A stretch of 64,000 nucleotides of DNA. Origin: Gammaproteobacteria bacterium. Its GTDB lineage: Bacteria > Pseudomonadota > Gammaproteobacteria > Steroidobacterales > Woeseiaceae. The translations under genes were made by a program, and so were the position numbers. Location of the stretch: contig JAUIDP010000003.1 in NCBI GenBank assembly GCA_030429005.1, positions 1 to 64,000 on the forward strand, given 5' to 3'. Shown piece by piece: positions 1 through 64,000 of the stretch (positions within the stretch are counted from its first letter, which is position 1; each line of letters starts with the position of its first letter). The notes below the pieces were generated by a model that did no database searches, had not been told where the DNA came from, and was given only the letters and a program-made list of their open reading frames with translations.

Positions 1-1
1 C

Positions 2-571
2 ATCCTCGGTTGCCACGAGGGGTATCCGGGGCATCATGCGTTCAGCAGCCTGCTGGAGCAGCACTACCTCAGGGAACGCGGCTGGGTCGAGTTCTCGGTG
101 ATTCCGCTGCATTCGCCGCAAGGCGTCATCTTCGAGGGCAGCGGCAACCTTGCCGAAGACATCGCGTTTCCTGCCGCGGACAAGGCACAGTTTCTGCGCG
201 AAGTCATCGAACCGATCGCCGGCATCGACAACGCGGACTACGCGACTCGCAGCAGGCTGTCGGCGGTCCGGTTCAAAATCCGTTATGCAGGCATCGAAGC
301 TGCGCGCAAATACCTGGATGGCGACTGGGACCGCGAACAGGCCGAAGACTGGCTGACCCACTATGCGCTGACCCCGCCGGAGAACGTGGATGCCTGGTTC
401 GCGTTCACCGATCGATACCGGGCATATCGGATCAACTATGTCCTCGGCAAGGACCTCGTCCGGGAGTTCGTGCGACGCGAAAACCCGGATGGCGACAACG
501 AGGGTGACTGGCAGGCGCTGGCGAAGCTGCTGTCTTATCCGCCGGCGCCGATGCTGTTTCGCGACCGGTAG
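2..571 (+). CDS. DUF885-like metallopeptidase, C-terminal part (5' end outside window)
   Basis: The frame is open from the left edge to the TAG at 569-571, giving the last 189 residues of a longer protein. Right at the edge it has HEGYPGHH (fragment residues 5-12), the HExxxGHH-type zinc motif that resembles HESYPGHH of DUF885 peptidases. This is followed by an EGSGNLAED stretch rich in acidic residues that could supply another ligand. The rest looks helical and soluble. The catalytic N-terminal half and any signal peptide lie outside the window. A full DUF885-type protein is encoded at 10904-12655, so this may be a diverged relative. The next gene starts on the base after its stop, so the two are probably co-transcribed. 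Peptidase activity is inferred from the motif only. Confidence 0.6.
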   Translation: MLGCHEGYPGHHAFSSLLEQHYLRERGWVEFSVIPLHSPQGVIFEGSGNLAEDIAFPAADKAQFLREVIEPIAGIDNADYATRSRLSAVRFKIRYAGIEAARKYLDGDWDREQAEDWLTHYALTPPENVDAWFAFTDRYRAYRINYVLGKDLVREFVRRENPDGDNEGDWQALAKLLSYPPAPMLFRDR

Positions 572-1846
572 GTGTTGTTCCGTCGCATACTGACGATCGC
601 GGCCCTGATCGTTGCCGGTGAAATGGTCTTCGCTCTGCCATTTCATGTGCCGCGCTTCTTTCGGCCCAGCGTGCTCGATGCTTTCAGCCTGACGAACACG
701 CAACTCGGCGATATCACGGCGATCTACGGCATCACGGCGATGTTGTCGTATTTTCCAGGCGGAGCGCTGGCCGACCGCTTCTCCGCCCGCAAGCTGCTCG
801 CATTCTCACTGTTTGCCACCGCTGCCGGCGGACTGTACATGGCGACGATCCCGGGCGTCATTGGCCTGGCGGCGGTGTACGGATTCTGGGGCATTACGAC
901 GATCTTCCTGTTCTGGGGTGCGTTGATTCGCAGTACGCGCGAGTGGGGCGGCCGGTTTTCCCAGGGGCGTGCTTTCGGCATTCTCGATTCGGGACGCGGC
1001 CTGGTTGCGGCAACCGCTGCCTTTGCCGCGGCGATCCTGTTCACCGTCGCCATGCCCGACGAAGCGGCGCTGGCGACGGATGCCGAGCGCAGGGCAGCGT
1101 TGCGGCTCGTCATCCTGACGTATTCGCTGTTCACCGCGGCGGCCGGGCTGCTGGCCTGGTTTGCGATACCGGAATCCGGCGACCAGGCCCTGTCGCGGCG
1201 AAACCCGCTGGCAGGCATGCTCGACGTGTTGCGCATGCCGGTGTTGTGGGCGCAGGCGCTGATCATCGTTTGTGCCTATTGCTTTTACAAAGCCGGCGAC
1301 AACTGGTCGTTGTACGCGCAGCAGGTGTTGGGGATGCGTGAGGTCGATGCGACAAGAATTACGGCTGCCGGCGCCTATATTCGGCCGATCGGAGCGCTGG
1401 CCGCCGGCTTCATCGCCGACCGCTACGATTCCGCGCGCACGATCCTGGCGCTGTTCGCCTTGCTGTTTGCCGTCTTCGTGGCCTTGACGCTGATGCGTCC
1501 GGAGTTCGTCGGCCTGACGATTATCATCGGCAACGTCGCTGTCAGCCTGTTCGCGGTTTTTGCCCTTCGCGGCGTCTACTTTGCGTTGCTCGAAGAAACG
1601 CGCACCCCGCGCTATGTTACCGGCGCGGCCGTCGGCATGGTCTCGGTCATCGGCTTTACCCCGGAGATATTCATGGGCCCGATTGCCGGCAGGATACTGG
1701 ATGCCACGCCGGGTATTGGCGGGCACCAGGACCTGTTCCTGTTCCTGGCTGGTGTCGCCGTCGTCGGCGTGCTGGTCGTTTGCTGGCTCATGCGCCTGAA
1801 GCGAAATATTTCGCCGGGTGCGCCGGTCTCCTCAGGCACTGACTAG
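572..1846 (+). CDS. MFS transporter
   Basis: The 424-residue protein has about 12 hydrophobic segments and the loop signature GGALADRFSARK between TM2 and TM3, which is the usual major facilitator motif. A second copy-like loop (AGFIADRYDSAR) falls in the C-terminal half, as expected for the two-fold pseudo-repeat. The start is a GTG at 572, directly abutting the TAG of the upstream peptidase gene, so translational coupling is likely. Substrate is not predictable from the sequence. Coupling to a peptidase gene would fit uptake of a small peptide or amino-acid derivative, but that is only a guess from context. Confidence 0.85.
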   Translation: MLFRRILTIAALIVAGEMVFALPFHVPRFFRPSVLDAFSLTNTQLGDITAIYGITAMLSYFPGGALADRFSARKLLAFSLFATAAGGLYMATIPGVIGLAAVYGFWGITTIFLFWGALIRSTREWGGRFSQGRAFGILDSGRGLVAATAAFAAAILFTVAMPDEAALATDAERRAALRLVILTYSLFTAAAGLLAWFAIPESGDQALSRRNPLAGMLDVLRMPVLWAQALIIVCAYCFYKAGDNWSLYAQQVLGMREVDATRITAAGAYIRPIGALAAGFIADRYDSARTILALFALLFAVFVALTLMRPEFVGLTIIIGNVAVSLFAVFALRGVYFALLEETRTPRYVTGAAVGMVSVIGFTPEIFMGPIAGRILDATPGIGGHQDLFLFLAGVAVVGVLVVCWLMRLKRNISPGAPVSSGTD

Positions 1847-1874
1847 CCTTTGTTCAGCTTGCGGGAGTCCGACG

Positions 1875-2315
1875 ATGAACTACAAGAGCACCCGGCTGGC
1901 GGACCAGCTCAGGCGCAATCGCGTCGCGCTGATCAGCCTGCTTGTCGCAATAATCAGTCTCAGCTACAACACCTGGCGCAACGAGGCGAGCGAGGATAAT
2001 CGTACCCAGCGCCTGGTTTCGATAGAGATCCTGTTGCAGCTGGGGGAACTGCAGCAAATCGCGTGGCACAATCACTATGACGGTGACACAGAAGACAAGG
2101 GCAACCTCCGGGCTGGCTGGGCCAAGGTCCTGACGATCCGGGATATCGCTACGGTTCTCGATGAGCCAATGCCCGCATCGGCGGAAGAGCTGTGGCATGT
2201 CTGGGACGACAACTACAGGAGACTTGCGGTGAGTACAGAGGCCAAGAACAACATCATGGCAGCGATAGCAACAAGCCGCGCCGACACACTGACGGTCCTG
2301 GAGGCGCTGAACTGA
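1875..2315 (+). CDS. Membrane-anchored hypothetical protein
   Basis: This 146-residue protein was not recognised. The ATG at 1875 is preferred because the stretch upstream in the same frame is unlike protein and overlaps the end of the MFS gene region. Residues about 15-32 form one hydrophobic segment (VALISLLVAIISLSYN), followed by a soluble, acidic domain with several Trp residues. That is a signal-anchor topology with a periplasmic or cytoplasmic tail of about 110 residues. Its stop codon overlaps the next ATG by one base, so it is co-translated with the small membrane protein downstream. Confidence 0.65.
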   Translation: MNYKSTRLADQLRRNRVALISLLVAIISLSYNTWRNEASEDNRTQRLVSIEILLQLGELQQIAWHNHYDGDTEDKGNLRAGWAKVLTIRDIATVLDEPMPASAEELWHVWDDNYRRLAVSTEAKNNIMAAIATSRADTLTVLEALN

Positions 2316-2689
2316 TGCATACGCGAATCCTGATGACACTGAGTGCGCTACTGCTGGGCGCGATCGGACTGGCCTTTACCTTTCTGCCACAGGAAGTGCT
2401 GGGGCTGCATGGCACGGTGCCGGACAATGCGACCGTGCTGCTGCTGCAAATGGCCGGCGCGCTCTACCTGGGTTTCGCGCTGCTCAACTGGTCCGCCAGG
2501 GGCGTGCTGATCGGTGGCATCTATGCGCGGCCGGTCGCGGCCGGCAACTTTTTCCACTTCGTCATCGTGTCGGTGACGCTAGTAAAGGCGGCGATCAGTT
2601 TCGCCGCAGTCCCGTTGATCATCAGCGCCGCGGTATTTACCGGTTTCGCCGTTTGGTTCGGCCTGGTGTTGTTCAGGCCTCCTGCCTGA
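2315..2689 (+). CDS. Small four-helix membrane protein
   Basis: The 124-residue protein is almost entirely hydrophobic, with four predicted transmembrane helices and a short positively charged start (MHTRILM). Its ATG at 2315 overlaps the stop of the upstream gene (TGATG). No catalytic motif is visible. The pattern resembles small DoxX-like or DUF4345-like membrane proteins, but assignment to a family is not safe by eye. Its last 17 bases overlap the end of the convergent SRPBCC gene on the other strand. Confidence 0.6.
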   Translation: MHTRILMTLSALLLGAIGLAFTFLPQEVLGLHGTVPDNATVLLLQMAGALYLGFALLNWSARGVLIGGIYARPVAAGNFFHFVIVSVTLVKAAISFAAVPLIISAAVFTGFAVWFGLVLFRPPA

Positions 2690-3215
2690 TCCGCCTGGCA
2701 TAGTCTGCCTCCAGCGCCGTGTGCACTTTCCAGAACGGTTGTGGTTCGTTGCCGTTAAGAACGTCGACGAGGATGTCCAGGTGCGTATGCCAGCCGCCGC
2801 AAACACTTTGCATCTCGTCCCGGCCGGTCAGTTTCGTGTGCGTCAGCACCAGCCGCACCTGGTCGCCTGCCTCGCTGAGTTCGTAGCAAACTTCGGAAGC
2901 GGTGTCTTCGTAGTCCCAGGTATGGGCGAGAATATGCGGCGGTTCACAGCGGGTGACCGTGCCGGTGAACTCCACCTTGTCGGGCATATCCTTGTATTTT
3001 TCCGGCCTCTCGATGTCTTGCTGGCCGGAAAGTTTCGCGTTCTGGAATACCAGGTCGACGTGGCCGCCCTCGTGGAGTTCGGTCTCGCCGCCGCACAACC
3101 ACTGTGCGCGTTTGTCGGCTTCGACCAGGAAACTCCACACGCGCTCGATCGGTCCGGGTAACAGGCGTTCGAAACGCACCGATTGCTGGTCCAGTATTTC
3201 GCCATGTGCACTCAT
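2673..3215 (-). CDS. SRPBCC/AHSA1-domain protein
   Basis: This 180-residue protein has the START/Bet v 1-like pattern seen in Activator-of-Hsp90-ATPase homologues: an opening VRFERLLPGPIERVWSFLVE, an Ala-Gln-Trp-Leu turn, a central strand-rich part and a long C-terminal helix holding GGWHTHLDILVDVL. Such domains form a hydrophobic ligand pocket. The gene lies 13 bp downstream of an ArsR-type repressor gene on the same strand; the ArsR + SRPBCC pairing is a very common bacterial two-gene unit, usually self-regulated. The ligand is unknown. The 3' end overlaps the convergent gene by 17 bases. Confidence 0.82.
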   Translation of the reverse strand: MSAHGEILDQQSVRFERLLPGPIERVWSFLVEADKRAQWLCGGETELHEGGHVDLVFQNAKLSGQQDIERPEKYKDMPDKVEFTGTVTRCEPPHILAHTWDYEDTASEVCYELSEAGDQVRLVLTHTKLTGRDEMQSVCGGWHTHLDILVDVLNGNEPQPFWKVHTALEADYARRIRQEA

Positions 3216-3228
3216 ACATGTTCTCCTG

Positions 3229-3531
3229 CTATTCAGCTTCGTTCAGCAATTTTTCGAGTTTGTCGAGTCGCGGAGACCAGAATTCACGCACCTTGTGCAG
3301 CCAGTCATCGATTTCGTCGAAGCCATCCTGGCTGAGGCTGTAAATACGGCGCTGGGCGTCCGGACGCACCGACACGATGCCCGCTTCACGCAGTACCTTG
3401 AGGTGCTGCGATACGGCCGGGCGGCTCATCTCGAACTGTTCGGCGATCTCGCCAAAAGCCTGTTCGCCGCCGGCCAGCAGCATGACGATATTGCGGCGTG
3501 TCGGGTCCGCGATTGCGACAAAGGAATCCAT
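3229..3531 (-). CDS. ArsR-family winged-helix repressor
   Basis: This 100-residue DNA-binding protein starts MDSFVAIADPTRR, the classic opening of ArsR-type regulators paired with SRPBCC genes. The helix-turn-helix lies at about residues 36-52 (SRPAVSQHLKVLREAG). No Cys pair typical of metal sensors is seen, so it is probably a non-metal or ligand-independent member. An in-frame start six codons upstream (3549) is possible, but 3531 matches the family's usual N-terminus. The AT-rich palindrome just upstream (3551-3562) is a likely operator, which implies autoregulation together with the SRPBCC gene downstream. Confidence 0.85.
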   Translation of the reverse strand: MDSFVAIADPTRRNIVMLLAGGEQAFGEIAEQFEMSRPAVSQHLKVLREAGIVSVRPDAQRRIYSLSQDGFDEIDDWLHKVREFWSPRLDKLEKLLNEAE

Positions 3532-3550
3532 GCGCCTAGTATAAGGCACA

Positions 3551-3562
3551 ACTTAATTAAGT
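3551..3562. promoter_or_regulatory. Palindromic operator candidate for the ArsR-type repressor
   Basis: ACTTAATTAAGT is a perfect 12-bp palindrome 20 bp upstream of the arsR-type start codon; the half-site ACTTAAT recurs at 3567-3573. The stretch 3551-3578 is strikingly AT-rich in a GC-rich neighbourhood and overlaps the stop end of the pirin gene. Operator function is inferred. Confidence 0.5.
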
Positions 3563-3573
3563 CAATACTTAAT

Positions 3574-4281
3574 TTATGCCATATCGAACAGCAGCAAGCG
3601 GGTATCCCGGGCGGCACGGAGCGTCGTCGGCTGCTGCGCATCGTTGCCGTCCAGCGTAACCGCGTCCCCACCGAGCAGGCGGGTATCGCCCAGCGACACT
3701 TCCCCGTCCACCACCTGCACGAAAGCGCGCCTGCCGTCGTCGAGCGCGACGTCGACCTCTCGCGACTCGTCGAGTTGTGCCTCATAGACGGCAATGTCCT
3801 GGTGGATCGTCAGCGAGCCGTCCCTGCCGTCGCGCGAACCGAGCAGGCGCCAACGATTGCGCATGTCATTTGCCGCGAACGATTTTTGCTCGTAGCCGGG
3901 TTGCAGGTTCTGTGCCTCGGGCAGTATCCAGATCTGCAGCAAGTGAGCGGTTTCGGTGTCCGACGAATTGAATTCGCTGTGCAGGACGCCGGTCCCGGCT
4001 GTCATGCGTTGCAGTTCGCCAGGGCGAATGACCGACCCGTTGCCCATGCTGTCCTCGTGGCGCAGTTCCCCTTGCAACATGTACGTGATGATTTCCATGT
4101 CACGATGCGGATGCATGCCAAAGCCCTTGCCGGCTTCAATCCAGTCCTCGTTGACAACGCGCAGGCTGCCGAAGCTGATGCGCTCGGGATCGTAATAGTC
4201 GGCGAATGAAAACGTATGGCGGCTGTCCAGCCAGTCAAGTTTCGACGTGCCACGCTCGTCGCTGCGAATGATGTCGATCAT
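3574..4281 (-). CDS. Pirin-family protein (cupin, YhhW-like)
   Basis: The 235-residue length and layout match bacterial pirins such as YhhW, a bicupin metal protein with quercetinase-type activity in some members. The N-terminal cupin has the metal ligands in place: His57 and His59 in GMHPHRDME, and His101 and Glu103 in GVLHSEF. The N-terminus (IIRSDERGTSKLDWLDSRHT) is typical of the family. It overlaps the DoxX gene upstream by 4 bp (ATGA), so the two are coupled. The azoreductase-DoxX-pirin set is a recurrent LysR-controlled response unit for quinones or electrophiles; that role is inferred. Confidence 0.9.
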   Translation of the reverse strand: MIDIIRSDERGTSKLDWLDSRHTFSFADYYDPERISFGSLRVVNEDWIEAGKGFGMHPHRDMEIITYMLQGELRHEDSMGNGSVIRPGELQRMTAGTGVLHSEFNSSDTETAHLLQIWILPEAQNLQPGYEQKSFAANDMRNRWRLLGSRDGRDGSLTIHQDIAVYEAQLDESREVDVALDDGRRAFVQVVDGEVSLGDTRLLGGDAVTLDGNDAQQPTTLRAARDTRLLLFDMA

Positions 4282-4709
4282 GGGTTCATCTCCTGTTCCT
4301 GCAGCCGACTACGTGCTGCCGGCATTGGCATTTTCAATGCAAACCGGCCAGGTCCCAGCATCGCCTGTGCGACGGCGGCAATCACCAGGTAGGCCGGGTA
4401 TTCCCAACCGCCATTGGCATTGCTGAATACCCAGCCGTTGCCCAGGTGCACCCAGGTCGCACCGAGCAGGACGGGCAGCAGGGCGATCGCGGTTTGTCGC
4501 ACGGCGACGCCGGCGAGCAGCAGCACGCCGCCGATGACTTCGACCCCGACTACAAGATAAGCGGTCCAGCCGGGAAAACCGACCTGCTCGAAGAATGCCA
4601 CGGTGCCGGGCAGGGTAAAGACCAGGATCTTCAGGAGTCCATGTGCCAGTGACATGGCGCCCAGGGCGACCCGCAGGATGAAAGCTGCAGTTTCAGAATT
4701 CGTATGCAT
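4278..4709 (-). CDS. DoxX-family membrane protein
   Basis: The 143-residue protein has four transmembrane helices and the DoxX signature at the start (RVALGAMSLAHGLLKI), plus the FPGWTAYLVVGVEVIGGVLL stretch. The ATG at 4709 has GGAG eight bases upstream; a GTG three codons earlier (4718) is the alternative. DoxX/YphA-like proteins are inner-membrane components tied to oxidative and thiol stress, often next to oxidoreductase and pirin genes, exactly as here. It is 17 bp downstream of the azoreductase gene and overlaps pirin by 4 bp. Confidence 0.88.
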   Translation of the reverse strand: MHTNSETAAFILRVALGAMSLAHGLLKILVFTLPGTVAFFEQVGFPGWTAYLVVGVEVIGGVLLLAGVAVRQTAIALLPVLLGATWVHLGNGWVFSNANGGWEYPAYLVIAAVAQAMLGPGRFALKMPMPAARSRLQEQEMNP

Positions 4710-4726
4710 GGTGGTCACTCCGGTAG

Positions 4727-5389
4727 TCAGTGAACGGTAGCGGCGTTGGCATCACCGCTCCCTGGCATGAGGTTGTGCTGAACAAGTTCGGAGATCCTCG
4801 CGCGCGCAACTTCGACTGATTCTGCTCCGGCGCTGTTCAGCCGTTCGGCAGCGATCACCTCGACATCGGTGATGCCGATAAAGCCGAGAGCCTGCCTGAG
4901 GTAGGGGGTCGCGAAATCGTACTCGCTGTCGACCGTGACGCCACCCGTGGCAATGACGATGTAGGCTTTCTTGCCGCGCAACAGACCTTCGGGACCATTG
5001 TCCGTGTAACGGAAGGTCAGCCGGGCCCGGGCGATCATATCGATCCAGGCTTTCAGGGCAGCGGGAACGCCGAAGTTGTACACGGGGCTGCCGATGACGA
5101 TGACATCGGCCGCCTGGACTTCGGCAACCAGGACGTCGGACTCGGACAGCGCTGCGCGCTGCATCGGTGTCCGCGCCTCGGGGTCGGTGAAGTTGGCTGC
5201 AATCCAGTCTTCGTCAACCAGCGAAATGCCGTCGTTCAGGTCCCGCCGGTGAAGGCCGGCGTCGCCGGCATCCTGGCGCAAAGCCGCGACCAGCTCGCCG
5301 GTGAGCTTGCGGCTGACCGAGCCGCTGTGCCGGCCGCTGGCGCTGACCTCGAGGATCTGCAGCGGCCTGTTGTTCGGATTGTCGATCAT
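4727..5389 (-). CDS. azoR: FMN-dependent NADH:quinone/azo reductase
   Basis: The 220-residue protein shows the flavodoxin-like fold of AzoR: an N-terminal strand with SASGRHSGSVSRKL for phosphate binding, the GSPVYNFGVPAALKAWIDMI flavin segment, and the FRYTDNGPEGLLRGKKA region. It should reduce quinones and azo compounds by two-electron transfer from NADH in the cytoplasm. The start at 5389 is chosen because GGGAGAAG lies just upstream and it aligns with the family; an earlier in-frame start (5452) would add an atypical extension. It heads the azoR-doxX-pirin unit, divergent from a LysR gene that probably controls it. Confidence 0.9.
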   Translation of the reverse strand: MIDNPNNRPLQILEVSASGRHSGSVSRKLTGELVAALRQDAGDAGLHRRDLNDGISLVDEDWIAANFTDPEARTPMQRAALSESDVLVAEVQAADVIVIGSPVYNFGVPAALKAWIDMIARARLTFRYTDNGPEGLLRGKKAYIVIATGGVTVDSEYDFATPYLRQALGFIGITDVEVIAAERLNSAGAESVEVARARISELVQHNLMPGSGDANAATVH

Positions 5390-5444
5390 TGTCTTCTCCC
5401 GTATCGAAGTGCCGGAAGGCACTGTTCGCCGACAGAGTTTAATG

Positions 5445-5472
5445 TTGCTCAAAAAGCTATAAACAGTAGAAT
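5445..5472 (+). promoter_or_regulatory. Sigma70-like promoter candidate for the lysR gene
   Basis: TTGCTC (5445-5450) and TAGAAT (5467-5472) are 16 bp apart in the AT-rich gap between azoR and lysR. The -10 matches consensus at five of six positions. It would place the transcription start about 25-30 bp before the lysR ATG, inside or beside the T-N11-A box, which is what autorepression needs. Confidence 0.4.
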
Positions 5473-5481
5473 AAGCATAAG

Positions 5482-5504
5482 ATTGTTCTCAGAAACGCAA
5501 CAAT
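5482..5504. promoter_or_regulatory. LysR-type T-N11-A box
   Basis: ATTGTT (5482-5487) and AACAAT (5499-5504) form a perfect 6-bp inverted repeat with exactly 11 bases between, the canonical LysR-regulator binding geometry. The right arm touches the lysR ATG at 5505 and sits where its ribosome binding site would be. Binding here could repress lysR and act on the divergent azoR promoter. Confidence 0.6.
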
Positions 5505-6425
5505 ATGAACCCGTTTGAGGAGTTACAGGCCTTCAGCGCCGTCGTCGAGACGGGCAGCTTCACGGCCGCCGCCGAGCGGCTGGATATCGCCAAGTCCGCC
5601 GTCAGCCGCCGCGTCACGGCGCTCGAGGAGCGGCTCGGCGTGCAGCTGCTGCGGCGTACGACCCGCAAGCTCAACCTGACCGAAACGGGTCGGGAGCTGT
5701 ATGAACGCGGAGCGCGTCTGTTGTCGGATCTTGACGAGATCGAGTCGGTCGTATCGCAGCAGCACGGCGAAGTCAGCGGTGTGCTGCGCGTCGCCTTGCC
5801 GCTGTCGTTCGGCGTCAGCCAGATGTGTGCGCCGATTGCACAGTTCAGCGAACGGCATCCGCGCGTTCGATTCGACCTCGACCTGAATGACCGGCGCATC
5901 GACCTGGTCGAGGAGGGCGTTGACCTGGCCATTCGCATCAGCCACCTGCCGGACTCGTCGCTGGTCGCGCGCAAGTTATTCGACGTACGCACGGTAATTT
6001 GCGGCGCACCGGCCTATTTCGAGCGGCGCGGCATGCCGCAGACGCCTGCCGATCTGCTCGAGCACGACTGCCTGGTTTACGGCAACCTCGCCGACCCGGC
6101 CCGGTGGGTGTACAGCGATGCGACGGGCAAACGGCTGCGGGTCGACGTGCCCCGGGCCATGACGGCGACGAGTGGTGATTTCCTTTGCGCCGCGGCGAGC
6201 CGCGGACTGGGGATAGCGATGCAGCCTACCTTCATTGTCGGCAAGGCGATTGCCCGCGGCGACCTCGTACCGATCCTGACCGACTACCAGTGGCCGGTAA
6301 CGCCGGCTTACGCGGTCTATCCGGCGACGCGACACCTGTCATCGCGTGTGCGCAAGCTGATCGACTTCCTCGCCGACTATTTTTCCGGCGACCTGCCATG
6401 GGACCAGGATTGCGAAGTGTGCTGA
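5505..6425 (+). CDS. LysR-family transcriptional regulator
   Basis: The 306-residue protein has an N-terminal winged helix-turn-helix at about residues 17-60 (ETGSFTAAAERLDIAKSAVS followed by RRVTALEERLG), then a periplasmic-binding-protein-like effector domain. The AFSAVVETGSF opening places it in the large AaeR/DmlR-like group. It is divergent from azoR-doxX-pirin, with 115 bp between start codons, and a T-N11-A box sits at its own start. It most likely senses a quinone-like or electrophilic effector and controls the reductase unit; the effector is not predictable. Confidence 0.92.
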   Translation: MNPFEELQAFSAVVETGSFTAAAERLDIAKSAVSRRVTALEERLGVQLLRRTTRKLNLTETGRELYERGARLLSDLDEIESVVSQQHGEVSGVLRVALPLSFGVSQMCAPIAQFSERHPRVRFDLDLNDRRIDLVEEGVDLAIRISHLPDSSLVARKLFDVRTVICGAPAYFERRGMPQTPADLLEHDCLVYGNLADPARWVYSDATGKRLRVDVPRAMTATSGDFLCAAASRGLGIAMQPTFIVGKAIARGDLVPILTDYQWPVTPAYAVYPATRHLSSRVRKLIDFLADYFSGDLPWDQDCEVC

Positions 6426-6484
6426 CGGGGCGCCCTGCGGTGGTAGTCTTGCGGGTCGAGACCCGTACAGGAGACCGGCAGACC

Positions 6485-7741
6485 GTGACCCGACGATATC
6501 CGTTTTACCCCAGAATGGCCCTGCTGTCGCTGACGGCAGCACTGGCTGCCTGCAGCGAGAACGCACCACCTGAACCGGACGCAGCAGCGCTGGCTTACCA
6601 GAAACAACTGCAGGAGCAGCTGATCAGGGCACAACCCGGTGACGTCATTACGATTCCGGCCGGTGTGCACCCGATCAATCGCGGCCTGTCGCTGACCGTG
6701 TCAGGCGTGACACTGCGTGGCGAAGGTATGGACAAGTCCGTGCTGTCGTTCAAGGGCCAGTTGCAGGGTGCGGAAGGTCTGCTCGTCAATGCCAGCGACT
6801 TCACCATCGAGGACCTCGGTATCGAGGATACGCCAGGTGATGGCTTGAAGATCAACGAGGGCCGCAACATCGTCATTCGCCGCGTGCGTACCGAGTGGAC
6901 CAACGGACCGGATGAAGACAATGGTGCCTACGGCATCTACCCGGTGCAGGTTGAAAACCTGCTGCTCGAAGAGTCCGTTGCCATCGGCGCATCGGACGCC
7001 GGCCTGTACGTCGGCCAGTCCCGCAACGTCGTCGTGCGCAACAACCGCGCGGAGCGCAACGTCGCGGGCATCGAGATCGAGAATACATTTGACGCCGATG
7101 TCTACGGCAACCTGGCAAGCGGGAATACCGGCGGTATCCTGGTGTTCAACATGCCGGACCTGCCACAACCGGGGCATTCAACGCGCGTCTACAAGAATCG
7201 CGTTATCGGCAACAACACCGACAACTTCGGCGCTGCAGGCACACCGGTCGCCAGCGTGCCTGCAGGTTCGGGCATTGTCATAAATTCGAACGACCGGGTG
7301 GAGATATTCGACAACGACATCGCTGACAATGACACGGCCAACATCATCATCAGCAGCTATTTCGCAACCGGCTACCAGGGTACCCGCGAGATGGCTGCCG
7401 ACTACGATCCCTATCCGGAAACCATTTATGTCTACGGCAACCGCTTCTCCGGCGGCGGTTCGTCACCGGACGGTTTGGACCTGAAAGCACTCAAAGTGGC
7501 GATGTTCGGGCTGAATGGCAGCTTCCCGGATGTACTCTGGGACGGTTACGCCAACCCGGACAAAGTGGATGCCGATGGCAACCTGCTCGCGGAGCATGCT
7601 ATTTGTATCGACAACGGCGACGCTGAAGTCCTGAATGCCGACCTGCCGAACGGCAGTGACAATATAGTCGTTGGCGCAAAGCAGCACCGATGTGTGCACG
7701 ACAAGTTGCCGGCCGTGGTGCTGGCGGCGCCATTGCAATAA
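6485..7741 (+). CDS. Parallel beta-helix lipoprotein (TIGR03805-like)
   Basis: This 418-residue protein has a lipoprotein signal ending in the lipobox LAAC, then a body of repeated right-handed beta-helix turns with NNRAERNVAGIEIENT-like and DNDIADNDTANIIIS-like steps. The start is a GTG at 6485 (AGGAG upstream); ATG 6515 would also keep the lipobox. The gene directly downstream encodes a diheme cytochrome lipoprotein of the TIGR03806 type, and these two families are known to occur side by side. The beta-helix suggests binding or modification of a polymer at the outer membrane, with the cytochrome passing electrons. The real function of the pair is not established. Confidence 0.85.
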   Translation: MTRRYPFYPRMALLSLTAALAACSENAPPEPDAAALAYQKQLQEQLIRAQPGDVITIPAGVHPINRGLSLTVSGVTLRGEGMDKSVLSFKGQLQGAEGLLVNASDFTIEDLGIEDTPGDGLKINEGRNIVIRRVRTEWTNGPDEDNGAYGIYPVQVENLLLEESVAIGASDAGLYVGQSRNVVVRNNRAERNVAGIEIENTFDADVYGNLASGNTGGILVFNMPDLPQPGHSTRVYKNRVIGNNTDNFGAAGTPVASVPAGSGIVINSNDRVEIFDNDIADNDTANIIISSYFATGYQGTREMAADYDPYPETIYVYGNRFSGGGSSPDGLDLKALKVAMFGLNGSFPDVLWDGYANPDKVDADGNLLAEHAICIDNGDAEVLNADLPNGSDNIVVGAKQHRCVHDKLPAVVLAAPLQ

Positions 7742-7743
7742 GC

Positions 7744-8853
7744 ATGCGAATATCGCTGGCCTGCAAATTGCTGTTGCTGTCGTTCCTGTGCGGCTGCGAG
7801 TCAGCCCCGCCGGAAGTCCGGTTGTTTCCAGCCGACCAGCCGCCGGCCATGTTGAGCGAGTGGGGTGTTGTGTTTGCCCGCGACGATCACCTGGCGTTGA
7901 ACACGGACGTCATTCCCTACGAGCTGAATGCACCGCTGTTCAGTGACTATGCATTGAAACTGCGCACGGTCTGGCTGCCCGCAGGCAGTGCAGCGATTTT
8001 CGCTGCAGATCGCGAACTGGAATTCCCGGTCGGTACGATCATCAGCAAGACCTTTCATTATCGCAAGGCAAGCGACTGGCGCAGCGATTTCAACAGCGTT
8101 GATTATGCGGCGCAGGAAGAGGCGGCTAACAGCGTGCCGCCGCTGGATCTTTCGCGGCACGTGTTGCTGGAAACCCGCCTGCTGGTTCGCTACGCAGAAG
8201 GCTGGCAGGCATTCCCGTATGTCTGGAATGCCGCTCAAAGCGACGCGACACTGGAGATCGCCGGCGACCTGAAACAACTGTCGCTGCACAAGGACGGCGA
8301 AACACAGCTTGTCAATTATGTTGTTCCCGATGTCAACCAGTGCGGCGGCTGCCACACGCCGGACCACAGTGCCGGTGATCTCAGGCCGCTGGGACCGAAA
8401 GCGTGGCAGCTGAACCGGAGGTTCGCCTGGTGGCCGGACGAAGCGAACCAGCTGCAGCACTGGAGTCGCCACGGCATATTGCAGGACGCGCCGGACCTGC
8501 CGCCCACCGAGCTGGATTCGGTGCAGGCGCGCGCCAGGGCGTATCTCGATGCAAACTGCGCGCATTGCCACAACCCCGCCGGCGCTGCCGACACGTCGGC
8601 ATTGCACCTGAACATCGGGGCGCCGCTGGATCGCAATTTCGGACTCTGCAAGACGCCGGTTGCCGTCGGTCGCGGCAGCGGCGACCTGAACTACGATATC
8701 TACCCGGGCCGGCCGGATGAGTCGATCATGGTATTTCGCATGCGTCATTCCGACCCGGCGATTGCCATGCCGGAACTGGGCCGGGGTATTGTGCATACCG
8801 AGGGAGTGGCACTGGTCGGTGGCTGGATTGCGGCCATGGATGGTGAATGCTAG
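7744..8853 (+). CDS. Diheme c-type cytochrome lipoprotein (SO2930/TIGR03806-like)
   Basis: The 369-residue exported protein has a lipobox LCGC (Cys18) and two heme c sites: CGGCH at residues 200-204 and CAHCH at 272-276. The long N-terminal half before the hemes has no heme motif and contains the NTDVIPYELNAPLFSDYALK stretch typical of this uncharacterised family. It begins two bases after the stop of the beta-helix gene, so the two form an operon. It is likely a periplasm-facing or surface electron carrier or oxidase subunit. The ATG at 7744 is chosen because it gives the clean lipoprotein signal. Confidence 0.88.
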   Translation: MRISLACKLLLLSFLCGCESAPPEVRLFPADQPPAMLSEWGVVFARDDHLALNTDVIPYELNAPLFSDYALKLRTVWLPAGSAAIFAADRELEFPVGTIISKTFHYRKASDWRSDFNSVDYAAQEEAANSVPPLDLSRHVLLETRLLVRYAEGWQAFPYVWNAAQSDATLEIAGDLKQLSLHKDGETQLVNYVVPDVNQCGGCHTPDHSAGDLRPLGPKAWQLNRRFAWWPDEANQLQHWSRHGILQDAPDLPPTELDSVQARARAYLDANCAHCHNPAGAADTSALHLNIGAPLDRNFGLCKTPVAVGRGSGDLNYDIYPGRPDESIMVFRMRHSDPAIAMPELGRGIVHTEGVALVGGWIAAMDGEC

Positions 8854-8917
8854 GAAAGCAACCTTGCACTGGCGCGCGGGTCAAACAACTACGAGGCTGA
8901 TAAAGGGAAATCACTGA

Positions 8918-9322
8918 ATGAAATACTTGCTTGCGGTAATGACAACCGTGTTCACAGCGATGCTGGCAATGCCTGCAGAAGGCGGCCAGCTGGTGCGCGA
9001 GTTCAATGGCACCGGCAACACAACAACGGCGTCGTTTACCGTCGAGTCGCCGTGGATACTGGACTGGCGCCTCGACAGCGATTACGAAATGAAAATTGCA
9101 CTGGATATCGTTCTTGTCGACGCGCAGACGGGCCGCTTCGTTGGCGGCGTCAAGAGCGGGTCGCGCAACAATGTTACGAATCGCAGCAACGGCGTGCGTT
9201 TGTTCAAGACCGGCGGTCGTTACAAGCTGCGTATCAGCTCGTCGCTCGCGCGCTGGAGCATCAAGATCGAACAGCTGACCGAGGAAGAGGCCGAGCTGTA
9301 TACGCCGCGCAAGCCTGACTAG
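8918..9322 (+). CDS. Small secreted hypothetical protein
   Basis: This 134-residue protein has a Sec signal (MKYLLAVMTTVFTAMLAMPA, cleavage near residue 20-22) and a mature part of about 110 residues that looks like an all-beta domain, with a TTTASFTVESPW strand and a GGRYKLRISS strand near the end. There are no Cys residues in the mature part and no catalytic motif. It is preceded by GGGAAATCACTGA with a usable Shine-Dalgarno. I do not recognise the family. It sits 64 bp after the cytochrome gene and could belong to the same unit. Confidence 0.65.
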   Translation: MKYLLAVMTTVFTAMLAMPAEGGQLVREFNGTGNTTTASFTVESPWILDWRLDSDYEMKIALDIVLVDAQTGRFVGGVKSGSRNNVTNRSNGVRLFKTGGRYKLRISSSLARWSIKIEQLTEEEAELYTPRKPD

Positions 9323-9365
9323 GCAAGCGATGTGGCATTTGCCGGGCAGGCGCTATAATCAGTCC

Positions 9366-10892
9366 ATGAAAAGAATAATAATTCTCCTTGCTACATTCAT
9401 CGTCGCCGGCTGTGCGGTCAACCCGGTTACCGGCGATCGCCAGTTCATCACGATGTCGCCCAGCGACGACCTGCAGATCGGCACGCAAAATTACCAGCCG
9501 ATGGTGCAGGCGCAGGGCGGTCCCTATGACGTGGATCCCGCGCTGATCGAATACGTGCGCTCGGTCGGCATGAAACTCGCCGCTGTCAGTGACGTTGAGC
9601 TGCCTTACGAGTTCACCGTGCTGAACAGCTCGGTTCCGAATGCCTGGGCGCTACCGGGCGGCAAGATTGCCATCAATCGCGGTCTGTTGACGGAGATCCG
9701 CTCGGAAGCGGAACTGGCGGCCGTGTTGGGTCACGAAATCGTGCACGCCGCGGCGCGGCACTCGGCACAGCAGATGTCCCGCGGGCAGCTGCTGCAGGGG
9801 CTTGTCCTGGCAACGAGCGTCGTCGCCGGCGATTCCGGCTACGGCGATCTCGCCGTCGGTGGTGCCGGTCTCGCGGCGCAACTGATCTCGACGAAGTACG
9901 GTCGCGGTGCCGAACTGGAGGCAGACAGGTACGGTATGGTCTACATGCAACGCGCCGGCTACGACCCGCAGGGTGCCGTGTCATTGCAGGAGACTTTTGT
10001 GCGCCTTAGCGAAGGGCACCAGCAGGACTGGGTCAGCGGATTGTTCGCCAGTCATCCGCCATCGCAGGAGCGCGTCAAGGAGAATCGCAAGCGCGCGAGG
10101 AAGATGCCGGAGGGCGGCTTTATGGGGGTTGAGGAATACCGGGCGGCTGTCGAGCAGGCCCGGGCCGCGAAGCCGGCCTATGACGCCTATGACCAGGGTC
10201 GCAAGGCTCTTGCCGACGGCAAAACCGACGAAGCGCTGCAACTGGCGAACGAAGCCCTCAACCTGTTCCCGGACGAAGCCAATTTCCATGCGCTGCGTGG
10301 CGACATTCGCCTGACCAACGAGCAGTTCGACATGGCGGAAACCAACTACGACCGCGCCATCAGCCGACGGGACACGTTCTTTTACTACTACGTCCAGCGC
10401 GGTATCACGCGCGAGGCCCAGCACAAAACCAACGACGCTGTGCAGGACCTGGAGCGCAGTATCGAACTGTTGCCGACGGCACCGGCCCACTACACGCTGG
10501 GCATGATCAAGAAGAAACGCGGGCAGACGGACGCGGCCATTGAACATTTCTCAATCGTTGCGAAGAGCTCCGGTGAGTACGGCAAGGCTGCCGGCGCAGA
10601 GCTGGCGCGCATGCAGCTCGAAGGGCAGCCATCGAAATACGTGGCCACCAGTTGTGATGCAGGCGCAAACGGCAACCTGGTCATCTCGGTACGCAATGAC
10701 GCGGCGATAACCATTCGCGGCGTGCGGGTGCAGCTGGACTACTCGGACAATTACGGCAATACGCGGCGCGAGATCATCAATGTCGGCGATCGCATCGGGG
10801 CTGGCCAGGTGGCGCGGGCGGATACCGGTATTCGTGTTTACCCCAACACCCGTTGCGTCGAGCAGGTCATCGCGGCACAGGTGGCGGAATAG
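9366..10892 (+). CDS. M48-family metalloprotease lipoprotein with TPR repeats (BepA-like)
   Basis: The 508-residue protein opens with a lipobox IVAGC (Cys16). The M48 zinc site is HEIVH at residues 123-127, with the third ligand in GAELEAD (183-187), and a PNAWALPGGK stretch before it as in BepA/YfgC and LoiP. After the protease (to about 270), residues 285-400 look like tetratricopeptide repeats, and the last about 90 residues form an extra beta domain not present in BepA. BepA-type proteins tend outer-membrane assembly and degrade stalled LptD; a similar envelope quality-control role is likely. The C-terminal extension is unusual and may bind a partner. Confidence 0.9.
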   Translation: MKRIIILLATFIVAGCAVNPVTGDRQFITMSPSDDLQIGTQNYQPMVQAQGGPYDVDPALIEYVRSVGMKLAAVSDVELPYEFTVLNSSVPNAWALPGGKIAINRGLLTEIRSEAELAAVLGHEIVHAAARHSAQQMSRGQLLQGLVLATSVVAGDSGYGDLAVGGAGLAAQLISTKYGRGAELEADRYGMVYMQRAGYDPQGAVSLQETFVRLSEGHQQDWVSGLFASHPPSQERVKENRKRARKMPEGGFMGVEEYRAAVEQARAAKPAYDAYDQGRKALADGKTDEALQLANEALNLFPDEANFHALRGDIRLTNEQFDMAETNYDRAISRRDTFFYYYVQRGITREAQHKTNDAVQDLERSIELLPTAPAHYTLGMIKKKRGQTDAAIEHFSIVAKSSGEYGKAAGAELARMQLEGQPSKYVATSCDAGANGNLVISVRNDAAITIRGVRVQLDYSDNYGNTRREIINVGDRIGAGQVARADTGIRVYPNTRCVEQVIAAQVAE

Positions 10893-10903
10893 GCAGACGC
10901 CCG

Positions 10904-12655
10904 TCAGGGCTGCCGGTGCCGCACCCAGGACTCCACGGCCGCGCCCATCATCGGCAGGGTCACGCTGCCATCGCGCAGCAGCACGTCGTGAAACTCCCGG
11001 ATGTCGAACGCTTCGCCCAGCGCCGTCTCGGCATGCCGGCGCAGCCGTTCGATTTCCAGGCTGCCGAGCAGGTAGGACGTTGCCTGGCCGGGAACGGCTG
11101 AGTAGCGATCGACTTCGCTGCTGATGCTGCCGAGACTCTCTGCCGTGTGCTCGAGCATGTACTGGATGGCTTCGTCACGCGACCAGCCGAGCACGTGCAT
11201 GCCCGGGTCCACGACGAGTCGCGCTGCCCGGTAGGCCTCGTTGGACAACATACCGAGCCGGTCCAGCGGGCTGGAGTACAGCCCCATTTCGTCGGCGAGT
11301 TTCTCGGCGTAGAGTCCCCAGCCCTCGCCGGACCCGGACACGTACATGTAGCGGAAAATCGGGTGCGCGGATTCGCTCATCAAAGCCGTCGCCATTTGCA
11401 GGTGATGGCCAGGATAGCTTTCGTGGAAGGCTGTCGACTCCTGGCCGGCAATGCTGATGCTTGTCGGGTCGTAGGTGCCGACCGTGTAGATGCCCGGCCG
11501 GCTGCCGTCTGCGGTTCCTGCCGAGTAGAAGCCGCCGCCGGAGTCCTTGTCATAGGGCGGTGCGGCGACAATGATCATTTCGGCGTCCGGCACATTGGCG
11601 AACCAGTCGCCGACGGCCGCCTTGCCGCGCGCCACGGCGGCAGCAATGTAGTCGAGCATCTGTTGCTCGTCGTCGAACGTGTATTCGGGGTTCGATCGCA
11701 GCTCGGCAAGCAGCGCTTTGACATTGTCGGTACCGAAGTGCTCGCGCGCGATCTGCAACATTTCGCTCTGGATGCGCGCCATCTGCGCCAGGCCGGTTCG
11801 ATGGATCTCGTCCGGGCTCATTGAAATGGAAGCGTGGTAGCGTACCGAGGCCGCATAACATTCAGCGCCGTTCGGGTTGGCGAGCACGCCGGGACCGTCG
11901 TGGCCGTCGTATTCGTTTTGCAGGAAGTCCCGGTAGCGGGCCATGGCCGGCAGCACCTGCTGCGCCAGGATATCGGTGTAAGCGGCAATGAAGGCGGCGT
12001 CATCCGAGTCGCCCGCCGGACCGTAGAACGGCGACTCCGGTGCCGGTGTTTCGATCAGGCTGGTGATCTTGCCGGCCACTGCGTCGACATTGTTCTGGCC
12101 CGCCGTGTAGCCGAGGTCCTGGCCGCGTCGCAGGTTGCTGATCTCCGTGTCCAGGTAGCGCGCGATGTCTGCGAGTCGGGACAACGCGGCCTGTTTTTCC
12201 GTGGCCGTACCTGCCGGTTGTACGGCCAGCGTCGATGCGAACATGTACTGCCAGCCGGTCCATGTCGGGCTGACATTCCACAGCTCGGTTTTGCACACCC
12301 GGCGGTTGACGATGGACTGCAGCCGCTCGCGCGCAAATACGTAAGTTCGGGCCGTCGATGAATCGTTGACGCTGGCAGGATCGATTGCATTCAGTTCCGC
12401 AAGCCAGCGATCCACCTGTGCATTCCAGGCAGCCGTCGACGTTTCGCTGTGATCGCCGAACCGGTCCATCGGCGCGCCCGGGTAGCCGATTTCGTAAACC
12501 TCCTCCGGGTAGTGGGTGTAGTAACCGGCAACGAAATCGCTGGCGATCCGCGCGACCTCAGCGTCGACGTCCGGGTCCCCGGTTTCGGCTGCCTGCCTGC
12601 TGCAGGCAAGCAGGAACAGGAAGGGAATGCAGGCAGAGATTCTCCAATCAGGCAC
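10904..12655 (-). CDS. DUF885-family metallopeptidase lipoprotein
   Basis: The 583-residue protein starts (GTG at 12655) with a lipoprotein signal ending LLAC. It carries HESYPGHH at residues 411-418, the family's zinc motif, preceded by a long helical N-terminal domain with DPASVNDSSTARTYVFARE. DUF885 proteins resemble M32/M3-type carboxypeptidase folds, and a few have been shown to be peptidases. It is convergent with the M48 gene, with 11 bp between stops. A related motif occurs in the partial gene at the left window edge. Location is probably the periplasmic face of a membrane. Confidence 0.88.
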   Translation of the reverse strand: MPDWRISACIPFLFLLACSRQAAETGDPDVDAEVARIASDFVAGYYTHYPEEVYEIGYPGAPMDRFGDHSETSTAAWNAQVDRWLAELNAIDPASVNDSSTARTYVFARERLQSIVNRRVCKTELWNVSPTWTGWQYMFASTLAVQPAGTATEKQAALSRLADIARYLDTEISNLRRGQDLGYTAGQNNVDAVAGKITSLIETPAPESPFYGPAGDSDDAAFIAAYTDILAQQVLPAMARYRDFLQNEYDGHDGPGVLANPNGAECYAASVRYHASISMSPDEIHRTGLAQMARIQSEMLQIAREHFGTDNVKALLAELRSNPEYTFDDEQQMLDYIAAAVARGKAAVGDWFANVPDAEMIIVAAPPYDKDSGGGFYSAGTADGSRPGIYTVGTYDPTSISIAGQESTAFHESYPGHHLQMATALMSESAHPIFRYMYVSGSGEGWGLYAEKLADEMGLYSSPLDRLGMLSNEAYRAARLVVDPGMHVLGWSRDEAIQYMLEHTAESLGSISSEVDRYSAVPGQATSYLLGSLEIERLRRHAETALGEAFDIREFHDVLLRDGSVTLPMMGAAVESWVRHRQP

Positions 12656-12755
12656 AATAGACTCCGTTATATCGGGCGACCGCAGCGGAGCATCACAGCA
12701 TATTCTGCGGCACGATTACAATTGCATGCGGTCTGAGAGTGCAGCGGAGGTAGTG

Positions 12756-13586
12756 ATGCAGAAATCGACGCGAATTATCGTACTCAGCCTGGCGGCGGCG
12801 GGAGCGGCCGCCGCAGTTCTCGTGAACAATTCTGCCGGCCGCACGACAGCGGCGCCGACCAGCAACGATTTCGATGCGACCGCGGCGACCGAGCAACGCA
12901 TTCGGGCGCTGGAAACGGCGGTCAGCGAAGAGCGGCGTGCCCGGCAGTTGCTCGAAGAGGAACTGCTGGCGATCTACGCGGAACTGGAGGTCCTGCAGGC
13001 AAACCGCCCGACGGGCGCAACCGGTGACGCACCAGCGCAGCCGGCGATCGGCATGGTTAATACAGAAGGCGGCCCGGCAGAGTTGCGTGAGTTCCGGCGG
13101 GAGCGACCGGAGGACCGGCGCGCAGCCATGGTCGAGGCCGGCATGCCGCCGCAACGCGCGGACTACATCCTGCAGCGTGAGTCCGAAATTCGCTACGAGT
13201 CCATGCAGGCCGTGTTCGAAGCGCGCAACAACGGGGAGTCGGTCGACCGCTTCAACCCGGACATGCACCCGGATGCGATGTTGCGGGCCGAGATCGGTGA
13301 CAGCGACTATGAACGCTATCTCGAGGCCACCGGGCGCCCGACCTCGGTCGGCGTTTCCAGCGTGATGGCCTCGTCGCCGGCAGAACGGGCCGGATTGCAG
13401 TCCGGCGATCAGATCGTCGGTTATGATGGCGAGCGAGTTTTCAGTTCCTTCGACCTGATGCAGCGCACGATGGCGGGTGGAGATGGCAACGTCGTCGTCG
13501 ATGTCATTCGCGACGGGTCGCCAATCCAGATCGTCGTGCCGCGCGGGCCGATCGGCGTCGAAATCGGGCGATTCCGCGGCCGTTGA
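12756..13586 (+). CDS. Membrane-anchored PDZ-domain protein
   Basis: The 276-residue protein has an N-terminal signal anchor (residues about 5-24, IIVLSLAAAGAAAAVLV), then a coiled-coil-like stretch at about 45-80 (EQRIRALETAVSEERRARQL and on). The C-terminal 75 residues contain a PDZ domain with GVSSVMASSPAERAGLQSGD and GYDGERVFSS. No protease domain is present, so it is an adaptor or sensor rather than a DegP-type enzyme. GGAGG six bases before ATG 12756 supports the start. It is divergent from the DUF885 peptidase with 100 bp between, and precedes pssA. Confidence 0.82.
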   Translation: MQKSTRIIVLSLAAAGAAAAVLVNNSAGRTTAAPTSNDFDATAATEQRIRALETAVSEERRARQLLEEELLAIYAELEVLQANRPTGATGDAPAQPAIGMVNTEGGPAELREFRRERPEDRRAAMVEAGMPPQRADYILQRESEIRYESMQAVFEARNNGESVDRFNPDMHPDAMLRAEIGDSDYERYLEATGRPTSVGVSSVMASSPAERAGLQSGDQIVGYDGERVFSSFDLMQRTMAGGDGNVVVDVIRDGSPIQIVVPRGPIGVEIGRFRGR

Positions 13587-13647
13587 GTGCCCGATAGCGG
13601 TACAATCCCGGAGCTGCAAACGAGAACAATAACCAAGGGGGCAGGAT

Positions 13648-14388
13648 TTGGGCGTTATTCGCTACAGCATTCCCAACAGCTTTACCGCGTTGAGTCTGTT
13701 GCTGGGATTGGGGTCGATCGCGACCACACAGGTGGGGGACCTGGAGTTTGCGGCCTGGATCATCGTCTGGTGCGGGCTGCTCGACACGATGGACGGCGTC
13801 GCTGCCCGCATTCTGAAGGCAACCTCGAGTTTTGGTGCGGAATTCGATTCGATGGCGGACCTCGTGTCGTTCGGCGTAGCGCCGGCGATCCTGGTTTTCA
13901 ATCTCGGCCTGCAATATGGCGGCGTTGAAGTGGAGACCGGCCAGTTCTGGGTGTTGCTGCTGGCATGCGGCGTGTTCGTGCTGGCCGGCGCGATGCGCCT
14001 GGCGCGCTTCAACCTGACCTCCGAGGTGCCGCATGGTGGCTGGTTCACCGGTATTCCGATCACGGCGGCCGGCGGCGGGCTGATCTCGTCAATGGTGATC
14101 GTCATGATTCGATACGATGACACCTCCACGGTACTGCCGCTGCACCTGTACCTGCCCGTGCTGATGTTCATTCTCGCGATCCTGATGGTATCGAGGGTGC
14201 GCTTCCCGAAAGCGACGATGCGCAAGAGCAAGATCATCAATGCTTTCCAGATCGTCAACATCTTCCTGATTTTCGTTTGCGGGGTTTTCCGCATTTACCC
14301 GGAATACCTGTTCGGCATTGGCGTTTTCCTGCTGGTCGCGGGCGTCATCGCTGGTCGCATCACGCGCGACCAGCCTGTCGAAGACTGA
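13648..14388 (+). CDS. pssA: CDP-diacylglycerol--serine O-phosphatidyltransferase
   Basis: The 246-residue integral membrane enzyme joins CDP-diacylglycerol and serine to make phosphatidylserine, the precursor of phosphatidylethanolamine. The CDP-alcohol phosphatidyltransferase motif is complete: Asp46, Asp49-Gly50, Ala53-Arg54, Gly63, Asp67 and Asp71. About seven or eight transmembrane helices follow. It has a TTG start at 13648 with AAGGGGGCAGG upstream. This is the type II (Bacillus-like) membrane form rather than the E. coli PLD-type form. A cardiolipin or PGP synthase identity is less likely because of the N-terminal IPNSFTALSLLLGL pattern. Confidence 0.88.
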   Translation: MGVIRYSIPNSFTALSLLLGLGSIATTQVGDLEFAAWIIVWCGLLDTMDGVAARILKATSSFGAEFDSMADLVSFGVAPAILVFNLGLQYGGVEVETGQFWVLLLACGVFVLAGAMRLARFNLTSEVPHGGWFTGIPITAAGGGLISSMVIVMIRYDDTSTVLPLHLYLPVLMFILAILMVSRVRFPKATMRKSKIINAFQIVNIFLIFVCGVFRIYPEYLFGIGVFLLVAGVIAGRITRDQPVED

Positions 14389-14420
14389 TTCGCGGCGACC
14401 GGCACAACGTGGGTTTCTCG

Positions 14421-16811
14421 ATGAATAAGACATGGCTGTTTGGCGCCATGCTGTTGCTTGCAGCATGCGGCGCGGCACCGGATGACAAGGCCGGCACGAC
14501 AGAGTTTGGCGCGTACGAGGCGATCAGCGGCTTTGTCGACCTCTACTGGGACGCCGCCGACGGCAGGTTGCTGATACGGGTGGCAGAGACCGGGGCGCCG
14601 TTTCTCTACCAGACGTCGCTGCCTCGGGGCGTGGGTTCCAATGACCTCGGCCTGGACCGCGGCCAGCTCGGCACCCGCAAGATTGTTTCGTTCGAACGCA
14701 GTGGTCCGAAGATGTTGCTGGTAGAACACAACCTGGACTATCGCGCTGTCAGCGACGATGCCAACGAGCGGCGGGCCGTGGCGGAGTCGTTTGCGCGTTC
14801 GGTGATCTGGGGATTCACCGTCATCGGCGAAGACAACGGTGCGGCCGTCGTCGACGGCACCGATTTTTTCCTCCGGGACGCGCACGGCCTCGGCGAGCGG
14901 CTGGCTGCAGCCAACGAGGGTGCCTACGCGGTCGATGCATCGCGCTCGGCGATTTACCTGCCGCGCACGCGGGCGTTTCCGGACAACACCGAAGTCGAGG
15001 CAATCGTCACGCTTCTCGGCCAGGCAACCGGACCGCACCTGCCGACCGTCGTGCCGGACAGTGCGGCGGTGACGACGCACATGCACCACTCGTTCATTCG
15101 CCTGCCTGACGACAATTACGAACCCTTGGCGTACGACCCGCGCGCGGGTGTCATCGGCCTGGTATACGGCACAGCCGGTTTCGCCGACTACGCCAGCGAA
15201 ATCGGTGCGCCGCTGATGACCAACTACGGCCGCCGGCACCGGCTCGAGAAAGTGAATCCTGAGGCGGAAGTGAGCGAAGCCGTCGAGCCGATTGTCTATT
15301 ACCTCGATCCGGGCGCGCCCGAACCGGTGCGCTCGGCACTGCTTGACGGTGCCCGCTGGTGGAACCAGGCATTTGAAGAGGCAGGCTACAAGGATGCATT
15401 CCAGGTGGAACTCCTGCCGGCCGATGCCGACCCGATGGACGTTCGCTACAACGTCATCCAGTGGGTGCATCGCTCGACGCGTGGCTGGTCGTACGGTGAA
15501 TCCGTTATCGACCCGCGAACCGGCGAAATTCTCAAGGGACATGTATCGCTCGGGTCGCTGCGCGTCCGCCAGGACTACCTGATCGTCGAGGGCCTGCTGG
15601 CGCCGTATGCCGGCGACGACATCCCGGACACGATGCTCGACGTCGCGCTGGCGCGAATTCGGCAGTTGTCGGCACATGAAGTGGGGCACACGATCGGGTT
15701 CGAACACAACTTTGCGGCAAGCACTCAGGATCGTGCGTCGGTCATGGACTACCCATTCCCGCTGGTATCGTTTGACGACGACGGGGCGCTCGATTTTTCG
15801 CGCGCTTATGACGACAAGATCGGTTCCTGGGACAAGCGCACCGTGTTGTATGCGTACCAGGACTTTCCCGCAGGTGTCGATGCCGCCGCCGCCCGTCGCG
15901 AGATCATGAACGAGACGATCAAACTCGGCTACAAATACGTTGCAGACGCCGATGCACGCGCCATATCGACGGTGCACCCGGACGGCAACCTCTGGGACAA
16001 CGGTGCCGATGCGATCGCCGAACTCGACCACCTGTTACGACTGCGCGCACATGCGCTGGCGAATTTCTCGGCGGCCAATATCCGCAATGGCCGGCCAATG
16101 GCAACGCTGGAAGAAGTGCTGGTGCCGGTCTATTTACTGCACCGGTTCCAGGTGGAAGCTGTCGGCAAGCTGCTCGGCGGCAGTTATTTCGAATACACGC
16201 TGCGTGGCGACGGCCAGGCGGCGCCGCGGCCGGTCACTGCGGGGCGCCAGCGCGAAGCGCTCGACGCATTGCTCGGCACGCTCGACCCGGACCTGTTGCG
16301 ATTGCCGCCGTCGATTGCCGCTGCGATCGCACCGCGACCGCCGGGTCATCCGAAAACCCGGGAAACGTTCACAGGCAATACGGGCATCGTATTCGATGAA
16401 CTGGCCCCAGCGCGCAGCGCGGTGGCACTGACGCTGGATGTATTGCTGGAGCCGAGCCGCGCGGCGCGCTTGCAACGCGGTGACGGACCAGGTTTTGACG
16501 AGGTCCTGCGGCGCCTGACCGGAATAGCCTTCGGCGCGGATGCGAGCGACAGTGATATCAAGGGACTGGTCGCGGACGCCTACCTGTCGAAGCTGCTGCA
16601 ACTCGGCGCCGCGGAAACCGTGGACACGAGCGTGCGCGCACTGGCGATCGACGAGATCGACAGCATCTACGACCGCCTGGACAGCGACGACGCAGACCAC
16701 AGCCTGGCGCGATTCCGGATCGAGCGCATGCGCGCCGACCCGGCCAGTGTCAGCAATCTCGTGCCTGCGACCGTACCGCCGGGCAGCCCGATCGGCACGC
16801 CAGGAGATTAA
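14421..16811 (+). CDS. Zinc-dependent met-zincin protease lipoprotein (DUF5117/DUF4953-like)
   Basis: The 796-residue protein begins with a lipobox LLLAAC. The zinc site is the extended HEVGHTIGFEH at residues 419-429 (His419, His423, His429), characteristic of met-zincins. An N-terminal domain of about 350 residues with repeated beta strands (FLYQTSLPRGVGSNDLGLDR) matches the DUF5117-type region, and a long helical C-terminal domain follows. It is a surface or periplasmic protease by inference; substrates are unknown. The sodium symporter gene starts 3 bp after its stop, which links peptide or amino-acid release to uptake. Confidence 0.88.
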   Translation: MNKTWLFGAMLLLAACGAAPDDKAGTTEFGAYEAISGFVDLYWDAADGRLLIRVAETGAPFLYQTSLPRGVGSNDLGLDRGQLGTRKIVSFERSGPKMLLVEHNLDYRAVSDDANERRAVAESFARSVIWGFTVIGEDNGAAVVDGTDFFLRDAHGLGERLAAANEGAYAVDASRSAIYLPRTRAFPDNTEVEAIVTLLGQATGPHLPTVVPDSAAVTTHMHHSFIRLPDDNYEPLAYDPRAGVIGLVYGTAGFADYASEIGAPLMTNYGRRHRLEKVNPEAEVSEAVEPIVYYLDPGAPEPVRSALLDGARWWNQAFEEAGYKDAFQVELLPADADPMDVRYNVIQWVHRSTRGWSYGESVIDPRTGEILKGHVSLGSLRVRQDYLIVEGLLAPYAGDDIPDTMLDVALARIRQLSAHEVGHTIGFEHNFAASTQDRASVMDYPFPLVSFDDDGALDFSRAYDDKIGSWDKRTVLYAYQDFPAGVDAAAARREIMNETIKLGYKYVADADARAISTVHPDGNLWDNGADAIAELDHLLRLRAHALANFSAANIRNGRPMATLEEVLVPVYLLHRFQVEAVGKLLGGSYFEYTLRGDGQAAPRPVTAGRQREALDALLGTLDPDLLRLPPSIAAAIAPRPPGHPKTRETFTGNTGIVFDELAPARSAVALTLDVLLEPSRAARLQRGDGPGFDEVLRRLTGIAFGADASDSDIKGLVADAYLSKLLQLGAAETVDTSVRALAIDEIDSIYDRLDSDDADHSLARFRIERMRADPASVSNLVPATVPPGSPIGTPGD

Positions 16812-16814
16812 TGC

Positions 16815-18242
16815 ATGGATCCTATTGTCACCGTCGCACTGGTCTACCTGCTGTTGCTAGCGGCCCTGGCCGTCTGGAGCCGGAAAGAGTCGCAGTCACT
16901 TGCCGGGTATTACCTGGCGGGCAAGAAGCTGCCGTACTGGGTCGTCGCATTCAGCACCAACGCGACCGGCGAAAGTGGCTGGTTGTTGCTCGGCCTGACC
17001 GGCATGGGTTACGCGGTTGGCGCGAAAGCCTACTGGGTGGTGGTCGGCGAAGTCCTCGGGGTTGCGTTGTCCTGGTTGTACGTATCACGCCGATTGAAAC
17101 GTATGAGCGACGCAACGGATTCGATCACGGTCCCTGATGTGCTGGCCGCACCCTTCGCCGGGCAGAAGAACCTGATTCGCAGCATCGCGATCATCATCAT
17201 CCTGACGATGGTCACCGTCTATATCGCGGCACAGATGATTGCCACGGGCAAGGCCGTGGAAAGTTTCACCAACTTCGGATTCAAGGAGGGTGTCTTCGTC
17301 GGGGCTGCGATTATCATCGGCTATACGTTTGTCGGCGGCTACAAGGCCGTGTCGTATACCGATGTCCTGCAGGGCGTGTTGATGCTGCTCGGCCTGATCG
17401 GTGTGCCGCTGGTTGCGATTTATGCGGCCGGCGGCTGGGGTGCCATCAGCAGCAATCTCGCCACGCAGGATCCGGCGTTGCTCAATTTCTTCGCTTTCAC
17501 TGGCGAAGGAATAGCCGGCTGGATCGGTGTACTCAGTTTTCTCGCCATTGGCCTGCCGTTCCTCGGCGTTCCGCAGCTGCTGGTCCGCTACATGTCCTGC
17601 AGGGATGACAACGAACTCAGGAAAGCGCGCTGGGTATCGATTGCTGTCATGGCCTGTTTCGGTATCGGTGCCGTAACGGCAGGAATCGCCGGACGCGCAT
17701 TGTTTCCAGGTCTGGAAGACCCGGAGACGATCTTTCCGGTCCTGTCCGGCGCATTTTTCCCGCCGCTGATAACCGGTGTCCTGCTCGTGATCGTCCTGTC
17801 GGCCATCATGTCGACCGCCGATTCGCTGCTTCTGCTGGCGTCATCCGCTGTTGTGCGCGATACCGGCCAGCAACTGCTGGGCAGTGCACGCAGCGATCAC
17901 CAGCTGGCGGTTATCGGCAAGTTCACGACGCTGTTGATCGGCATCCTCGGTATCGTCCTCGTATTCCAGGTCGCCGAAGAAACGATCTTCGATCTTGTGC
18001 TCGTGGCATGGTCAGGGCTGGGATGTGCGTTCGGGCCGGTCACCCTGTGCCTGCTGTATGCCCGCCGAACAACCGGCTGGGGTGTCGCCGCCGGCATGCT
18101 GGCGGGCTTCCTGACCAGCACGATCTGGGTCATATGGATCAAGGCCAGCACCCACGGCCTGTATGAGGCACTGCCGGGTTTCCTGGCAGGCATCGTCGCG
18201 ACGCTGGTCGTCAGCAGGCTGACTTACCAGGAAAAAACCTGA
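16815..18242 (+). CDS. Sodium:solute symporter (SSS family, PutP-like)
   Basis: The 475-residue protein has about 13 transmembrane helices and opens with an LLAALAVWSRKESQSLAGYY segment as in PutP-type sodium/proline symporters. The conserved NATGESGWLLLGLTG region of TM1 and the SGLGCAFGPV region late in the protein support the family. It lies 3 bp after a protease lipoprotein gene and probably shares its mRNA. Proline or another amino acid is the most likely substrate given the family and the neighbour, but substrate cannot be read directly. Confidence 0.88.
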   Translation: MDPIVTVALVYLLLLAALAVWSRKESQSLAGYYLAGKKLPYWVVAFSTNATGESGWLLLGLTGMGYAVGAKAYWVVVGEVLGVALSWLYVSRRLKRMSDATDSITVPDVLAAPFAGQKNLIRSIAIIIILTMVTVYIAAQMIATGKAVESFTNFGFKEGVFVGAAIIIGYTFVGGYKAVSYTDVLQGVLMLLGLIGVPLVAIYAAGGWGAISSNLATQDPALLNFFAFTGEGIAGWIGVLSFLAIGLPFLGVPQLLVRYMSCRDDNELRKARWVSIAVMACFGIGAVTAGIAGRALFPGLEDPETIFPVLSGAFFPPLITGVLLVIVLSAIMSTADSLLLLASSAVVRDTGQQLLGSARSDHQLAVIGKFTTLLIGILGIVLVFQVAEETIFDLVLVAWSGLGCAFGPVTLCLLYARRTTGWGVAAGMLAGFLTSTIWVIWIKASTHGLYEALPGFLAGIVATLVVSRLTYQEKT

Positions 18243-18322
18243 AAATCTCCGCTTCGCTGTAACCAATCGCCACTGGCGCGCACTATAAGCGGGTATCGAA
18301 CACCGGTTTTGAGGATGCTCAC

Positions 18323-19222
18323 ATGCGTTTTGTGCGACTTGCCCTGATGGTTTTACTGGCTGCTTTCCCGGCTGCCCTGCTCGCCGAGTTGCAACGCGGC
18401 GACCTGCCGAGTGCCGGCTGGTATGCCCACGTCGACCTGACCGAAATGCGCAGCAGCGCTGCAGGCAGGGAACTCTATGCCTGGCTGGATCGCGAGGTTT
18501 TCGCCGAGTTGCGCGAGGAGTTCGACTTCGATGCGGACGAGGAGGTTGACGTCATTACGGCGCTGGCGGCGGCTGACGGCAGCATGGTCGTCGTTGTCGA
18601 CGGCGCGTTCAGCACGACAACCAGGGACCGCATCCTCGCGATTGCTGCGATGGCTGGCAATTTCAACGTGCTGAAGCATGGCGGCAAGGACTATTACCAG
18701 GTCGAGGAAATGTCCGAAGGTCGCCATCGCGACTCGTTCGAGGGCGCCGCGTTTGTCAGCCTGGCGGTCAAGGACAAGTTACTCGTGACGTCGAGCGAAG
18801 CGCAGATGCAGGAGATGCTCGGCAATGGCGGCAAGATGCCGGGTGACTACAGCACCAAAAACGCGTTGCTGGTGCTCCGCGGTGCCCGCAGTTTCGTCCA
18901 GGCGGGCATGCAAACGCAGCTGGTCGACGCGGATTTTGGCTGGAATTCCAACCTGCTGCGCAATACCGAGCAGGTCGGCTTGCTGGTATCCGACGAAGAC
19001 GGCGCGCTGGCTGTCATGGCGCAACTGGTAGCCGCCGATCCGACAGTTGCGAGTTCGCTGGCCAGCATCGTGCGCGGCCTGATCAGCCTGCAGGCATTGA
19101 GCGGTGAGCTGGATGCGGAACTGTCGCGGTTCCTGACCGGTACCGAGGTCGCTGTCGACGGCACCACGTTGACTGTAAAAATTGCTCTGGACCCGGGAGT
19201 GTTGATCGAGGCGATCGACTAG
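18323..19222 (+). CDS. Secreted hypothetical protein next to an ECF sigma unit
   Basis: This 299-residue protein has a clear Sec signal (MRFVRLALMVLLAAFPAALLA, cleavage about residue 21). The mature part is acidic, with a DADEEVDVITALAAADGSMV stretch and two similar halves each ending in a LLVTSSEAQM- or LLVSDEDGAL-like strand, which hints at an internal repeat. No enzyme motif was seen. It ends 35 bp before the ECF sigma gene and is probably in the same operon, so it may be the sensor or target of that signalling unit. I do not recognise the family. Confidence 0.7.
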   Translation: MRFVRLALMVLLAAFPAALLAELQRGDLPSAGWYAHVDLTEMRSSAAGRELYAWLDREVFAELREEFDFDADEEVDVITALAAADGSMVVVVDGAFSTTTRDRILAIAAMAGNFNVLKHGGKDYYQVEEMSEGRHRDSFEGAAFVSLAVKDKLLVTSSEAQMQEMLGNGGKMPGDYSTKNALLVLRGARSFVQAGMQTQLVDADFGWNSNLLRNTEQVGLLVSDEDGALAVMAQLVAADPTVASSLASIVRGLISLQALSGELDAELSRFLTGTEVAVDGTTLTVKIALDPGVLIEAID

Positions 19223-19257
19223 CGTGAACCGGAAGCGGATCTGAAGCAGGGCCGAAC

Positions 19258-19809
19258 GTGAGCAACGAATCTGCGTTAATCGCCGCCGCCAAGCAAGGCT
19301 CGGTCAGCGCCTTTACCGAGCTGGTCGGCGTTTACCGCGAAGGGCTGTTTCGGTTCCTGCTGACACGGGCACCCAGTTATGCCGATGCGGAAGATGTCTT
19401 GCAGGATACGATGATCAACGCCTATCGCTACTTGCACAGCTACGACGCACGCTGGCGATTCAGCACCTGGTTGTATCGCATTGCATTGAACAACATCTCG
19501 CGCGTGCAGGGTGCACCGGCGGACGATGCAGTCGATGTTGCCGACCTGGGCGATGAAGAGGGCGGCCCGCTGGAGCAATGCATCCTGGCGTCGGAAAAAG
19601 AAAATTTGTGGGTGACTGCACGGCGTGTACTGAGTCACGAGGTATTCACGGCGATGTGGTTGCGCTATGCCGAGGACATGTCGGTCAACGACATTGCGGC
19701 AGTTCTCGAACGTTCAATATCGTGGACAAAAGTGAATCTGATGCGGGCGCGCAAGCAGCTTGATGACGAGCTGAATCGAGTGCCCAGGACGAGTGAAGCC
19801 TATGGATAA
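19258..19809 (+). CDS. ECF-type RNA polymerase sigma factor
   Basis: The 183-residue protein has region 2 at about residues 15-85 (AFTELVGVYREGLFRFLLTR, then the DAEDVLQDTMINAYRYL core) and region 4 at about 125-172 (MSVNDIAAVLERSISWTKVN, a helix-turn-helix). There is no full region 1 or 3, as expected for ECF sigma factors. The start is a GTG at 19258 with a modest Shine-Dalgarno. Its stop overlaps the next start by 8 bp, so it is translationally coupled to the membrane protein that probably restrains it. Its target promoters are unknown. Confidence 0.92.
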   Translation: MSNESALIAAAKQGSVSAFTELVGVYREGLFRFLLTRAPSYADAEDVLQDTMINAYRYLHSYDARWRFSTWLYRIALNNISRVQGAPADDAVDVADLGDEEGGPLEQCILASEKENLWVTARRVLSHEVFTAMWLRYAEDMSVNDIAAVLERSISWTKVNLMRARKQLDDELNRVPRTSEAYG

Positions 19810-20257
19810 GTTGGCACAACGATTACGCGAGGACGCGAGCAGGATCGACGCGCAGCTGTCGCCGCAACTCGAGGAACGCCTGCGTGCATCGCTTGAGAAC
19901 ATCACGCAGGAGCAGCCCATGGCCGCGCCGGTGCGCCCGGGGCGGAGTTTCTGGTGGGCGAGCAGCCTGACGGGAGTTGCCGCGACACTGTTGCTGATTG
20001 CTGTCGTCAACCTGTCGCCGCAAAACCCGGAGCCGGCCGTGACGGAGCCACCGCCGCCACAACAGTTTGTCGCTCAGTTTGACTGGCGGCTGCAGCCTGC
20101 GGTCCTGACGCAGACACTGGAGCAGGAACTCGTTGCCATCCAGTCCGACCTGAAGAAAGTGCGGCAGGTTGTGCGCGATGACATCGGACAGGTTGTTGTC
20201 GACGTACCGGCGGGGCAGGCGGCAGGAACGGACACGGAGCCGCGCCAGAATCCCTGA
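19802..20257 (+). CDS. Probable anti-sigma factor (single-pass membrane protein)
   Basis: The 151-residue protein has a charged cytoplasmic N-terminus (about 1-45, LAQRLREDASRIDAQLSP), one transmembrane helix (about 50-68, WASSLTGVAATLLLIAVV), a Pro-rich linker (TEPPPPQQ) and a short periplasmic helix. This topology and the overlapping position behind an ECF sigma gene fit an anti-sigma factor. No zinc-binding HxxxCxxC motif is present, so it is not a ZAS-type anti-sigma. ATG 19802 is taken as the start; a GTG at 19793 is the alternative. Confidence 0.72.
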   Translation: MDKLAQRLREDASRIDAQLSPQLEERLRASLENITQEQPMAAPVRPGRSFWWASSLTGVAATLLLIAVVNLSPQNPEPAVTEPPPPQQFVAQFDWRLQPAVLTQTLEQELVAIQSDLKKVRQVVRDDIGQVVVDVPAGQAAGTDTEPRQNP

Positions 20258-20317
20258 ACCTGTGGATTTCGGCCCCTGTTTCCACTATCCTCGATGCGGG
20301 GAAAAAAAAATAAAAAC

Positions 20318-20338
20318 GGCAATGGCCGCACCGTTGCC
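20318..20338. other. 8-bp hairpin upstream of the oxidase operon
   Basis: GGCAATGG and CCGTTGCC pair (seven Watson-Crick pairs and one G-T) around a 5-base loop, preceded on the + strand by a run of A. Read on the minus strand it has the form of a rho-independent terminator, but no minus-strand gene ends here. On the + strand it lies in the 5' leader of the cytochrome oxidase operon. Function is unclear. Confidence 0.3.
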
Positions 20339-20378
20339 AACAAAATGTCGCGTTGAACACTAGAAGGATGCATGAAGT

Positions 20379-21731
20379 ATGCCTTTTGCAGTTGTCTTGA
20401 TCCTGCTCGTCGTCGGCTCCATTATTTTTCACCTGCTTAGTCCCTGGACCTTTACTCCTCTCGCCTCAAACTGGTCGATGGTCGATGTCACTGTCGACAT
20501 CACACTGTATGTAACCGGCCTGATTTTCGTTGCTGTCAACCTGTTCATGGCGTATTGCGTCATCAAGTTTCGACACAAGGCGGGTGCACGCGCGACCTAT
20601 GAACCGGAAAACTCCAGGCTCGAAAACTGGCTGACGTGGCTGACGGCCCTCGGTGTTGCGGCAATGCTGACGCCGGGACTGTTTGTCTGGGCGCAGTTCG
20701 TCGATGTGCCCGACGAAGCCCATGTCGTCGAAGCCGTTGGCCAGCAATGGCACTGGACTTACCGCTACCCGGGCGAAGACGGCAAGTTTGGAGAAGTGGA
20801 TGCGGAGCGCATCAGCGATGACAATCCGTTTGGTATCGATCCGGACGATCCCAACGGCCAGGACGACATCCTTGTCTACAGCCCCGAAGCGCACCTGCCG
20901 GTCGACAAACCCGTCAAGTTCCTGCTGCGCTCCAAGGATGTGTTGCACAACTTCACCGTCACCGAGTTCCGGGTCAAGATGGACCTGGTACCCGGCACCA
21001 GTACATTTCTCTGGGTAACGCCGACGAAGAAAGGCCGCTATGAGGTCCTGTGCGAAGAGCTTTGCGGTATTGCGCATCACACGATGCGTGGTGCCGTGAT
21101 TGTCGAGGAGCAGGAAGACTTCGATGCCTGGCTGGCGCAACAGTCAACGTGGGCCGAAAACAGTGCAAAGGTTGCGGGCAATGCCCAGGTCGGTGCCGCG
21201 CAGTACGCCGTTTGCGCGGCTTGCCATGGCCAGAATGCCGAAGGCATTCAGGCGCTGAATGCGCCGAAACTGGCCGGGCAGAGCGAGTGGTACCTGCGCA
21301 AGCAGCTCGCGAATTACAAGAGCGGTGTCCGCGGCGCACATGAAGAAGATACCTACGGCAAGCAGATGGCGCCGATGGCTGCAACACTCGCTGACGATGC
21401 CGCCATTGCCAACGTGATCGCGCACATCCGGACGCTGCCCGACGAGCCCGCGACAACGACGATCGATGGCAATATCGAGAACGGCGCCAGGCTGTACCGG
21501 GTATGTTCGTATTGTCATGCGGATGCGGCGCAGGGTGTCCAGGCGATGAATGCGCCGCGCATGGCCGGCATGTCCGACTGGTACCTCAAACGGCAGGTTG
21601 AGAATTTCCAGCAAGATATCCGCGGCCAGCACCCGAATGATTACTACGGATTCCAGATGGGCCTGATGGCCAGGACCGTATATACCGAGCAGGACCTGAA
21701 CGACCTCATCGCTTACATCAATTCGCTATAA
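20379..21731 (+). CDS. ctaC: Cytochrome c oxidase subunit II fused to two cytochrome c domains
   Basis: The 450-residue protein has three N-terminal hydrophobic segments, then the CuA cupredoxin domain with the aromatic GQQWHWTYRYPG loop and the CuA ligands Cys225 and Cys229 in CEELCGIAHHTM. After residue about 265 come two class I cytochrome c domains with CAACH (279-283) and CSYCH (376-380). Each is followed by a matching APKLAGQSEWYLRKQ- or APRMAGMSDWYLKRQ-like stretch, so the second is an internal duplication of the first. It takes electrons from a reductase to subunit I at the outer face of the inner membrane. The usual caa3 enzyme has one such heme domain; two is notable. Confidence 0.92.
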   Translation: MPFAVVLILLVVGSIIFHLLSPWTFTPLASNWSMVDVTVDITLYVTGLIFVAVNLFMAYCVIKFRHKAGARATYEPENSRLENWLTWLTALGVAAMLTPGLFVWAQFVDVPDEAHVVEAVGQQWHWTYRYPGEDGKFGEVDAERISDDNPFGIDPDDPNGQDDILVYSPEAHLPVDKPVKFLLRSKDVLHNFTVTEFRVKMDLVPGTSTFLWVTPTKKGRYEVLCEELCGIAHHTMRGAVIVEEQEDFDAWLAQQSTWAENSAKVAGNAQVGAAQYAVCAACHGQNAEGIQALNAPKLAGQSEWYLRKQLANYKSGVRGAHEEDTYGKQMAPMAATLADDAAIANVIAHIRTLPDEPATTTIDGNIENGARLYRVCSYCHADAAQGVQAMNAPRMAGMSDWYLKRQVENFQQDIRGQHPNDYYGFQMGLMARTVYTEQDLNDLIAYINSL

Positions 21732-21744
21732 CGAGGAATACCGG

Positions 21745-23508
21745 ATGTCATACGTTGCAATAGCCGATCGAGATCACGAGCAGGAACATCACGATCCGCA
21801 AACGTTCATCACCAAGTACGTCTGGAGCCAGGACCACAAGGTCATCGCAATTCAGTATGGCTGCACGGCAATATTTGTCGGCCTGATCGCGCTGGGCCTG
21901 TCGGCCATGATGCGTTTGCAGCTGGGCTTCCCGGATACGTTCTCGTTTATCAACCCCGAAAACTATTACCAGTTCATCACGATGCACGGCATGATCATGG
22001 TGATCTACCTGCTGACGGCGCTGTTTCTCGGCGGCTTCGGCAATTACCTGATTCCGCTGATGATCGGTTCACGGGACATGGTGTTCCCGTACCTGAACAT
22101 GCTGAGCTACTGGGTCTACCTGTTGTCCGTCCTGATTCTGCTGGCGAGCTTTTTCGTGCCGGGGGGCTCCACCGGCGCCGGCTGGACGCTGTATCCGCCG
22201 CAGGCAATCATGCAGGGTACGCCCGGCATCGACATGGGCATCATCCTGATGCTCGCGTCTCTCGGCGTCTTCATCGTCGCTTTCACAATGGGCGGCCTGA
22301 ATTACGTGACCACGGTATTGCAGGCGCGTTGCAAGGGCATGACGCTGATGCGCATGCCGTTGTCGATCTGGGGCATTTTCATGGCCACGATCCTCGGCCT
22401 GCTGGCGTTCCCGGCGCTCCTGGTCAGCGCCATCATGATGATGCTGGACAAGACCCTGATGACCAGTTTTTTCATGCCGGCAATCAGTTCGATGGGTGCC
22501 GATCCCGGTTATACCGGTGGCAGCCCGATCCTGTTCCAGCACCTGTTCTGGTTCTTCGGTCACCCAGAAGTCTATATCGTGGCATTGCCGGCGTTCGGTA
22601 TCGTTTCCGACCTGTTGAGTACACACGCGCGCAAGAATATTTTCGGCTACCGCATGATGGTCTGGGCCATTATTGCGATCGGCGGCCTTAGCTTCATTGT
22701 CTGGGCCCACCACATGTACGTCAGCGGCATGAACCCGTATTTCGGTTTCTTCTTCGCGACGACCACGCTGATTATCGCTGTGCCGACGGCCATCAAGGTC
22801 TACAACTGGGTGCTGACCCTGTGGGAAGGCAATATCCATTTGCGTACACCAATGCTGTTTGCGATCGGTTTCATCTTTACGTTCATCCACGGCGGGCTGA
22901 CAGGGTTGTTCCTCGGCAACGTCACGATCGACCTGCCGCTGTCCGATACCTATTTCGTTGTCGCGCACTTCCACATGGTCATGGGTGTGTCGCCCATTCT
23001 CGTCGTCTTTGGTGCGATCTATCACTGGTGGCCGAAGATCACCGGCAAGATGTACAACGAGACCCTCGGCAAGTGGCATTTCTGGATGACGTTCCTTGGC
23101 ACTTACGCAATCTATCTGCCGATGCATTACCTGGGTTTTGCCGGCGTTCCGCGCCGCTATTTCGCGATGGGCAATACGGACTTTCTACCCGAGTCGGCCC
23201 AGGACCTGAACGCGTGGATTACCGTTTCGGCATTGTTCGTCGCAGCGACGCAGATCCTGTTCTTCATCAACGTGTTTATCACTTTGCGGAACGGCAAGAA
23301 GGCCGACCCGAATCCGTGGCATGCGAACTCGCTCGAATGGCAGACACCGGACACGCCGCCCAGGCACGGCAACTGGGGTCACGACCTGCCGGAGTGCCAT
23401 CGCTGGGCATATGACTACAGCGTCCCGGGTTACGACGATGACTACATTCCGCAAAATGTGCCTGCCAACGTTGCGCCCGCCGGGCGCGACCACGGGGGCG
23501 AACACTAG
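21745..23508 (+). CDS. ctaD: Cytochrome c oxidase subunit I (heme-copper, A-type)
   Basis: The 587-residue, 12-helix catalytic subunit reduces oxygen to water and pumps protons. The metal ligands are visible: a heme a His in FITMHGMIMVIY, the crosslinked CuB ligand and channel Glu in FFGHPEVYIVALP, the CuB pair in VWAHHMYVSG, and the heme-binding pair in VAHFHMVMG. The Glu of HPEVY marks an A1-type enzyme, and the K-channel Thr/Lys stretch (AVPTAIKVYNW) is present. It begins 13 bp after ctaC and is followed with no gap by a subunit III gene. Full length for the family. Confidence 0.96.
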   Translation: MSYVAIADRDHEQEHHDPQTFITKYVWSQDHKVIAIQYGCTAIFVGLIALGLSAMMRLQLGFPDTFSFINPENYYQFITMHGMIMVIYLLTALFLGGFGNYLIPLMIGSRDMVFPYLNMLSYWVYLLSVLILLASFFVPGGSTGAGWTLYPPQAIMQGTPGIDMGIILMLASLGVFIVAFTMGGLNYVTTVLQARCKGMTLMRMPLSIWGIFMATILGLLAFPALLVSAIMMMLDKTLMTSFFMPAISSMGADPGYTGGSPILFQHLFWFFGHPEVYIVALPAFGIVSDLLSTHARKNIFGYRMMVWAIIAIGGLSFIVWAHHMYVSGMNPYFGFFFATTTLIIAVPTAIKVYNWVLTLWEGNIHLRTPMLFAIGFIFTFIHGGLTGLFLGNVTIDLPLSDTYFVVAHFHMVMGVSPILVVFGAIYHWWPKITGKMYNETLGKWHFWMTFLGTYAIYLPMHYLGFAGVPRRYFAMGNTDFLPESAQDLNAWITVSALFVAATQILFFINVFITLRNGKKADPNPWHANSLEWQTPDTPPRHGNWGHDLPECHRWAYDYSVPGYDDDYIPQNVPANVAPAGRDHGGEH

Positions 23509-24165
23509 GTGGAAGTTGGCCTGATATTCCTGGCGGTGATCCTCGCCAGCCTGATCGGCTGGATGCTGAAACAGTCAATCAATACGCAACCCTGGGTTGC
23601 CGAGAACGTCGATGAGGCCAGCTACCAGGCGCCGTTCAACGCCAGGCCCAAGGCCGTTGCGCTGGCAACGCTGCTCGCCGTCATCACGTCGTTTTTTGCC
23701 TTGCTCGTGAGTGCCTACTCACTGCGGATGGAACTGGGCGACTGGGTGCCGCTGACCGAGCCGCAGTTGTTGTGGACCAATACCGTCGTACTGATTCTCG
23801 CAAGCATCGTTTTCCAGTGGACCCGGAATGCGGCGCGCAACGGGCAGAGCCAGCGACTCAGGACCGGCATGCTGGTGACCGGTGTGCTGACGATGGCATT
23901 CCTTGTTGGCCAGTACATTGCCTGGCAGCAGCTGCACTCGAGTGGCCATTTCATCACCAGCAACCCGGCCGATGCATTTTTTTTCCTGCTGACCGGATTG
24001 CACGCGCTGCACATCCTCGGCGGAATGTATGTCTGGACACGAGCCACCATGCGCGTTTTTGCCGGTAGCGAGAATATTGAAGAGAGCATCCAGTTGAGCG
24101 CGGTGTACTGGCATTTCCTGCTCGTGGTCTGGCTGGTGTTGTTCGGGTTGTTGCTATCGACCTAG
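23509..24165 (+). CDS. Cytochrome c oxidase subunit III-like protein (first copy)
   Basis: The 218-residue membrane protein has about six to seven helices with the subunit III pattern FLVGQYIAWQQL followed by FFFLLTGLHALHILGGMYVW, where the His and Gly positions are typical. The start is a GTG at 23509, directly on the base after the ctaD stop. It is shorter than mitochondrial subunit III, as usual for bacterial caa3 operons. A second subunit III gene follows 39 bp downstream, so one copy may have a specialised role. Confidence 0.85.
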   Translation: MEVGLIFLAVILASLIGWMLKQSINTQPWVAENVDEASYQAPFNARPKAVALATLLAVITSFFALLVSAYSLRMELGDWVPLTEPQLLWTNTVVLILASIVFQWTRNAARNGQSQRLRTGMLVTGVLTMAFLVGQYIAWQQLHSSGHFITSNPADAFFFLLTGLHALHILGGMYVWTRATMRVFAGSENIEESIQLSAVYWHFLLVVWLVLFGLLLST

Positions 24166-24204
24166 TTTATTTGATCAGAACCTTGGCAAGGTTTGGGGAT
24201 AGTT

Positions 24205-24894
24205 ATGTCTGAAGCGGTTATGGAGAGTGGAGCAGCGGTAGAACCCGACGGCACCGCCGGCGTCGTCAACGACTTTGCGAGGGACAAGCAGGTCTTTGGC
24301 ATGCCGTGGGGCAAGGCCATGATGTGGATCTTCCTGCTCAGCGATACCTTCATCTTCAGCTGTTTCCTGGTTGGCTACATGTCGGTGCGCATCGCGACGA
24401 CGGATCCGTGGCCGAATCCGAGTGAAGTCTTCGGGTTGACCGCGTTTGGCTATGATGTGCCGTTGCTGCTGATCGCCATCATGACCTTCGTGCTCATTAC
24501 TTCGTCAGGCACGATGGCGCTGGCCGTGAACATGGGCTACCGCAAGAACCGCAAAGCAACATTCTGGCTGATGGTGGCAACGGCAGCGCTGGGCGCGACC
24601 TTCGTCGGCATGCAGGCGTTCGAATGGACCAAGCTGATCATGGAAGGTGTCCGCCCCTGGGAGAACCCCTTCGGCGCAGCGCAGTTCGGCTCGAGCTTTT
24701 TCATGATCACCGGCTTCCACGGCATGCACGTTTCCGCTGGTGTGATCTACCTGCTGGTCGTCGCCAACCGTGTACGCAACGGCTTTTACGAGCGGCGCGG
24801 CGGCAACTACGAGATCGTCGAGATCGCCGGTCTCTACTGGCACTTTGTTGACCTCGTGTGGGTCTTCATCTTCGCATTCTTCTATCTCTGGTAA
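24205..24894 (+). CDS. Cytochrome c oxidase subunit III (second copy)
   Basis: The 229-residue protein has a hydrophilic N-terminus of about 35 residues then about six helices. Subunit III signatures are FVGMQAFEWTKLI, FFMITGFHGMHVSAGVIYLL and the C-terminal EIAGLYWHFVDLVWVFIFAF. ATG 24205 has GGGGAT upstream and is preferred to an in-frame TTG at 24193. It sits between the first subunit III gene and a subunit IV gene in the same operon. By sequence it is closer to the standard bacterial subunit III than the preceding gene. Confidence 0.92.
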   Translation: MSEAVMESGAAVEPDGTAGVVNDFARDKQVFGMPWGKAMMWIFLLSDTFIFSCFLVGYMSVRIATTDPWPNPSEVFGLTAFGYDVPLLLIAIMTFVLITSSGTMALAVNMGYRKNRKATFWLMVATAALGATFVGMQAFEWTKLIMEGVRPWENPFGAAQFGSSFFMITGFHGMHVSAGVIYLLVVANRVRNGFYERRGGNYEIVEIAGLYWHFVDLVWVFIFAFFYLW

Positions 24895-24904
24895 GGACAT
24901 CCGT

Positions 24905-25279
24905 ATGGCAAGTGATGAAGGACAACAACATCCCCTGAAAATCTACTGGATCATGTGGATCGCGCTGTTCGTGCTCAGTGGCTTCTCCTACGCCACGGAC
25001 TTCATGGACGACGGTGCGGTACGGACCTTCCTGATCCTGACATTCATGATGCTGAAAGCCGGCGGCATCGTCTGGATCTTCATGCACATGGGCTGGGAAC
25101 GGCTCGCTCTCAAGCTCGCCATTCTCGGGCCCCCGGTTGCCATCGGTGTGCTGATCTGGCTGATGTCCTACGAGGGCTTTTACGTCGAAGACAATCGCCA
25201 CGAAAACCTCGGGGAGAGCACCTTCGTTCCCACAGAAGTCCATCACGGTGCCTCTAAAGACGAGGAAGCGGCGCACTAA
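24905..25279 (+). CDS. Cytochrome c oxidase subunit IV family protein
   Basis: The 124-residue protein has three hydrophobic helices: YWIMWIALFVLSGFSYA, an FLILTFMMLKAGGIVWIFMH segment and a third with AILGPPVAIGVLIWLM. This matches the small subunit IV (CtaF/CyoD-like) that ends caa3 operons. A hydrophilic, acidic C-terminal tail of about 35 residues follows. It starts 10 bp after the subunit III stop and ends the oxidase operon. The first palindromic repeat begins 22 bp after its stop and could help terminate or stabilise the mRNA. Confidence 0.88.
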   Translation: MASDEGQQHPLKIYWIMWIALFVLSGFSYATDFMDDGAVRTFLILTFMMLKAGGIVWIFMHMGWERLALKLAILGPPVAIGVLIWLMSYEGFYVEDNRHENLGESTFVPTEVHHGASKDEEAAH

Positions 25280-25301
25280 ACCAGAAGTGTAAGTCGCAAC
25301 G

Positions 25302-25397
25302 GGGCCGGAATGGCCATCGGGAGATTCCTCTCCCTCATGGCTCGGCGAGCCTGCGCTTTACTTCGGTCGAAGAACATCCCGATGGCCATTCCGGCCC
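25302..25397 (-). repeat. Palindromic repeat unit 1 in a 21-bp perfect inverted repeat
   Basis: Arms at 25302-25322 and 25377-25397 are perfectly complementary over 21 bases (left arm begins GGGCCGGAATGG). The 54-base loop is the core repeat in reverse orientation. Its first 39 bases, read on the minus strand, match unit 3 at all but a few positions. The outer arms share nothing with those of unit 2. Confidence 0.8.
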
Positions 25398-25455
25398 TCC
25401 GGTCTTGCGTGGAACAGTACCCCGGTCTGCAGCACGTGCCCAGGCTGAGCGAATG

Positions 25456-25557
25456 TGGGAGCTGCCCCGGCGTTCCGGGTGTTTCTCCTCGAGAACTCAA
25501 GCGCAGCGAAGCGAGCCATTCCGAGGAGGAATACCCGGAACGCCGGGGCAGCTCCCA
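25456..25557 (+). repeat. Palindromic repeat unit 2 in a 25-bp perfect inverted repeat
   Basis: Arms at 25456-25480 and 25533-25557 are perfectly complementary over 25 bases (left arm begins TGGGAGCTGCCC). The loop is the core in plus orientation but is the most diverged of the three, with AAGCGCAGCGAAGCGAGCCA in the middle. Pairing continues into the core with mismatches, giving a very stable cruciform or RNA hairpin. Confidence 0.8.
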
Positions 25558-25575
25558 AACGCCTTCGCAAGCCCT

Positions 25576-25653
25576 GTCGGCGGGGTGTTCCTCGACCGAA
25601 ATAAAGCGCAGGCTTGCCGAGCCATTCGGTCGAGGAATACGCCGTCGGCGGGG
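25576..25653 (+). repeat. Palindromic repeat unit 3 flanked by a 10-bp direct repeat
   Basis: The core (25586-25640) has a 13-bp perfect inner stem, TTCCTCGACCGAA at 25588-25600 against 25625-25637. Unlike units 1 and 2, it is flanked by a direct repeat, GTCGGCGGGG, at 25576-25585 and 25644-25653. A direct repeat of that size could be an insertion-site duplication. Confidence 0.7.
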
Positions 25654-25711
25654 CGTAGCCTGAACAGCGCGCGTGGGCAGCGTTGTTTAGGGTTCGTGCA
25701 AGAGGTGACGG

Positions 25712-25731
25712 TCAGAATGTCGCCATTCTGA
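25712..25731. promoter_or_regulatory. 8-bp inverted repeat just upstream of deoB
   Basis: TCAGAATG and CATTCTGA form a perfect 8-bp inverted repeat with a 4-base centre (TCGC), ending 12 bp before the deoB ATG. It could be an operator; the half-site resembles, but does not equal, the TTAGAA half of E. coli DeoR sites. Alternatively it is a hairpin limiting deoB translation, since no good Shine-Dalgarno is visible. Function is inferred. Confidence 0.4.
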
Positions 25732-25743
25732 TAGAGTATCGAA

Positions 25744-26949
25744 ATGGGCAGGGCGATTATTGCAGTGTTGGACTCGTTTGGTATCGGCGCTACGGCTGAT
25801 GCGGACCGCTTTGGTGATGTGGGTGCGGATACGTTCGGCCACGTCGCGGCGGCGCGCGCGGCATCGGAGGACGGACCCTTGCAGTTGCCGAACCTGGCAA
25901 AGCTGGGCCTGTTTCATGCGGGCCGGGACAGCACGGGCGCGTTTGCGGCCGGGGCGGATGAGAACGTCGAGGTCGTCGGTGCCTACGGATTTGCCGAGGA
26001 ACTCTCGAGTGGCAAGGACACTCCCAGCGGACACTGGGAGATTGCGGGTGTCCCGGTGTTGTTTGACTGGGGCTATTTCACCGGCAAGGAAAACACCTTT
26101 CCGCAGGAGTTGCTGGACAAACTGATCGAGCGTGCCGGTCTTCCCGGTGTGATCGGCAATTGTCACGCGTCGGGCACAACGATTATTGCGGAGCTTGGTG
26201 ACGAGCATGTGCGGACCGGCAAGCCGATCGTCTATACGTCAGCGGACAGTGTCTTCCAGATTGCCTGTCACGAAGAATCATTTGGCCTGCAAAGATTGTA
26301 CGAGCTTTGCGATATTGCCCGCGAACTGGTCGACGACTACAACATTGGCCGCGTGATCGCGCGGCCGTTTACCGGCAGTGATGCAGCTTCGTACGTGCGC
26401 ACAGGCAACCGCCGGGACCTGACGACACCACCGCATGCGGATACGCTGCTCGACAAACTGGTTGCGGCCGGTGGCGAAGTCATCAGCGTCGGCAAGATTG
26501 CAGACATTTATGCGCACCAGGGCATCAGCAGGAAGATCAAGGCGACCGGAAATGCGGCCTTGTTCGACGCGACCCTTGAGGCGCTGCGGGATGCCGGTGA
26601 CCGTTCGATCGTCTTCACCAATTTTGTCGACTTTGACATGCTGTACGGCCATCGCCGGGACGTAGCCGGGTATGCCGCGGCGCTGGAATACTTCGATCAG
26701 CGCCTGCCGGAACTTCTCGAGTTGATGCAGCCGGACGACGTGCTGGTGATCTGCGCCGATCATGGCTGCGACCCGACCTGGCAGGGCTCGGATCACACGC
26801 GTGAGCACATCCCGGTGCTGGTCTACGGCAAACAGGTGCCACCCGGACCGCTCGGCAAACGCGAGTCCTTCGCGGACATCGGCCAGTCCCTGGCCGGCTT
26901 CTTTGGCCTGGCGCCGATGGAGTATGGCAAGAGTTTTCTGAACGCCTAG
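25744..26949 (+). CDS. deoB: Phosphopentomutase
   Basis: The 401-residue cytoplasmic enzyme interconverts (deoxy)ribose 1-phosphate and 5-phosphate, linking nucleoside phosphorolysis to the pentose phosphate pathway. The alkaline-phosphatase-fold metal site is visible: Asp in [16 protein letters not shown] near the start, the [11 protein letters not shown] phospho-Thr loop, and the C-terminal CADHGCDPT and [12 protein letters not shown] blocks. The family name and length fit fully. It lies alone between a repeat array and a convergent gene, about 32 kb from deoA. Regulation may involve the inverted repeat at 25712-25731. Confidence 0.95.
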
Positions 26950-27344
26950 GCTTTTTTCGCAACCCGCCACGCCAGCCATGCGCTGGCCAGGATCGATGCC
27001 AGCAATACCGCGGAGAACCAGTGCGGGTGTGGTATGGCAATGATTACCGCCGTTGTGGCGGCAAAGACGAATCCGCCGACGACCGTCGGGTACATCCAGG
27101 CCGGTGCGTCGCCGATTCGGCCCGCGACCACGGCGCCGACGAAAGTGGCAATTACGCGGCCGGCTATCACCAGCAGAAACGCGGCGGCGGGCAGCGTCGC
27201 AATGTGGCGTCCGAGGGCTTCGAGGTTGCCGCTGTCGAGGTCCGGTGGAACGGGGTAGAGCATGTCGCCAAGCTGATCGGACACGAACACGATAGCGACT
27301 GCAATGGCCACGCCAAGGATGCCGGCAAACACATCTTTCAGCAT
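26946..27344 (-). CDS. Four-helix membrane protein of unknown function
   Basis: The 132-residue protein has four predicted helices, starting [20 protein letters not shown], with a PVPPDLDS loop after the first and a [17 protein letters not shown] helix with small-residue packing. This resembles a group of small uncharacterised membrane proteins with one GRxxATxxGA segment. There is no known enzymatic motif. It overlaps the deoB stop by 4 bp in convergent orientation and lies 16 bp downstream of the amidohydrolase gene on the same strand, so it is probably in that operon. Confidence 0.65.
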
Positions 27345-27360
27345 GACCCGGCTCCCATTG

Positions 27361-28806
27361 CTAGCGGTTCCTCGCGGCGAGCGCGGCCTGGATTTTCGCG
27401 GCGAGATCGCGCGCTTCCTGCGCGATCCGGTCGGTCTGCAGTGTCAGCATCCTGCGATCCTGCATCAGTACCTTGCCGTCGACGACCACGGTTGTGACGT
27501 CCTGTTCATCGGTCACGTAGACCAGGTGCGAAACGACATCAAACGTCGGGACATGATGAACGTCGTCAAAGGAGACCTGGATGAGGTCGGCGCGTTTGCC
27601 GACTTCCAGCGAGCCGATCGTGTCGCCCATGCCAATGGCTTCGGCGCCGCCGATAGTAGCCATGCGCAGGACGGTTGTTGCCGGCAGCACTTCCGGGTTC
27701 ATCTGTTCAACTTTTTGCAGGAATGCGGCAAGGCGCATTTCTTCCCACAGGTCGAGGTCATTGTTGCTCGCTGCGCCGTCGGTGCCGAGGCCCATACGGA
27801 CACCGGCATCAAGCATGGCAGTTACGGGTGCAATCCCGGAAGCGATCTTCATGTTCGACGTCGGGTTGTGGATGACGCCGACCTGCCGTTCGGCGAGGAT
27901 CGGAATTTCACGGGTGGTCGGCCAGACGACGTGAGCCGCTATCGTCGGTCCGTCAAAAAAACCGATGGATTCGAACAGTTCGATGCTGGTCGTGCCGTAA
28001 GTGTCCTTGGAGTACTGTAATTCGAAAGGTGATTCGGACAGGTGAATACTGATCGGTACGCCCAGCGCGTTTGCCGCTTCGCGCGTGGCCTGTAGCTGTT
28101 CTGCGTTCAGCGTGTAGTTTGCGTGCGGGCCGAAAATCGGCGTAATGCGGCTGTTCCTGTTTTTCCAGCGCTCGATAAACTCCGAGCCTTTCTGGATCGA
28201 ATCTATGGCGCCTTCAGCATCGGGGCTGCGCTGGTCGATCACGGTCGCCGATATCATCGCGCGCATACCGCAGCGGTCCACGACATCGGCAATAATGTCG
28301 CCAAAGTAGTACATGTCGACGAACATCGTCGTACCGCCGCGGACCATTTCCCAGCAGGCGAGCTCGGTGCCGATGCGCACGAATTCCGCGTCGACGAACT
28401 CGACCTCGGCAGGAAAGATGTAATTGTTCAGCCACTCCATCAGGTCGAGGTCGTCCGCGACGCCGCGCAGTAACGTCATCGCCGCGTGCGAATGGCCATT
28501 GACCAGGCCCGGCATCAGCACGCGGCCGTCCCCGTCAAGCGACGTCTCGGCGTGGTAGGTCGCCGTTATTTCCGCCCGGGTTCCGACGGCGACGATTACG
28601 CCATCCGCGACGGCAACCGCGCCATCCTCGATGATCGTGTCGTTTGCATCCATCGTGACAACGGCAGCACCGGCGACGATCAGGTCGACGGCCTCGGTTG
28701 CTGGTGGAGATTCGGCTGTGCAGGCACAAATTGCGAACAGCAGTGTTGCCAATGCCGGGCTACGTCCGGCCAACTGGCGAATTGTTTTTGTCATGTTTTT
28801 TCTCAT
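27361..28806 (-). CDS. Exported amidohydrolase (TRZ/ATZ/MtaD-type deaminase) lipoprotein
   Basis: The 481-residue metal-dependent hydrolase has NGHSHAAMTLLRG (the two-His metal motif), FGPHANYTLN, SIHLSES and GLGTDGAASNNDLD (metal Asp), the full signature of cytosine-deaminase-like enzymes such as MtaD and SsnA. MtaD-type members deaminate S-adenosylhomocysteine, methylthioadenosine or adenosine. An N-terminal signal with a lipobox-like ICAC puts it outside the cytoplasm, which is unusual for this family. ATG 28806 (MRKN) is chosen; 28794 is the alternative. It is divergent, with 36 bp between starts, from a purine nucleoside protein and purine permease, so a purine nucleoside is the likely substrate. 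Confidence 0.85.
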   Translation of the reverse strand: MRKNMTKTIRQLAGRSPALATLLFAICACTAESPPATEAVDLIVAGAAVVTMDANDTIIEDGAVAVADGVIVAVGTRAEITATYHAETSLDGDGRVLMPGLVNGHSHAAMTLLRGVADDLDLMEWLNNYIFPAEVEFVDAEFVRIGTELACWEMVRGGTTMFVDMYYFGDIIADVVDRCGMRAMISATVIDQRSPDAEGAIDSIQKGSEFIERWKNRNSRITPIFGPHANYTLNAEQLQATREAANALGVPISIHLSESPFELQYSKDTYGTTSIELFESIGFFDGPTIAAHVVWPTTREIPILAERQVGVIHNPTSNMKIASGIAPVTAMLDAGVRMGLGTDGAASNNDLDLWEEMRLAAFLQKVEQMNPEVLPATTVLRMATIGGAEAIGMGDTIGSLEVGKRADLIQVSFDDVHHVPTFDVVSHLVYVTDEQDVTTVVVDGKVLMQDRRMLTLQTDRIAQEARDLAAKIQAALAARNR

Positions 28807-28842
28807 GCCGTATTCTGACACAAAAAATAAGGGGAACAGCGT

Positions 28843-29946
28843 ATGTCGAACTGGCTCAGCCACCGTGGACCGGTCGTATTACTGGTGCTGGCTGCCGTAC
28901 TGGCATCCGGGGCCTGCTCAGCGGAGCGTGCCGGCGACGAAAATTCGGCCGGGCCAATCGCGGTCAAGGTTGTCGTTGTCGCGATGTTCGAACGCGGTGC
29001 ATCGCGTGGCGACGAACCCGGCGAATTGCAGCTCTGGGTCGAGCGTCTTGGCCTGGATACCGAGTACGCGTTTCCGCTCGGCCAGGACGTGCTGTACATG
29101 AACGACGATGGTGTCATGGCAATCCTCGTGGGTGGCGGCATCCCCAACGCAACGGCTTCCGTCATGGCGCTCGGTCTCGATGAGCGTTTTGACCTCCGGC
29201 ACAGTTACTGGCTGATAGCCGGGATTGCCGGCGCGGACCCCGAAGACCTGTCGCTGGGCTCAGCGGCGTGGGCGCGACATGTCGTCGACGGTGACCTTTT
29301 ATACGAGATCGACGGCCGCGAAATTCCGGATGACTGGCCATACGGCATGGTGCCACTCGGCGGCGAGCGCCCGACCAGCGATCCCGACGACCTGCTCGAC
29401 GGCTGGACGGTGGATACGATCGCCTACACGCTGAACCGGCAACTGGTCGACTGGGCATTCGCGATCACCCGCGAGGTCGACCTCGGCGACGCGCCCGGTA
29501 TCACCGAGTATCGGAAGCACTATGACAGCTACCCGGTCGCGCAGCGCCCCCCGTTTGTCACCGTCGGCGATACGCTGAGTGCGAGTACCTACTGGCACGG
29601 CGAGCTGCTCAATGCATGGGCGAACGACTGGCTGCAGCTGTACCGGGGCGCCGATGCCAATTTCATGACCTCGAACATGGAGGACAGTGGCACGCTGACG
29701 GCGTTGACACGACTCGGCAGGACTGGCCGTATCGATCCCGAGCGCATCCTGGTGTTGCGCACGGCCAGCAATTTCACGATGCCGCCCGCGGACCAGACGG
29801 CGAGCTGGAGCCACGAGCAGCCGTATCCGGATGGCGGCAAGCCGGCCATCGAGGCGGCGTTTGTCGTCGGCAATGTCGTCGTGCAGGCCCTGCTGGCCGG
29901 CTGGGATGAATACCGCGCGACGATCCCTGCGGTAGCCGCAGAATGA
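28843..29946 (+). CDS. Purine nucleoside 'permease' (NUP family) lipoprotein
   Basis: The 367-residue protein has a lipobox LASGAC and no later membrane helix. The body matches the NUP family: KVVVVAMFERGASRGDEPGE, VGGGIPNATASVMALGL, AGIAGADPEDLSLGSAAWA and NFMTSNMEDSGTLTAL. NUP proteins are often called permeases but resemble the nucleoside phosphorylase fold. A lipid-anchored soluble form here points to binding or cleavage of purine nucleosides in the periplasm. It overlaps the NCS2 base permease by 4 bp, so the base may be passed on directly. Enzyme activity is inferred. Confidence 0.85.
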   Translation: MSNWLSHRGPVVLLVLAAVLASGACSAERAGDENSAGPIAVKVVVVAMFERGASRGDEPGELQLWVERLGLDTEYAFPLGQDVLYMNDDGVMAILVGGGIPNATASVMALGLDERFDLRHSYWLIAGIAGADPEDLSLGSAAWARHVVDGDLLYEIDGREIPDDWPYGMVPLGGERPTSDPDDLLDGWTVDTIAYTLNRQLVDWAFAITREVDLGDAPGITEYRKHYDSYPVAQRPPFVTVGDTLSASTYWHGELLNAWANDWLQLYRGADANFMTSNMEDSGTLTALTRLGRTGRIDPERILVLRTASNFTMPPADQTASWSHEQPYPDGGKPAIEAAFVVGNVVVQALLAGWDEYRATIPAVAAE

Positions 29947-31238
29947 GTCTCGTCAACCGGCTGTTCAAACTCGAACAGCACAAGACCAGCATCCGTGTCG
30001 AGGCGCTGTCCGGCCTGACGACATTCCTGGCGATGGCCTATATCACGGTGGTGAACCCGTCGATACTTGCGGATGCCGGCATGGACTTCGGTGCGGTTTT
30101 CGTCGCAACCTGTATCGCTGCGGCATTCGGCACCATCGTCATGGGGTTGTATGCCAACTACCCGATAGCGCAGGCGCCGGGCATGGGACAGAACGCGTAT
30201 TTCACGTTCGGCGTCGTACTGGGTATGGGGCATAACTGGCAGACTGCTCTCGGGGCCGTGTTCTTGTCGGGTGTGATTTTCGTCGCACTCAGCGTATTGC
30301 CGGTACGCGAATGGCTGATCAACGCGATACCGCGCAACCTCAAGCTCGGCATCGCAGCCGGCATCGGCCTGTTTCTCGGTTTCATAGCATTGAAGAATGC
30401 AGGCATCGTTATCGACAGCCCGGCGACGCTGGTTACGCTGGGCGATATCGTAAGCTTCGAGCCCCTGGTTTGCCTGGCGGCGTTCGCGCTGATCGCCGCG
30501 CTGTCCGCGCGCAAGGTGCGTGGCGCTGTCGTCATCGGGATTCTCGCCGCTGCCCTGGTTGGCTGGCTGTCAGGCAAGGTAGCGTTCAACGGAATTATTG
30601 CAATGCCGCCATCGCCGGCGCCGGTGCTGTTGCAGCTCGATATTGCTGCCGCGCTGCAGTGGTCGATGGTGACCGTGGTGTTGTCCATGCTGCTCGTGGA
30701 CGTGTTTGACACAGCCGGCACGCTGATCGGCGTCGCGTCACGCGCAGAGTTGCTTGACGAGCGCGGGCACCTGCCGCGCATGCGACGCGCCCTGATGTCC
30801 GACTCAGCGGCAACCGTTGTTGGCTCGCTGGCAGGTACCTCGTCAACGACCAGCTACATTGAGAGTGCCGCCGGCGTCGAGGCCGGCGGGCGCACGGGCC
30901 TGACAGCGGTGGTCTGCGGGTTGCTGTTCCTGGCCTGCCTGTTCCTGGCGCCGCTCGCGCAAAGCGTGCCGGCGTATGCGACGGCAGCGGCACTGTTATT
31001 CGTCGCCTGCCTGATGTCACGCGCCCTCGCCGACATCGACTGGGGCGATGTCACCGAAAGCGCGCCTGCTGTCGTTGCAGCGCTGGCGATGCCGTTGTCC
31101 TTCTCGATCGCCGAGGGCATCGGCCTCGGGTTCATCTGTTATGTCTCGATCAAGCTGATCAGCGGCAGGTGGGCGGACTGTTCGCTGGCAGCTTATGTGA
31201 TCGCCCTGATCTTTGCGCTGAAGTACGCATTTCTCTGA
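29943..31238 (+). CDS. NCS2 family purine permease (AzgA/PbuG-like)
   Basis: The 431-residue, about 12-helix protein begins with LVNRLFKLEQHKTSIRVEAL then AGLTTFLAMAYI-like sequence (here SGLTTFLAMAYITVVNPSIL), a hallmark of the AzgA-type hypoxanthine/adenine/guanine permeases. The substrate segments PGMGQNAYFTF and LLVDVFDTAGTLIGVA are intact. It should import purine bases with protons. The 4-bp overlap with the NUP gene shows translational coupling and a shared purine role. Its stop is one base short of the convergent oxygenase gene's stop. Confidence 0.93.
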   Translation: MSLVNRLFKLEQHKTSIRVEALSGLTTFLAMAYITVVNPSILADAGMDFGAVFVATCIAAAFGTIVMGLYANYPIAQAPGMGQNAYFTFGVVLGMGHNWQTALGAVFLSGVIFVALSVLPVREWLINAIPRNLKLGIAAGIGLFLGFIALKNAGIVIDSPATLVTLGDIVSFEPLVCLAAFALIAALSARKVRGAVVIGILAAALVGWLSGKVAFNGIIAMPPSPAPVLLQLDIAAALQWSMVTVVLSMLLVDVFDTAGTLIGVASRAELLDERGHLPRMRRALMSDSAATVVGSLAGTSSTTSYIESAAGVEAGGRTGLTAVVCGLLFLACLFLAPLAQSVPAYATAAALLFVACLMSRALADIDWGDVTESAPAVVAALAMPLSFSIAEGIGLGFICYVSIKLISGRWADCSLAAYVIALIFALKYAFL

Positions 31239-31239
31239 G

Positions 31240-32223
31240 TCAGTCTGCGAGCGCCGACGTGAAGCGCTGTACGAGGTATTCGCCACCTTTGACGGGCCGG
31301 TAGCGAGGTTGTTCGCCGCTGGCCAGGCAAGTCGGGATACAACGGATTTCGGCATCGAAACTGGTGTTGTAAAAATACGCAATGGACTGCCGCCGGCCGG
31401 AACCGCCGCCCGGGGTGCCGGGGCTGGCAACACGATGCAGAGTTGATACCCAGCGATCATTGGTCCAGCGGGCCATCATATCGCCGATATTCACGATGAA
31501 GCCGTCATTGACCAAAGGTGCGGCGATCCACTCGCCGGACGGCATGCGCACCTCCAGGCCAGAGACCGCGGGATCCGATCGCAGGATCGTGAGGCTGCCG
31601 TAATCCGCATGCTCTCCGGCACCGCGTTGGCCGGGCAGCAGTGGCTGGTCCGGTGCCGGATAATTCAGGCAACGCAGCGCGCACATGGGTTCCGAGTGAA
31701 ATGCTTCGAAGTAATCGGCAGGCAGCGACAAGGCCGTGGCAAAAACGCGCAACAATTTGTTGCCCAAGGTCTCCATCGCGAACATGTAACGGGTCAGCGA
31801 TTCCTGCAGCCCGGGTGGTTGTGCCGGCCAGGCATTTTCACCGTAGTGAAATTCGAACTCTGCGCCGGATATGTTTCGCTGCGGTGCGCGTAGCGGGCCG
31901 ATGCTCAAGCTCTCCTTGATATCCGGCGGAGTCTCGACGCCGAGGGATTTGGCCAGGGCCTCGGAGGCGAAAGGAAAATAACCGCGGGGACAGCCGGCCT
32001 CGGTTGGCCGAGACCGCAGTTTCTGCTCCAGCGGCAGGTCAAAAAACTCGCGCGCTGCCTGCCAGGCGGAGTCGATCGTCTCCCGGGCAACGCCATGATC
32101 CTCGACGACAAGAAAGCCAAGCGTCTTGCAGATATGATCGACCCGGGACGCAATTTCCTGCTGCTGCCCGGCATCGCCGTCCACGAATGCCGCGAGGCTG
32201 ACCGTCGGAATGGTCGCTTCCAT
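31240..32223 (-). CDS. Isopenicillin N synthase-like 2-oxoglutarate/Fe(II) oxygenase
   Basis: The 327-residue protein shows the DIOX_N region (IPTVSLAAFVDGD, VVEDHGVARETIDSA) and the Fe(II) site GEHADYGSLTIL (HxD) with distal His in STLHRVASP, then RQSIAYFYN (RxS for 2-oxoglutarate). That fits plant-type and bacterial IPNS-like dioxygenases that hydroxylate small molecules. The start at 32223 lies two bases after the stop of the phosphoesterase upstream, so the two are co-transcribed. Substrate is unknown; a role in base or nucleoside modification is possible from context but unsupported. Confidence 0.88.
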   Translation of the reverse strand: MEATIPTVSLAAFVDGDAGQQQEIASRVDHICKTLGFLVVEDHGVARETIDSAWQAAREFFDLPLEQKLRSRPTEAGCPRGYFPFASEALAKSLGVETPPDIKESLSIGPLRAPQRNISGAEFEFHYGENAWPAQPPGLQESLTRYMFAMETLGNKLLRVFATALSLPADYFEAFHSEPMCALRCLNYPAPDQPLLPGQRGAGEHADYGSLTILRSDPAVSGLEVRMPSGEWIAAPLVNDGFIVNIGDMMARWTNDRWVSTLHRVASPGTPGGGSGRRQSIAYFYNTSFDAEIRCIPTCLASGEQPRYRPVKGGEYLVQRFTSALAD

Positions 32224-32225
32224 GG

Positions 32226-33779
32226 CTAGTTCGAGTGGACGACTTGCCATTGCCGGCCGCGTTTCGGCGTGGCAACCGATTCGTGTCGTTCGAAGTAAGC
32301 GATGACGACATCGGACACCTTGCCGACGTCACGAATCTTGTCGGCTTCGGCGAAGGTCTCGTACAGGTCACCGCCTTCGGTCAGGAAGCTGCCAGCCGCG
32401 ATCGTGAACGTATCGTCCGCGCTGACTTCGCGGCCATCGTGCTTCAAAGACACGATGCGGTTGTACTTCGGCCGGTTGAGGTCATAGGTCATTTCGAGTC
32501 CCGACAACTGCAGCAAGCCCCGCTCCAGCGTCAATGACTGCTCCAGCACGCGACGAATCTGCTCGCCAGTCAGTTCTTTCACCGTGACTTCATCAACGAA
32601 CGGGTAGGTATCGAGGATATCAACCAGCCGAATTTCGCCCTGGGGCATATCCTTGCGCAGGCTGCCGCTGTGCACGAAGCCGACGTCAGCGCCGGTGGCG
32701 TCGACGAAAATGTCAGCAAACAGGTTGCCGACATCCGATTCCTCGATGTAACGGCGAATCAGCGGGGCTTCGGTGCGGCCGACGACCGTCATGATTTCAG
32801 CATGCGCATCACGATACTTCTTGAGCTTGGCAAGAATCCGCGGGTCCGGCTCGATCTTCGTCGATTCGACCGGGATCAGGCGGCCGTCATACGCCTTGAT
32901 GTCCCCACTGTCGTCGATCGTCAGTTGCAGGTAACCGAGATGCGTTGCTTGCCCGTAGGTCTGCATGATCAGTGTGCCGGTCTCCGGGTGGACAACGGGT
33001 TCGGGCGTGCCGGCATCGGCGTGCCCGGCCAGCAGGACGTCGACGCCATCGACAGCTCCGGCCAGCGCAATATCCGCGTCGATATCACGCTGCAGGCGCG
33101 GGTCGCTCTCGGCATCGGTCTGCATCGGTGCCGTCTTGCCCTGGTGTGTCAGCAGCACGACGAGGTCCACCTCGTCACGGATTTCGTCAATCGAGCGCTG
33201 CACGGCCTCCGCGGGCACGGTGACATCGAGCGGCTCGATATAGGACGGGATGATCGCTGATACGGCGTCCTGGCCCATGATGCCGATGACGCCGATGCGC
33301 ACGCCATTGCGCTCAATGATGGCGTGTGCCTGGGCGTACGGATGGTTTGTATCCTTGTAGAAGAAGTTCGCGCCCAGTACCGGAAACGGCGCGCGGTTCT
33401 TCTCCCACTCGAAAATCTCGTGGCCGTACTCGAACTCGTGGTTACCGATAGCCATCGCGTCGTAGCCCATCGTGATCATCAACTCGAAAGCCAGCTCGCC
33501 TTCGGTGAGTTTCGCGAGTGCGCCGGTAAATATATCGCCGGAATCGAACAGGAATACATTCGGTTCCGACTCGCGCAACTGTTCGATCAACGTCGTCATC
33601 TCGGCGATGCCGCCGATCATGTCGATGTCGTCCAGCCAGAACGCGGGTATCGGGTCATAAGCGCTTTCCACGTCGTTGGTGAACAGCAGTGTGACGGTAC
33701 GGTCTGCGACTTCGGCTTGACTGGCGGTTGCGACAACGGCGAGGACAACCGCTAGTATTGTTCTTCTTATGTAGAGCAT
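32226..33779 (-). CDS. UshA-like 5'-nucleotidase/metallophosphoesterase, variant metal site (copy 1)
   Basis: The 517-residue periplasmic protein has a Sec signal (residues 1-22) and the two-domain 5'-nucleotidase layout: a metallophosphoesterase domain to about residue 320 and a C-terminal nucleotide-binding domain with ESDVGNLFADI and GGDLYETF. Motifs DSGDIFTG, AIGNHEFEYG and LLTHQGKTAP are standard. Two ligands are not: the DxH of motif I is Asp36-x-Glu38 (TNDVESAY), and the GHxQ/GHxH motif is His253-x-Asp255. A paralogue at 46290-47903 shares both changes. It likely dephosphorylates nucleotides or other phosphoesters, perhaps with altered metal preference. Confidence 0.88.
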   Translation of the reverse strand: MLYIRRTILAVVLAVVATASQAEVADRTVTLLFTNDVESAYDPIPAFWLDDIDMIGGIAEMTTLIEQLRESEPNVFLFDSGDIFTGALAKLTEGELAFELMITMGYDAMAIGNHEFEYGHEIFEWEKNRAPFPVLGANFFYKDTNHPYAQAHAIIERNGVRIGVIGIMGQDAVSAIIPSYIEPLDVTVPAEAVQRSIDEIRDEVDLVVLLTHQGKTAPMQTDAESDPRLQRDIDADIALAGAVDGVDVLLAGHADAGTPEPVVHPETGTLIMQTYGQATHLGYLQLTIDDSGDIKAYDGRLIPVESTKIEPDPRILAKLKKYRDAHAEIMTVVGRTEAPLIRRYIEESDVGNLFADIFVDATGADVGFVHSGSLRKDMPQGEIRLVDILDTYPFVDEVTVKELTGEQIRRVLEQSLTLERGLLQLSGLEMTYDLNRPKYNRIVSLKHDGREVSADDTFTIAAGSFLTEGGDLYETFAEADKIRDVGKVSDVVIAYFERHESVATPKRGRQWQVVHSN

Positions 33780-34965
33780 GGTTTTCAACCCACGGTTAAC
33801 AGTGACGATTTTCAATAACAATAACAGAATCACATTTGGAAGTTTCCTCGCCTATTTTGTCATGTCGGCTGTCATTTCGCCGCTTGGCGTCGTGACGGCT
33901 CCTATCGCCGAACACTTCGATATCAGTGTGACGACGGCGAACGCGGCCTTCACCTGGCTGACCAGCGGCATCTTTGTCGGCACTGTTATCGCCGTGTTCG
34001 TATTCGACTTCCTGGCATTGAAGAAGGTCATCGCCGGCGGGGCAGTATTGATCTGCCTGTGCATTGCGGCAATTTACGGGTTCGACAGTTTCCGGGTCTT
34101 CAAAATATCCCTGGGCGTTGTCGGCGTCAGTTGTGGCATCGAGCTGTCTGCAGCAGCAGTGGTAATTGCCAAGCTCTACGATACAAGGCTGCGCGCTTCG
34201 ATGCTGCTGTTGACCGATTCGTTCTATAGCATCGCCGGTGTCGTCAGTACCCTGCTTGCAGGCATTTTTCTCGCGCGGCAATGGCATTGGGCCAGCGCCT
34301 ACCTGCTGGCGTTCGTCGTGACCTTCGCGATCGCGGCGATCGCCCTGGCGGGTCGCTACCCGGTGACCCGGCCGGCGGCCGCAGGGGAACAAGCCGGCAG
34401 CGAGTGGTCGCGCTGGCCGGCGAGCGTGCACACGGTCGGGCTCGCAATGCTCGCCTACCTCGTCGGCTTCGTCACGATCTATTCCTGGGTGCCGAACTAT
34501 GCACAGGACTACCTGGCGCTGGATGCCGAGACTGCGAGCGAGGTCGTCAGCCGCCTGTTCCTTGGCATGTTCATCGGCCAGTTGCTGATGTTTTTCCTGG
34601 TCCTGCGCTTCTCGTTGCGTTCGCTGGTGTTCCTGTACGCGTCGCTGGCCACGTTGCTGACGATTTCACTGTGGAGTGTCGGGGCGGGCGCCGAACTCCA
34701 GGTCGCGATGCTGGCTCTCGGGCTGGTCACCGGCGGCCTGCTGAAGACCGTGTTAACGTATGGCACGACGGCGGCGCCGGATCCCAGCCCCAAGATGGTC
34801 AGCTACCTGATCTTTTATGCGGGGCTGGGGACCGCGATTGCGCCGTTTGTCAGCTCCCGCGTGGTCGAACAGTATTCGATGCACGGTGTCTTGCAGTTTG
34901 CGACGCTGTGCTACGTGGCCATGCTGTTGCTGATCGTACTTTCATCCAGACTGCGAGCATCCTGA
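33778..34965 (+). CDS. MFS transporter, TsgA-like
   Basis: The 395-residue protein has about 12 helices and the TsgA-like start NNNNRITFGSFLAYFVMSAV followed by PIAEHFDIS and a TWLTSGIFVGT helix. The ATG at 33778 overlaps the divergent phosphoesterase start by two bases, so both 5' regions must lie inside the opposite gene or one start is wrong; GTG 33802 is an alternative. Substrate is unknown. A P450 gene follows 6 bp downstream on the same strand. Confidence 0.82.
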   Translation: MVFNPRLTVTIFNNNNRITFGSFLAYFVMSAVISPLGVVTAPIAEHFDISVTTANAAFTWLTSGIFVGTVIAVFVFDFLALKKVIAGGAVLICLCIAAIYGFDSFRVFKISLGVVGVSCGIELSAAAVVIAKLYDTRLRASMLLLTDSFYSIAGVVSTLLAGIFLARQWHWASAYLLAFVVTFAIAAIALAGRYPVTRPAAAGEQAGSEWSRWPASVHTVGLAMLAYLVGFVTIYSWVPNYAQDYLALDAETASEVVSRLFLGMFIGQLLMFFLVLRFSLRSLVFLYASLATLLTISLWSVGAGAELQVAMLALGLVTGGLLKTVLTYGTTAAPDPSPKMVSYLIFYAGLGTAIAPFVSSRVVEQYSMHGVLQFATLCYVAMLLLIVLSSRLRAS

Positions 34966-34971
34966 GCCACT

Positions 34972-36165
34972 ATGTCGAACCGACCCATTATTGACTTCGA
35001 CCACAACTCGCCGGCTTTCGCCGCCGATCCGTGGAGCGTCTATGCATACCTGCGCGAGCAATACCCGGTCGCCTACACCGAGGCCCATGGCGGTTTCTGG
35101 GTGATATCGAGTTACGCGGATGTCGTGCGGGTGGCCAGGGACGACCAGACCTTCTCATCGGTACCAACGACCGTCATCCCGGATTCAGGTGTGTACAACC
35201 TGATCCCGCTGCAATCCGACCCACCGGATGTACAGCGCTACCGCATGGCCCTGCTGCCGTATTTCTCCGCGGCTGCACTGCAGGGCTACGAACCGCAGGT
35301 GCGGCAGTTCACGCGAGAATGCATCAATGAATTCATCGAACGGGGCAGCGCCGAGCTGGTCACCGAACTGGCCAACCCGGTGCCGTCGATGACAGCACTG
35401 AAATTCATTGGTTTCGACCCGCAGGACTGGCACGACTTTGCCGGACCATTGCACCAGCTGTCCTTTTCGCCCGATGGCAGCGAAGGCCGCCAGAGGGCGC
35501 TCGAGGACATCGCCGCGATGGACGGGCGCATCACGGCAACGATCGAGGAACGCCGGCGGCAGCCGCGGGACGATGCGATCAGCGACCTGATCGCCTATGA
35601 AAAGGATGGTGTGCGCTTCACAGCCGACGAAGTGCACGGCCTGGTCAAAATGCTGATCTTCGGCGGGCTGGATACGACGATGGCGGCGGCGAGCAATGCG
35701 CTGCTGTTTCTCAGTGAACATCCGGAGCGCCGGCAGGAACTGATCGAGCGGCCGGGCCGCATCGCGGGCGCTGTCGACGAGTTTCTGCGCTTCGAGGCGC
35801 CGGTACACGCTTTCGCACGCATTGTGACCACCGACACCGAAATCGGCGGGCACCGGATTCGCGCCGGAGAGCGCGTCTACATGCTCTGGGCATCGGCCAA
35901 CCGGGACCCGCAACAGTTCGAACACCCGGACGAGGTGGACTTCGAACGCAGGCCAAACCGCCACCTGACGTTCGGCACCGGGGCGCATCGTTGCCTGGGC
36001 GCGCAGCTGGCGCGACTGGAATTGCGCGTCATGCTCGAGGAAATCCTGCGCCGGCTGCCGGATTTTCGCATCGACCTCGAGAATGTGCGGCAACCCGGCA
36101 GTGTCACGATCATATGGGGCAGGATGGCGTTGCCGGCGACGTTCACGCCGGGCAAGAAGGAGTAG
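34972..36165 (+). CDS. Cytochrome P450
   Basis: The 397-residue soluble bacterial P450 contains the heme-thiolate loop FGTGAHRCLGAQLARLEL (Cys about residue 342), the K-helix ExxR in DEFLRFEAP, and the I-helix oxygen-activation segment FGGLDTTMAAASNAL. Such enzymes need a ferredoxin and reductase; the only ferredoxin in the window is 18 kb away. N-terminal IIDFDHNSPAFAADPWSVYA is typical of CYP families that oxidise small terpenoids or steroids, but the substrate is open. It lies between an MFS gene and a HAD phosphatase gene on the same strand, and may be co-transcribed with them. Confidence 0.93.
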   Translation: MSNRPIIDFDHNSPAFAADPWSVYAYLREQYPVAYTEAHGGFWVISSYADVVRVARDDQTFSSVPTTVIPDSGVYNLIPLQSDPPDVQRYRMALLPYFSAAALQGYEPQVRQFTRECINEFIERGSAELVTELANPVPSMTALKFIGFDPQDWHDFAGPLHQLSFSPDGSEGRQRALEDIAAMDGRITATIEERRRQPRDDAISDLIAYEKDGVRFTADEVHGLVKMLIFGGLDTTMAAASNALLFLSEHPERRQELIERPGRIAGAVDEFLRFEAPVHAFARIVTTDTEIGGHRIRAGERVYMLWASANRDPQQFEHPDEVDFERRPNRHLTFGTGAHRCLGAQLARLELRVMLEEILRRLPDFRIDLENVRQPGSVTIIWGRMALPATFTPGKKE

Positions 36166-36171
36166 CGGCCG

Positions 36172-36855
36172 GTGTACGCAACGTTGTTGCTGGACCTGGA
36201 TCACACGATCTTCGACACGGACGCATCGGAAAAAGCCGCATTCGAGCAGACGATGCTGACAGCCGGTGTGCCGGAGGCGGCCGCGCTGTTTCCGGCTTAC
36301 CAGCGCATCAATCTCGCGTTGTGGGCTGCCGTGGAGCGGGGCGAATTGCTGCCGGGCGCCATTCGGAACCAGCGCTTCGAACGATTCGTCGTCGAATGCG
36401 AGCTGGATGCAGACCCGGAGCGGATGGCGGACGATTATGTCGCCGGGCTGGGCGCCTTCGGGGACCTGTACGACGGTGCGCGGCCGGTGCTCGAGCAACT
36501 CTCCGCGCGTGCGTCGCTGGCACTGGTCACCAACGGGCTCGGCGAGGTACAGAGGTCTCGTATCGCGCGGCTGGGTCTCGACGGCTTTTTCGATGCAGTC
36601 GCGATTTCCGCAGAGCTTGGCACGGCCAAGCCGGATCGCGGCATATTCGATTTCGTTTTCGAGTCGCTGGGCTCGCCGCCTCTCGACACCGCTGTCATGG
36701 TCGGCGACAACCTGTCTGCCGATATCGCCGGCGGCGCCAACTACGGTATCGCGACCTGCTGGTATAACCCGAACGGTCGCACGGCAGAGCCGGCGCATGT
36801 GATCGACCACGAGATCGACGATTTGCAGTCGTTATTGGCGCTCGTCGTCGACTGA
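36172..36855 (+). CDS. HAD-family hydrolase, YjjG-like nucleotidase
   Basis: The 227-residue cytoplasmic enzyme has all four HAD motifs: LLLDLDHTIFDTD (motif I nucleophile Asp), a middle ALVTNGLGEVQRSRI (motif II Thr), GTAKPDRGIFDFV (motif III Lys) and VMVGDNLSADIAGGANYG (motif IV). The DLDHTIFDTD opening is that of the YjjG subgroup, which removes phosphate from pyrimidine 5'-monophosphates and non-canonical nucleotides. The start is a GTG at 36172, 6 bp after the P450 stop. It overlaps the convergent dioxygenase gene by 24 bp. Confidence 0.85.
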   Translation: MYATLLLDLDHTIFDTDASEKAAFEQTMLTAGVPEAAALFPAYQRINLALWAAVERGELLPGAIRNQRFERFVVECELDADPERMADDYVAGLGAFGDLYDGARPVLEQLSARASLALVTNGLGEVQRSRIARLGLDGFFDAVAISAELGTAKPDRGIFDFVFESLGSPPLDTAVMVGDNLSADIAGGANYGIATCWYNPNGRTAEPAHVIDHEIDDLQSLLALVVD

Positions 36856-37719
36856 GAAGCCGAAACCGGTATTCGGACCGAGTTCCGCTGGCGGCTCGGG
36901 CAGTTTGCCGCCGGGCAGTGGCCAGGCGAGCGGGTGGCCGGGCCCGGTAACCACATCGCCGGTGCGAATGTTGTCGCGATCCAGCGCGAAGTAGGCATCG
37001 TCACGTGAGCGATGCAGGCCGTCGGCCATGTAAGCGGCGGTAAAGACGCGCCGGGTCGTAGCCGTCGCGTTCGGGTCCGCCGCGTGGATCGTGCAGGCGT
37101 GGTGAAAGACAGCCGACCCTCGCCGCGCCGGCACCGGCACCAGCGGCAGCGCCGCGATTTGCGGTTCGGCCAGCAGGTCGAATGCTTCGCCACCCCGCAG
37201 CTGGCCAATATCGACAAACTCGGTATAGCCGATGCGGTGCGAACCCTGCACATAGCTCATCATGCCGCCGCCGGGTTGCACGTCCTGGAACGGGATCCAG
37301 ACCGAGACCAGGTCGGTTTCGGCAACCGGCCAGAACGGGTAGTCCAGGTGCGCGTCCGTCTTGCGACCGCCCGGCTCCTTGTACAGGGCCTGGTCGTGCC
37401 ACAGCCGCACGCGATCGACCTGCAGCAAAGCGGCTGCCGCGGCGCAGAGTTTCGGGTGAAAAGTGAACGGCCTGACGTCCGGCCGGTCTTCCCAGAGGCG
37501 CATGCACTGTACGAAGGTTTGTTCGTAGAGATTCTTGTCGCCCAGCGCGCGGTGGTCATCGCTGGTCCGGTAGGCAACGGCTGCATCGACAGCCTTGCTG
37601 TAGAGATCGATCTCGTCGCTGCTGAAGAAGTCCTCCACCAGCAGGAAGCCGTCCGTGTTGAATTGCTCGACCTGTCGCCGGGAAAGCCCGGCTCGGGTCA
37701 TGGCCTGTTCGTTACTCAT
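36832..37719 (-). CDS. Phytanoyl-CoA dioxygenase-family protein
   Basis: The 295-residue protein has the PhyH-type double-stranded beta helix: GLSRRQVEQFNTDGFLLVED at the start, the iron motif in TDAHLDYPFWPV (HxD), a distal His in VFHHACTIHAADPN and a 2-oxoglutarate Arg in TTRRVFTAAYM. These Fe(II)/2-oxoglutarate enzymes hydroxylate lipids or small metabolites. ATG 37719 is chosen because AAGGA lies about ten bases upstream and the family starts here. It overlaps the upstream exported DnaQ-like gene by 8 bp, so the two are coupled. Substrate unknown. Confidence 0.87.
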   Translation of the reverse strand: MSNEQAMTRAGLSRRQVEQFNTDGFLLVEDFFSSDEIDLYSKAVDAAVAYRTSDDHRALGDKNLYEQTFVQCMRLWEDRPDVRPFTFHPKLCAAAAALLQVDRVRLWHDQALYKEPGGRKTDAHLDYPFWPVAETDLVSVWIPFQDVQPGGGMMSYVQGSHRIGYTEFVDIGQLRGGEAFDLLAEPQIAALPLVPVPARRGSAVFHHACTIHAADPNATATTRRVFTAAYMADGLHRSRDDAYFALDRDNIRTGDVVTGPGHPLAWPLPGGKLPEPPAELGPNTGFGFSVDDERQ

Positions 37720-38380
37720 ACGTTTGCTGTCCTTTGCGATAATCCAGCAGTGCCCGGTAGATTCTCGCATTCAGTCGCGCGCCGGTGATGCCGGTGTGCA
37801 GCTCGGCCGTGTGCGGCTCATCTTCGACATCGAGGGCTTGTGCCAGGTTCGTGCCGGTCAGGCCTCGCAAACCAAGGCTCCAGGCCATCGACGGCAGGTC
37901 CAGCACGAAGTAATGGTACAACTCGCGCCAGCTGCGCTCTTCTGACCTGAACAGGTGATCCAGGAACGCAGTATCGAACGGTGAATTGAATGCGACCATC
38001 AACACATTGTGTTCGCCGGCGATTTGCTCGTGAAAGCTCACGATCTGCGCAATCGCTTCGGCCGGCCGCAGTGCCTGCATTTCCTGCCAGCGGTCTTCGT
38101 CAAACGCATTGACCGCGCGTGCGCCTTCCGAGGTGCGCTCGGGGTGCTCGGGCTGGATACGCAGAAACAGTGCGCCGAGTTCGCTGCCGTCGAGGTCGGT
38201 CATGACGATGCCGATATCGATCATTTCGTGGTACCCCGGCACGAGCCCGGTGGTTTCTACATCGACGAATGCGAGCAGCCAGTCGTCGGGGTCGTCCTGC
38301 GGCCAGGCGAAATCGTCAGCCAGGACGGCGGCCGGCAACTGCAACAGCAATACGGCAATGAAGGTCAGGCAGGGGCGCAT
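37712..38380 (-). CDS. Exported DnaQ/RNase T-like exonuclease-fold protein
   Basis: The 222-residue protein has a Sec signal (MRPCLTFIAVLLLQLPAAVL, cleavage near Ala21) followed by a DEDDh exonuclease fold. Motif I is VDVETTG with Asp40 and Glu42, motif II is FNSPFD with Asp136, and motif III His195 is in LHTGITGA. In that last motif the family's final Asp (H-x4-D) is Gly200, so one metal ligand is missing. Normal family members are cytoplasmic proofreading or RNA-trimming enzymes; a secreted version is unusual. It may be a poorly active nuclease or a nucleic-acid-binding protein. It lies 15 bp after the adenosine deaminase-like gene. Confidence 0.8.
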   Translation of the reverse strand: MRPCLTFIAVLLLQLPAAVLADDFAWPQDDPDDWLLAFVDVETTGLVPGYHEMIDIGIVMTDLDGSELGALFLRIQPEHPERTSEGARAVNAFDEDRWQEMQALRPAEAIAQIVSFHEQIAGEHNVLMVAFNSPFDTAFLDHLFRSEERSWRELYHYFVLDLPSMAWSLGLRGLTGTNLAQALDVEDEPHTAELHTGITGARLNARIYRALLDYRKGQQTYE

Positions 38381-38395
38381 GGCGTTTCCTCGAGA

Positions 38396-39811
38396 TCAGG
38401 GTTCAGTGCGCGGACAGATGTCGTAGCGGTTGCAGATGAACTGGCGCGTAGCCGGCATTTCGCCGAGCCGGCTGGTGCCATACTTTGCGACGCCGGCCTC
38501 GAACTTCTGCAGTCGTTCCCGGAAGTCCCGCAGCAGGCGCTCCTTCTCATCAGCCTGCACAAACGCGTATTGCAGCGAGTTCTCACTCAGCGTCGTGACT
38601 TCTTCCCAGGACAGGTTGAATTCCCTGACGGCGACAAAAAATTCATCGGTCATCGTTGAGTCCCACATGCCTCGATCGTCGGTAGCCAGCGCAACCGGGA
38701 TGCCCGTCCGGAGGTACTCTGGAAACGGGTGCTGGGCATAGTCGGCGACATAGTTCAGCAACAGGTTGCTGATCAGGGCAACCTCGACCAGGTAGGGGCC
38801 GTGCCGCATCAGGCGCATCGTGTCGTCGTCGGTAATCAGGTTGTTGCCGTGGCCGATGCGGTCAGCACCGAGCAGCAGCGTGTCACGCACATGCGAATTG
38901 GGCTCGTCGACTTCACCGGCGTGAATGGAGAGCCGGACGCCGCTGTACTGGCGGCGCAGCTCCCGGTAGGTATCCAGGAAGCGCAGCGGGTAGCCCTTGT
39001 CGTTGTCCTCGCGGCCGACCATGTTGACGGCGACAAACAGGTCGCTGTTGTCGTGTACGAACCTGTAGATCGTGCGCAGGATTTCCTCGGCATCCGGCCG
39101 GAAGCGCAGCACCGAGATCTGGAAACGCACCGTGACGCCGGTGTCGCGCGCGTCATCCGCGGCGAGCCGGTCCCGCAGAATGCTGACGACGTCCGCCGGC
39201 GGGATCGGCGTGCCATCGGGCTGGCGCATGCCGTGAACGGATACCTGGGTTTCGAGATAGCTAAGGCCCTCGTCAGCGAATGCCCGCATGTTCAGGTACA
39301 ACATCTCCGCCTGGAACCAGGGGTTCCAGCCGAGCGCATGCATGCGTGCCCAGTGCGTGCCGAAGAACTCGTTCCTGCCTTCGTAGGGCTGGTCAAGACG
39401 CACACTGTTCATCCAGCCCGCTTTTTCCCTGTCGGTGAGGTCCTGCAGCAGTTTGTACTCGCCCTTTTCGCAGTCACTGAGCTGGTCGAATTCGGTCGGC
39501 GAAATGGTGCGGAACATCAGGTAGTAAGGCGCTGCGCCGAACTCATTGCTGCCGTAGGCGACACAGTTATTGATTCGCACCTTGGTGTAGTACTCGTAGC
39601 CGCGCTCGCGCTCGGCCAGCGCAACGTCGTACATCCATTCCGGGAAATTCGACCCGGACAGGTGATTGTGCAGGTCGCCGCCTTTCGGCATGTAATACAG
39701 TACGCGATACAATTCCAGGTCGTCACCGGACTCCCTGAGTGCATCGAACCAGTCGGCGGCGGCAGGTTGCGCGGCAAGCAGCGCCAGGCAGCAGAACAGG
39801 ACCTTTTTCAT
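38396..39811 (-). CDS. Secreted adenosine deaminase-like protein (ADGF/CECR1-like)
   Basis: The 471-residue protein has a Sec signal (residues 1-19) and adenosine-deaminase-family zinc motifs: MPKGGDLHNHLSG (His48, His50), SIHAGEVDEPN (metal His and catalytic Glu), DRIGHGNNL (His) and ALATDDRGMW (Asp pair). The pattern and secreted location match the ADGF-type branch, which turns extracellular adenosine into inosine. It overlaps the downstream end of the sulfatase gene by 4 bp and precedes the exported exonuclease-like gene, so these are one operon. Substrate adenosine or deoxyadenosine is inferred from the family. Confidence 0.9.
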   Translation of the reverse strand: MKKVLFCCLALLAAQPAAADWFDALRESGDDLELYRVLYYMPKGGDLHNHLSGSNFPEWMYDVALAERERGYEYYTKVRINNCVAYGSNEFGAAPYYLMFRTISPTEFDQLSDCEKGEYKLLQDLTDREKAGWMNSVRLDQPYEGRNEFFGTHWARMHALGWNPWFQAEMLYLNMRAFADEGLSYLETQVSVHGMRQPDGTPIPPADVVSILRDRLAADDARDTGVTVRFQISVLRFRPDAEEILRTIYRFVHDNSDLFVAVNMVGREDNDKGYPLRFLDTYRELRRQYSGVRLSIHAGEVDEPNSHVRDTLLLGADRIGHGNNLITDDDTMRLMRHGPYLVEVALISNLLLNYVADYAQHPFPEYLRTGIPVALATDDRGMWDSTMTDEFFVAVREFNLSWEEVTTLSENSLQYAFVQADEKERLLRDFRERLQKFEAGVAKYGTSRLGEMPATRQFICNRYDICPRTEP

Positions 39812-41214
39812 TTGACGTAGCCCTGGTCCGTGTCCGGACGCAGCCTGTCGGTCCTGATCGAGTCGTAGTGGCTGGCAAACGCCTGCATCAGTGTCGCGAC
39901 CTGGTCCGGTTCAGTGTCGATCAGGTTGAACAGTTCGAGCGGATCTTCGCCCAGGTTGTACAGTTCGGCCGGCTGCTGCGCTTTGTCGAGCAGCAGTTTC
40001 CAGTCGCCGGCGCGTACGGCATATTCCAGCTCCGAGGCGGCGTTGAGTGCCCAGAACAGGCTCCGCTCCGGCAGTTTCTTGCCGGCGAATACCGGCGCTA
40101 TGTCGATGCCGTCGATAGGGCGGTCGTCCGGCACTTCGCCGCCGCCGAGGTGAGCGAGCGTTACGAACCAGTCCATGCCGGTCACCGGTTCATCACTGAC
40201 GGTGCCGGCCTCGACCAGGGCGGGGTAGCGGATGACGGCCGGCACGCGGATGCCGCCTTCGTAGAGGAAATGCTTGCGCCCGCGGAAACCGCCGGCGTCG
40301 CCATAGGCATTGACTTCCCACCAGTTGATCCAGTTGGCGGTGACCGGCCCGTTGTCACTGGAGAACACGACGACGGTGTCGTCCAGCAGGTCCTGCTCGC
40401 GCAACCAGTCGAAAACGCGGCCGAGTTGCGCATCCATGTAGGTGATGTTGGCGTAGTACTCGCCCGGCCCACGCGGAATCAGCATGGCTTTCGGCGGCTG
40501 CTTCTGGCCATTGGGAATCGGTACGACCTCGCCCTGTGTAAACTCGGCATACATCGCGTTGTATTCCGGCGGATTGGCGAACGACGTGTGTGGCTCGGCC
40601 ATGCTGAGGTAGACGAAGAACGGCTTGTCGGTATCGCGACCGGCAAGCCAGGCGATCGTCTCGTCGGCATACAGGTCAGCCGTATAGCCAGACTGGGGCG
40701 GCAGCGCCGTTCTGCCGCGAAATATATTGGTCGGGTTGTGGTTATGCGGCAGCTGGAACGCATTGTGGCCGTAGTAATAGTCGAAGCCCTGGTCCGTTGG
40801 CTGCGGCTCCGTCGTGCTGGCCAGGTCCGAATTCAGGTGCCACTTGCCGATATGCGCCGTCGCATAGCCGGCATCCCGAAGTACTTCAGCGAGAGTGACT
40901 TCATCGTCACGCAGGAAAATCCCGCTGTCTTCCGGGATCCAACTCTTGATGCCGGTGCGATACGGCGTGCGTCCGGTCAGCAGGCCGGCGCGTGACGGTG
41001 AGCAAAGGGCCGACGGTGAATAGTTGCTGGTAAAACGCAGTCCCTCGCGCGTCAGCGAATCGATGTTGGGTGTTTGCAGGACCGGGTGGCCGTAACTGCC
41101 GAGGTCGCCAAAGCCGAGGTCGTCAACATAGACCAGCAGGATGTTCGGTTGTGCCAGCGCCTGCAGGCTGCCGGTCAGAAACAAAACGGAAACAAAAAAT
41201 TTCGCCACTTTCAA
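39808..41214 (-). CDS. Secreted sulfatase (arylsulfatase A-type)
   Basis: The 468-residue protein has a Sec signal (residues 1-21) and the complete type I sulfatase site: metal Asp pair in VYVDDLGFGDLGSYG (Asp31, Asp32), the formylglycine motif CSPSRAGLLTGR (Cys71 to Arg75) and VFSSDNGPVTANW late in the domain. Cys71 needs oxidation to formylglycine by a separate maturase. It is divergent from an Oar-like TonB receptor, and a second sulfatase lies on that receptor's other side. Substrate is unknown. Overlap with the adenosine deaminase-like gene downstream shows they share an mRNA. Confidence 0.92.
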   Translation of the reverse strand: MKVAKFFVSVLFLTGSLQALAQPNILLVYVDDLGFGDLGSYGHPVLQTPNIDSLTREGLRFTSNYSPSALCSPSRAGLLTGRTPYRTGIKSWIPEDSGIFLRDDEVTLAEVLRDAGYATAHIGKWHLNSDLASTTEPQPTDQGFDYYYGHNAFQLPHNHNPTNIFRGRTALPPQSGYTADLYADETIAWLAGRDTDKPFFVYLSMAEPHTSFANPPEYNAMYAEFTQGEVVPIPNGQKQPPKAMLIPRGPGEYYANITYMDAQLGRVFDWLREQDLLDDTVVVFSSDNGPVTANWINWWEVNAYGDAGGFRGRKHFLYEGGIRVPAVIRYPALVEAGTVSDEPVTGMDWFVTLAHLGGGEVPDDRPIDGIDIAPVFAGKKLPERSLFWALNAASELEYAVRAGDWKLLLDKAQQPAELYNLGEDPLELFNLIDTEPDQVATLMQAFASHYDSIRTDRLRPDTDQGYVK

Positions 41215-41269
41215 TGGTTTAACTCCCTTCGATCGGGGGTGGACTGGGGCTGCATCGGCCTGTCTGTCA

Positions 41270-41303
41270 AAGCGCTTGTCGGCGCCGGATTTAATAGTAT
41301 AGT
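41270..41303 (+). promoter_or_regulatory. Promoter with LacI-like operator core upstream of the TonB receptor
   Basis: TTGTCG (41276-41281) and TATAGT (41298-41303) are 16 bp apart and could be -35 and -10. The palindrome AAGCGCTT (41270-41277), within CAAAGCGCTTG, overlaps the -35 and has the central CG of LacI-family operators. The 245-bp gap 41215-41459 also contains several AGTCA repeats. No LacI gene is in the window. Assignment is by eye. Confidence 0.4.
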
Positions 41304-41459
41304 CAGGCAGTCAGTATATTCTGTCCAGTCATAGTCAATATTCGCGACCTGCATTTGAAGAATAGGCAGGATTTGACTAGATTCGGGATAAAAGAAAAAA
41401 GGCGAATTAAGGGATCGTCTTTCGTTGTTGAAACCATCGATCTGCTCAGGGGAGCCTTA

Positions 41460-44400
41460 ATGAAGCACTTTAATTTTCGATCAGGAATGGTCCTTATCGC
41501 CGCGTTCGCCTTTTTCGCAAGCGCATCGGCCCAGGAAATTACCTCGTCAATCGAGGGCACCGTATTGACGCCGGACGGCCAGCCAGCCTCCGGCGTTGTC
41601 GCAACTGTGACCGACGCGCGCGACGGACGGACGCAATCTGCGTCTGCCGACAGCCGTGGTGTTGTCACGTTTCGTTCCGTCAGTGCAGGCGGTCCGTACA
41701 CGGTTCGCATCAGCGGTTCCGGTTATCGCGACTACACGATTACCGACCTGTACACGACCGTAGCCGGCACTTCGTCGTTTACCGTCACGCTGGAGGGCGC
41801 CAGCAGCAGCATCGAGGAAGTGGTCGTAACGGCGGCGCAGATCCAGACGGTCGTCACCGCGTCCGGCCCGAGCTCGACCTTTTCGCTGCAGGAGATCACG
41901 GACATGCCGTCCACCACCCGGCAGATTCGCGACGTCATCCGCATCGACCCGCGCGTCAGCATCGGCGAAACCGGTGACGGCGGTGACCAGTCCGGTGCCA
42001 TCAGCTGCCTGGGCGGCTCCAGCCGCACCAATTCGTTCACCGTTGACGGTGTGCGGGCGACCGACGCTTTCGGCCTGAACCTGTCCGGCAACCTGGCCCG
42101 GTTCACGTTCCCGATCCCGTTCGACAGTGTCGCCGGTGCTGCAGTCGAATTTGCGCCGATGTCGGTCGAGTACGGAAACTTCAGCGGCTGTAACGTTAAC
42201 GTCGTCACCAAGTCGGGCGAGAACGAATTCCACGGCAGCGGTTTCTACCTGTTCAATGACGACAGCATGACAGGTGACACGATTTTCGGCGACAAGTTTG
42301 ACCAGGGCGAGTTCGAGCGCAAGAACTACGGCTTCGATATCGGCGGACCGATCATCAAGGACCACCTGTTCTTCTACGCGTCCTACGAGAAGTTCGACAC
42401 GGCGACGGTGAACAATGTGGGATCGGCGGACGACAGTTCGTTCCCGATCAATCGCACGATCTTCACATCGGCGGAACTCGACCAGATCAGCGGCATCCTG
42501 CAGAACCAGTATGGTCGCGATACGGGCCCGGGTGTCCGCAACCTGCCGGTCACATCGGAGCGCATCTTTGGCCGCATCGACTGGAATATTAATGAGAACC
42601 ACCGTGTCGAAGCGACCTACACGAGCCTCGAGGAAGAGACGACGATCGGTGACGATATTGGCACCGGCCGCGGCGAGTACACCTTTGCCGACAACTTCCA
42701 CCTGCGCGGTTCCGATTCCGAGACGTTTGCTATTCGCCTGTACTCGGACTGGACCGACAACCTGTCGAGCGAAATACGCTATTCCACGCAGGAAGTCATC
42801 GACCTGCAGAACCCGCTGTACGGCGGTGAGGCGCAGGATGCCGAGCCGAAGCCACGCATCGCGCTCGGTGGCAGCGGCGAGTTCGGCGGCGAATTCTTCG
42901 GCCAGCAGTTTGTTTCCGGCCCCGGTACCTTCCGCTCGGCCAACCTGCTGTCGACCGACAAGGACCAGTTCAAGATCAAGTTCGACTACCAGCTCGGTGA
43001 TCACCTGATCACCGCCGGTTATGAATACGAGACTCTGGACGTCTTCAACCTGTTCATCATCAACGCAACCGGTACCGTCTTCTTCGGCGGTGACACGACC
43101 ACCGAGATGATCGACAACCTGGCCGCCGGCAACGCGTACGAAATCCGTTCCGGCGTGTCCTACACGCAGAACCCGAACGACGCGGCGGCAATTTTCACGC
43201 GCGATATCAACTCGGTGTTCCTGCAGGACACCTGGGACATCAACGACAGCATGCAGCTGATCTACGGTCTGCGCTATGACTGGTACGAGTCCAGCGACCT
43301 GCCGCTGGAAAACCCGAACTATGTCGCACGCTACGGGTTTACCAACCAGGTCGGCTTTGACGGTCTCGATATCCTGCAGCCGCGCATCGGCCTGAACTGG
43401 ACGATGCCCGATAGCTGGGGTGATACCCGCATGTCGTTCGGTATCGGCGTATTCTCCGGCAACGACCCGACGGTCTGGTTCTCGAATGCATACCAGAACT
43501 TCGGTGGTGCGCTGGGTGTGGGCAGTGCGACCGGCTTCGCCGGCCCGACAACCTGTACCGCGGCAGACCTGCAGGTGCTGAACGGTGGCTTCACTGGCAT
43601 ACCGCAGTGCGTGCTGGATGCCGGCCAGCAACAGGCGCTGGATACGGCCGGTGCGGTCAATGCGACCGACCCGGACTTCGAACTGCCGAACGTCACCCGC
43701 TACAGCTTTGGCATCGAGCACAACACGAGCAACGACTGGAACCTGCAGTTCGACCTCATCTATGCCGACATGCAGGACCAGGTCGCCTTCGTCGATCTGT
43801 CGCTGGACCAGGTTGGTACAGCGCCGGATGGCCGGCCGACCTACCAGCAGGTCGACGTTCTGCGCCCGGGCTGTAACGCGACGTTCGACGGTGTGCGCCA
43901 GGGTTACAGTGGTGTCACGCCGGAGTGCCTCGGGGGTAACCAGGACGTCTTCTACACCAACCAGCCAGGCGACGGCGGCCACACGTTCACGGCGAGCTTC
44001 CAGGCCAGCAAGATGTTCGAAACCAACAATGGCTGGAATATCAACTTCGTGGGCGGGTACTCGTACAACGAGTCCGAGATCGCCAACCCGGGTACGTCGT
44101 TCACCGCGGCCGAGAACTTCCGCGCGGTCGTTGCGACGGATATCGTCAACCTGGACGTCGGCCCGTCACTGCGCAATACGCCGCACAACTTCGTCCTGAG
44201 CACGACGTTCTCGAAGCTGATCTGGGGTGACAACCGCACCAGCATCACGGCGTTCTTCCAGCGTCGTGCCGGCGCACCGGTCAGTGCGGTATTTTCCGGC
44301 AACTATGCAGCCTCCATCGGCGACACGGGCGGCCGCGCGCGGAACATGCTGTACATTCCGACCGACGAGAACGACCCGCTGGTCAACTTCGATGCCGGCT

Positions 44401-44780
44401 TCGACGTCGACGCCTTCTTCAACTGGGTTGACAAGAATGACCTGAAGCGTGGCGCGATCCAGAAGAAGGGCCAGCTTGACGAAGCATGGGCGACGGACCT
44501 GGATATCCGAATCCAGCAGGAGATTCCGTTCTTCGGTGAGTCCAAGGCGAAGGTTTATCTCGACATCGAGAACTTCCTGAACCTTGTCAACGACAGCTGG
44601 GGCCGCAAGCGCTATTTCGACACCCAGGATATCGCTTCGGCTGTGCAGATCGTGGATGGCGTCATCGATCCGAACGATCCGAGTGTTTACCAGTACAACA
44701 GTTTCACGCCGCCGCAAACGCTGCCCGATACTTTTGATACGCTGTATCGGATCCAGCTCGGCATCCGTGTGGACTTCTAG
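41460..44780 (+). CDS. TonB-dependent receptor, Oar-like, with carboxypeptidase-regulatory-like domain
   Basis: The 1106-residue outer-membrane protein has a Sec signal (residues 1-24), a CarboxypepD_reg-like beta domain at about 26-110 (SSIEGTVLTPDGQPASGVV), a TonB-box-like stretch SIEEVVVTA near 117, a plug domain with SSRTNSFTVDGVRATDAFGL, and a long beta-barrel ending in Phe. This is the Oar-like group, usually about 1000 residues, importing peptides, glycans or other large ligands. ATG 41460 has GGGGAGCC upstream and a clean signal. It is flanked by two sulfatase genes, which suggests a sulfated ligand. A strong hairpin with a T run follows at 44820-44851. Confidence 0.93.
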   Translation: MKHFNFRSGMVLIAAFAFFASASAQEITSSIEGTVLTPDGQPASGVVATVTDARDGRTQSASADSRGVVTFRSVSAGGPYTVRISGSGYRDYTITDLYTTVAGTSSFTVTLEGASSSIEEVVVTAAQIQTVVTASGPSSTFSLQEITDMPSTTRQIRDVIRIDPRVSIGETGDGGDQSGAISCLGGSSRTNSFTVDGVRATDAFGLNLSGNLARFTFPIPFDSVAGAAVEFAPMSVEYGNFSGCNVNVVTKSGENEFHGSGFYLFNDDSMTGDTIFGDKFDQGEFERKNYGFDIGGPIIKDHLFFYASYEKFDTATVNNVGSADDSSFPINRTIFTSAELDQISGILQNQYGRDTGPGVRNLPVTSERIFGRIDWNINENHRVEATYTSLEEETTIGDDIGTGRGEYTFADNFHLRGSDSETFAIRLYSDWTDNLSSEIRYSTQEVIDLQNPLYGGEAQDAEPKPRIALGGSGEFGGEFFGQQFVSGPGTFRSANLLSTDKDQFKIKFDYQLGDHLITAGYEYETLDVFNLFIINATGTVFFGGDTTTEMIDNLAAGNAYEIRSGVSYTQNPNDAAAIFTRDINSVFLQDTWDINDSMQLIYGLRYDWYESSDLPLENPNYVARYGFTNQVGFDGLDILQPRIGLNWTMPDSWGDTRMSFGIGVFSGNDPTVWFSNAYQNFGGALGVGSATGFAGPTTCTAADLQVLNGGFTGIPQCVLDAGQQQALDTAGAVNATDPDFELPNVTRYSFGIEHNTSNDWNLQFDLIYADMQDQVAFVDLSLDQVGTAPDGRPTYQQVDVLRPGCNATFDGVRQGYSGVTPECLGGNQDVFYTNQPGDGGHTFTASFQASKMFETNNGWNINFVGGYSYNESEIANPGTSFTAAENFRAVVATDIVNLDVGPSLRNTPHNFVLSTTFSKLIWGDNRTSITAFFQRRAGAPVSAVFSGNYAASIGDTGGRARNMLYIPTDENDPLVNFDAGFDVDAFFNWVDKNDLKRGAIQKKGQLDEAWATDLDIRIQQEIPFFGESKAKVYLDIENFLNLVNDSWGRKRYFDTQDIASAVQIVDGVIDPNDPSVYQYNSFTPPQTLPDTFDTLYRIQLGIRVDF

Positions 44781-44819
44781 CCAAACCCTGGTTCTGAAGT
44801 CTTATCGCGACCATTCTGA

Positions 44820-44851
44820 GGGGTCAGAGCCGTTGGCTCTGACCCCTTTTT
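44820..44851 (+). terminator. Strong hairpin plus T run after the TonB receptor (REP-like)
   Basis: GGGGTCAGAGCC (44820-44831) and GGCTCTGACCCC (44835-44846) form a perfect 12-bp stem with a 3-base loop, followed by five T. It has the form of a rho-independent terminator. The GGGGTCAGAG arm also resembles short palindromes scattered in many gammaproteobacterial genomes. The likely TTG start of the next gene lies in the loop and right arm. Confidence 0.8.
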
Positions 44852-46293
44852 GTTTTTCCTGGTGGTGCGCACTTTTTTGCCTGCTGGCGGCGCCGGTTCT
44901 CGCCGAAAATCCGCCGAACATCATCGTTGTCATGGCCGACGACCACGGCCAGTGGGCACTCGGCAGCTACGGCCTGGCCGGGATCGATACACCGAACATC
45001 GATTACCTGGCGAATGAGGGTGTGTTGTTCGAGAACGCAATGTCGCCGGCGCCGGTCTGTTCGGCGGCCAGGGCCAGCTTCCACACCGGCAAGATGCCCT
45101 CGCAGCACGGTGTGCACGACTTTCTGAGCGAGGCCGAGGAGTACGATGCAGACTGGCTCGCGGGCGAGACGCTACTGGCAGAACGCTTGCAGCAGCTTGG
45201 CTATCGCACGGCGCTGATCGGCAAGTGGCATGCAACGACCAACAGCAAACTGCCACAGCCGGGATTCGATCGCTGGCTGAGCTACGATCCCTACAAGGCC
45301 GGCTGGGCCAACCAGTACGCGCACAGCGGCACCGTCAGTTTTTCCAACGACGGCGACGAGCTCAGCTTCACCGGCGTGCAGGCACGTTTCCTTTCGGAGC
45401 AGACGATCCGTTTCATCGACGAGTCCGGTGAGCAGCCATTTTTCATCAGCCTGAATTTCACGGAGCCACATGCACCGTTCGCCGGTCTGCCGGAGCGGCT
45501 GGTCGATCGCTACCGCCCGATCGCCACCAGGCTGGTCCGGGCAGGCGGTGCTTCTGATCTGCCTGACCGGGGCGCGAGGACGCGGGTGCCGGCGGACCAT
45601 GCCGAGCAAATGGCGCAGTATCTTGCCGCCGTATCACTGCTGGATGAACAGGTCGGGCGCCTGCTGGATGCGCTGCAGGGTCGAGACCTGCTGGACAACA
45701 CGCTGCTGGTGTACACCGCCGATCACGGGCTGCTGGTCGGCCAGTACGGTTTATACGGCAAGACCAACGCCACTAACCCTGCCAACTTCTATGAAGAGAC
45801 CATCCGCATCCCGCTGATCGTGCACGCGCCGTCGGGAACGATGCGCGGGATGCAGTCACGCGGCGAACTGGTGGATCTTTTGGACCTGCATGCGACGGTG
45901 CTGGATTTCGCGAGCGACGGTGATGCTGACACCAGCTACGGTCCTGGCCGGTCGTTGCGAACTTTGTTGGAAGGCGAACGTTCGACAGGGTGGCGTGAGG
46001 TGCAGTTCGCGGAGCGCGGCAACCTGCGGATGGTCAGCGATGGCCGCTGGAAACTGGTTCGCGAATACGGCAAGAATATGCACGATGCGCCGATCGACCG
46101 CTGGTATGACCTGGCGCACCCGTTCGGCGAACGCGTCAGCGTGGACCTGCCCGCTGCGCCGGTGCGCGGACGCCTGATGACCGAGCTGGAACGGTTCTTC
46201 GACCAGTACGAGACTGAAGCACACAGCGGCCGGTTGATCTGGGACCAGCCGGCACCCAATGCTCGCATGCAGGACGACCTGGACGCGTACTAA
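44833..46293 (+). CDS. Secreted sulfatase (second)
   Basis: The protein (486 residues from TTG 44833) has type I sulfatase motifs: VVMADDHGQWALGSYG (metal Asp pair, about 36-37), VCSAARASFHTGK with formylglycine Cys76 and Arg80 (CxAxR form), and TADHGLLVGQYGLYGK. The hydrophobic FSWWCALFCLLAAPVLA is a signal peptide. No ATG lies between the receptor stop and that signal in this frame, so the start must be a TTG or CTG in the hairpin, with the GAGGGG of the left arm as possible ribosome site. It ends 4 bp into the convergent phosphoesterase gene. Substrate unknown. Confidence 0.82.
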   Translation: MALTPFCFSWWCALFCLLAAPVLAENPPNIIVVMADDHGQWALGSYGLAGIDTPNIDYLANEGVLFENAMSPAPVCSAARASFHTGKMPSQHGVHDFLSEAEEYDADWLAGETLLAERLQQLGYRTALIGKWHATTNSKLPQPGFDRWLSYDPYKAGWANQYAHSGTVSFSNDGDELSFTGVQARFLSEQTIRFIDESGEQPFFISLNFTEPHAPFAGLPERLVDRYRPIATRLVRAGGASDLPDRGARTRVPADHAEQMAQYLAAVSLLDEQVGRLLDALQGRDLLDNTLLVYTADHGLLVGQYGLYGKTNATNPANFYEETIRIPLIVHAPSGTMRGMQSRGELVDLLDLHATVLDFASDGDADTSYGPGRSLRTLLEGERSTGWREVQFAERGNLRMVSDGRWKLVREYGKNMHDAPIDRWYDLAHPFGERVSVDLPAAPVRGRLMTELERFFDQYETEAHSGRLIWDQPAPNARMQDDLDAY

Positions 46294-47903
46294 AAAGCCG
46301 GCGTTGCGCCTTGGCGGTCTGCTGCCAGGTCGCGCTGCCTGCCGGATGCCGGCAGCGGAACCGTCTTGTGTTTCCTGAAATAAGCCGTTGTCAGTTCGCC
46401 CAGCGTTGCCGATTCGCGCAGCCGTTTGGTCGCCAGGAACTCATCGAAGTGGTCAGCGCCGTCGGCAATGATCTCCGGTACGGCGATTTCGTAGACAGCG
46501 TCCGGTGTGACGGCTTTACCGTCATGCTCCAGGGATACCAGCCGCTCGCGTTCCGGCTTCGACGTGTCGTAGACAACGTCGAGACCTGATACCTGCAACA
46601 GGCCGCGCAGCAAAGTAAAAGATTGCTCCATGATTGCGACGAGCTGGTCGCCGCGAACCTGCATGACGACGATGGGGTCGATAAACGGGTTGGTATCGAG
46701 GACATCGACGATCTCAACGTCACCCTCGGGTATGTCCTTTCGAATGGTACCCGGATGGATCAGCGCGATGTCGGCCCCGGTCGCGTCGCGGGCGATATCG
46801 GCGAGCAGGTTGCCGAGATCGGACTCGTCAAAGTAGCGCCGGTTCAGCCGGGCTTCGCTGCGGCCCACGACTTCGGTCAGCTCCGGAAACCGGGCGCGAT
46901 AGGCAGCCATTTTGGCCACGATGACCGGGTCCGGCTCGAGCTGGTCCGAATCGACCGGGATCAGCTTGCCGTCGTAGGACCTGATTTCCCGCGTGCCGGC
47001 GTCCAGTTGCAACTGCAGATAGCCGAGGTAGGTGCCCTGGCCAAATGTCTGCATGATCAGCGTCCCGGTCTCGGGTTGTACGACCGGCTCCCAGGTGCCG
47101 GCATCGGCATGCCCGCCAAACAGGACGTCGATACCGTCAACCGCGCCGGCCAGCGCAATGTCCTTGTCGATGTCGCGAGCCAGGCGCGGATCCGCTTCGG
47201 CGTCGGTTTGCATCGGGGCCGTGTGGCCCTGGTGCGTCAACACGACGACCAGGTCGACCGCGTCGCGCAGCTCGTCCATGGACTTTTGAATAGCGTCTGC
47301 CGGGTCCGTGATATCGAGCCCGTCTGTCGATCCGGGCAGGACAGCCGTGGTTGCCGCATCCTGCCCGATGGTGCCGATGACCCCGATTCGCACTCCGTTA
47401 CGCTCGATGATCGTGTGCCGCTGGGCGAACGGATGGTTCGTGCCCTTGAAAAACATGTTGGCGCTGAGTACGGGAAAGGCAACCCGGTTTTTTTGCCACA
47501 GCAAGATATCCGGACCGTAGTCGAATTCGTGATTGCCGATTGCCATGGCGTCGTAGCCCATCGTCGTCATGAACTCGAACATCAGTGCACCATCGGTCAG
47601 CTTTGACAGGGCGCCGGTGAATATGTCGCCGGAATCGAACAGGAAGACGTTCGGCTCGGTTTGCCGAAGCTGCCTGATCAGCGTCGTCAATTCCGCGAGC
47701 CCGCCGAGGTGCTCGATGTCGTCGCGCCACCAGGCCGGCACCGGTTCGTACGCACTTTCCATGTCGTTCGTGAACAACAGGGTGACGGTGATCGTGTCAT
47801 CGTCGGCCCGCGTTGTTCCGGCCAGTGAAATGGCCAGCATGCAGGCCAGCAGGCCGCGGCCCAGCATGCTGACGATTGAAATGTTCGGGTAGCTTCGCTG
47901 CAT
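46290..47903 (-). CDS. UshA-like 5'-nucleotidase/metallophosphoesterase, variant metal site (copy 2)
   Basis: This 537-residue exported protein is clearly paralogous to the one at 32226-33779, sharing order and wording of almost every motif (DSGDIFTGAL, AIGNHEFDYG, LTHQGHTAPMQTD, LIMQTFGQGTYLGYLQLQ). The same two metal positions are changed: Asp47-x-Glu49 in TNDMESAY and His265-x-Asp267 in GGHADAGT. Three ATG codons in a row mark the start; the third (47903) is best spaced from AGGA. Signal peptide runs to about residue 34. It should hydrolyse nucleotides or phosphoesters in the periplasm. The next gene upstream is divergent, 66 bp away. Confidence 0.87.
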   Translation of the reverse strand: MQRSYPNISIVSMLGRGLLACMLAISLAGTTRADDDTITVTLLFTNDMESAYEPVPAWWRDDIEHLGGLAELTTLIRQLRQTEPNVFLFDSGDIFTGALSKLTDGALMFEFMTTMGYDAMAIGNHEFDYGPDILLWQKNRVAFPVLSANMFFKGTNHPFAQRHTIIERNGVRIGVIGTIGQDAATTAVLPGSTDGLDITDPADAIQKSMDELRDAVDLVVVLTHQGHTAPMQTDAEADPRLARDIDKDIALAGAVDGIDVLFGGHADAGTWEPVVQPETGTLIMQTFGQGTYLGYLQLQLDAGTREIRSYDGKLIPVDSDQLEPDPVIVAKMAAYRARFPELTEVVGRSEARLNRRYFDESDLGNLLADIARDATGADIALIHPGTIRKDIPEGDVEIVDVLDTNPFIDPIVVMQVRGDQLVAIMEQSFTLLRGLLQVSGLDVVYDTSKPERERLVSLEHDGKAVTPDAVYEIAVPEIIADGADHFDEFLATKRLRESATLGELTTAYFRKHKTVPLPASGRQRDLAADRQGATPAF

Positions 47904-47969
47904 CATCATTCCTGTCGTTCGCGTTGTTGGCAATGGCATAATAAACGCTGCTCACCGGGAAACACGAAC

Positions 47970-48902
47970 ATGCTGCAAAAAATCACACTGACCCTGTTGC
48001 TGGGCGGAGTCTTGCTGGTTGCCGGATGCGGTACCGAACAATCGCCATCGGCAGTCGACGAGACGCTGACAGGGCCGGTCATACGCTCGGTCGATACGAC
48101 TTACCTGTCTCGCGACGTTGCGGTCACTGCAACGATCGTTACGCCGGCGGTGGCCGACGGCGTGCCGGTGCCGCTCGTCGTGATGGCACACGGACACGGC
48201 GGTTCGCGCCAGGAGGGCGGCGGCTTCCAGCAGGTTGCCGAAGCGATGGCCCAGCGCGGCATCGCCTCGATACGCATGGACTTCCCGGGCTGTGGCGATA
48301 GCAGCGAATCCTTTACCGAGAACAACCTCAGCAACATGTTGCAGGACCTGCAGGCCGCACGCCAGTTCGTCGCAGGTGAGGTGAGCATCGACCCGGACAG
48401 GGTTGGCCTGCTGGGCTACAGCATGGGCGGCCGTCTCGTCGCGCTGCTGAGTGAAATTGATCCGTCCTACAAGGCAATGGTCATGTGGGCCCCCGGTATT
48501 TCGGACGGTGCAGAGCGCGAAGTGCAACTGACATTCGGCGGAGCCGGGGAGTATGCCAGTAAGCGCCGCGAGGCGGAGGAGCAGGGTTCGGTGGTCTACA
48601 CGACGGTCTGGGGCACCGACCTCAACCTGGGTTTTCGCTGGTTTACCGATCTCGAAACGTCACGGCCGCAGGGAGCGATCGAAAAGTTTGCCGGGCCGCT
48701 GCTGGTCATATACGGCGAAGCGGACCAGGTGGTATTGCCGGCCGTTTCGAAATCGGCCGTGACCGCGGCCGTCAACAGCAGCAAGGTGTCCGAGCTGGCG
48801 ATTCCAACGGCCCGGCACGGCCTGGGTTTCTACACCGAGCGGCCGGAAATTGCGGCACAGGTCGTCACTGCGACAGCCGAATTTTTTGCTGAGGAGCTGT
48901 AG
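47970..48902 (+). CDS. Alpha/beta-hydrolase lipoprotein
   Basis: The 310-residue protein has a lipobox LVAGC and an alpha/beta-hydrolase core: VVMAHGHGGSRQEGG (oxyanion region), the nucleophile elbow GYSMGG, a catalytic Asp candidate in IYGEADQVVLP and His in ARHGLGFYTE. The spacing is that of the dienelactone hydrolase/acyl-esterase group. It lies between a phosphoesterase and a LysR gene; its 3' end overlaps the convergent LysR gene by 38 bp. Substrate is unknown, probably an ester of a small molecule in the periplasm. Confidence 0.85.
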   Translation: MLQKITLTLLLGGVLLVAGCGTEQSPSAVDETLTGPVIRSVDTTYLSRDVAVTATIVTPAVADGVPVPLVVMAHGHGGSRQEGGGFQQVAEAMAQRGIASIRMDFPGCGDSSESFTENNLSNMLQDLQAARQFVAGEVSIDPDRVGLLGYSMGGRLVALLSEIDPSYKAMVMWAPGISDGAEREVQLTFGGAGEYASKRREAEEQGSVVYTTVWGTDLNLGFRWFTDLETSRPQGAIEKFAGPLLVIYGEADQVVLPAVSKSAVTAAVNSSKVSELAIPTARHGLGFYTERPEIAAQVVTATAEFFAEEL

Positions 48903-49824
48903 TTAAAGTCTCCTGGTCGTCGCGCATTACGTCGCAACACACTTGCCGCAGCCAGCGATTGGTTGAGTCCTTGTCGTAGCGCTTGTGCCAGAACATGAAA
49001 TAGTTGACCGGGCGCATTTTGATCGGCGACTCGGAGATGCTCAGCGGAAAATTCTTCATCAGCTCCGTGCAGGCGCGCCGTTGCAGCGTGACAATCAGGT
49101 CCGAGTTCAGCAACGCGTCGGCGACCTGCATGAAGTAGGGCACGATCAGGCTGACGTGCCGCTTTTTGCCGAGTGACGCCAGGATTTCGTCGACCGGGCC
49201 GTGCGCATGCCCGAGCGGCGAAACCATCATGTGGGTCGCCGATAGGTATTGCCGCATCGTCATCTTTTCGCCCTGCAACGGATGCCCGTCGCGGTGGATG
49301 ATCACGAAGTCGTCCCGAAACAGGCGCGTCTGTTTCAGGTGCTCCGGCGCCTGCCAGTTCAGTGTAATTGCGAGATCGACACTCCCGGACTCGAGCTGCT
49401 TGGTCGCGTAGTCGCGGTCGAGCACCTTGAAAGTGACTTTCGACTTGGGCGACTCACTGGAAATACGCGCCACCAGTTCCGGCAGCAGGTAGTGCTGGAC
49501 CTCGTCCGACGTCGAGATGACAAAATTGCGTTCGATATAGCCCGGGTCGAAATCGATCTCCCCGTGCAGCTCCTCGAACGATCCGATCAGCGCGGTGATT
49601 CTCGGTGCCAGTACCAGCGCCTTGCTGGTCGGCGCCATCCCCTGGCCGCTGCGCACGAACAGCTCGTCCACGAAATAATGACGCAGGTTTTTCAGTTGCT
49701 TGCTGACGCTCGACTGGGAGATGCCGAGCGCCTCGGCGGCTGCAGTGATACTGCCGTTCGACAGGATGGCATGAAAGACCATCAGTTCCTGCAGGCGGAT
49801 ATTCGGGGTATTCTTATTAGTCAT
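48865..49824 (-). CDS. LysR-family transcriptional regulator of the 49.9-55.8 kb operon
   Basis: The 319-residue protein has a winged HTH at about residues 11-70 (MVFHAILSNGSITAAAEALG then ISQSSVSKQLKNLRHYF) and a substrate-binding domain in the rest, with KSKVTFKVLDRDYATKQLES typical of the NodD/PcpR-like group. It is divergent from the FAD oxidoreductase gene with 70 bp between start codons, the usual arrangement for a LysR and the operon it activates. A palindrome-like TATTC...GAATA pair (49831-49835 and 49852-49856) lies between them. Effector unknown, perhaps the operon's substrate. Confidence 0.92.
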   Translation of the reverse strand: MTNKNTPNIRLQELMVFHAILSNGSITAAAEALGISQSSVSKQLKNLRHYFVDELFVRSGQGMAPTSKALVLAPRITALIGSFEELHGEIDFDPGYIERNFVISTSDEVQHYLLPELVARISSESPKSKVTFKVLDRDYATKQLESGSVDLAITLNWQAPEHLKQTRLFRDDFVIIHRDGHPLQGEKMTMRQYLSATHMMVSPLGHAHGPVDEILASLGKKRHVSLIVPYFMQVADALLNSDLIVTLQRRACTELMKNFPLSISESPIKMRPVNYFMFWHKRYDKDSTNRWLRQVCCDVMRDDQETLTTAPQQKIRLSQ

Positions 49825-49846
49825 AGTTCTTATTCAGTTTCTGCCA

Positions 49847-49874
49847 TTGTAGAATAGTTTGCAAGCCCTAAAAT
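49847..49874 (+). promoter_or_regulatory. Promoter candidate for the FAD-oxidoreductase operon
   Basis: TTGTAG (49847-49852) and TAAAAT (49869-49874) are 16 bp apart, 20 bp before ATG 49895. AAGCC (49863-49867) and GGCTT (49876-49880) form a small inverted repeat across the -10, and TATTC/GAATA flank the -35. These could be LysR contact sites. The Shine-Dalgarno is GAGGGGG at 49883-49889. Confidence 0.4.
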
Positions 49875-49894
49875 AGGCTTACGAGGGGGTTCTC

Positions 49895-51238
49895 ATGACA
49901 TCAACAGATAAAAATATCCCGGTGGTTGCCCAATCCGACGTCGTGGTTGTCGGCGGCGGCGCGGCAGGTGTGACGGCCGCCGTCTCGGCAGCCCGCAATG
50001 GTTGCTCGGTAACTTTGCTCGAGCGGTATCACCACCTGGGCGGCATGGCCTCCGGTGGCATGGTGCTGGTGCTCGACGACATGGTCAACGGCAAGGAAAT
50101 TGTCGTATCCGGCATCGTCGACGAGTTTGTTGCGCGTATGCAAAAAGAAGGCATGGCAGTTGTGCCGCCGGAAGAAGACCGCTACGCGAGCGATGAGATG
50201 TACCGCAAATGGGCGCGCTGGGGCGTGCACGATTTCCACCAGGCGCAGAAACCGCAGCCGATCGTATATGCCTGTGCGTTCGACCCGGATGCCTGGAAAC
50301 GTACATCGCTCGACCTGGTGCGCGAAAACAATATCAACCTGCGGCTGCACAGCTGGTTCAGCGATGCCATTGTCGAGGACGGGGCCGTCAAGGGCGTTAT
50401 CTGCCAGACCAAGATGGGTCGCCAGGCAATTCGCGGCGATATCGTCATCGACACGACCGGAGACTGTGACGTGGCGATGGCCGCTGGCGCGGATTTCTCG
50501 CAGGGCCAGTACATTGTCACGACGGTGTTCCGGCTGGCAAACGTCGACACCGACGAGGCCGAGCGCTTCGAGCACGAAGAGCCGGAAGAATTTGCAAAGA
50601 TCAATCGCCAGGCGCGGCGCATCATCGGCGGTGCCTGGGAAATGTGGTGGCTGAAGACACCCATTCCCGGTGTCGTCTGGTGCAACTGTCCGCACATGCC
50701 GGGTTATGACGGCGTCTCGGTCGAAGACCTGACGAAAGCCGAGTACGAAGGGCGCGAGCGCATGATGGGGCTGTTCGAATACGTCCGCGAAAACATGCCC
50801 GGCTTCAAGCAGTCTTACATGCTGGGCGCCGCTGAGCAGGTCGGCGTACGGACGACGCGCATGCTCCAGGGTGAGTATGTCGTGACCAAGGACGATATCG
50901 TCAATCGCCGCTATTTCGAGGATACCGTCTGTCGCGGTCGCGACTACTACACGCCGTACCGGGCGTTGTTGCCGAGACAGGTCGACCAGTTGATCGTTGC
51001 CGGCCGGCACTACTCCGCCGAGCCGGAAGCGCAAAAGCGCTCGCGCGAGATACCGCCGTGCATGGTACAGGGAGAGGTCGCCGGCATCGCTGCATCACTG
51101 GCGTTGCAGGAAAACAGCATGATTCGTGACGTCGACTATCGCAAAATCCAGAAACAGATGCGTGCCCAGGGCGCGGATCCGGGGGACATTCCATCGGCCA
51201 ATGCGACCGGAGTCGACTCGCTCGCGCAAAGTGCCTGA
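49895..51238 (+). CDS. FAD-dependent oxidoreductase (FAD_oxidored type)
   Basis: The 447-residue cytoplasmic flavoprotein begins with the dinucleotide-binding fold VVVVGGGAAGVTAAVSAARN, then HHLGGMASGGM and a DIVIDTTGDCDVAMAAGADF block that closes the FAD site. The C-terminal AGRHYSAEPEAQKRSREIPP stretch is typical of FAD_oxidored proteins related to fumarate-reductase and glucose-inhibited-division folds. A covalent flavin site is not obvious. It is the first gene of an operon with a CoA transferase, an enoyl-CoA hydratase and a ferredoxin, so it probably oxidises a small carboxylated or ring substrate. The substrate cannot be read from the sequence. Confidence 0.85.
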   Translation: MTSTDKNIPVVAQSDVVVVGGGAAGVTAAVSAARNGCSVTLLERYHHLGGMASGGMVLVLDDMVNGKEIVVSGIVDEFVARMQKEGMAVVPPEEDRYASDEMYRKWARWGVHDFHQAQKPQPIVYACAFDPDAWKRTSLDLVRENNINLRLHSWFSDAIVEDGAVKGVICQTKMGRQAIRGDIVIDTTGDCDVAMAAGADFSQGQYIVTTVFRLANVDTDEAERFEHEEPEEFAKINRQARRIIGGAWEMWWLKTPIPGVVWCNCPHMPGYDGVSVEDLTKAEYEGRERMMGLFEYVRENMPGFKQSYMLGAAEQVGVRTTRMLQGEYVVTKDDIVNRRYFEDTVCRGRDYYTPYRALLPRQVDQLIVAGRHYSAEPEAQKRSREIPPCMVQGEVAGIAASLALQENSMIRDVDYRKIQKQMRAQGADPGDIPSANATGVDSLAQSA

Positions 51239-51260
51239 TTACCGGGGGGTAACCGAAAAA

Positions 51261-52430
51261 ATGAAGCAATCAACCAACTTGCCGCTCGACGGAATTCGTG
51301 TCATCGACTTTACACAGGTCATGATGGGGCCGTCTGCCACGCAGATGCTGGCCGACTTCGGTGCGGACGTCATCAAGATTGAAAACCCGCGCGGCGGAGA
51401 CCTGTCACGCACCGCATTCGGTGCGACGGACGAGGAAGGCCTGAACAACCCGGTGTTTTGTAGTTTGAACCGGAACAAGCGTTCACTGGCGCTGAACCTG
51501 CGCGAGGAGGCCAACAAGCAGGTCGTCCACGATCTTATTCGCGGCGCCGATGTCGTGGTCAGCAATTTCCGGGCCGGCGTCATGGACCGTATCGGCTTCG
51601 GTTTCGAGAAATGCCGTGAATTGAATCCGCGCATTATCTGGGCCAGCGGCAGCGGCTATGGCCCCACCGGGCCGTACGCCCACAAGGGCGGCCAGGATGT
51701 GCTGGCGCAGGCCATGAGTGGCGTCATGATGCGCCGCGCGGACGAATCGGTACCGATGTCGATCTATCCGACGGCATTGTGCGACTACACGGCCGGCATG
51801 CACCTGGTGCAGGCAATTCTGGCGGCGCTGATCGGTGTCGCGAAAACCGGCGAGGGCCAGAGCGTCGAAGTGTCGCTGTACGATTCAATGATTGCCATGC
51901 AGATGCAGGAGGCGACCTGTCACCTGCACAATGGCAAGGAAATCAACTGGGCAGAGATGCCGCTGACCGGTGTGTTTCCCACTGAAGATGGCGCGCTGGT
52001 GCTGGTCGGTGCCTTCAAGGAAAACCCGCTGCTCGACATCTGCAACGTGCTCGGCATCGAGGACCTGTCGCAGGAGTACCCGAATCTTGCCGCGCAGCGC
52101 GAGGGCAAAGCCTACCTGCAACAACGCTTTCGCGACGAGTTTGCGAAGAACTCGACGGCGCACTGGATTGGTGCGCTCGAAGCGGCGGACCTGCTCTGCG
52201 CGCCGGTCAGGAATCTCGCAGAGGTACTCGAGGACGAGCAGACCAGGACCAATGAAATGATCGTCGAGTTCGAACACCCGATCAACGGCCGGATGCAGAC
52301 GATTGCCTGCCCGATTCATTTTTCGGCAATCGATTGTGGTGTGCGCATGGCGCCGCCGCGGCTCGGCGAGCACAACGACGAGATTCTCGCTGAACTGGAT
52401 GGTGCAACGGCGGAACGGGCGAGCGCCTGA
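51261..52430 (+). CDS. CaiB/BaiF-family CoA transferase
   Basis: The 389-residue protein has the family III CoA-transferase pattern: LPLDGIRVIDFTQVMMGPSA at the start, FGADVIKIENPRGGDLSR, and catalytic Asp in VEVSLYDSMIAMQ. The large domain has the interlocked fold with GKAYLQQRFRDEF near the C-terminus. It moves CoA from a donor acyl-CoA to the operon's carboxylic acid, activating it for the hydratase encoded next. It starts 22 bp after the FAD gene and its stop shares one base with the next ATG, so these are co-translated. Confidence 0.93.
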   Translation: MKQSTNLPLDGIRVIDFTQVMMGPSATQMLADFGADVIKIENPRGGDLSRTAFGATDEEGLNNPVFCSLNRNKRSLALNLREEANKQVVHDLIRGADVVVSNFRAGVMDRIGFGFEKCRELNPRIIWASGSGYGPTGPYAHKGGQDVLAQAMSGVMMRRADESVPMSIYPTALCDYTAGMHLVQAILAALIGVAKTGEGQSVEVSLYDSMIAMQMQEATCHLHNGKEINWAEMPLTGVFPTEDGALVLVGAFKENPLLDICNVLGIEDLSQEYPNLAAQREGKAYLQQRFRDEFAKNSTAHWIGALEAADLLCAPVRNLAEVLEDEQTRTNEMIVEFEHPINGRMQTIACPIHFSAIDCGVRMAPPRLGEHNDEILAELDGATAERASA

Positions 52431-53209
52431 TGGCCGTCAATTTCTCGCTGCAAGACCACGTTGCGCACGTGCGCATCGATCGCGCGGATCGAATGAATGC
52501 GGTCGACGAAGCGACAGCGGACGAACTCGAACAGATCTGGCAGCGCATCGAGGGGGACAACGACGTACGCGTGGTTGTCCTGACCGGCGCGGGCGAAAAA
52601 GCATTTTGTGCCGGCGCCGATATGAAAGCCGGCGGCGCAACCCGAACCGGACTCGAGTACTGGGCGCATGCGCGGCCGGGTGGCTTCGGCGGGCTGACAC
52701 TGAGGAAGTCGCTGCACGTTCCGGTAATCGCTCGCGTCAATGGCCTCGCCGTTGGCGGCGGCTTCGAACTGGTGCTGGGCTGTGACATCGTCGTGGCGGC
52801 GGAGCACGCTTCATTCGGCCTGCCGGAGGCACGCGTCGGCCGGATGCCGATGGACGGCGGCATGCTGGTACTGCCCCGTTTGATACCACAGAAGATCGCG
52901 ATGGGCATGCTGCTGACGGGCAATCGAATCTCGGCGCAGGACGCCGCGGAATACGGTCTGGTCAACGAGGTCGTGCCAGCGGCCGAACTCGACGAGGCAG
53001 TCGATCGCTGGGTTACACAAATTCTGAAGTGTGCCCCGCTGTCGGTGAAGGCCATCAAGGAATGTGTCAAGGAGACCAGCGACCTGTCGCTGGACGAAGC
53101 GATGGCAAAGCGCCTGCCATCACTGATCGCGGCGCTGGAGTCCGAGGACGGCGAGGAAGGGCCGCGTGCATTTCGTGAAAAACGGGACCCGGTCTGGAAG
53201 GGACGCTAG
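52430..53209 (+). CDS. Enoyl-CoA hydratase/isomerase
   Basis: The 259-residue crotonase-fold enzyme has the oxyanion-hole loops AFCAGADMKAGG and NGLAVGGGFELVLGCDIVVA, the acid/base Glu in GLPEARVGRMPMDGG, and the usual C-terminal KECVKETSDLSLDEAM helix. It hydrates or isomerises a CoA thioester, presumably the product of the preceding CoA transferase. It overlaps the CoA-transferase stop by one base, and the ferredoxin start follows on the next base after its stop. The exact substrate is open. Confidence 0.92.
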   Translation: MAVNFSLQDHVAHVRIDRADRMNAVDEATADELEQIWQRIEGDNDVRVVVLTGAGEKAFCAGADMKAGGATRTGLEYWAHARPGGFGGLTLRKSLHVPVIARVNGLAVGGGFELVLGCDIVVAAEHASFGLPEARVGRMPMDGGMLVLPRLIPQKIAMGMLLTGNRISAQDAAEYGLVNEVVPAAELDEAVDRWVTQILKCAPLSVKAIKECVKETSDLSLDEAMAKRLPSLIAALESEDGEEGPRAFREKRDPVWKGR

Positions 53210-53449
53210 GTGACATTCGTCATCATGTCGCCGTGCGTCGGCATCAAGGATGGCCGCTGCGTCGATGTCTGTCCGGTCGACTGTATTCACGAAGGCGAAA
53301 CGATGTTTTATATCGACCCGGAAGAGTGCATCGCCTGTGCCTTGTGCGAGACGATCTGCCCGGTCGATGCAATCCGGCACATCGAGGACGTTCCGGAAGA
53401 AGAACAGGCTTACATAAAAATTAACGCGGATTTCTTTAACAAACCCTGA
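53210..53449 (+). CDS. 7Fe ferredoxin ([3Fe-4S][4Fe-4S])
   Basis: The 79-residue ferredoxin starts at GTG 53210, giving the family's MTFVIM N-terminus. The first cluster motif CVGIKDGRCVDVCP has Cys-x7-Cys-x3-Cys, the spacing of a [3Fe-4S] site, and the second CIACALCETICP has Cys-x2-Cys-x2-Cys-x3-Cys for the [4Fe-4S] site. This is the FdxA/Azotobacter FdI arrangement. It likely feeds electrons to or from the FAD oxidoreductase of the same operon. It starts on the base after the hydratase stop. Confidence 0.92.
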   Translation: MTFVIMSPCVGIKDGRCVDVCPVDCIHEGETMFYIDPEECIACALCETICPVDAIRHIEDVPEEEQAYIKINADFFNKP

Positions 53450-53459
53450 GAGGGCAGCC

Positions 53460-54362
53460 TTGTCGAACCAGACCCTGAGCGGTGTATTTGCTGCCGTGCC
53501 GACACCAGTTGCTCCGGACCACTCACCGGAGCTTGCCTTGTTCATGGAGCACTGCGAGTGGGTACTCGACAACGGTTGTGACGGGCTGAATGTGCTCGGA
53601 TCAACCGGCGAGGCGAGTTCGTTCCCGGGCAGTGTGCGCGCTGCAATCATGCGCGATGTCGCCGCGTCGACGCTTGCCCGGTCGCAATTGATGGTCGGCA
53701 CCGGCACGCCGGCATTGGCGGACACTATAGAGTTGACTCGGCTTGCTGCGGAGCTGGGGTTTGATGCCGCGCTGGTGCTGCCGCCGTTCTACTACGCCCC
53801 GGTTACCGATGACGGTCTGTTCGAGTACTTCCGGCAGGTCATCGATGCGGTCGGGGCAAGCGACATCGGCATTTACCTCTACAACTTTCCACAAATGACG
53901 GGGCTGAGTTTTTCCACCGGCTTTGTCGAACGGCTACTGGCTGCCTACCCGGATCGTGTGCGCGGCATGAAGGACTCGTCCGGCGACCTGGGTTATACCG
54001 ATATGATGGCGACAACCTTCGCGGGCTCTCTGGACGTGTTTCCGGGCAGTGAAGCGACGTTGCCGGATGCGGTGGCAAAGGGCTATGCCGGCTGTATCTC
54101 GGCTTCGGTCAATGCCACGGCCAGGCTGGCCGGCGCCGTCTGGCGCAGCCGCGAAGACGTTGCCGCGGAGGATGCTGACAGCTTGCGCTCATTGCGGACT
54201 GCCATCCAGTCGGTGCCGATCGTCGCTGCCGCGAAGCACCTGACCGCGGCGCGCACCGGCAAAGACACCTGGCTGCGGATGGTGCCGCCGCTGACAGCAT
54301 TGAGCGATGCACAGCAGCAACAGATGCAGACGGTCGCCAGTGAGCTCGGATTCGGAACCTGA
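53460..54362 (+). CDS. DHDPS/NAL-family lyase (aldolase)
   Basis: The 300-residue TIM-barrel enzyme has NVLGSTGEASSF (substrate carboxyl loop), the catalytic Tyr in YLYNFPQMTGL, and the Schiff-base Lys in RGMKDSSGDLGY. These are the marks of the dihydrodipicolinate synthase/N-acetylneuraminate lyase family. In a catabolic operon it more likely cleaves or forms a keto-acid bond than makes lysine precursors. The start is TTG 53460, 11 bp after the ferredoxin stop. Lysine biosynthesis (dapA) is unlikely because of the context, but cannot be excluded from sequence alone. Confidence 0.88.
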   Translation: MSNQTLSGVFAAVPTPVAPDHSPELALFMEHCEWVLDNGCDGLNVLGSTGEASSFPGSVRAAIMRDVAASTLARSQLMVGTGTPALADTIELTRLAAELGFDAALVLPPFYYAPVTDDGLFEYFRQVIDAVGASDIGIYLYNFPQMTGLSFSTGFVERLLAAYPDRVRGMKDSSGDLGYTDMMATTFAGSLDVFPGSEATLPDAVAKGYAGCISASVNATARLAGAVWRSREDVAAEDADSLRSLRTAIQSVPIVAAAKHLTAARTGKDTWLRMVPPLTALSDAQQQQMQTVASELGFGT

Positions 54363-54378
54363 CCACGAGAGAACAACA

Positions 54379-55761
54379 ATGACAACGGACACCGAGGACA
54401 ACAGCAAGCAATACCCGAAGCCCGTTTACGCCTGGTACGTGGTTGTGCTGATGATGTTCTTCTATGTCCTGTCGTTCATGGACCGGCAGATCATTGCCGT
54501 GTTGCTCGATCCCATCAAGACGGATCTCGAACTGACCGATGTACAGATCAGCCTGATCGGCGGTGTCTCGTTCGGCCTGTTCTACTCGGTTGTTGGCATA
54601 TTCATCGGGCGGCTGGCTGACTCGATGAATCGGCCGGCGCTGATCGCTATGGGCGTTTTCGTCTGGAGCCTGACGACTGCGCTGTGCGGCCTGGCCGGAA
54701 AATTCTGGCAGCTGCTGTTGCTGCGCATGGGCGTCGGGCTTGGCGAGGCTGCATTGCTGCCGTCGACCGTCTCGTTGCTGAAGGACTATTTCCCGCCGGC
54801 GCGCATTGCGACACCCACAAGCGTATTCCTGTTCGGCGCACCCATCGGTATCGGGCTCGCGTTCGCGGCGGGCGGCTTCATGTACACCGTGGCGCAAGAC
54901 ATCACGGCGGCGGATGGCTGGAACGATGTGTTTTTCATTGGCGGATCAGCGGCGTGGAAGCTCGTGCTGCTGTTTCTCGGCGTCGTCGGTATGGTGATGA
55001 CGCTCGGCATGATCACAGTGCGTGAGCCGCGGACGGCGAATGCTTCTGCGCAACAACAGCAGGCGGCACATGGGCTGAAAGCCGCCGAAGCGGCCCGGAT
55101 GTCCGACGTGCGTGACTACGCCGAACGCCACTGGCTGCCGATACTGTCGCTGTATGTCGGCATGGCCCTGATCTCGCTGGCCGCCTACGCGCAGGGATTC
55201 TGGGATGTCACGTACCTGACGCGTACTTATGGCGGGGAGATCGGCCCGGTTTCATTCATGTATGGCATGGTGCAGATGTTTGCCGGCATGGCCGGCATGT
55301 TTCTGGGCGGTTTTACCGCTGACCGGATGACGCGTCGCGGAGTTGAAGGCTCGAGCTTCAAGTTGGTGACGGTTGGCGCCGCCATTGCGACGCCGTTTGC
55401 GTTCGCCTATGCGCTGGCGGGTGAGGAACAGTATTCGTTGTGGCTGATGGTTGGCACGATTTTCGGCACGAACATCTGTTTTGCCTGTGCGGCGTCCGCG
55501 ATGCAGCGCATGTACCCGGTCGCCATGCTCGGTCTCGCCGCCGGCGTCTACTTTTTCATGTCCAATGCCGTAGGGCTGATGGTCGGACCGACGGCCGTTG
55601 CCGCTATCACCGACTATGCATTTGGCGATCCGCAGAAGGTTGGCTATTCGCTGTCCATCGTCGGCGGTACGGCACGCCTGCTGGCCTTTTTGTGTTTCGT
55701 GGCAGGCCTCGGCGCGTATGTCCGCTTGCTGCGCGAGCGCGAGGGCAAACCCGCTGCCTAG
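54379..55761 (+). CDS. MFS transporter (Spinster-like)
   Basis: The 460-residue protein has about 12 helices with the opening VYAWYVVVLMMFFYVLSFMD, then QIIAVLLDPIKTDLELTD and a GIFIGRLADSMNRPALIAMG loop as in Spinster-type and aromatic-acid exporters. It is the last gene of the catabolic operon and probably imports the substrate or exports an intermediate. ATG 54379 is preceded by GAGAGAAC with a weak Shine-Dalgarno. It ends 4 bp into the convergent CpdB-like gene. Confidence 0.9.
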   Translation: MTTDTEDNSKQYPKPVYAWYVVVLMMFFYVLSFMDRQIIAVLLDPIKTDLELTDVQISLIGGVSFGLFYSVVGIFIGRLADSMNRPALIAMGVFVWSLTTALCGLAGKFWQLLLLRMGVGLGEAALLPSTVSLLKDYFPPARIATPTSVFLFGAPIGIGLAFAAGGFMYTVAQDITAADGWNDVFFIGGSAAWKLVLLFLGVVGMVMTLGMITVREPRTANASAQQQQAAHGLKAAEAARMSDVRDYAERHWLPILSLYVGMALISLAAYAQGFWDVTYLTRTYGGEIGPVSFMYGMVQMFAGMAGMFLGGFTADRMTRRGVEGSSFKLVTVGAAIATPFAFAYALAGEEQYSLWLMVGTIFGTNICFACAASAMQRMYPVAMLGLAAGVYFFMSNAVGLMVGPTAVAAITDYAFGDPQKVGYSLSIVGGTARLLAFLCFVAGLGAYVRLLREREGKPAA

Positions 55762-57704
55762 AATGCGAGGCGGTACTTCGTCGAGCCGTTCTCGTTTTCG
55801 CCGATTTTGCTGATCGGCGAGTCGGCGCCGATAGTCGCCGCAGCGCGCGGTGACGAAGAGAACGTTACGACGACTTCGTCATTGATGGGTGCAAACGACC
55901 AGTTGCCATCGGCGCTGGGGTCCAGCGTCTTCAGGTCAAAGATGTAGTCGGCCAGGATGTCGCGATTCGTGTCGGGTGCGGAAATGATGATATTGCTGCC
56001 ATCGAGTCCCGGAAAACCACCGCCGCCATCGGCGCGATAGTTGTTGGTCGCGACGATGAACTGCTGCGCGGGATCGATTGGCTCGCCGGCATAGCGCAGG
56101 TCCTGTATGCGGTGGCTGTCGGCGTTGATCAGCGTACCGTCCGGGCTGTATCGCGGCGGCCGGGTGACGTCAATGCGGTAGCTGACACCGTCGATGACAT
56201 CGAAATTGAAACTGGCGAAACCCGGCGCGATCAGTTCCTGCTCGACGTTGCTATCCGGGTCTATCTGGCTGAAAAGACCCGCTGACATTTCCAGCCATTC
56301 CCGCACTTCGGCACCACTGACCGTCACCGCGCGCAGCGTGTTCGGATACAGGTACAGATCGGCGATATGCTTGAGCGCGATTTCTCCGGCCGGAATCTCC
56401 GTGTAGTAGTCGCGGCCGCCGCGCCCGCCTGTCTTGAACGGTGCGCTGGCAGAAAGCACCGGCAGTTCCGCGTACTCGGTGCCCTGCACGAGGCGTTCGA
56501 CGTAGCGCTTCTGGGCATTCGTAATAACCTGGACCGACGGGTCGTCCTGCACCAGTGCAAAGTAGCTGTTGATCGGCGCGGTAACCTCGCCGACGCCGGT
56601 ACGCACAAAATCGATTGTCGCCTGGTGTTCTTCCTGTACCGCTGACAGTATCTCCTCGACCGGCTCGACCAGAGGCACGACCTTGCCTTCATCGAGACGG
56701 TAAATGGGTCGGGTAGCGCCGCGGCTGCCGACGACGCGCCAGTCACCGCCGGGTGTGACCGCGAGCTCGAGGTCGACGTAACCGAGATGGCTGCCCCAGA
56801 AACCCGGCATCGTCGCTGCAACCCCGTTGATCGTGCCGGCCTCGAGGTCGACACCTGCAATATCGACGTAGGTGTCGCTCGGGAATACGCGGTGGCTGTG
56901 ACCGAACATGATCGCGTCGATGTCCGGCACCTGCGACAGGTAGTACGTCGTCTGTTCCTCCATGCCTTCGCGCGTGGCTGTTGAAATGCCGGAGTGCGGA
57001 ATCGCAACGACGATGTCGGCGCCTTCCGCTTTCATTTTCGGCACCAGCTCGGCCGCTGTATCGACGACGTCGTGTGCCACGACCCGGCCGCGCAGGTTGC
57101 TCCGGTCCCATTGCATGATCTGCGGCGGTACGAAGCCGATAAAACCGATCGTGATCGGGTGTTTACTGCCGTCTTCCGCCGTCAGAAGTCGGTCGACCAG
57201 CAGGTACTGCCGGAAGTAGGGTACGTCGTTGCTTAGGTCGTCATCGCCGTCGTCATGAAAGACGTTGGCCGAGATATACGGAAAATTCGCGCCGGCGATG
57301 CTCTTCTCGAGAAACTCCAGGCCGTAGTTGAATTCATGGTTGCCGATATTGCCGACCGTGTAGTCCAGCAGGTTCATCGCCTTGTAAACCGGGTGCACGG
57401 CGTCGTCCTGCAGGCCGCGATGACGAGCCATGAAGTCGCCCAGCGGGTTGCCCTGCAACAGGTCGCCGTTGTCGACGAGGACATGGTTCGGCACTTCTTC
57501 CCGCGCGGCGGCCAGCAGCGCTGCTGTACGCGCCAGGCCGACCGTTGCCGAAGGCTGGTCCTGGAAATAGTCGTAGTCGACGACGTGCATGTGCACGTCG
57601 GAGGTCTCGAGAATTCGCAAGTGTACCTGCGCGTCCTCTTGCTGCGAGCAGGCGGCTGCGGCAAACAGCATAGCCAGCAGGTAACAGTTGCGACGAGAAT
57701 GCAT
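55758..57704 (-). CDS. cpdB: CpdB-like 2',3'-cyclic-nucleotide phosphodiesterase/3'-nucleotidase lipoprotein
   Basis: The 648-residue protein nearly matches E. coli CpdB in length and has its two domains. Motif I ETSDVHMHVVDYDYF keeps Asp36-x-His38; later motifs GNIGNHEFNYGLEFL and FGHSHRVFP are standard. The C-terminal domain has TNNYRADGGGGFPGL for nucleotide binding. Unlike E. coli CpdB, a lipobox AAAC (Cys19) anchors it. It hydrolyses 2',3'-cyclic nucleotides, RNase products, to 3'-nucleotides and nucleosides, and so feeds the deoA/nupC/rih genes that are divergent from it, 89 bp away. Confidence 0.9.
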   Translation of the reverse strand: MHSRRNCYLLAMLFAAAACSQQEDAQVHLRILETSDVHMHVVDYDYFQDQPSATVGLARTAALLAAAREEVPNHVLVDNGDLLQGNPLGDFMARHRGLQDDAVHPVYKAMNLLDYTVGNIGNHEFNYGLEFLEKSIAGANFPYISANVFHDDGDDDLSNDVPYFRQYLLVDRLLTAEDGSKHPITIGFIGFVPPQIMQWDRSNLRGRVVAHDVVDTAAELVPKMKAEGADIVVAIPHSGISTATREGMEEQTTYYLSQVPDIDAIMFGHSHRVFPSDTYVDIAGVDLEAGTINGVAATMPGFWGSHLGYVDLELAVTPGGDWRVVGSRGATRPIYRLDEGKVVPLVEPVEEILSAVQEEHQATIDFVRTGVGEVTAPINSYFALVQDDPSVQVITNAQKRYVERLVQGTEYAELPVLSASAPFKTGGRGGRDYYTEIPAGEIALKHIADLYLYPNTLRAVTVSGAEVREWLEMSAGLFSQIDPDSNVEQELIAPGFASFNFDVIDGVSYRIDVTRPPRYSPDGTLINADSHRIQDLRYAGEPIDPAQQFIVATNNYRADGGGGFPGLDGSNIIISAPDTNRDILADYIFDLKTLDPSADGNWSFAPINDEVVVTFSSSPRAAATIGADSPISKIGENENGSTKYRLAF

Positions 57705-57759
57705 TGGCAGCGCCCGGGTGTTTGAGTTGGGGACTTCGAGACTAGCACTGCTGCCGGTG

Positions 57760-57777
57760 TTACGAAACGGTTGGTAA
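57760..57777. promoter_or_regulatory. LacI/PurR-like operator candidate upstream of deoA
   Basis: TTACGAAACGGTTGGTAA is an 18-bp imperfect palindrome (14 of 18 positions symmetric) with a central CG, the layout of LacI-family operators such as those of PurR and CytR. It lies 16 bp upstream of the deoA ATG and 55 bp from the cpdB start, so it could control both. The regulator is not in the window. Confidence 0.35.
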
Positions 57778-57793
57778 GCAGATAGAATAAGGC

Positions 57794-59113
57794 ATGCTGT
57801 TCACCAACATCATTCGCACCAAGCGAGACGGCGGCAAACTGAGCGACGAGCAGATCCGGTTCTTCGTTGACGGACTGGCCGACGAGAGTATCCCTGCCGA
57901 GCAGGTATCGTCGCTGGCAATGGCCATCTTCCTGAACTCGATGAGTTTTGACGAGGTTGCCAGCCTGACAACGAGCATGTCGAAATCCGGCACCGTGCTG
58001 GACTGGCAGGACCAGGACCTGGACGGACCCGTCGTCGACAAGCATTCCACCGGCGGCGTCGGCGACAAGGTCAGCTTCATGCTCGCTCCGATCGTGGCCG
58101 CTTGCGGAGGTTACGTGCCGATGATCTCGGGTCGCGGACTCGGGCACACCGGCGGTACGACGGACAAGGCGGAGTCGATTCCCGGGTACAACACGGCGCC
58201 CGACTTCCCGACCTTCCAGAAGATCGTCAGGGAAATCGGTTGCGCGGTCATCGGCCAGACGTCGGACCTCGCACCTGCCGATCGCCGCTTCTATTCCATA
58301 CGCGATGTCACCGGCACCGTCGAGTCGGTGCCGTTGATTACGGCATCGATCCTGGCGAAGAAGATAGCGGCAGGTCTCGATGCGCTGGTCATGGACGTCA
58401 AGGTCGGTTCCGGCGCTTTCATGCCGACCCACGCGCGCGCGCGCGAACTGGCCGAGAGCATCATCGCGACGGCGGAACTGGCAGGAGTCCGGACGCATGC
58501 GCTCATCACCGACATGAACGAGGTGCTGGGACGAACGGCAGGCAATGCACTGGAAATAGCCGAAGTCGTGAAGTACCTCAAAAACGATGATCGTGAGCCG
58601 CGGCTGGATGCCGTCGTGATGGGCCTCTGCGCACAGATGCTGGTTGTGGCCGGCCTGGAGCCGGATCGGGAGCGGGCGCTGGCGCGCGTCGATACTGCGG
58701 TCACCAGCGGCCGCGCACTGGAAATTTTTGCCAGGATGGTTGCAGCACTGGGTGGCCCGGCCGACTTTGTCGATGCACCGGACAAATACCTGGCAGCAGC
58801 ACCCGTGGTGAGACCGATTCATGGCAACGGAACGCTGGTTGCGCTGGACACGTTTGCCGTAGGCAATGCGATTATCGAACTGGGCGGCGGCCGGCGTACC
58901 GTCGGTGCAGCGCTGGACATGGCTGTTGGCTTCAGCCAGGTTGCACCGCTCGGCACACAACTCGACCAGCACACGCCGCTGGCGGTCGTGCATGCGGCCA
59001 GTGAGGACGACGCTGACAAGGTTTCGCAGCTGTTGCTGGATGCCTGTGAAACAGCTGCTGAGAAGCCTGCGGCAAACCCGGTCATCGTAGAGGTGCTGAC
59101 CGGAATCAGTTAA
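57794..59113 (+). CDS. deoA: Thymidine phosphorylase
   Basis: The 439-residue enzyme splits thymidine and deoxyuridine with phosphate into base and deoxyribose 1-phosphate. The signature KHSTGGVGDKVSFMLAP (residues about 80-96) and the MISGRGLGHTGGTTDKAESI block are intact, as is the AMAIFLNSMSFDE helix. It is the first gene of a rightward group with nupC, a nucleoside hydrolase and ribokinase. The deoxyribose 1-phosphate goes to DeoB at 25744-26949. Confidence in the name is high; activity on uridine is possible as well. Confidence 0.95.
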   Translation: MLFTNIIRTKRDGGKLSDEQIRFFVDGLADESIPAEQVSSLAMAIFLNSMSFDEVASLTTSMSKSGTVLDWQDQDLDGPVVDKHSTGGVGDKVSFMLAPIVAACGGYVPMISGRGLGHTGGTTDKAESIPGYNTAPDFPTFQKIVREIGCAVIGQTSDLAPADRRFYSIRDVTGTVESVPLITASILAKKIAAGLDALVMDVKVGSGAFMPTHARARELAESIIATAELAGVRTHALITDMNEVLGRTAGNALEIAEVVKYLKNDDREPRLDAVVMGLCAQMLVVAGLEPDRERALARVDTAVTSGRALEIFARMVAALGGPADFVDAPDKYLAAAPVVRPIHGNGTLVALDTFAVGNAIIELGGGRRTVGAALDMAVGFSQVAPLGTQLDQHTPLAVVHAASEDDADKVSQLLLDACETAAEKPAANPVIVEVLTGIS

Positions 59114-59184
59114 GCAAAGCGTCGGCCTGATACGGTAGACTTGAACGCTGCTTTAACAACAATAACAAAAGAAGGTGGGGCGGC

Positions 59185-60465
59185 ATGGGTAACTACATCG
59201 GTATTCTCGGCATCGTCGTACTCCTGGGCATAGCTGTCCTGTTTTCCAGCAACCGCAAGGCGATCAACCTGCGCGTGGTCGGTTCTGCATTTGTGCTGCA
59301 AACCGTCATAGCCGCGATCGTCCTGTACTGGCAATCGGGCAGGGAAGCCATCGACTGGCTCAGTAGCGGTGTGCTCGCCATCATCCAGTATGCGAATGCC
59401 GGCATCCAGATGGTGTTCGGGCCGCTGGCCAACCTGAACGGGCTTGTGCACGGCATCGTGACCGGGGAATACGGCCTGGCTCCCGCGGATCCCGCCAGCG
59501 TCGGGCTCACGTTCGCAATCAACGTGCTGCCGATCATTATCTTTTTTGCGGCACTGATGTCTGTGCTCTACCACCTTCGCATCATGGAATGGGTGGTTCG
59601 TATCGTCGGCGGGGCGCTGCATAAAATTGTCGGCACCGGCACGATCGAGTCCATGAATGCGGCAGCAAATATCTTTGTCGGACAGACCGAGGCGCCGCTC
59701 GTCGTCAAGCCGTATTTGCGGGGTCTGACAGAGCCACAGATGTTTGCCGTCATGGTGTCTGGCCTTGCCTCGATTGCGGGTACGGTGCTTGCCGGCTACA
59801 TGCTGATGGGTGCCGAGCTCAAATACCTGCTTGCGGCGGCATTCATGGCAGCACCGGGCGGGCTCCTGATGGCCAAGATCATCATGCCCGACGACGAGAC
59901 GGTTTCAACCGGGCAACATGAAAAATTTCAGATGGAGCCGAGCAAATACAGGAATGTCATTCTTGCTGCCGCAGCCGGCACGTCGGACGGCTTGCGCCTG
60001 GCCGTCAATATCGGCGCCATGCTGGTTGCATTCGTCGCTTTGATCGCGCTGTTCAACGGCCTCGTCGGTGGCCTGTTCAGCCTGTTCGGCTTCGATGGTG
60101 TCACATTGCAGCTGATCCTGGGCAAGGTGTTCCAGCCACTGATGTACCTGTTGAGCGTCCCGTGGGACGAAGCGCAGGCTGCGGGCGCCCTGTTTGGAGA
60201 AAAACTGATTCTCAACGAATTCGTCGCGTTTGCGAACCTGAATACCTATCTCGCGGATGCAAGCCCGCGGACGGTTGCGGTAACGACATTCTCGCTGTGT
60301 GGTTTCGCCAACCTGTCGTCAATTGCAATCCTGCTCGGTGGGCTCGGAGTGCTGGTTCCCGAAAAGCGGGAGCTGATCGGCGTCCTCGGGCTGAAAGCTG
60401 TCCTGGCCGCATCGCTGTCCAACCTGATGAGTGCCGCACTCGCCGGATTAATGTTAACGTTCTGA
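59185..60465 (+). CDS. nupC: Concentrative nucleoside transporter (NupC/CNT family)
   Basis: The 426-residue protein has about ten helices and the CNT signature NVLPIIIFFAALMSVLYHL, FVGQTEAPLVVKPYL and SGLASIAGTVLAGYML, plus a C-terminal CGFANLSSIAILLGGLG. It imports nucleosides with a sodium or proton gradient. It lies 71 bp downstream of deoA and 4 bp upstream of the nucleoside hydrolase gene on the same strand. Length and motif spacing fit the bacterial CNT form. Confidence 0.94.
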   Translation: MGNYIGILGIVVLLGIAVLFSSNRKAINLRVVGSAFVLQTVIAAIVLYWQSGREAIDWLSSGVLAIIQYANAGIQMVFGPLANLNGLVHGIVTGEYGLAPADPASVGLTFAINVLPIIIFFAALMSVLYHLRIMEWVVRIVGGALHKIVGTGTIESMNAAANIFVGQTEAPLVVKPYLRGLTEPQMFAVMVSGLASIAGTVLAGYMLMGAELKYLLAAAFMAAPGGLLMAKIIMPDDETVSTGQHEKFQMEPSKYRNVILAAAAGTSDGLRLAVNIGAMLVAFVALIALFNGLVGGLFSLFGFDGVTLQLILGKVFQPLMYLLSVPWDEAQAAGALFGEKLILNEFVAFANLNTYLADASPRTVAVTTFSLCGFANLSSIAILLGGLGVLVPEKRELIGVLGLKAVLAASLSNLMSAALAGLMLTF

Positions 60466-60469
60466 CGAC

Positions 60470-61420
60470 ATGACTCGAAAAATAATTATTGACTGTGACC
60501 CGGGGCAGGATGATGCCGTTGCACTGTTGCTGGCCTTTGCTTCACCGGACGAACTTGAAATTCTCGGCATCACTGCGGTAGGCGGGAACGTGCCATTGCA
60601 GCTGACGCAGCGCAATGCGCGCATGATGTGCGATCTTGCCGGCATGCAACACATTCCGGTCTTCGCCGGTTGTGCGGAGCCGCTCGAGCGGCCGTTACTG
60701 ACGGCTGAGGCGATACACGGCACAACCGGCATCAATGGCGTCGACGTGTTCGAACCCGAGACGGCGTTGCAGCCACAACATGCGGTCGACTTCATCGTCG
60801 AAACACTGCTGGCCGCCGAAGAAAGCTCGGTCACGCTGGTGCCGACCGGCCCGCTGACCAACATTGCAACCGCGATACAGCGCGAACCCGGCATATTGCC
60901 AAGCATCGAGCGGATCGTGCCGATGGGCGGGGCGATGCGGGAAGGTGGCAACAGCACGCCGTCGGCGGAATTCAACATCCTCGTGGACCCGCAAGCTGCA
61001 GATATCGTATTCCGTTGCGGGCGGCCGATCACGGCTATGGGGCTGGACGTGACGCACCAGGTCCTGTCGACGCCCGAGCGCGTACAGCGAATCCGGGCGC
61101 TGGGCAACCCGGTTGCGACGGCGACGGCCGACATGCTGAATTTCTTCGATCGTTACGACACGAAGAAATACGGCTCCGAGGGTGCGCCTCTGCACGATCC
61201 GTGCACCATCGCCTGGTTGTTGTGGCCGGAAATATTCGAAGGCAAGGACTGCAATATTTCGATCGAGACTGAATCGGAGCTGACGCTGGGACACACCGCG
61301 GTGGACTTCTGGAATGTCACCGACAAACCCGTCAACACGACCTGGGTATACGGTATCGACGCGCCGGCGTTCTACGACCGGCTCGTAGAACGGCTTGACC
61401 GGTTCGGAGGGGCTTTGTGA
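60470..61420 (+). CDS. Nucleoside hydrolase (IUNH family, Rih-like)
   Basis: The 316-residue enzyme has the calcium-binding IIIDCDPGQDDAVALLLAF near the start, GTTGINGVDVFEPE, VPTGPLTNIATAI and the C-terminal NVTDKPVNTTWVYGI region. It cuts ribonucleosides to base and ribose without phosphate, giving the free ribose used by the ribokinase encoded next. Base preference (pyrimidine, RihA/B-like, or broad) cannot be decided by eye. It overlaps ribokinase by 4 bp and so is translationally coupled to it. Confidence 0.93.
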   Translation: MTRKIIIDCDPGQDDAVALLLAFASPDELEILGITAVGGNVPLQLTQRNARMMCDLAGMQHIPVFAGCAEPLERPLLTAEAIHGTTGINGVDVFEPETALQPQHAVDFIVETLLAAEESSVTLVPTGPLTNIATAIQREPGILPSIERIVPMGGAMREGGNSTPSAEFNILVDPQAADIVFRCGRPITAMGLDVTHQVLSTPERVQRIRALGNPVATATADMLNFFDRYDTKKYGSEGAPLHDPCTIAWLLWPEIFEGKDCNISIETESELTLGHTAVDFWNVTDKPVNTTWVYGIDAPAFYDRLVERLDRFGGAL

Positions 61421-62262
61421 CGTCGATCATCGTCATCGGCTCGGTCAACCTCGATATTGTGGCATCTGCCGACCGCCTGCCGGGGCCGGGCGAGACCGTG
61501 ACCGGCGCCGAACTGAGCCGCTTCCCTGGCGGCAAGGGTGCCAACCAGGCGCTCGCGGCAGCAAAGCTGGGTGCGGAGGTGAGCCTGCTCGCGCACGTGG
61601 GCAACGATGCTGATGCGAACGACGCGCTGGCGTTGCTGCGCGCAGGCGGTGTGGATCTCAGTGGCTGCAAGGCCGTAGAGCACGCAGCGACCGGTGTCGC
61701 GCTCATAGCCGTTGCGAGTTCCGGCGAAAACCAGATCGTCGTCGCGCCGGGCGCGAACCGTACCCTGTCGCCGGACTCGCTAAGTATTCCTGCCGCGGAT
61801 GCGCTGTTGTGCCAGCTCGAGGTGCCGACCGAAACCATTGCACATGCCGCTGCCAGTTTCGACGGATTCTTCTGTGTCAACCTGGCACCTGCCCGGCACG
61901 TCGATGTCGCCGTACTGCAGCGCGCTGACCTCGTTATTGTCAACGAAACAGAGTCGGCCTGGTACGGTGACAGCCTGGCAGCGTGCAAGGGCATGATTGC
62001 AACGACGTTCGGTGCGGCCGGCGCCGTACTCAGCCAGGATGGCGTCGACATCGCGCGGACAAAACCACCGCGAGTCGAGGCGGTCGATACGACGGCAGCA
62101 GGTGACACGTTTTGCGCAGCACTGACCGTAGCGCTGGTCGAAGGGCAAAGCCCCGGAGACGCGCTGGCATTCGCCTGCGCTGCAGGCGCTGCAACGGCAA
62201 CCCGGCAGGGCGCGCAGCCGTCTTTGCCGGGCCGGGAAGAGGTACTGGCCTTACTGGGCTAA
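61417..62262 (+). CDS. rbsK: Ribokinase
   Basis: The 281-residue PfkB-fold enzyme phosphorylates ribose to ribose 5-phosphate. Its N-terminal motif GSVNLDIVASADRLPGPGET, the sugar-binding RFPGGKGANQALAAAKLGA, and the catalytic block DTTAAGDTFCAALTVAL are intact. It is slightly shorter than E. coli RbsK (309) because of a short C-terminus. The start is a GTG at 61417 inside the end of the hydrolase gene (4-bp overlap). This arrangement gives a direct route from ribonucleoside to ribose 5-phosphate. Confidence 0.93.
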   Translation: MTSIIVIGSVNLDIVASADRLPGPGETVTGAELSRFPGGKGANQALAAAKLGAEVSLLAHVGNDADANDALALLRAGGVDLSGCKAVEHAATGVALIAVASSGENQIVVAPGANRTLSPDSLSIPAADALLCQLEVPTETIAHAAASFDGFFCVNLAPARHVDVAVLQRADLVIVNETESAWYGDSLAACKGMIATTFGAAGAVLSQDGVDIARTKPPRVEAVDTTAAGDTFCAALTVALVEGQSPGDALAFACAAGAATATRQGAQPSLPGREEVLALLG

Positions 62263-62278
62263 CCCCTCTCAAAAGTGG

Positions 62279-62665
62279 TCAGAGCTGGAATGACTCTGGC
62301 AGCAACTCGTCCATCGAGAATGTCAGCCAGTTGTCGTCGTTACCCCTGAAGATAATGCGGGTATTGGCGTCCGCGAACTCGCGGATGCGCTGCCGGCAGC
62401 CGCCGCAGGGCGGGCAGGCGCGGTCCGTCTCGCCGCCGGCAACCGCCAGTGTCACGATGCGCTTGCCGCCGGAAGCAACCATGGCGGCAATGGCGCCGGC
62501 TTCGGCACAGGTGCCCAGCGGATAGGCGGCATTCTCGACATTACAGCTCGTATGGACATTGCCGGCATCATCGAGCAGGGCCGCCCCGACGCTAAAGCCG
62601 GAATACGGGCAGTACGCCTGCTCGCAGATCGCACGTGCCGCCTGCAACAGTTCGTCGTCGGTCAT
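62279..62665 (-). CDS. cdd: Cytidine deaminase
   Basis: The 128-residue enzyme turns cytidine and deoxycytidine into uridine and deoxyuridine. It is the short, tetrameric form: SCNVENAAYPLGTCAEAGAI has the zinc Cys and catalytic Glu, and CPPCGGCRQ is the PCxxC zinc motif. It starts 2 bp after the preA stop on the same strand and so is in the pyrimidine operon. It converges on ribokinase with 16 bp between stops; no obvious terminator is seen there. Confidence 0.95.
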   Translation of the reverse strand: MTDDELLQAARAICEQAYCPYSGFSVGAALLDDAGNVHTSCNVENAAYPLGTCAEAGAIAAMVASGGKRIVTLAVAGGETDRACPPCGGCRQRIREFADANTRIIFRGNDDNWLTFSMDELLPESFQL

Positions 62666-62666
62666 G

Positions 62667-63965
62667 TCAGCTTTTGCGCATCGGGTTGTTCGGATGCGTG
62701 GTCCAGTTCGCGACTTCGTTCGTGATCGGCTTGCCGGTACGGGCGTCGATGCCCTCGGTCATCGGCTGCATCGTGATGCAACTGTCGACCGGGCAAACGC
62801 TGACACAAAGATTACAGCCGACGCACTCGTCGTCGATTACCTCGAATCGCCGCTCACCGTTAACTGTATTCGTGATGGCCTGGTGCGATGTGTCTTCACA
62901 GACCACATGACAGCGTCCGCACTTGATACACAGGTCCTGGTCGATAACGGCCTTGGAGACGTGATTGAGGTTCAGGTATTGCCAGTCGGTAACGCTCGGG
63001 GTCGCCTTGCGCACGAGTTCGGAGACCGATGCCATGCCCTTGTCATCGAGGAAATTGCTCAGTCCGTCCGTCAGGTCGTCAATAATCTTGAAGCCGTACA
63101 CCATTGCGGCGGTACAGACCTGCACATTGGAAGCACCCAGCGCCAGGAAGTCGACGGCGTCACGCCAGTCGGTGATGCCACCGATGCCGGAAATCGGCAG
63201 CCTGGCGGTCTCCGCGTTGCGGGCAATCTCAGCGACCATGTTCAATGCGATCGGCTTGACCGCTTCACCGCAGTAGCCGCCATGCGTGCCCATGCCGTCC
63301 GTAGTCGGGAACATCGTCAGCGTGTCGTAATCTACCCGCATGATCGAGTTGATCGTATTGATCAGCGACACGGCATCGGCGCCACCGTCCTGTGCCGCCT
63401 TGGCTGTGAGCACGATGTTCGTGACATTTGGCGTCAACTTGACGATGACCGGTATCGTTGCGGCTTTCTTGGCCCATTCGGTCGCCATCTGCACATACTC
63501 GGGGACCTGCCCGACAGCAGCACCCATGCCGCGCTCAGACATACCGTGCGGGCAACCGAAATTCAGCTCAAAAGCGTCGGCGCCGGTGTCCTCAATGATC
63601 GGGATGTATTTCGACCAGGACTCTTCGTTCATCGGCAGCATGACCGAGGCGACGACGGCCCGGTCCGGCCAGTCCCGCTTGATTTGTCGGATCTCGTCCA
63701 GGTTGGTCTTGAGCGGCCGGTCCGTGATCAGCTCGATGTTGTTGAAGCCGATTACGCGGCGTTCGTTACTGTGCAGGGCGCTGTAACGTGGTCCGTTGAC
63801 ATTGACAATCGGTGGGTCTTCGCCGAGTGTTTTCCAGACCACACCGCCCCAGCCGGCTTCGAAAGCACGGTTGACGTTATAGGCCTTGTCCGTCGGCGGG
63901 GCCGACGCCAGCCAGAACGGGTTCGGCGACGTAACGCCGAGAAATTCCGAGTTCAGGTCAGCCAT
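62667..63965 (-). CDS. preA: NAD-dependent dihydropyrimidine dehydrogenase subunit PreA
   Basis: The 432-residue protein has a FMN-binding TIM barrel like dihydroorotate dehydrogenase (SPNPFWLASAPPTDKAYNVN, FELNFGCPHGMSERG, ISGIGGITDWRDA) and a C-terminal ferredoxin domain with CIKCGRCHVVCEDT and CVGCNLCVSVCPVD. It reduces uracil and thymine to dihydropyrimidines as the partner of PreT. No preT is in the window; it may lie beyond the right edge, upstream of this gene. An AGGAG at 63974-63978 supports the start at 63965. It is followed by cdd in the same operon. Confidence 0.95.
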   Translation of the reverse strand: MADLNSEFLGVTSPNPFWLASAPPTDKAYNVNRAFEAGWGGVVWKTLGEDPPIVNVNGPRYSALHSNERRVIGFNNIELITDRPLKTNLDEIRQIKRDWPDRAVVASVMLPMNEESWSKYIPIIEDTGADAFELNFGCPHGMSERGMGAAVGQVPEYVQMATEWAKKAATIPVIVKLTPNVTNIVLTAKAAQDGGADAVSLINTINSIMRVDYDTLTMFPTTDGMGTHGGYCGEAVKPIALNMVAEIARNAETARLPISGIGGITDWRDAVDFLALGASNVQVCTAAMVYGFKIIDDLTDGLSNFLDDKGMASVSELVRKATPSVTDWQYLNLNHVSKAVIDQDLCIKCGRCHVVCEDTSHQAITNTVNGERRFEVIDDECVGCNLCVSVCPVDSCITMQPMTEGIDARTGKPITNEVANWTTHPNNPMRKS

Positions 63966-64000
63966 TTCGCAAACTCCTGTCGATCGCTATCGCCGCAACC

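Follow-up and report, generated by a model that had tools for sequence, protein, structure and literature searches.

Integron attC sites keep their single-strand structure while much of the stem sequence varies, and at the stem foot they carry conserved R and L boxes that are used by IntI. The 85-nt hairpins described here resemble them in keeping structure over variable stem sequence, but differ in that the tip is conserved and the foot is not. Among bacterial interspersed palindromes, REPs of the GTAG superfamily have stems of 5-13 bp, and CGTC-tagged REPs, which like the present repeats are palindromic and have no dedicated transposase, have 8-9 bp stems, the CGTC tag and a CCA tail (PMC3733652); tag, short stem and tail are all absent from the 85-nt hairpin. 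Template switching in replication, in turn, is known to produce hairpins with perfect stems, simultaneous changes on two sides and inverted copying (PMC8794818). The 85-nt hairpins are of the REP-like, interspersed-palindrome kind and lie outside the REP definitions tested (tag, stem length and RAYT link).

The window analysed (64,000 nucleotides, positions 1 to 64,000 of contig JAUIDP010000003.1 from a gammaproteobacterium of the Woeseiaceae) contains three related palindromic units at 25302-25653 in orientations -, + and +, as the initial annotation had described. A covariance model delimits each to 85-86 nt (E 9e-14 to 2e-16) and, run over the whole window with E up to 1, returned no match beyond these three. 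Unit 1 (25307..25392, - strand, 68.5 bits) has a 22-nt core at 25337-25358 with the tip gCTCGc and a single-stranded DNA fold with a z of -3.4. Unit 2 (25464..25549, + strand, 78.4 bits) has a 21-nt core at 25499-25519, the tip GCGAAGC and a single-stranded fold of -36.8 kcal/mol (z -8.5), and unit 3 (25570..25655, + strand, 67.1 bits, z -7.8) a 22-nt core at 25604-25625 with the tip gCTTGc. The core pattern AAGCGCAG..CGAGCC occurs three times in the window against 0.01 expected and is therefore not there by chance. All three units occupy the non-coding gap between the stop codon (25279) of a cox-operon subunit IV-like gene (24905..25279, + strand; a gene call whose function is inferred from position and sequence) and a phosphopentomutase (deoB)-like gene beginning at 25744 (25744..26949, + strand; identified from sequence), the latter being conserved DNA in 71 of the 73 genomes of the genus. 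The right (R) arm of unit 1 points to the stop codon of the cox-IV-like gene, with its end 27 nt away. Unit 3 had been thought to have a direct repeat instead of paired arms; in the covariance-model alignment 26 of its 28 stem positions pair in the standard way, and the supposed direct repeat is a CGGCG stretch that is nearly self-complementary. In a near-identical strain unit 1 carries GCGAAGC in place of GGCTCGCC. Compared with L130, from a near-identical strain, the window diverges only in a short block (25240-25348) that covers the gene end and unit 1, a pattern that suggests recombination or mixing during assembly.

Across about 200 sites the expectation held that a conserved core lies between arms which vary from copy to copy but remain self-complementary. 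For mutual information, 141 non-redundant sites were anchored without gaps on the 21-nt core. From k = 7 to k = 34, each L(k) had R(k-4) as its best partner, and further out the signal was lost, so that the paired stem spans L7-L34 with R3-R30 and the element has a fixed length of 85 nt (34+21+30) with a 28-bp stem. Towards the tip, the stem gives way to an internal loop that is conserved (GAAGTA-AAGCG.A / GAGCCAT-GA) and then to the terminal mini-hairpin, GC-GNA-GC; beyond L35/R31 the information content is about 0, and no base is conserved at the stem foot or outside it. The stem itself has almost no fixed sequence and is spelled differently at almost every copy. In 39 diverse copies, stem pairing reached 89.2% against 53.9% with shuffled partners, and the covariation score 0.885 against 0.206, falling to 0.14-0.19 when partners were slid by one to three columns; changes on both sides were seen at all 28 stem pairs. 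Double-changed cells numbered 413 compared with 121 after shuffling, and right arms exchanged between sites fail to pair (15.5 against 2.4). Shape, not spelling, is kept in the stems, and the arms look unrelated yet self-complementary because the stem sequence is free and the pairing is not.

The initial annotation had read the repeat as a cassette that lands in or generates palindromes. Its first half would have the cassette inserting into hairpin loops already present, for instance those of terminators, with host sequence as arms, and is mostly wrong. The arms of copies within one genome are indeed unrelated, several ~295-bp units of genome G037 lie inside copy-specific inverted flanks, and hairpin loops do harbour, at GC^CAT, a distinct element of 21 nt, TCCCGTCAAGCGGGATCGAGA; but the stem keeps a constant 28 bp across sites, ending at L34/R30, and orthologous slots that lack the element (L362, L370, L365, L372) show no unfilled palindrome. 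Orthologous copies in related species moreover keep pairing while the arm sequence changes, and this, together with the constant stem length, means that the arms belong to the element; insertion into host hairpins is accordingly very improbable. A weaker form of the second half survives. The ~295-bp G037 units carry 30-bp inverted ends, and in several of them the host flanks outside are mutual inverted copies of up to about 36 bp, while in some no inverted similarity between the host flanks was found. Copy-specific inverted flanks of about 15-36 bp are present at L424, L421 and L418, and the palindrome at L424 contains the last codons of a murA-like gene. The murA-like C-terminus is conserved in the listed relatives, which have different downstream sequence, so one side of this palindrome is native and the other is its inverted copy, again against arms borrowed from a pre-existing hairpin. 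L016 was considered as a further case of inverted copying and set aside: its right-hand gene end, GGTGGCTAG, is native, yet homologues of the left gene at times end in GG-stop as well.

Stem mismatches, read on the core strand at 189 sites, are strongly asymmetric: G.T outnumber A.C (368 vs 68), G.A outnumber C.T (272 vs 38) and G.G outnumber C.C (138 vs 14), and they are scattered along the whole stem. In the 141-site alignment G.T makes up 8.0% of cells and A.C 2.2%. A symmetric cruciform would give no such bias, which supports a single folded strand, overall the core strand. In G037, as an exception, the wobble bias is reversed (0.14 G.T vs 1.43 A.C per hairpin), because an A.C mismatch is common to its copies.

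Gene calls made for this analysis with a simple codon-usage method place 120 of 205 classifiable sites in convergent gene gaps, 80 in tandem and 5 in divergent ones, against baseline shares of 27%, 52% and 21%. Copies abut stop codons at gene 3' ends, with convergent ends favoured. Among gaps in which just one end has a stop within 25 nt, that end is R rather than L in 26 vs 9 tandem and in 24 vs 5 convergent cases. In tandem gene series the element met first tends to be antisense and near the stop, and in most copies the core strand runs antisense to the gene it abuts. A role in the sense mRNA was rejected, since the orientation relative to the abutting gene argues against it. As the folding strand is mostly not the mRNA of that gene, it folds either as DNA or as an RNA product of read-through that starts on the opposite side; from orientation and loop types, both indirect, we infer DNA.

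The main rival is an RNA element acting on antisense read-through, in which transcription from the opposite side yields a core-strand hairpin at which antisense transcripts would end or be cut ahead of the gene, each hairpin of an inverted pair guarding one gene. In its favour, the R end abuts the stop of the gene read towards it, convergent ends are strongly enriched, stem covariation with a G.U-like tolerance is typical of RNA, and one apex, at L390 in genome G007, resembles a two-way terminator. The R arm is, however, generally followed by no U-tract (no T-run after it in the listed sites, the L390 apex being exception-like), nothing promoter-like is conserved outside the stem, and the 22 single, sense-oriented tandem copies would not fit. 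The 4-nt tips observed (GTCA, GCCA, GTTA) are not GNRA loops either, and we consider the RNA reading possible though doubtful. Rfam gave only sub-threshold matches, the best to microRNA models.

The tips are GNA loops in about 200 of 225 cases, a conservation that is overstated in so far as the first sites were collected with the exact core; the remainder include GNNA and gCNNGc, and 4-nt tips are few. The tip mini-stem is 2 bp or longer and mostly of the form GC-GNA-GC, the variants being CC-GNA-GG, AC-GCA-GT, a 7-bp stem, GNNA loops, GG-CTTG-CC and GG-CTCG-CC, and its changes come as paired changes. GNA and GNNA loops closed by at least two G-C pairs are exceptionally stable DNA loops in vitro (PMC4686876), and d(gCNNGc) is given the same standing by Nakano et al. 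(2002), as cited in PMC2984261. At L390 (G007:C5:1709-1823) the mini-hairpin is replaced by AAAAAAGGCAGGCCCGGACGGGCCTGCCTTTTTTTT, an arrangement of A-tract, GC hairpin and T-tract like that of a two-way intrinsic terminator. The element TCCCGTCAAGCGGGATCGAGA always stands at GC^CA(T) within hairpins (L093, L160, L290, L357, L360, L363, L367, L372, L373); its hosts are two repeat families, the core of the 85-nt hairpin and a GTAG-headed REP, and it has the look of a mini-element landing in the tips of palindromes.

Paired changes of this kind could also arise by mutation only, with template switching rewriting one arm from the other and no selection for folding. The mechanism is documented (PMC8794818), the murA end was copied in inverted form, and minimum-spanning networks that link close copies show more double than single Watson-Crick changes in G092 (149 vs 44), G037 (9 vs 2) and G005 (23 vs 14). 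Among close copies in G051 and G049, by contrast, single changes prevail over double ones (29 vs 4 and 28 vs 4), the G092 stems change less (0.31-0.36) than the spacers (0.52), and mutation only predicts no strand bias, yet G.T lies far above A.C; we regard this explanation as improbable. The stronger statement, drawn from the double-versus-single counts, that all arms are templated was rejected, given the single changes in G051 and G049 and G092 spacers that are near saturation, because of which strong selection explains much of the excess. The 85-nt hairpins thus share perfect stems, simultaneous two-sided changes and inverted flank copies with the hairpins made by template switching, but they form a dispersed family with strand-biased mismatches, so selection acts on them too.

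The further copies sought in this genome and its relatives make up that dispersed family, which is carried by a group of marine bacteria. The host genome, a 3.14 Mb draft that is 84.8% complete, has 17 exact cores and 20 covariance-model matches, and one relative carries up to 60. Relatives with the core are mostly Woeseiaceae (Gammaproteobacteria): covariance-model matches occur in 61 of 73 genus genomes, in 7 of 18 other genomes of the family and in 3 of 58 elsewhere in the order, and within a class sample of 369 three genomes of other families (G201, G299, G504) have a clearly similar 95-nt version. A viral element was rejected, a phage search being without match and IMG/VR giving one viral contig. 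Many copies occupy the same gene-end slot, such as the rpsJ-rplC gap, in species that are 75-91% identical, with paired stem changes between them. Even where slots are shared, the inner type follows the lineage, and at one slot the G051 and G049 copies are mutually inverted between flanking GTAG-type REPs. The spacers that separate paired hairpins in G092 differ by about 52%, yet the tips are intact and the stems still pair; resident copies have therefore persisted for a long time, which weighs against the explanation preferred below in that it hints at some role for the host besides mobility.

Copies often form inverted pairs, whose spacing hardly varies in G037, G092 and G005, and pair units of ~240-295 bp, present in some genomes, look like the dispersing unit in several. 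Direct repeats of 3-9 nt at the ends of the 85-nt element show no excess, that is, no target duplication. A comparison of L217 with L156 revealed a seemingly empty site, which could be a deletion. The initial annotation had also held that the arms behave unlike those of an ordinary REP or MITE. They do vary more than in the REP families of PMC3733652, but constant arms exist as well, in the type B subfamily (G049/G051), which has a ~200-bp extension and behaves like an ordinary MITE. This subfamily and the G037 units with their inverted ends are MITE-like; what separates the family from MITEs is the lack of target duplication and a common constraint that is the 85-nt hairpin, not the ends.

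Much of this also recalls canonical REPs, REPINs or BIMEs mobilised by RAYT transposases encoded in the same genomes: short imperfect palindromes in many intergenic copies at gene 3' ends, often in inverted pairs, with apparently strand-specific single-stranded hairpins and no target duplication, and RAYTs occur in 48 of 73 genus genomes. The stem of 28 bp, however, is free in sequence and outside the 5-13 bp range, the conserved part is the tip and no unpaired GTAG stands at the hairpin foot (PMC3733652, PMC8266576). A Y1/RAYT-type transposase linked to the core, as had been proposed, was not found: the 30 RAYT loci examined are flanked by other repeats and none by the core, and the copy-rich G051, G049 and G034 have no RAYT match. 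A canonical REP is thus very unlikely.

The best explanation, to which we give about an even chance, is a new REP-like family with a core strand that would fold in single-stranded DNA form, its shape and tip being what a putative enzyme recognises. Beyond the observed geometry, covariation, strand bias, location and spread, the core-bearing strand would fold when single-stranded, and the enzyme would read shape plus tip in a manner likened to that of TnpA-REP, IS200/IS605 transposases and integron integrases on folded strands; no enzyme linked to the 85-nt element was found, the Y1 (RAYT) genes that were inspected being accompanied by different repeats. With sequence constraint confined to the tip, and the stem bound only to pair, copies would drift in spelling through paired changes. 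Template switching in replication probably helps to make these changes and may sometimes extend the palindrome into the host flank, L424 being the one strong example. More tentatively, and with much less confidence, the family may represent a third superfamily of bacterial interspersed palindromes, defined by recognition of single-stranded DNA shape with a stem free in sequence and fixed in length, in which propagation or replication copies one arm, and sometimes the end of the adjoining host gene, across, each copy thereby making a palindrome of its own. If the REP-like reading is right, hundreds of natural hairpins in tens of genomes keep length and pairing over a nearly free stem sequence, and their tip corresponds to the DNA mini-hairpins of greatest known stability in vitro. 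How folded single-stranded DNA is recognised independently of sequence, outside integrons and REPs, would then become testable, as would the origin of paired stem changes, stepwise or in one template-switch event.

Other repeats accompany these hairpins in the genus. RAYT genes (L230-L251) have short repeats of their own on their flanks, either GGTGACAGTGACC or GGGGTCAGACCCC. At L356-L374, in loci of G032, G049 and G053, GTAGGAGCCCGCC..GGCGGGCTCCTAC repeats with GTAG heads, by their sequence apparently typical REPs, occupy many of the same gene-end slots. In the deoB slot of G027 (L060:1314-1450) two copies of a different conserved centre, GCYTCACTTARWACCCCATGCG, have arms that are self-complementary and mutually unrelated, and these would represent a second family of similar design.
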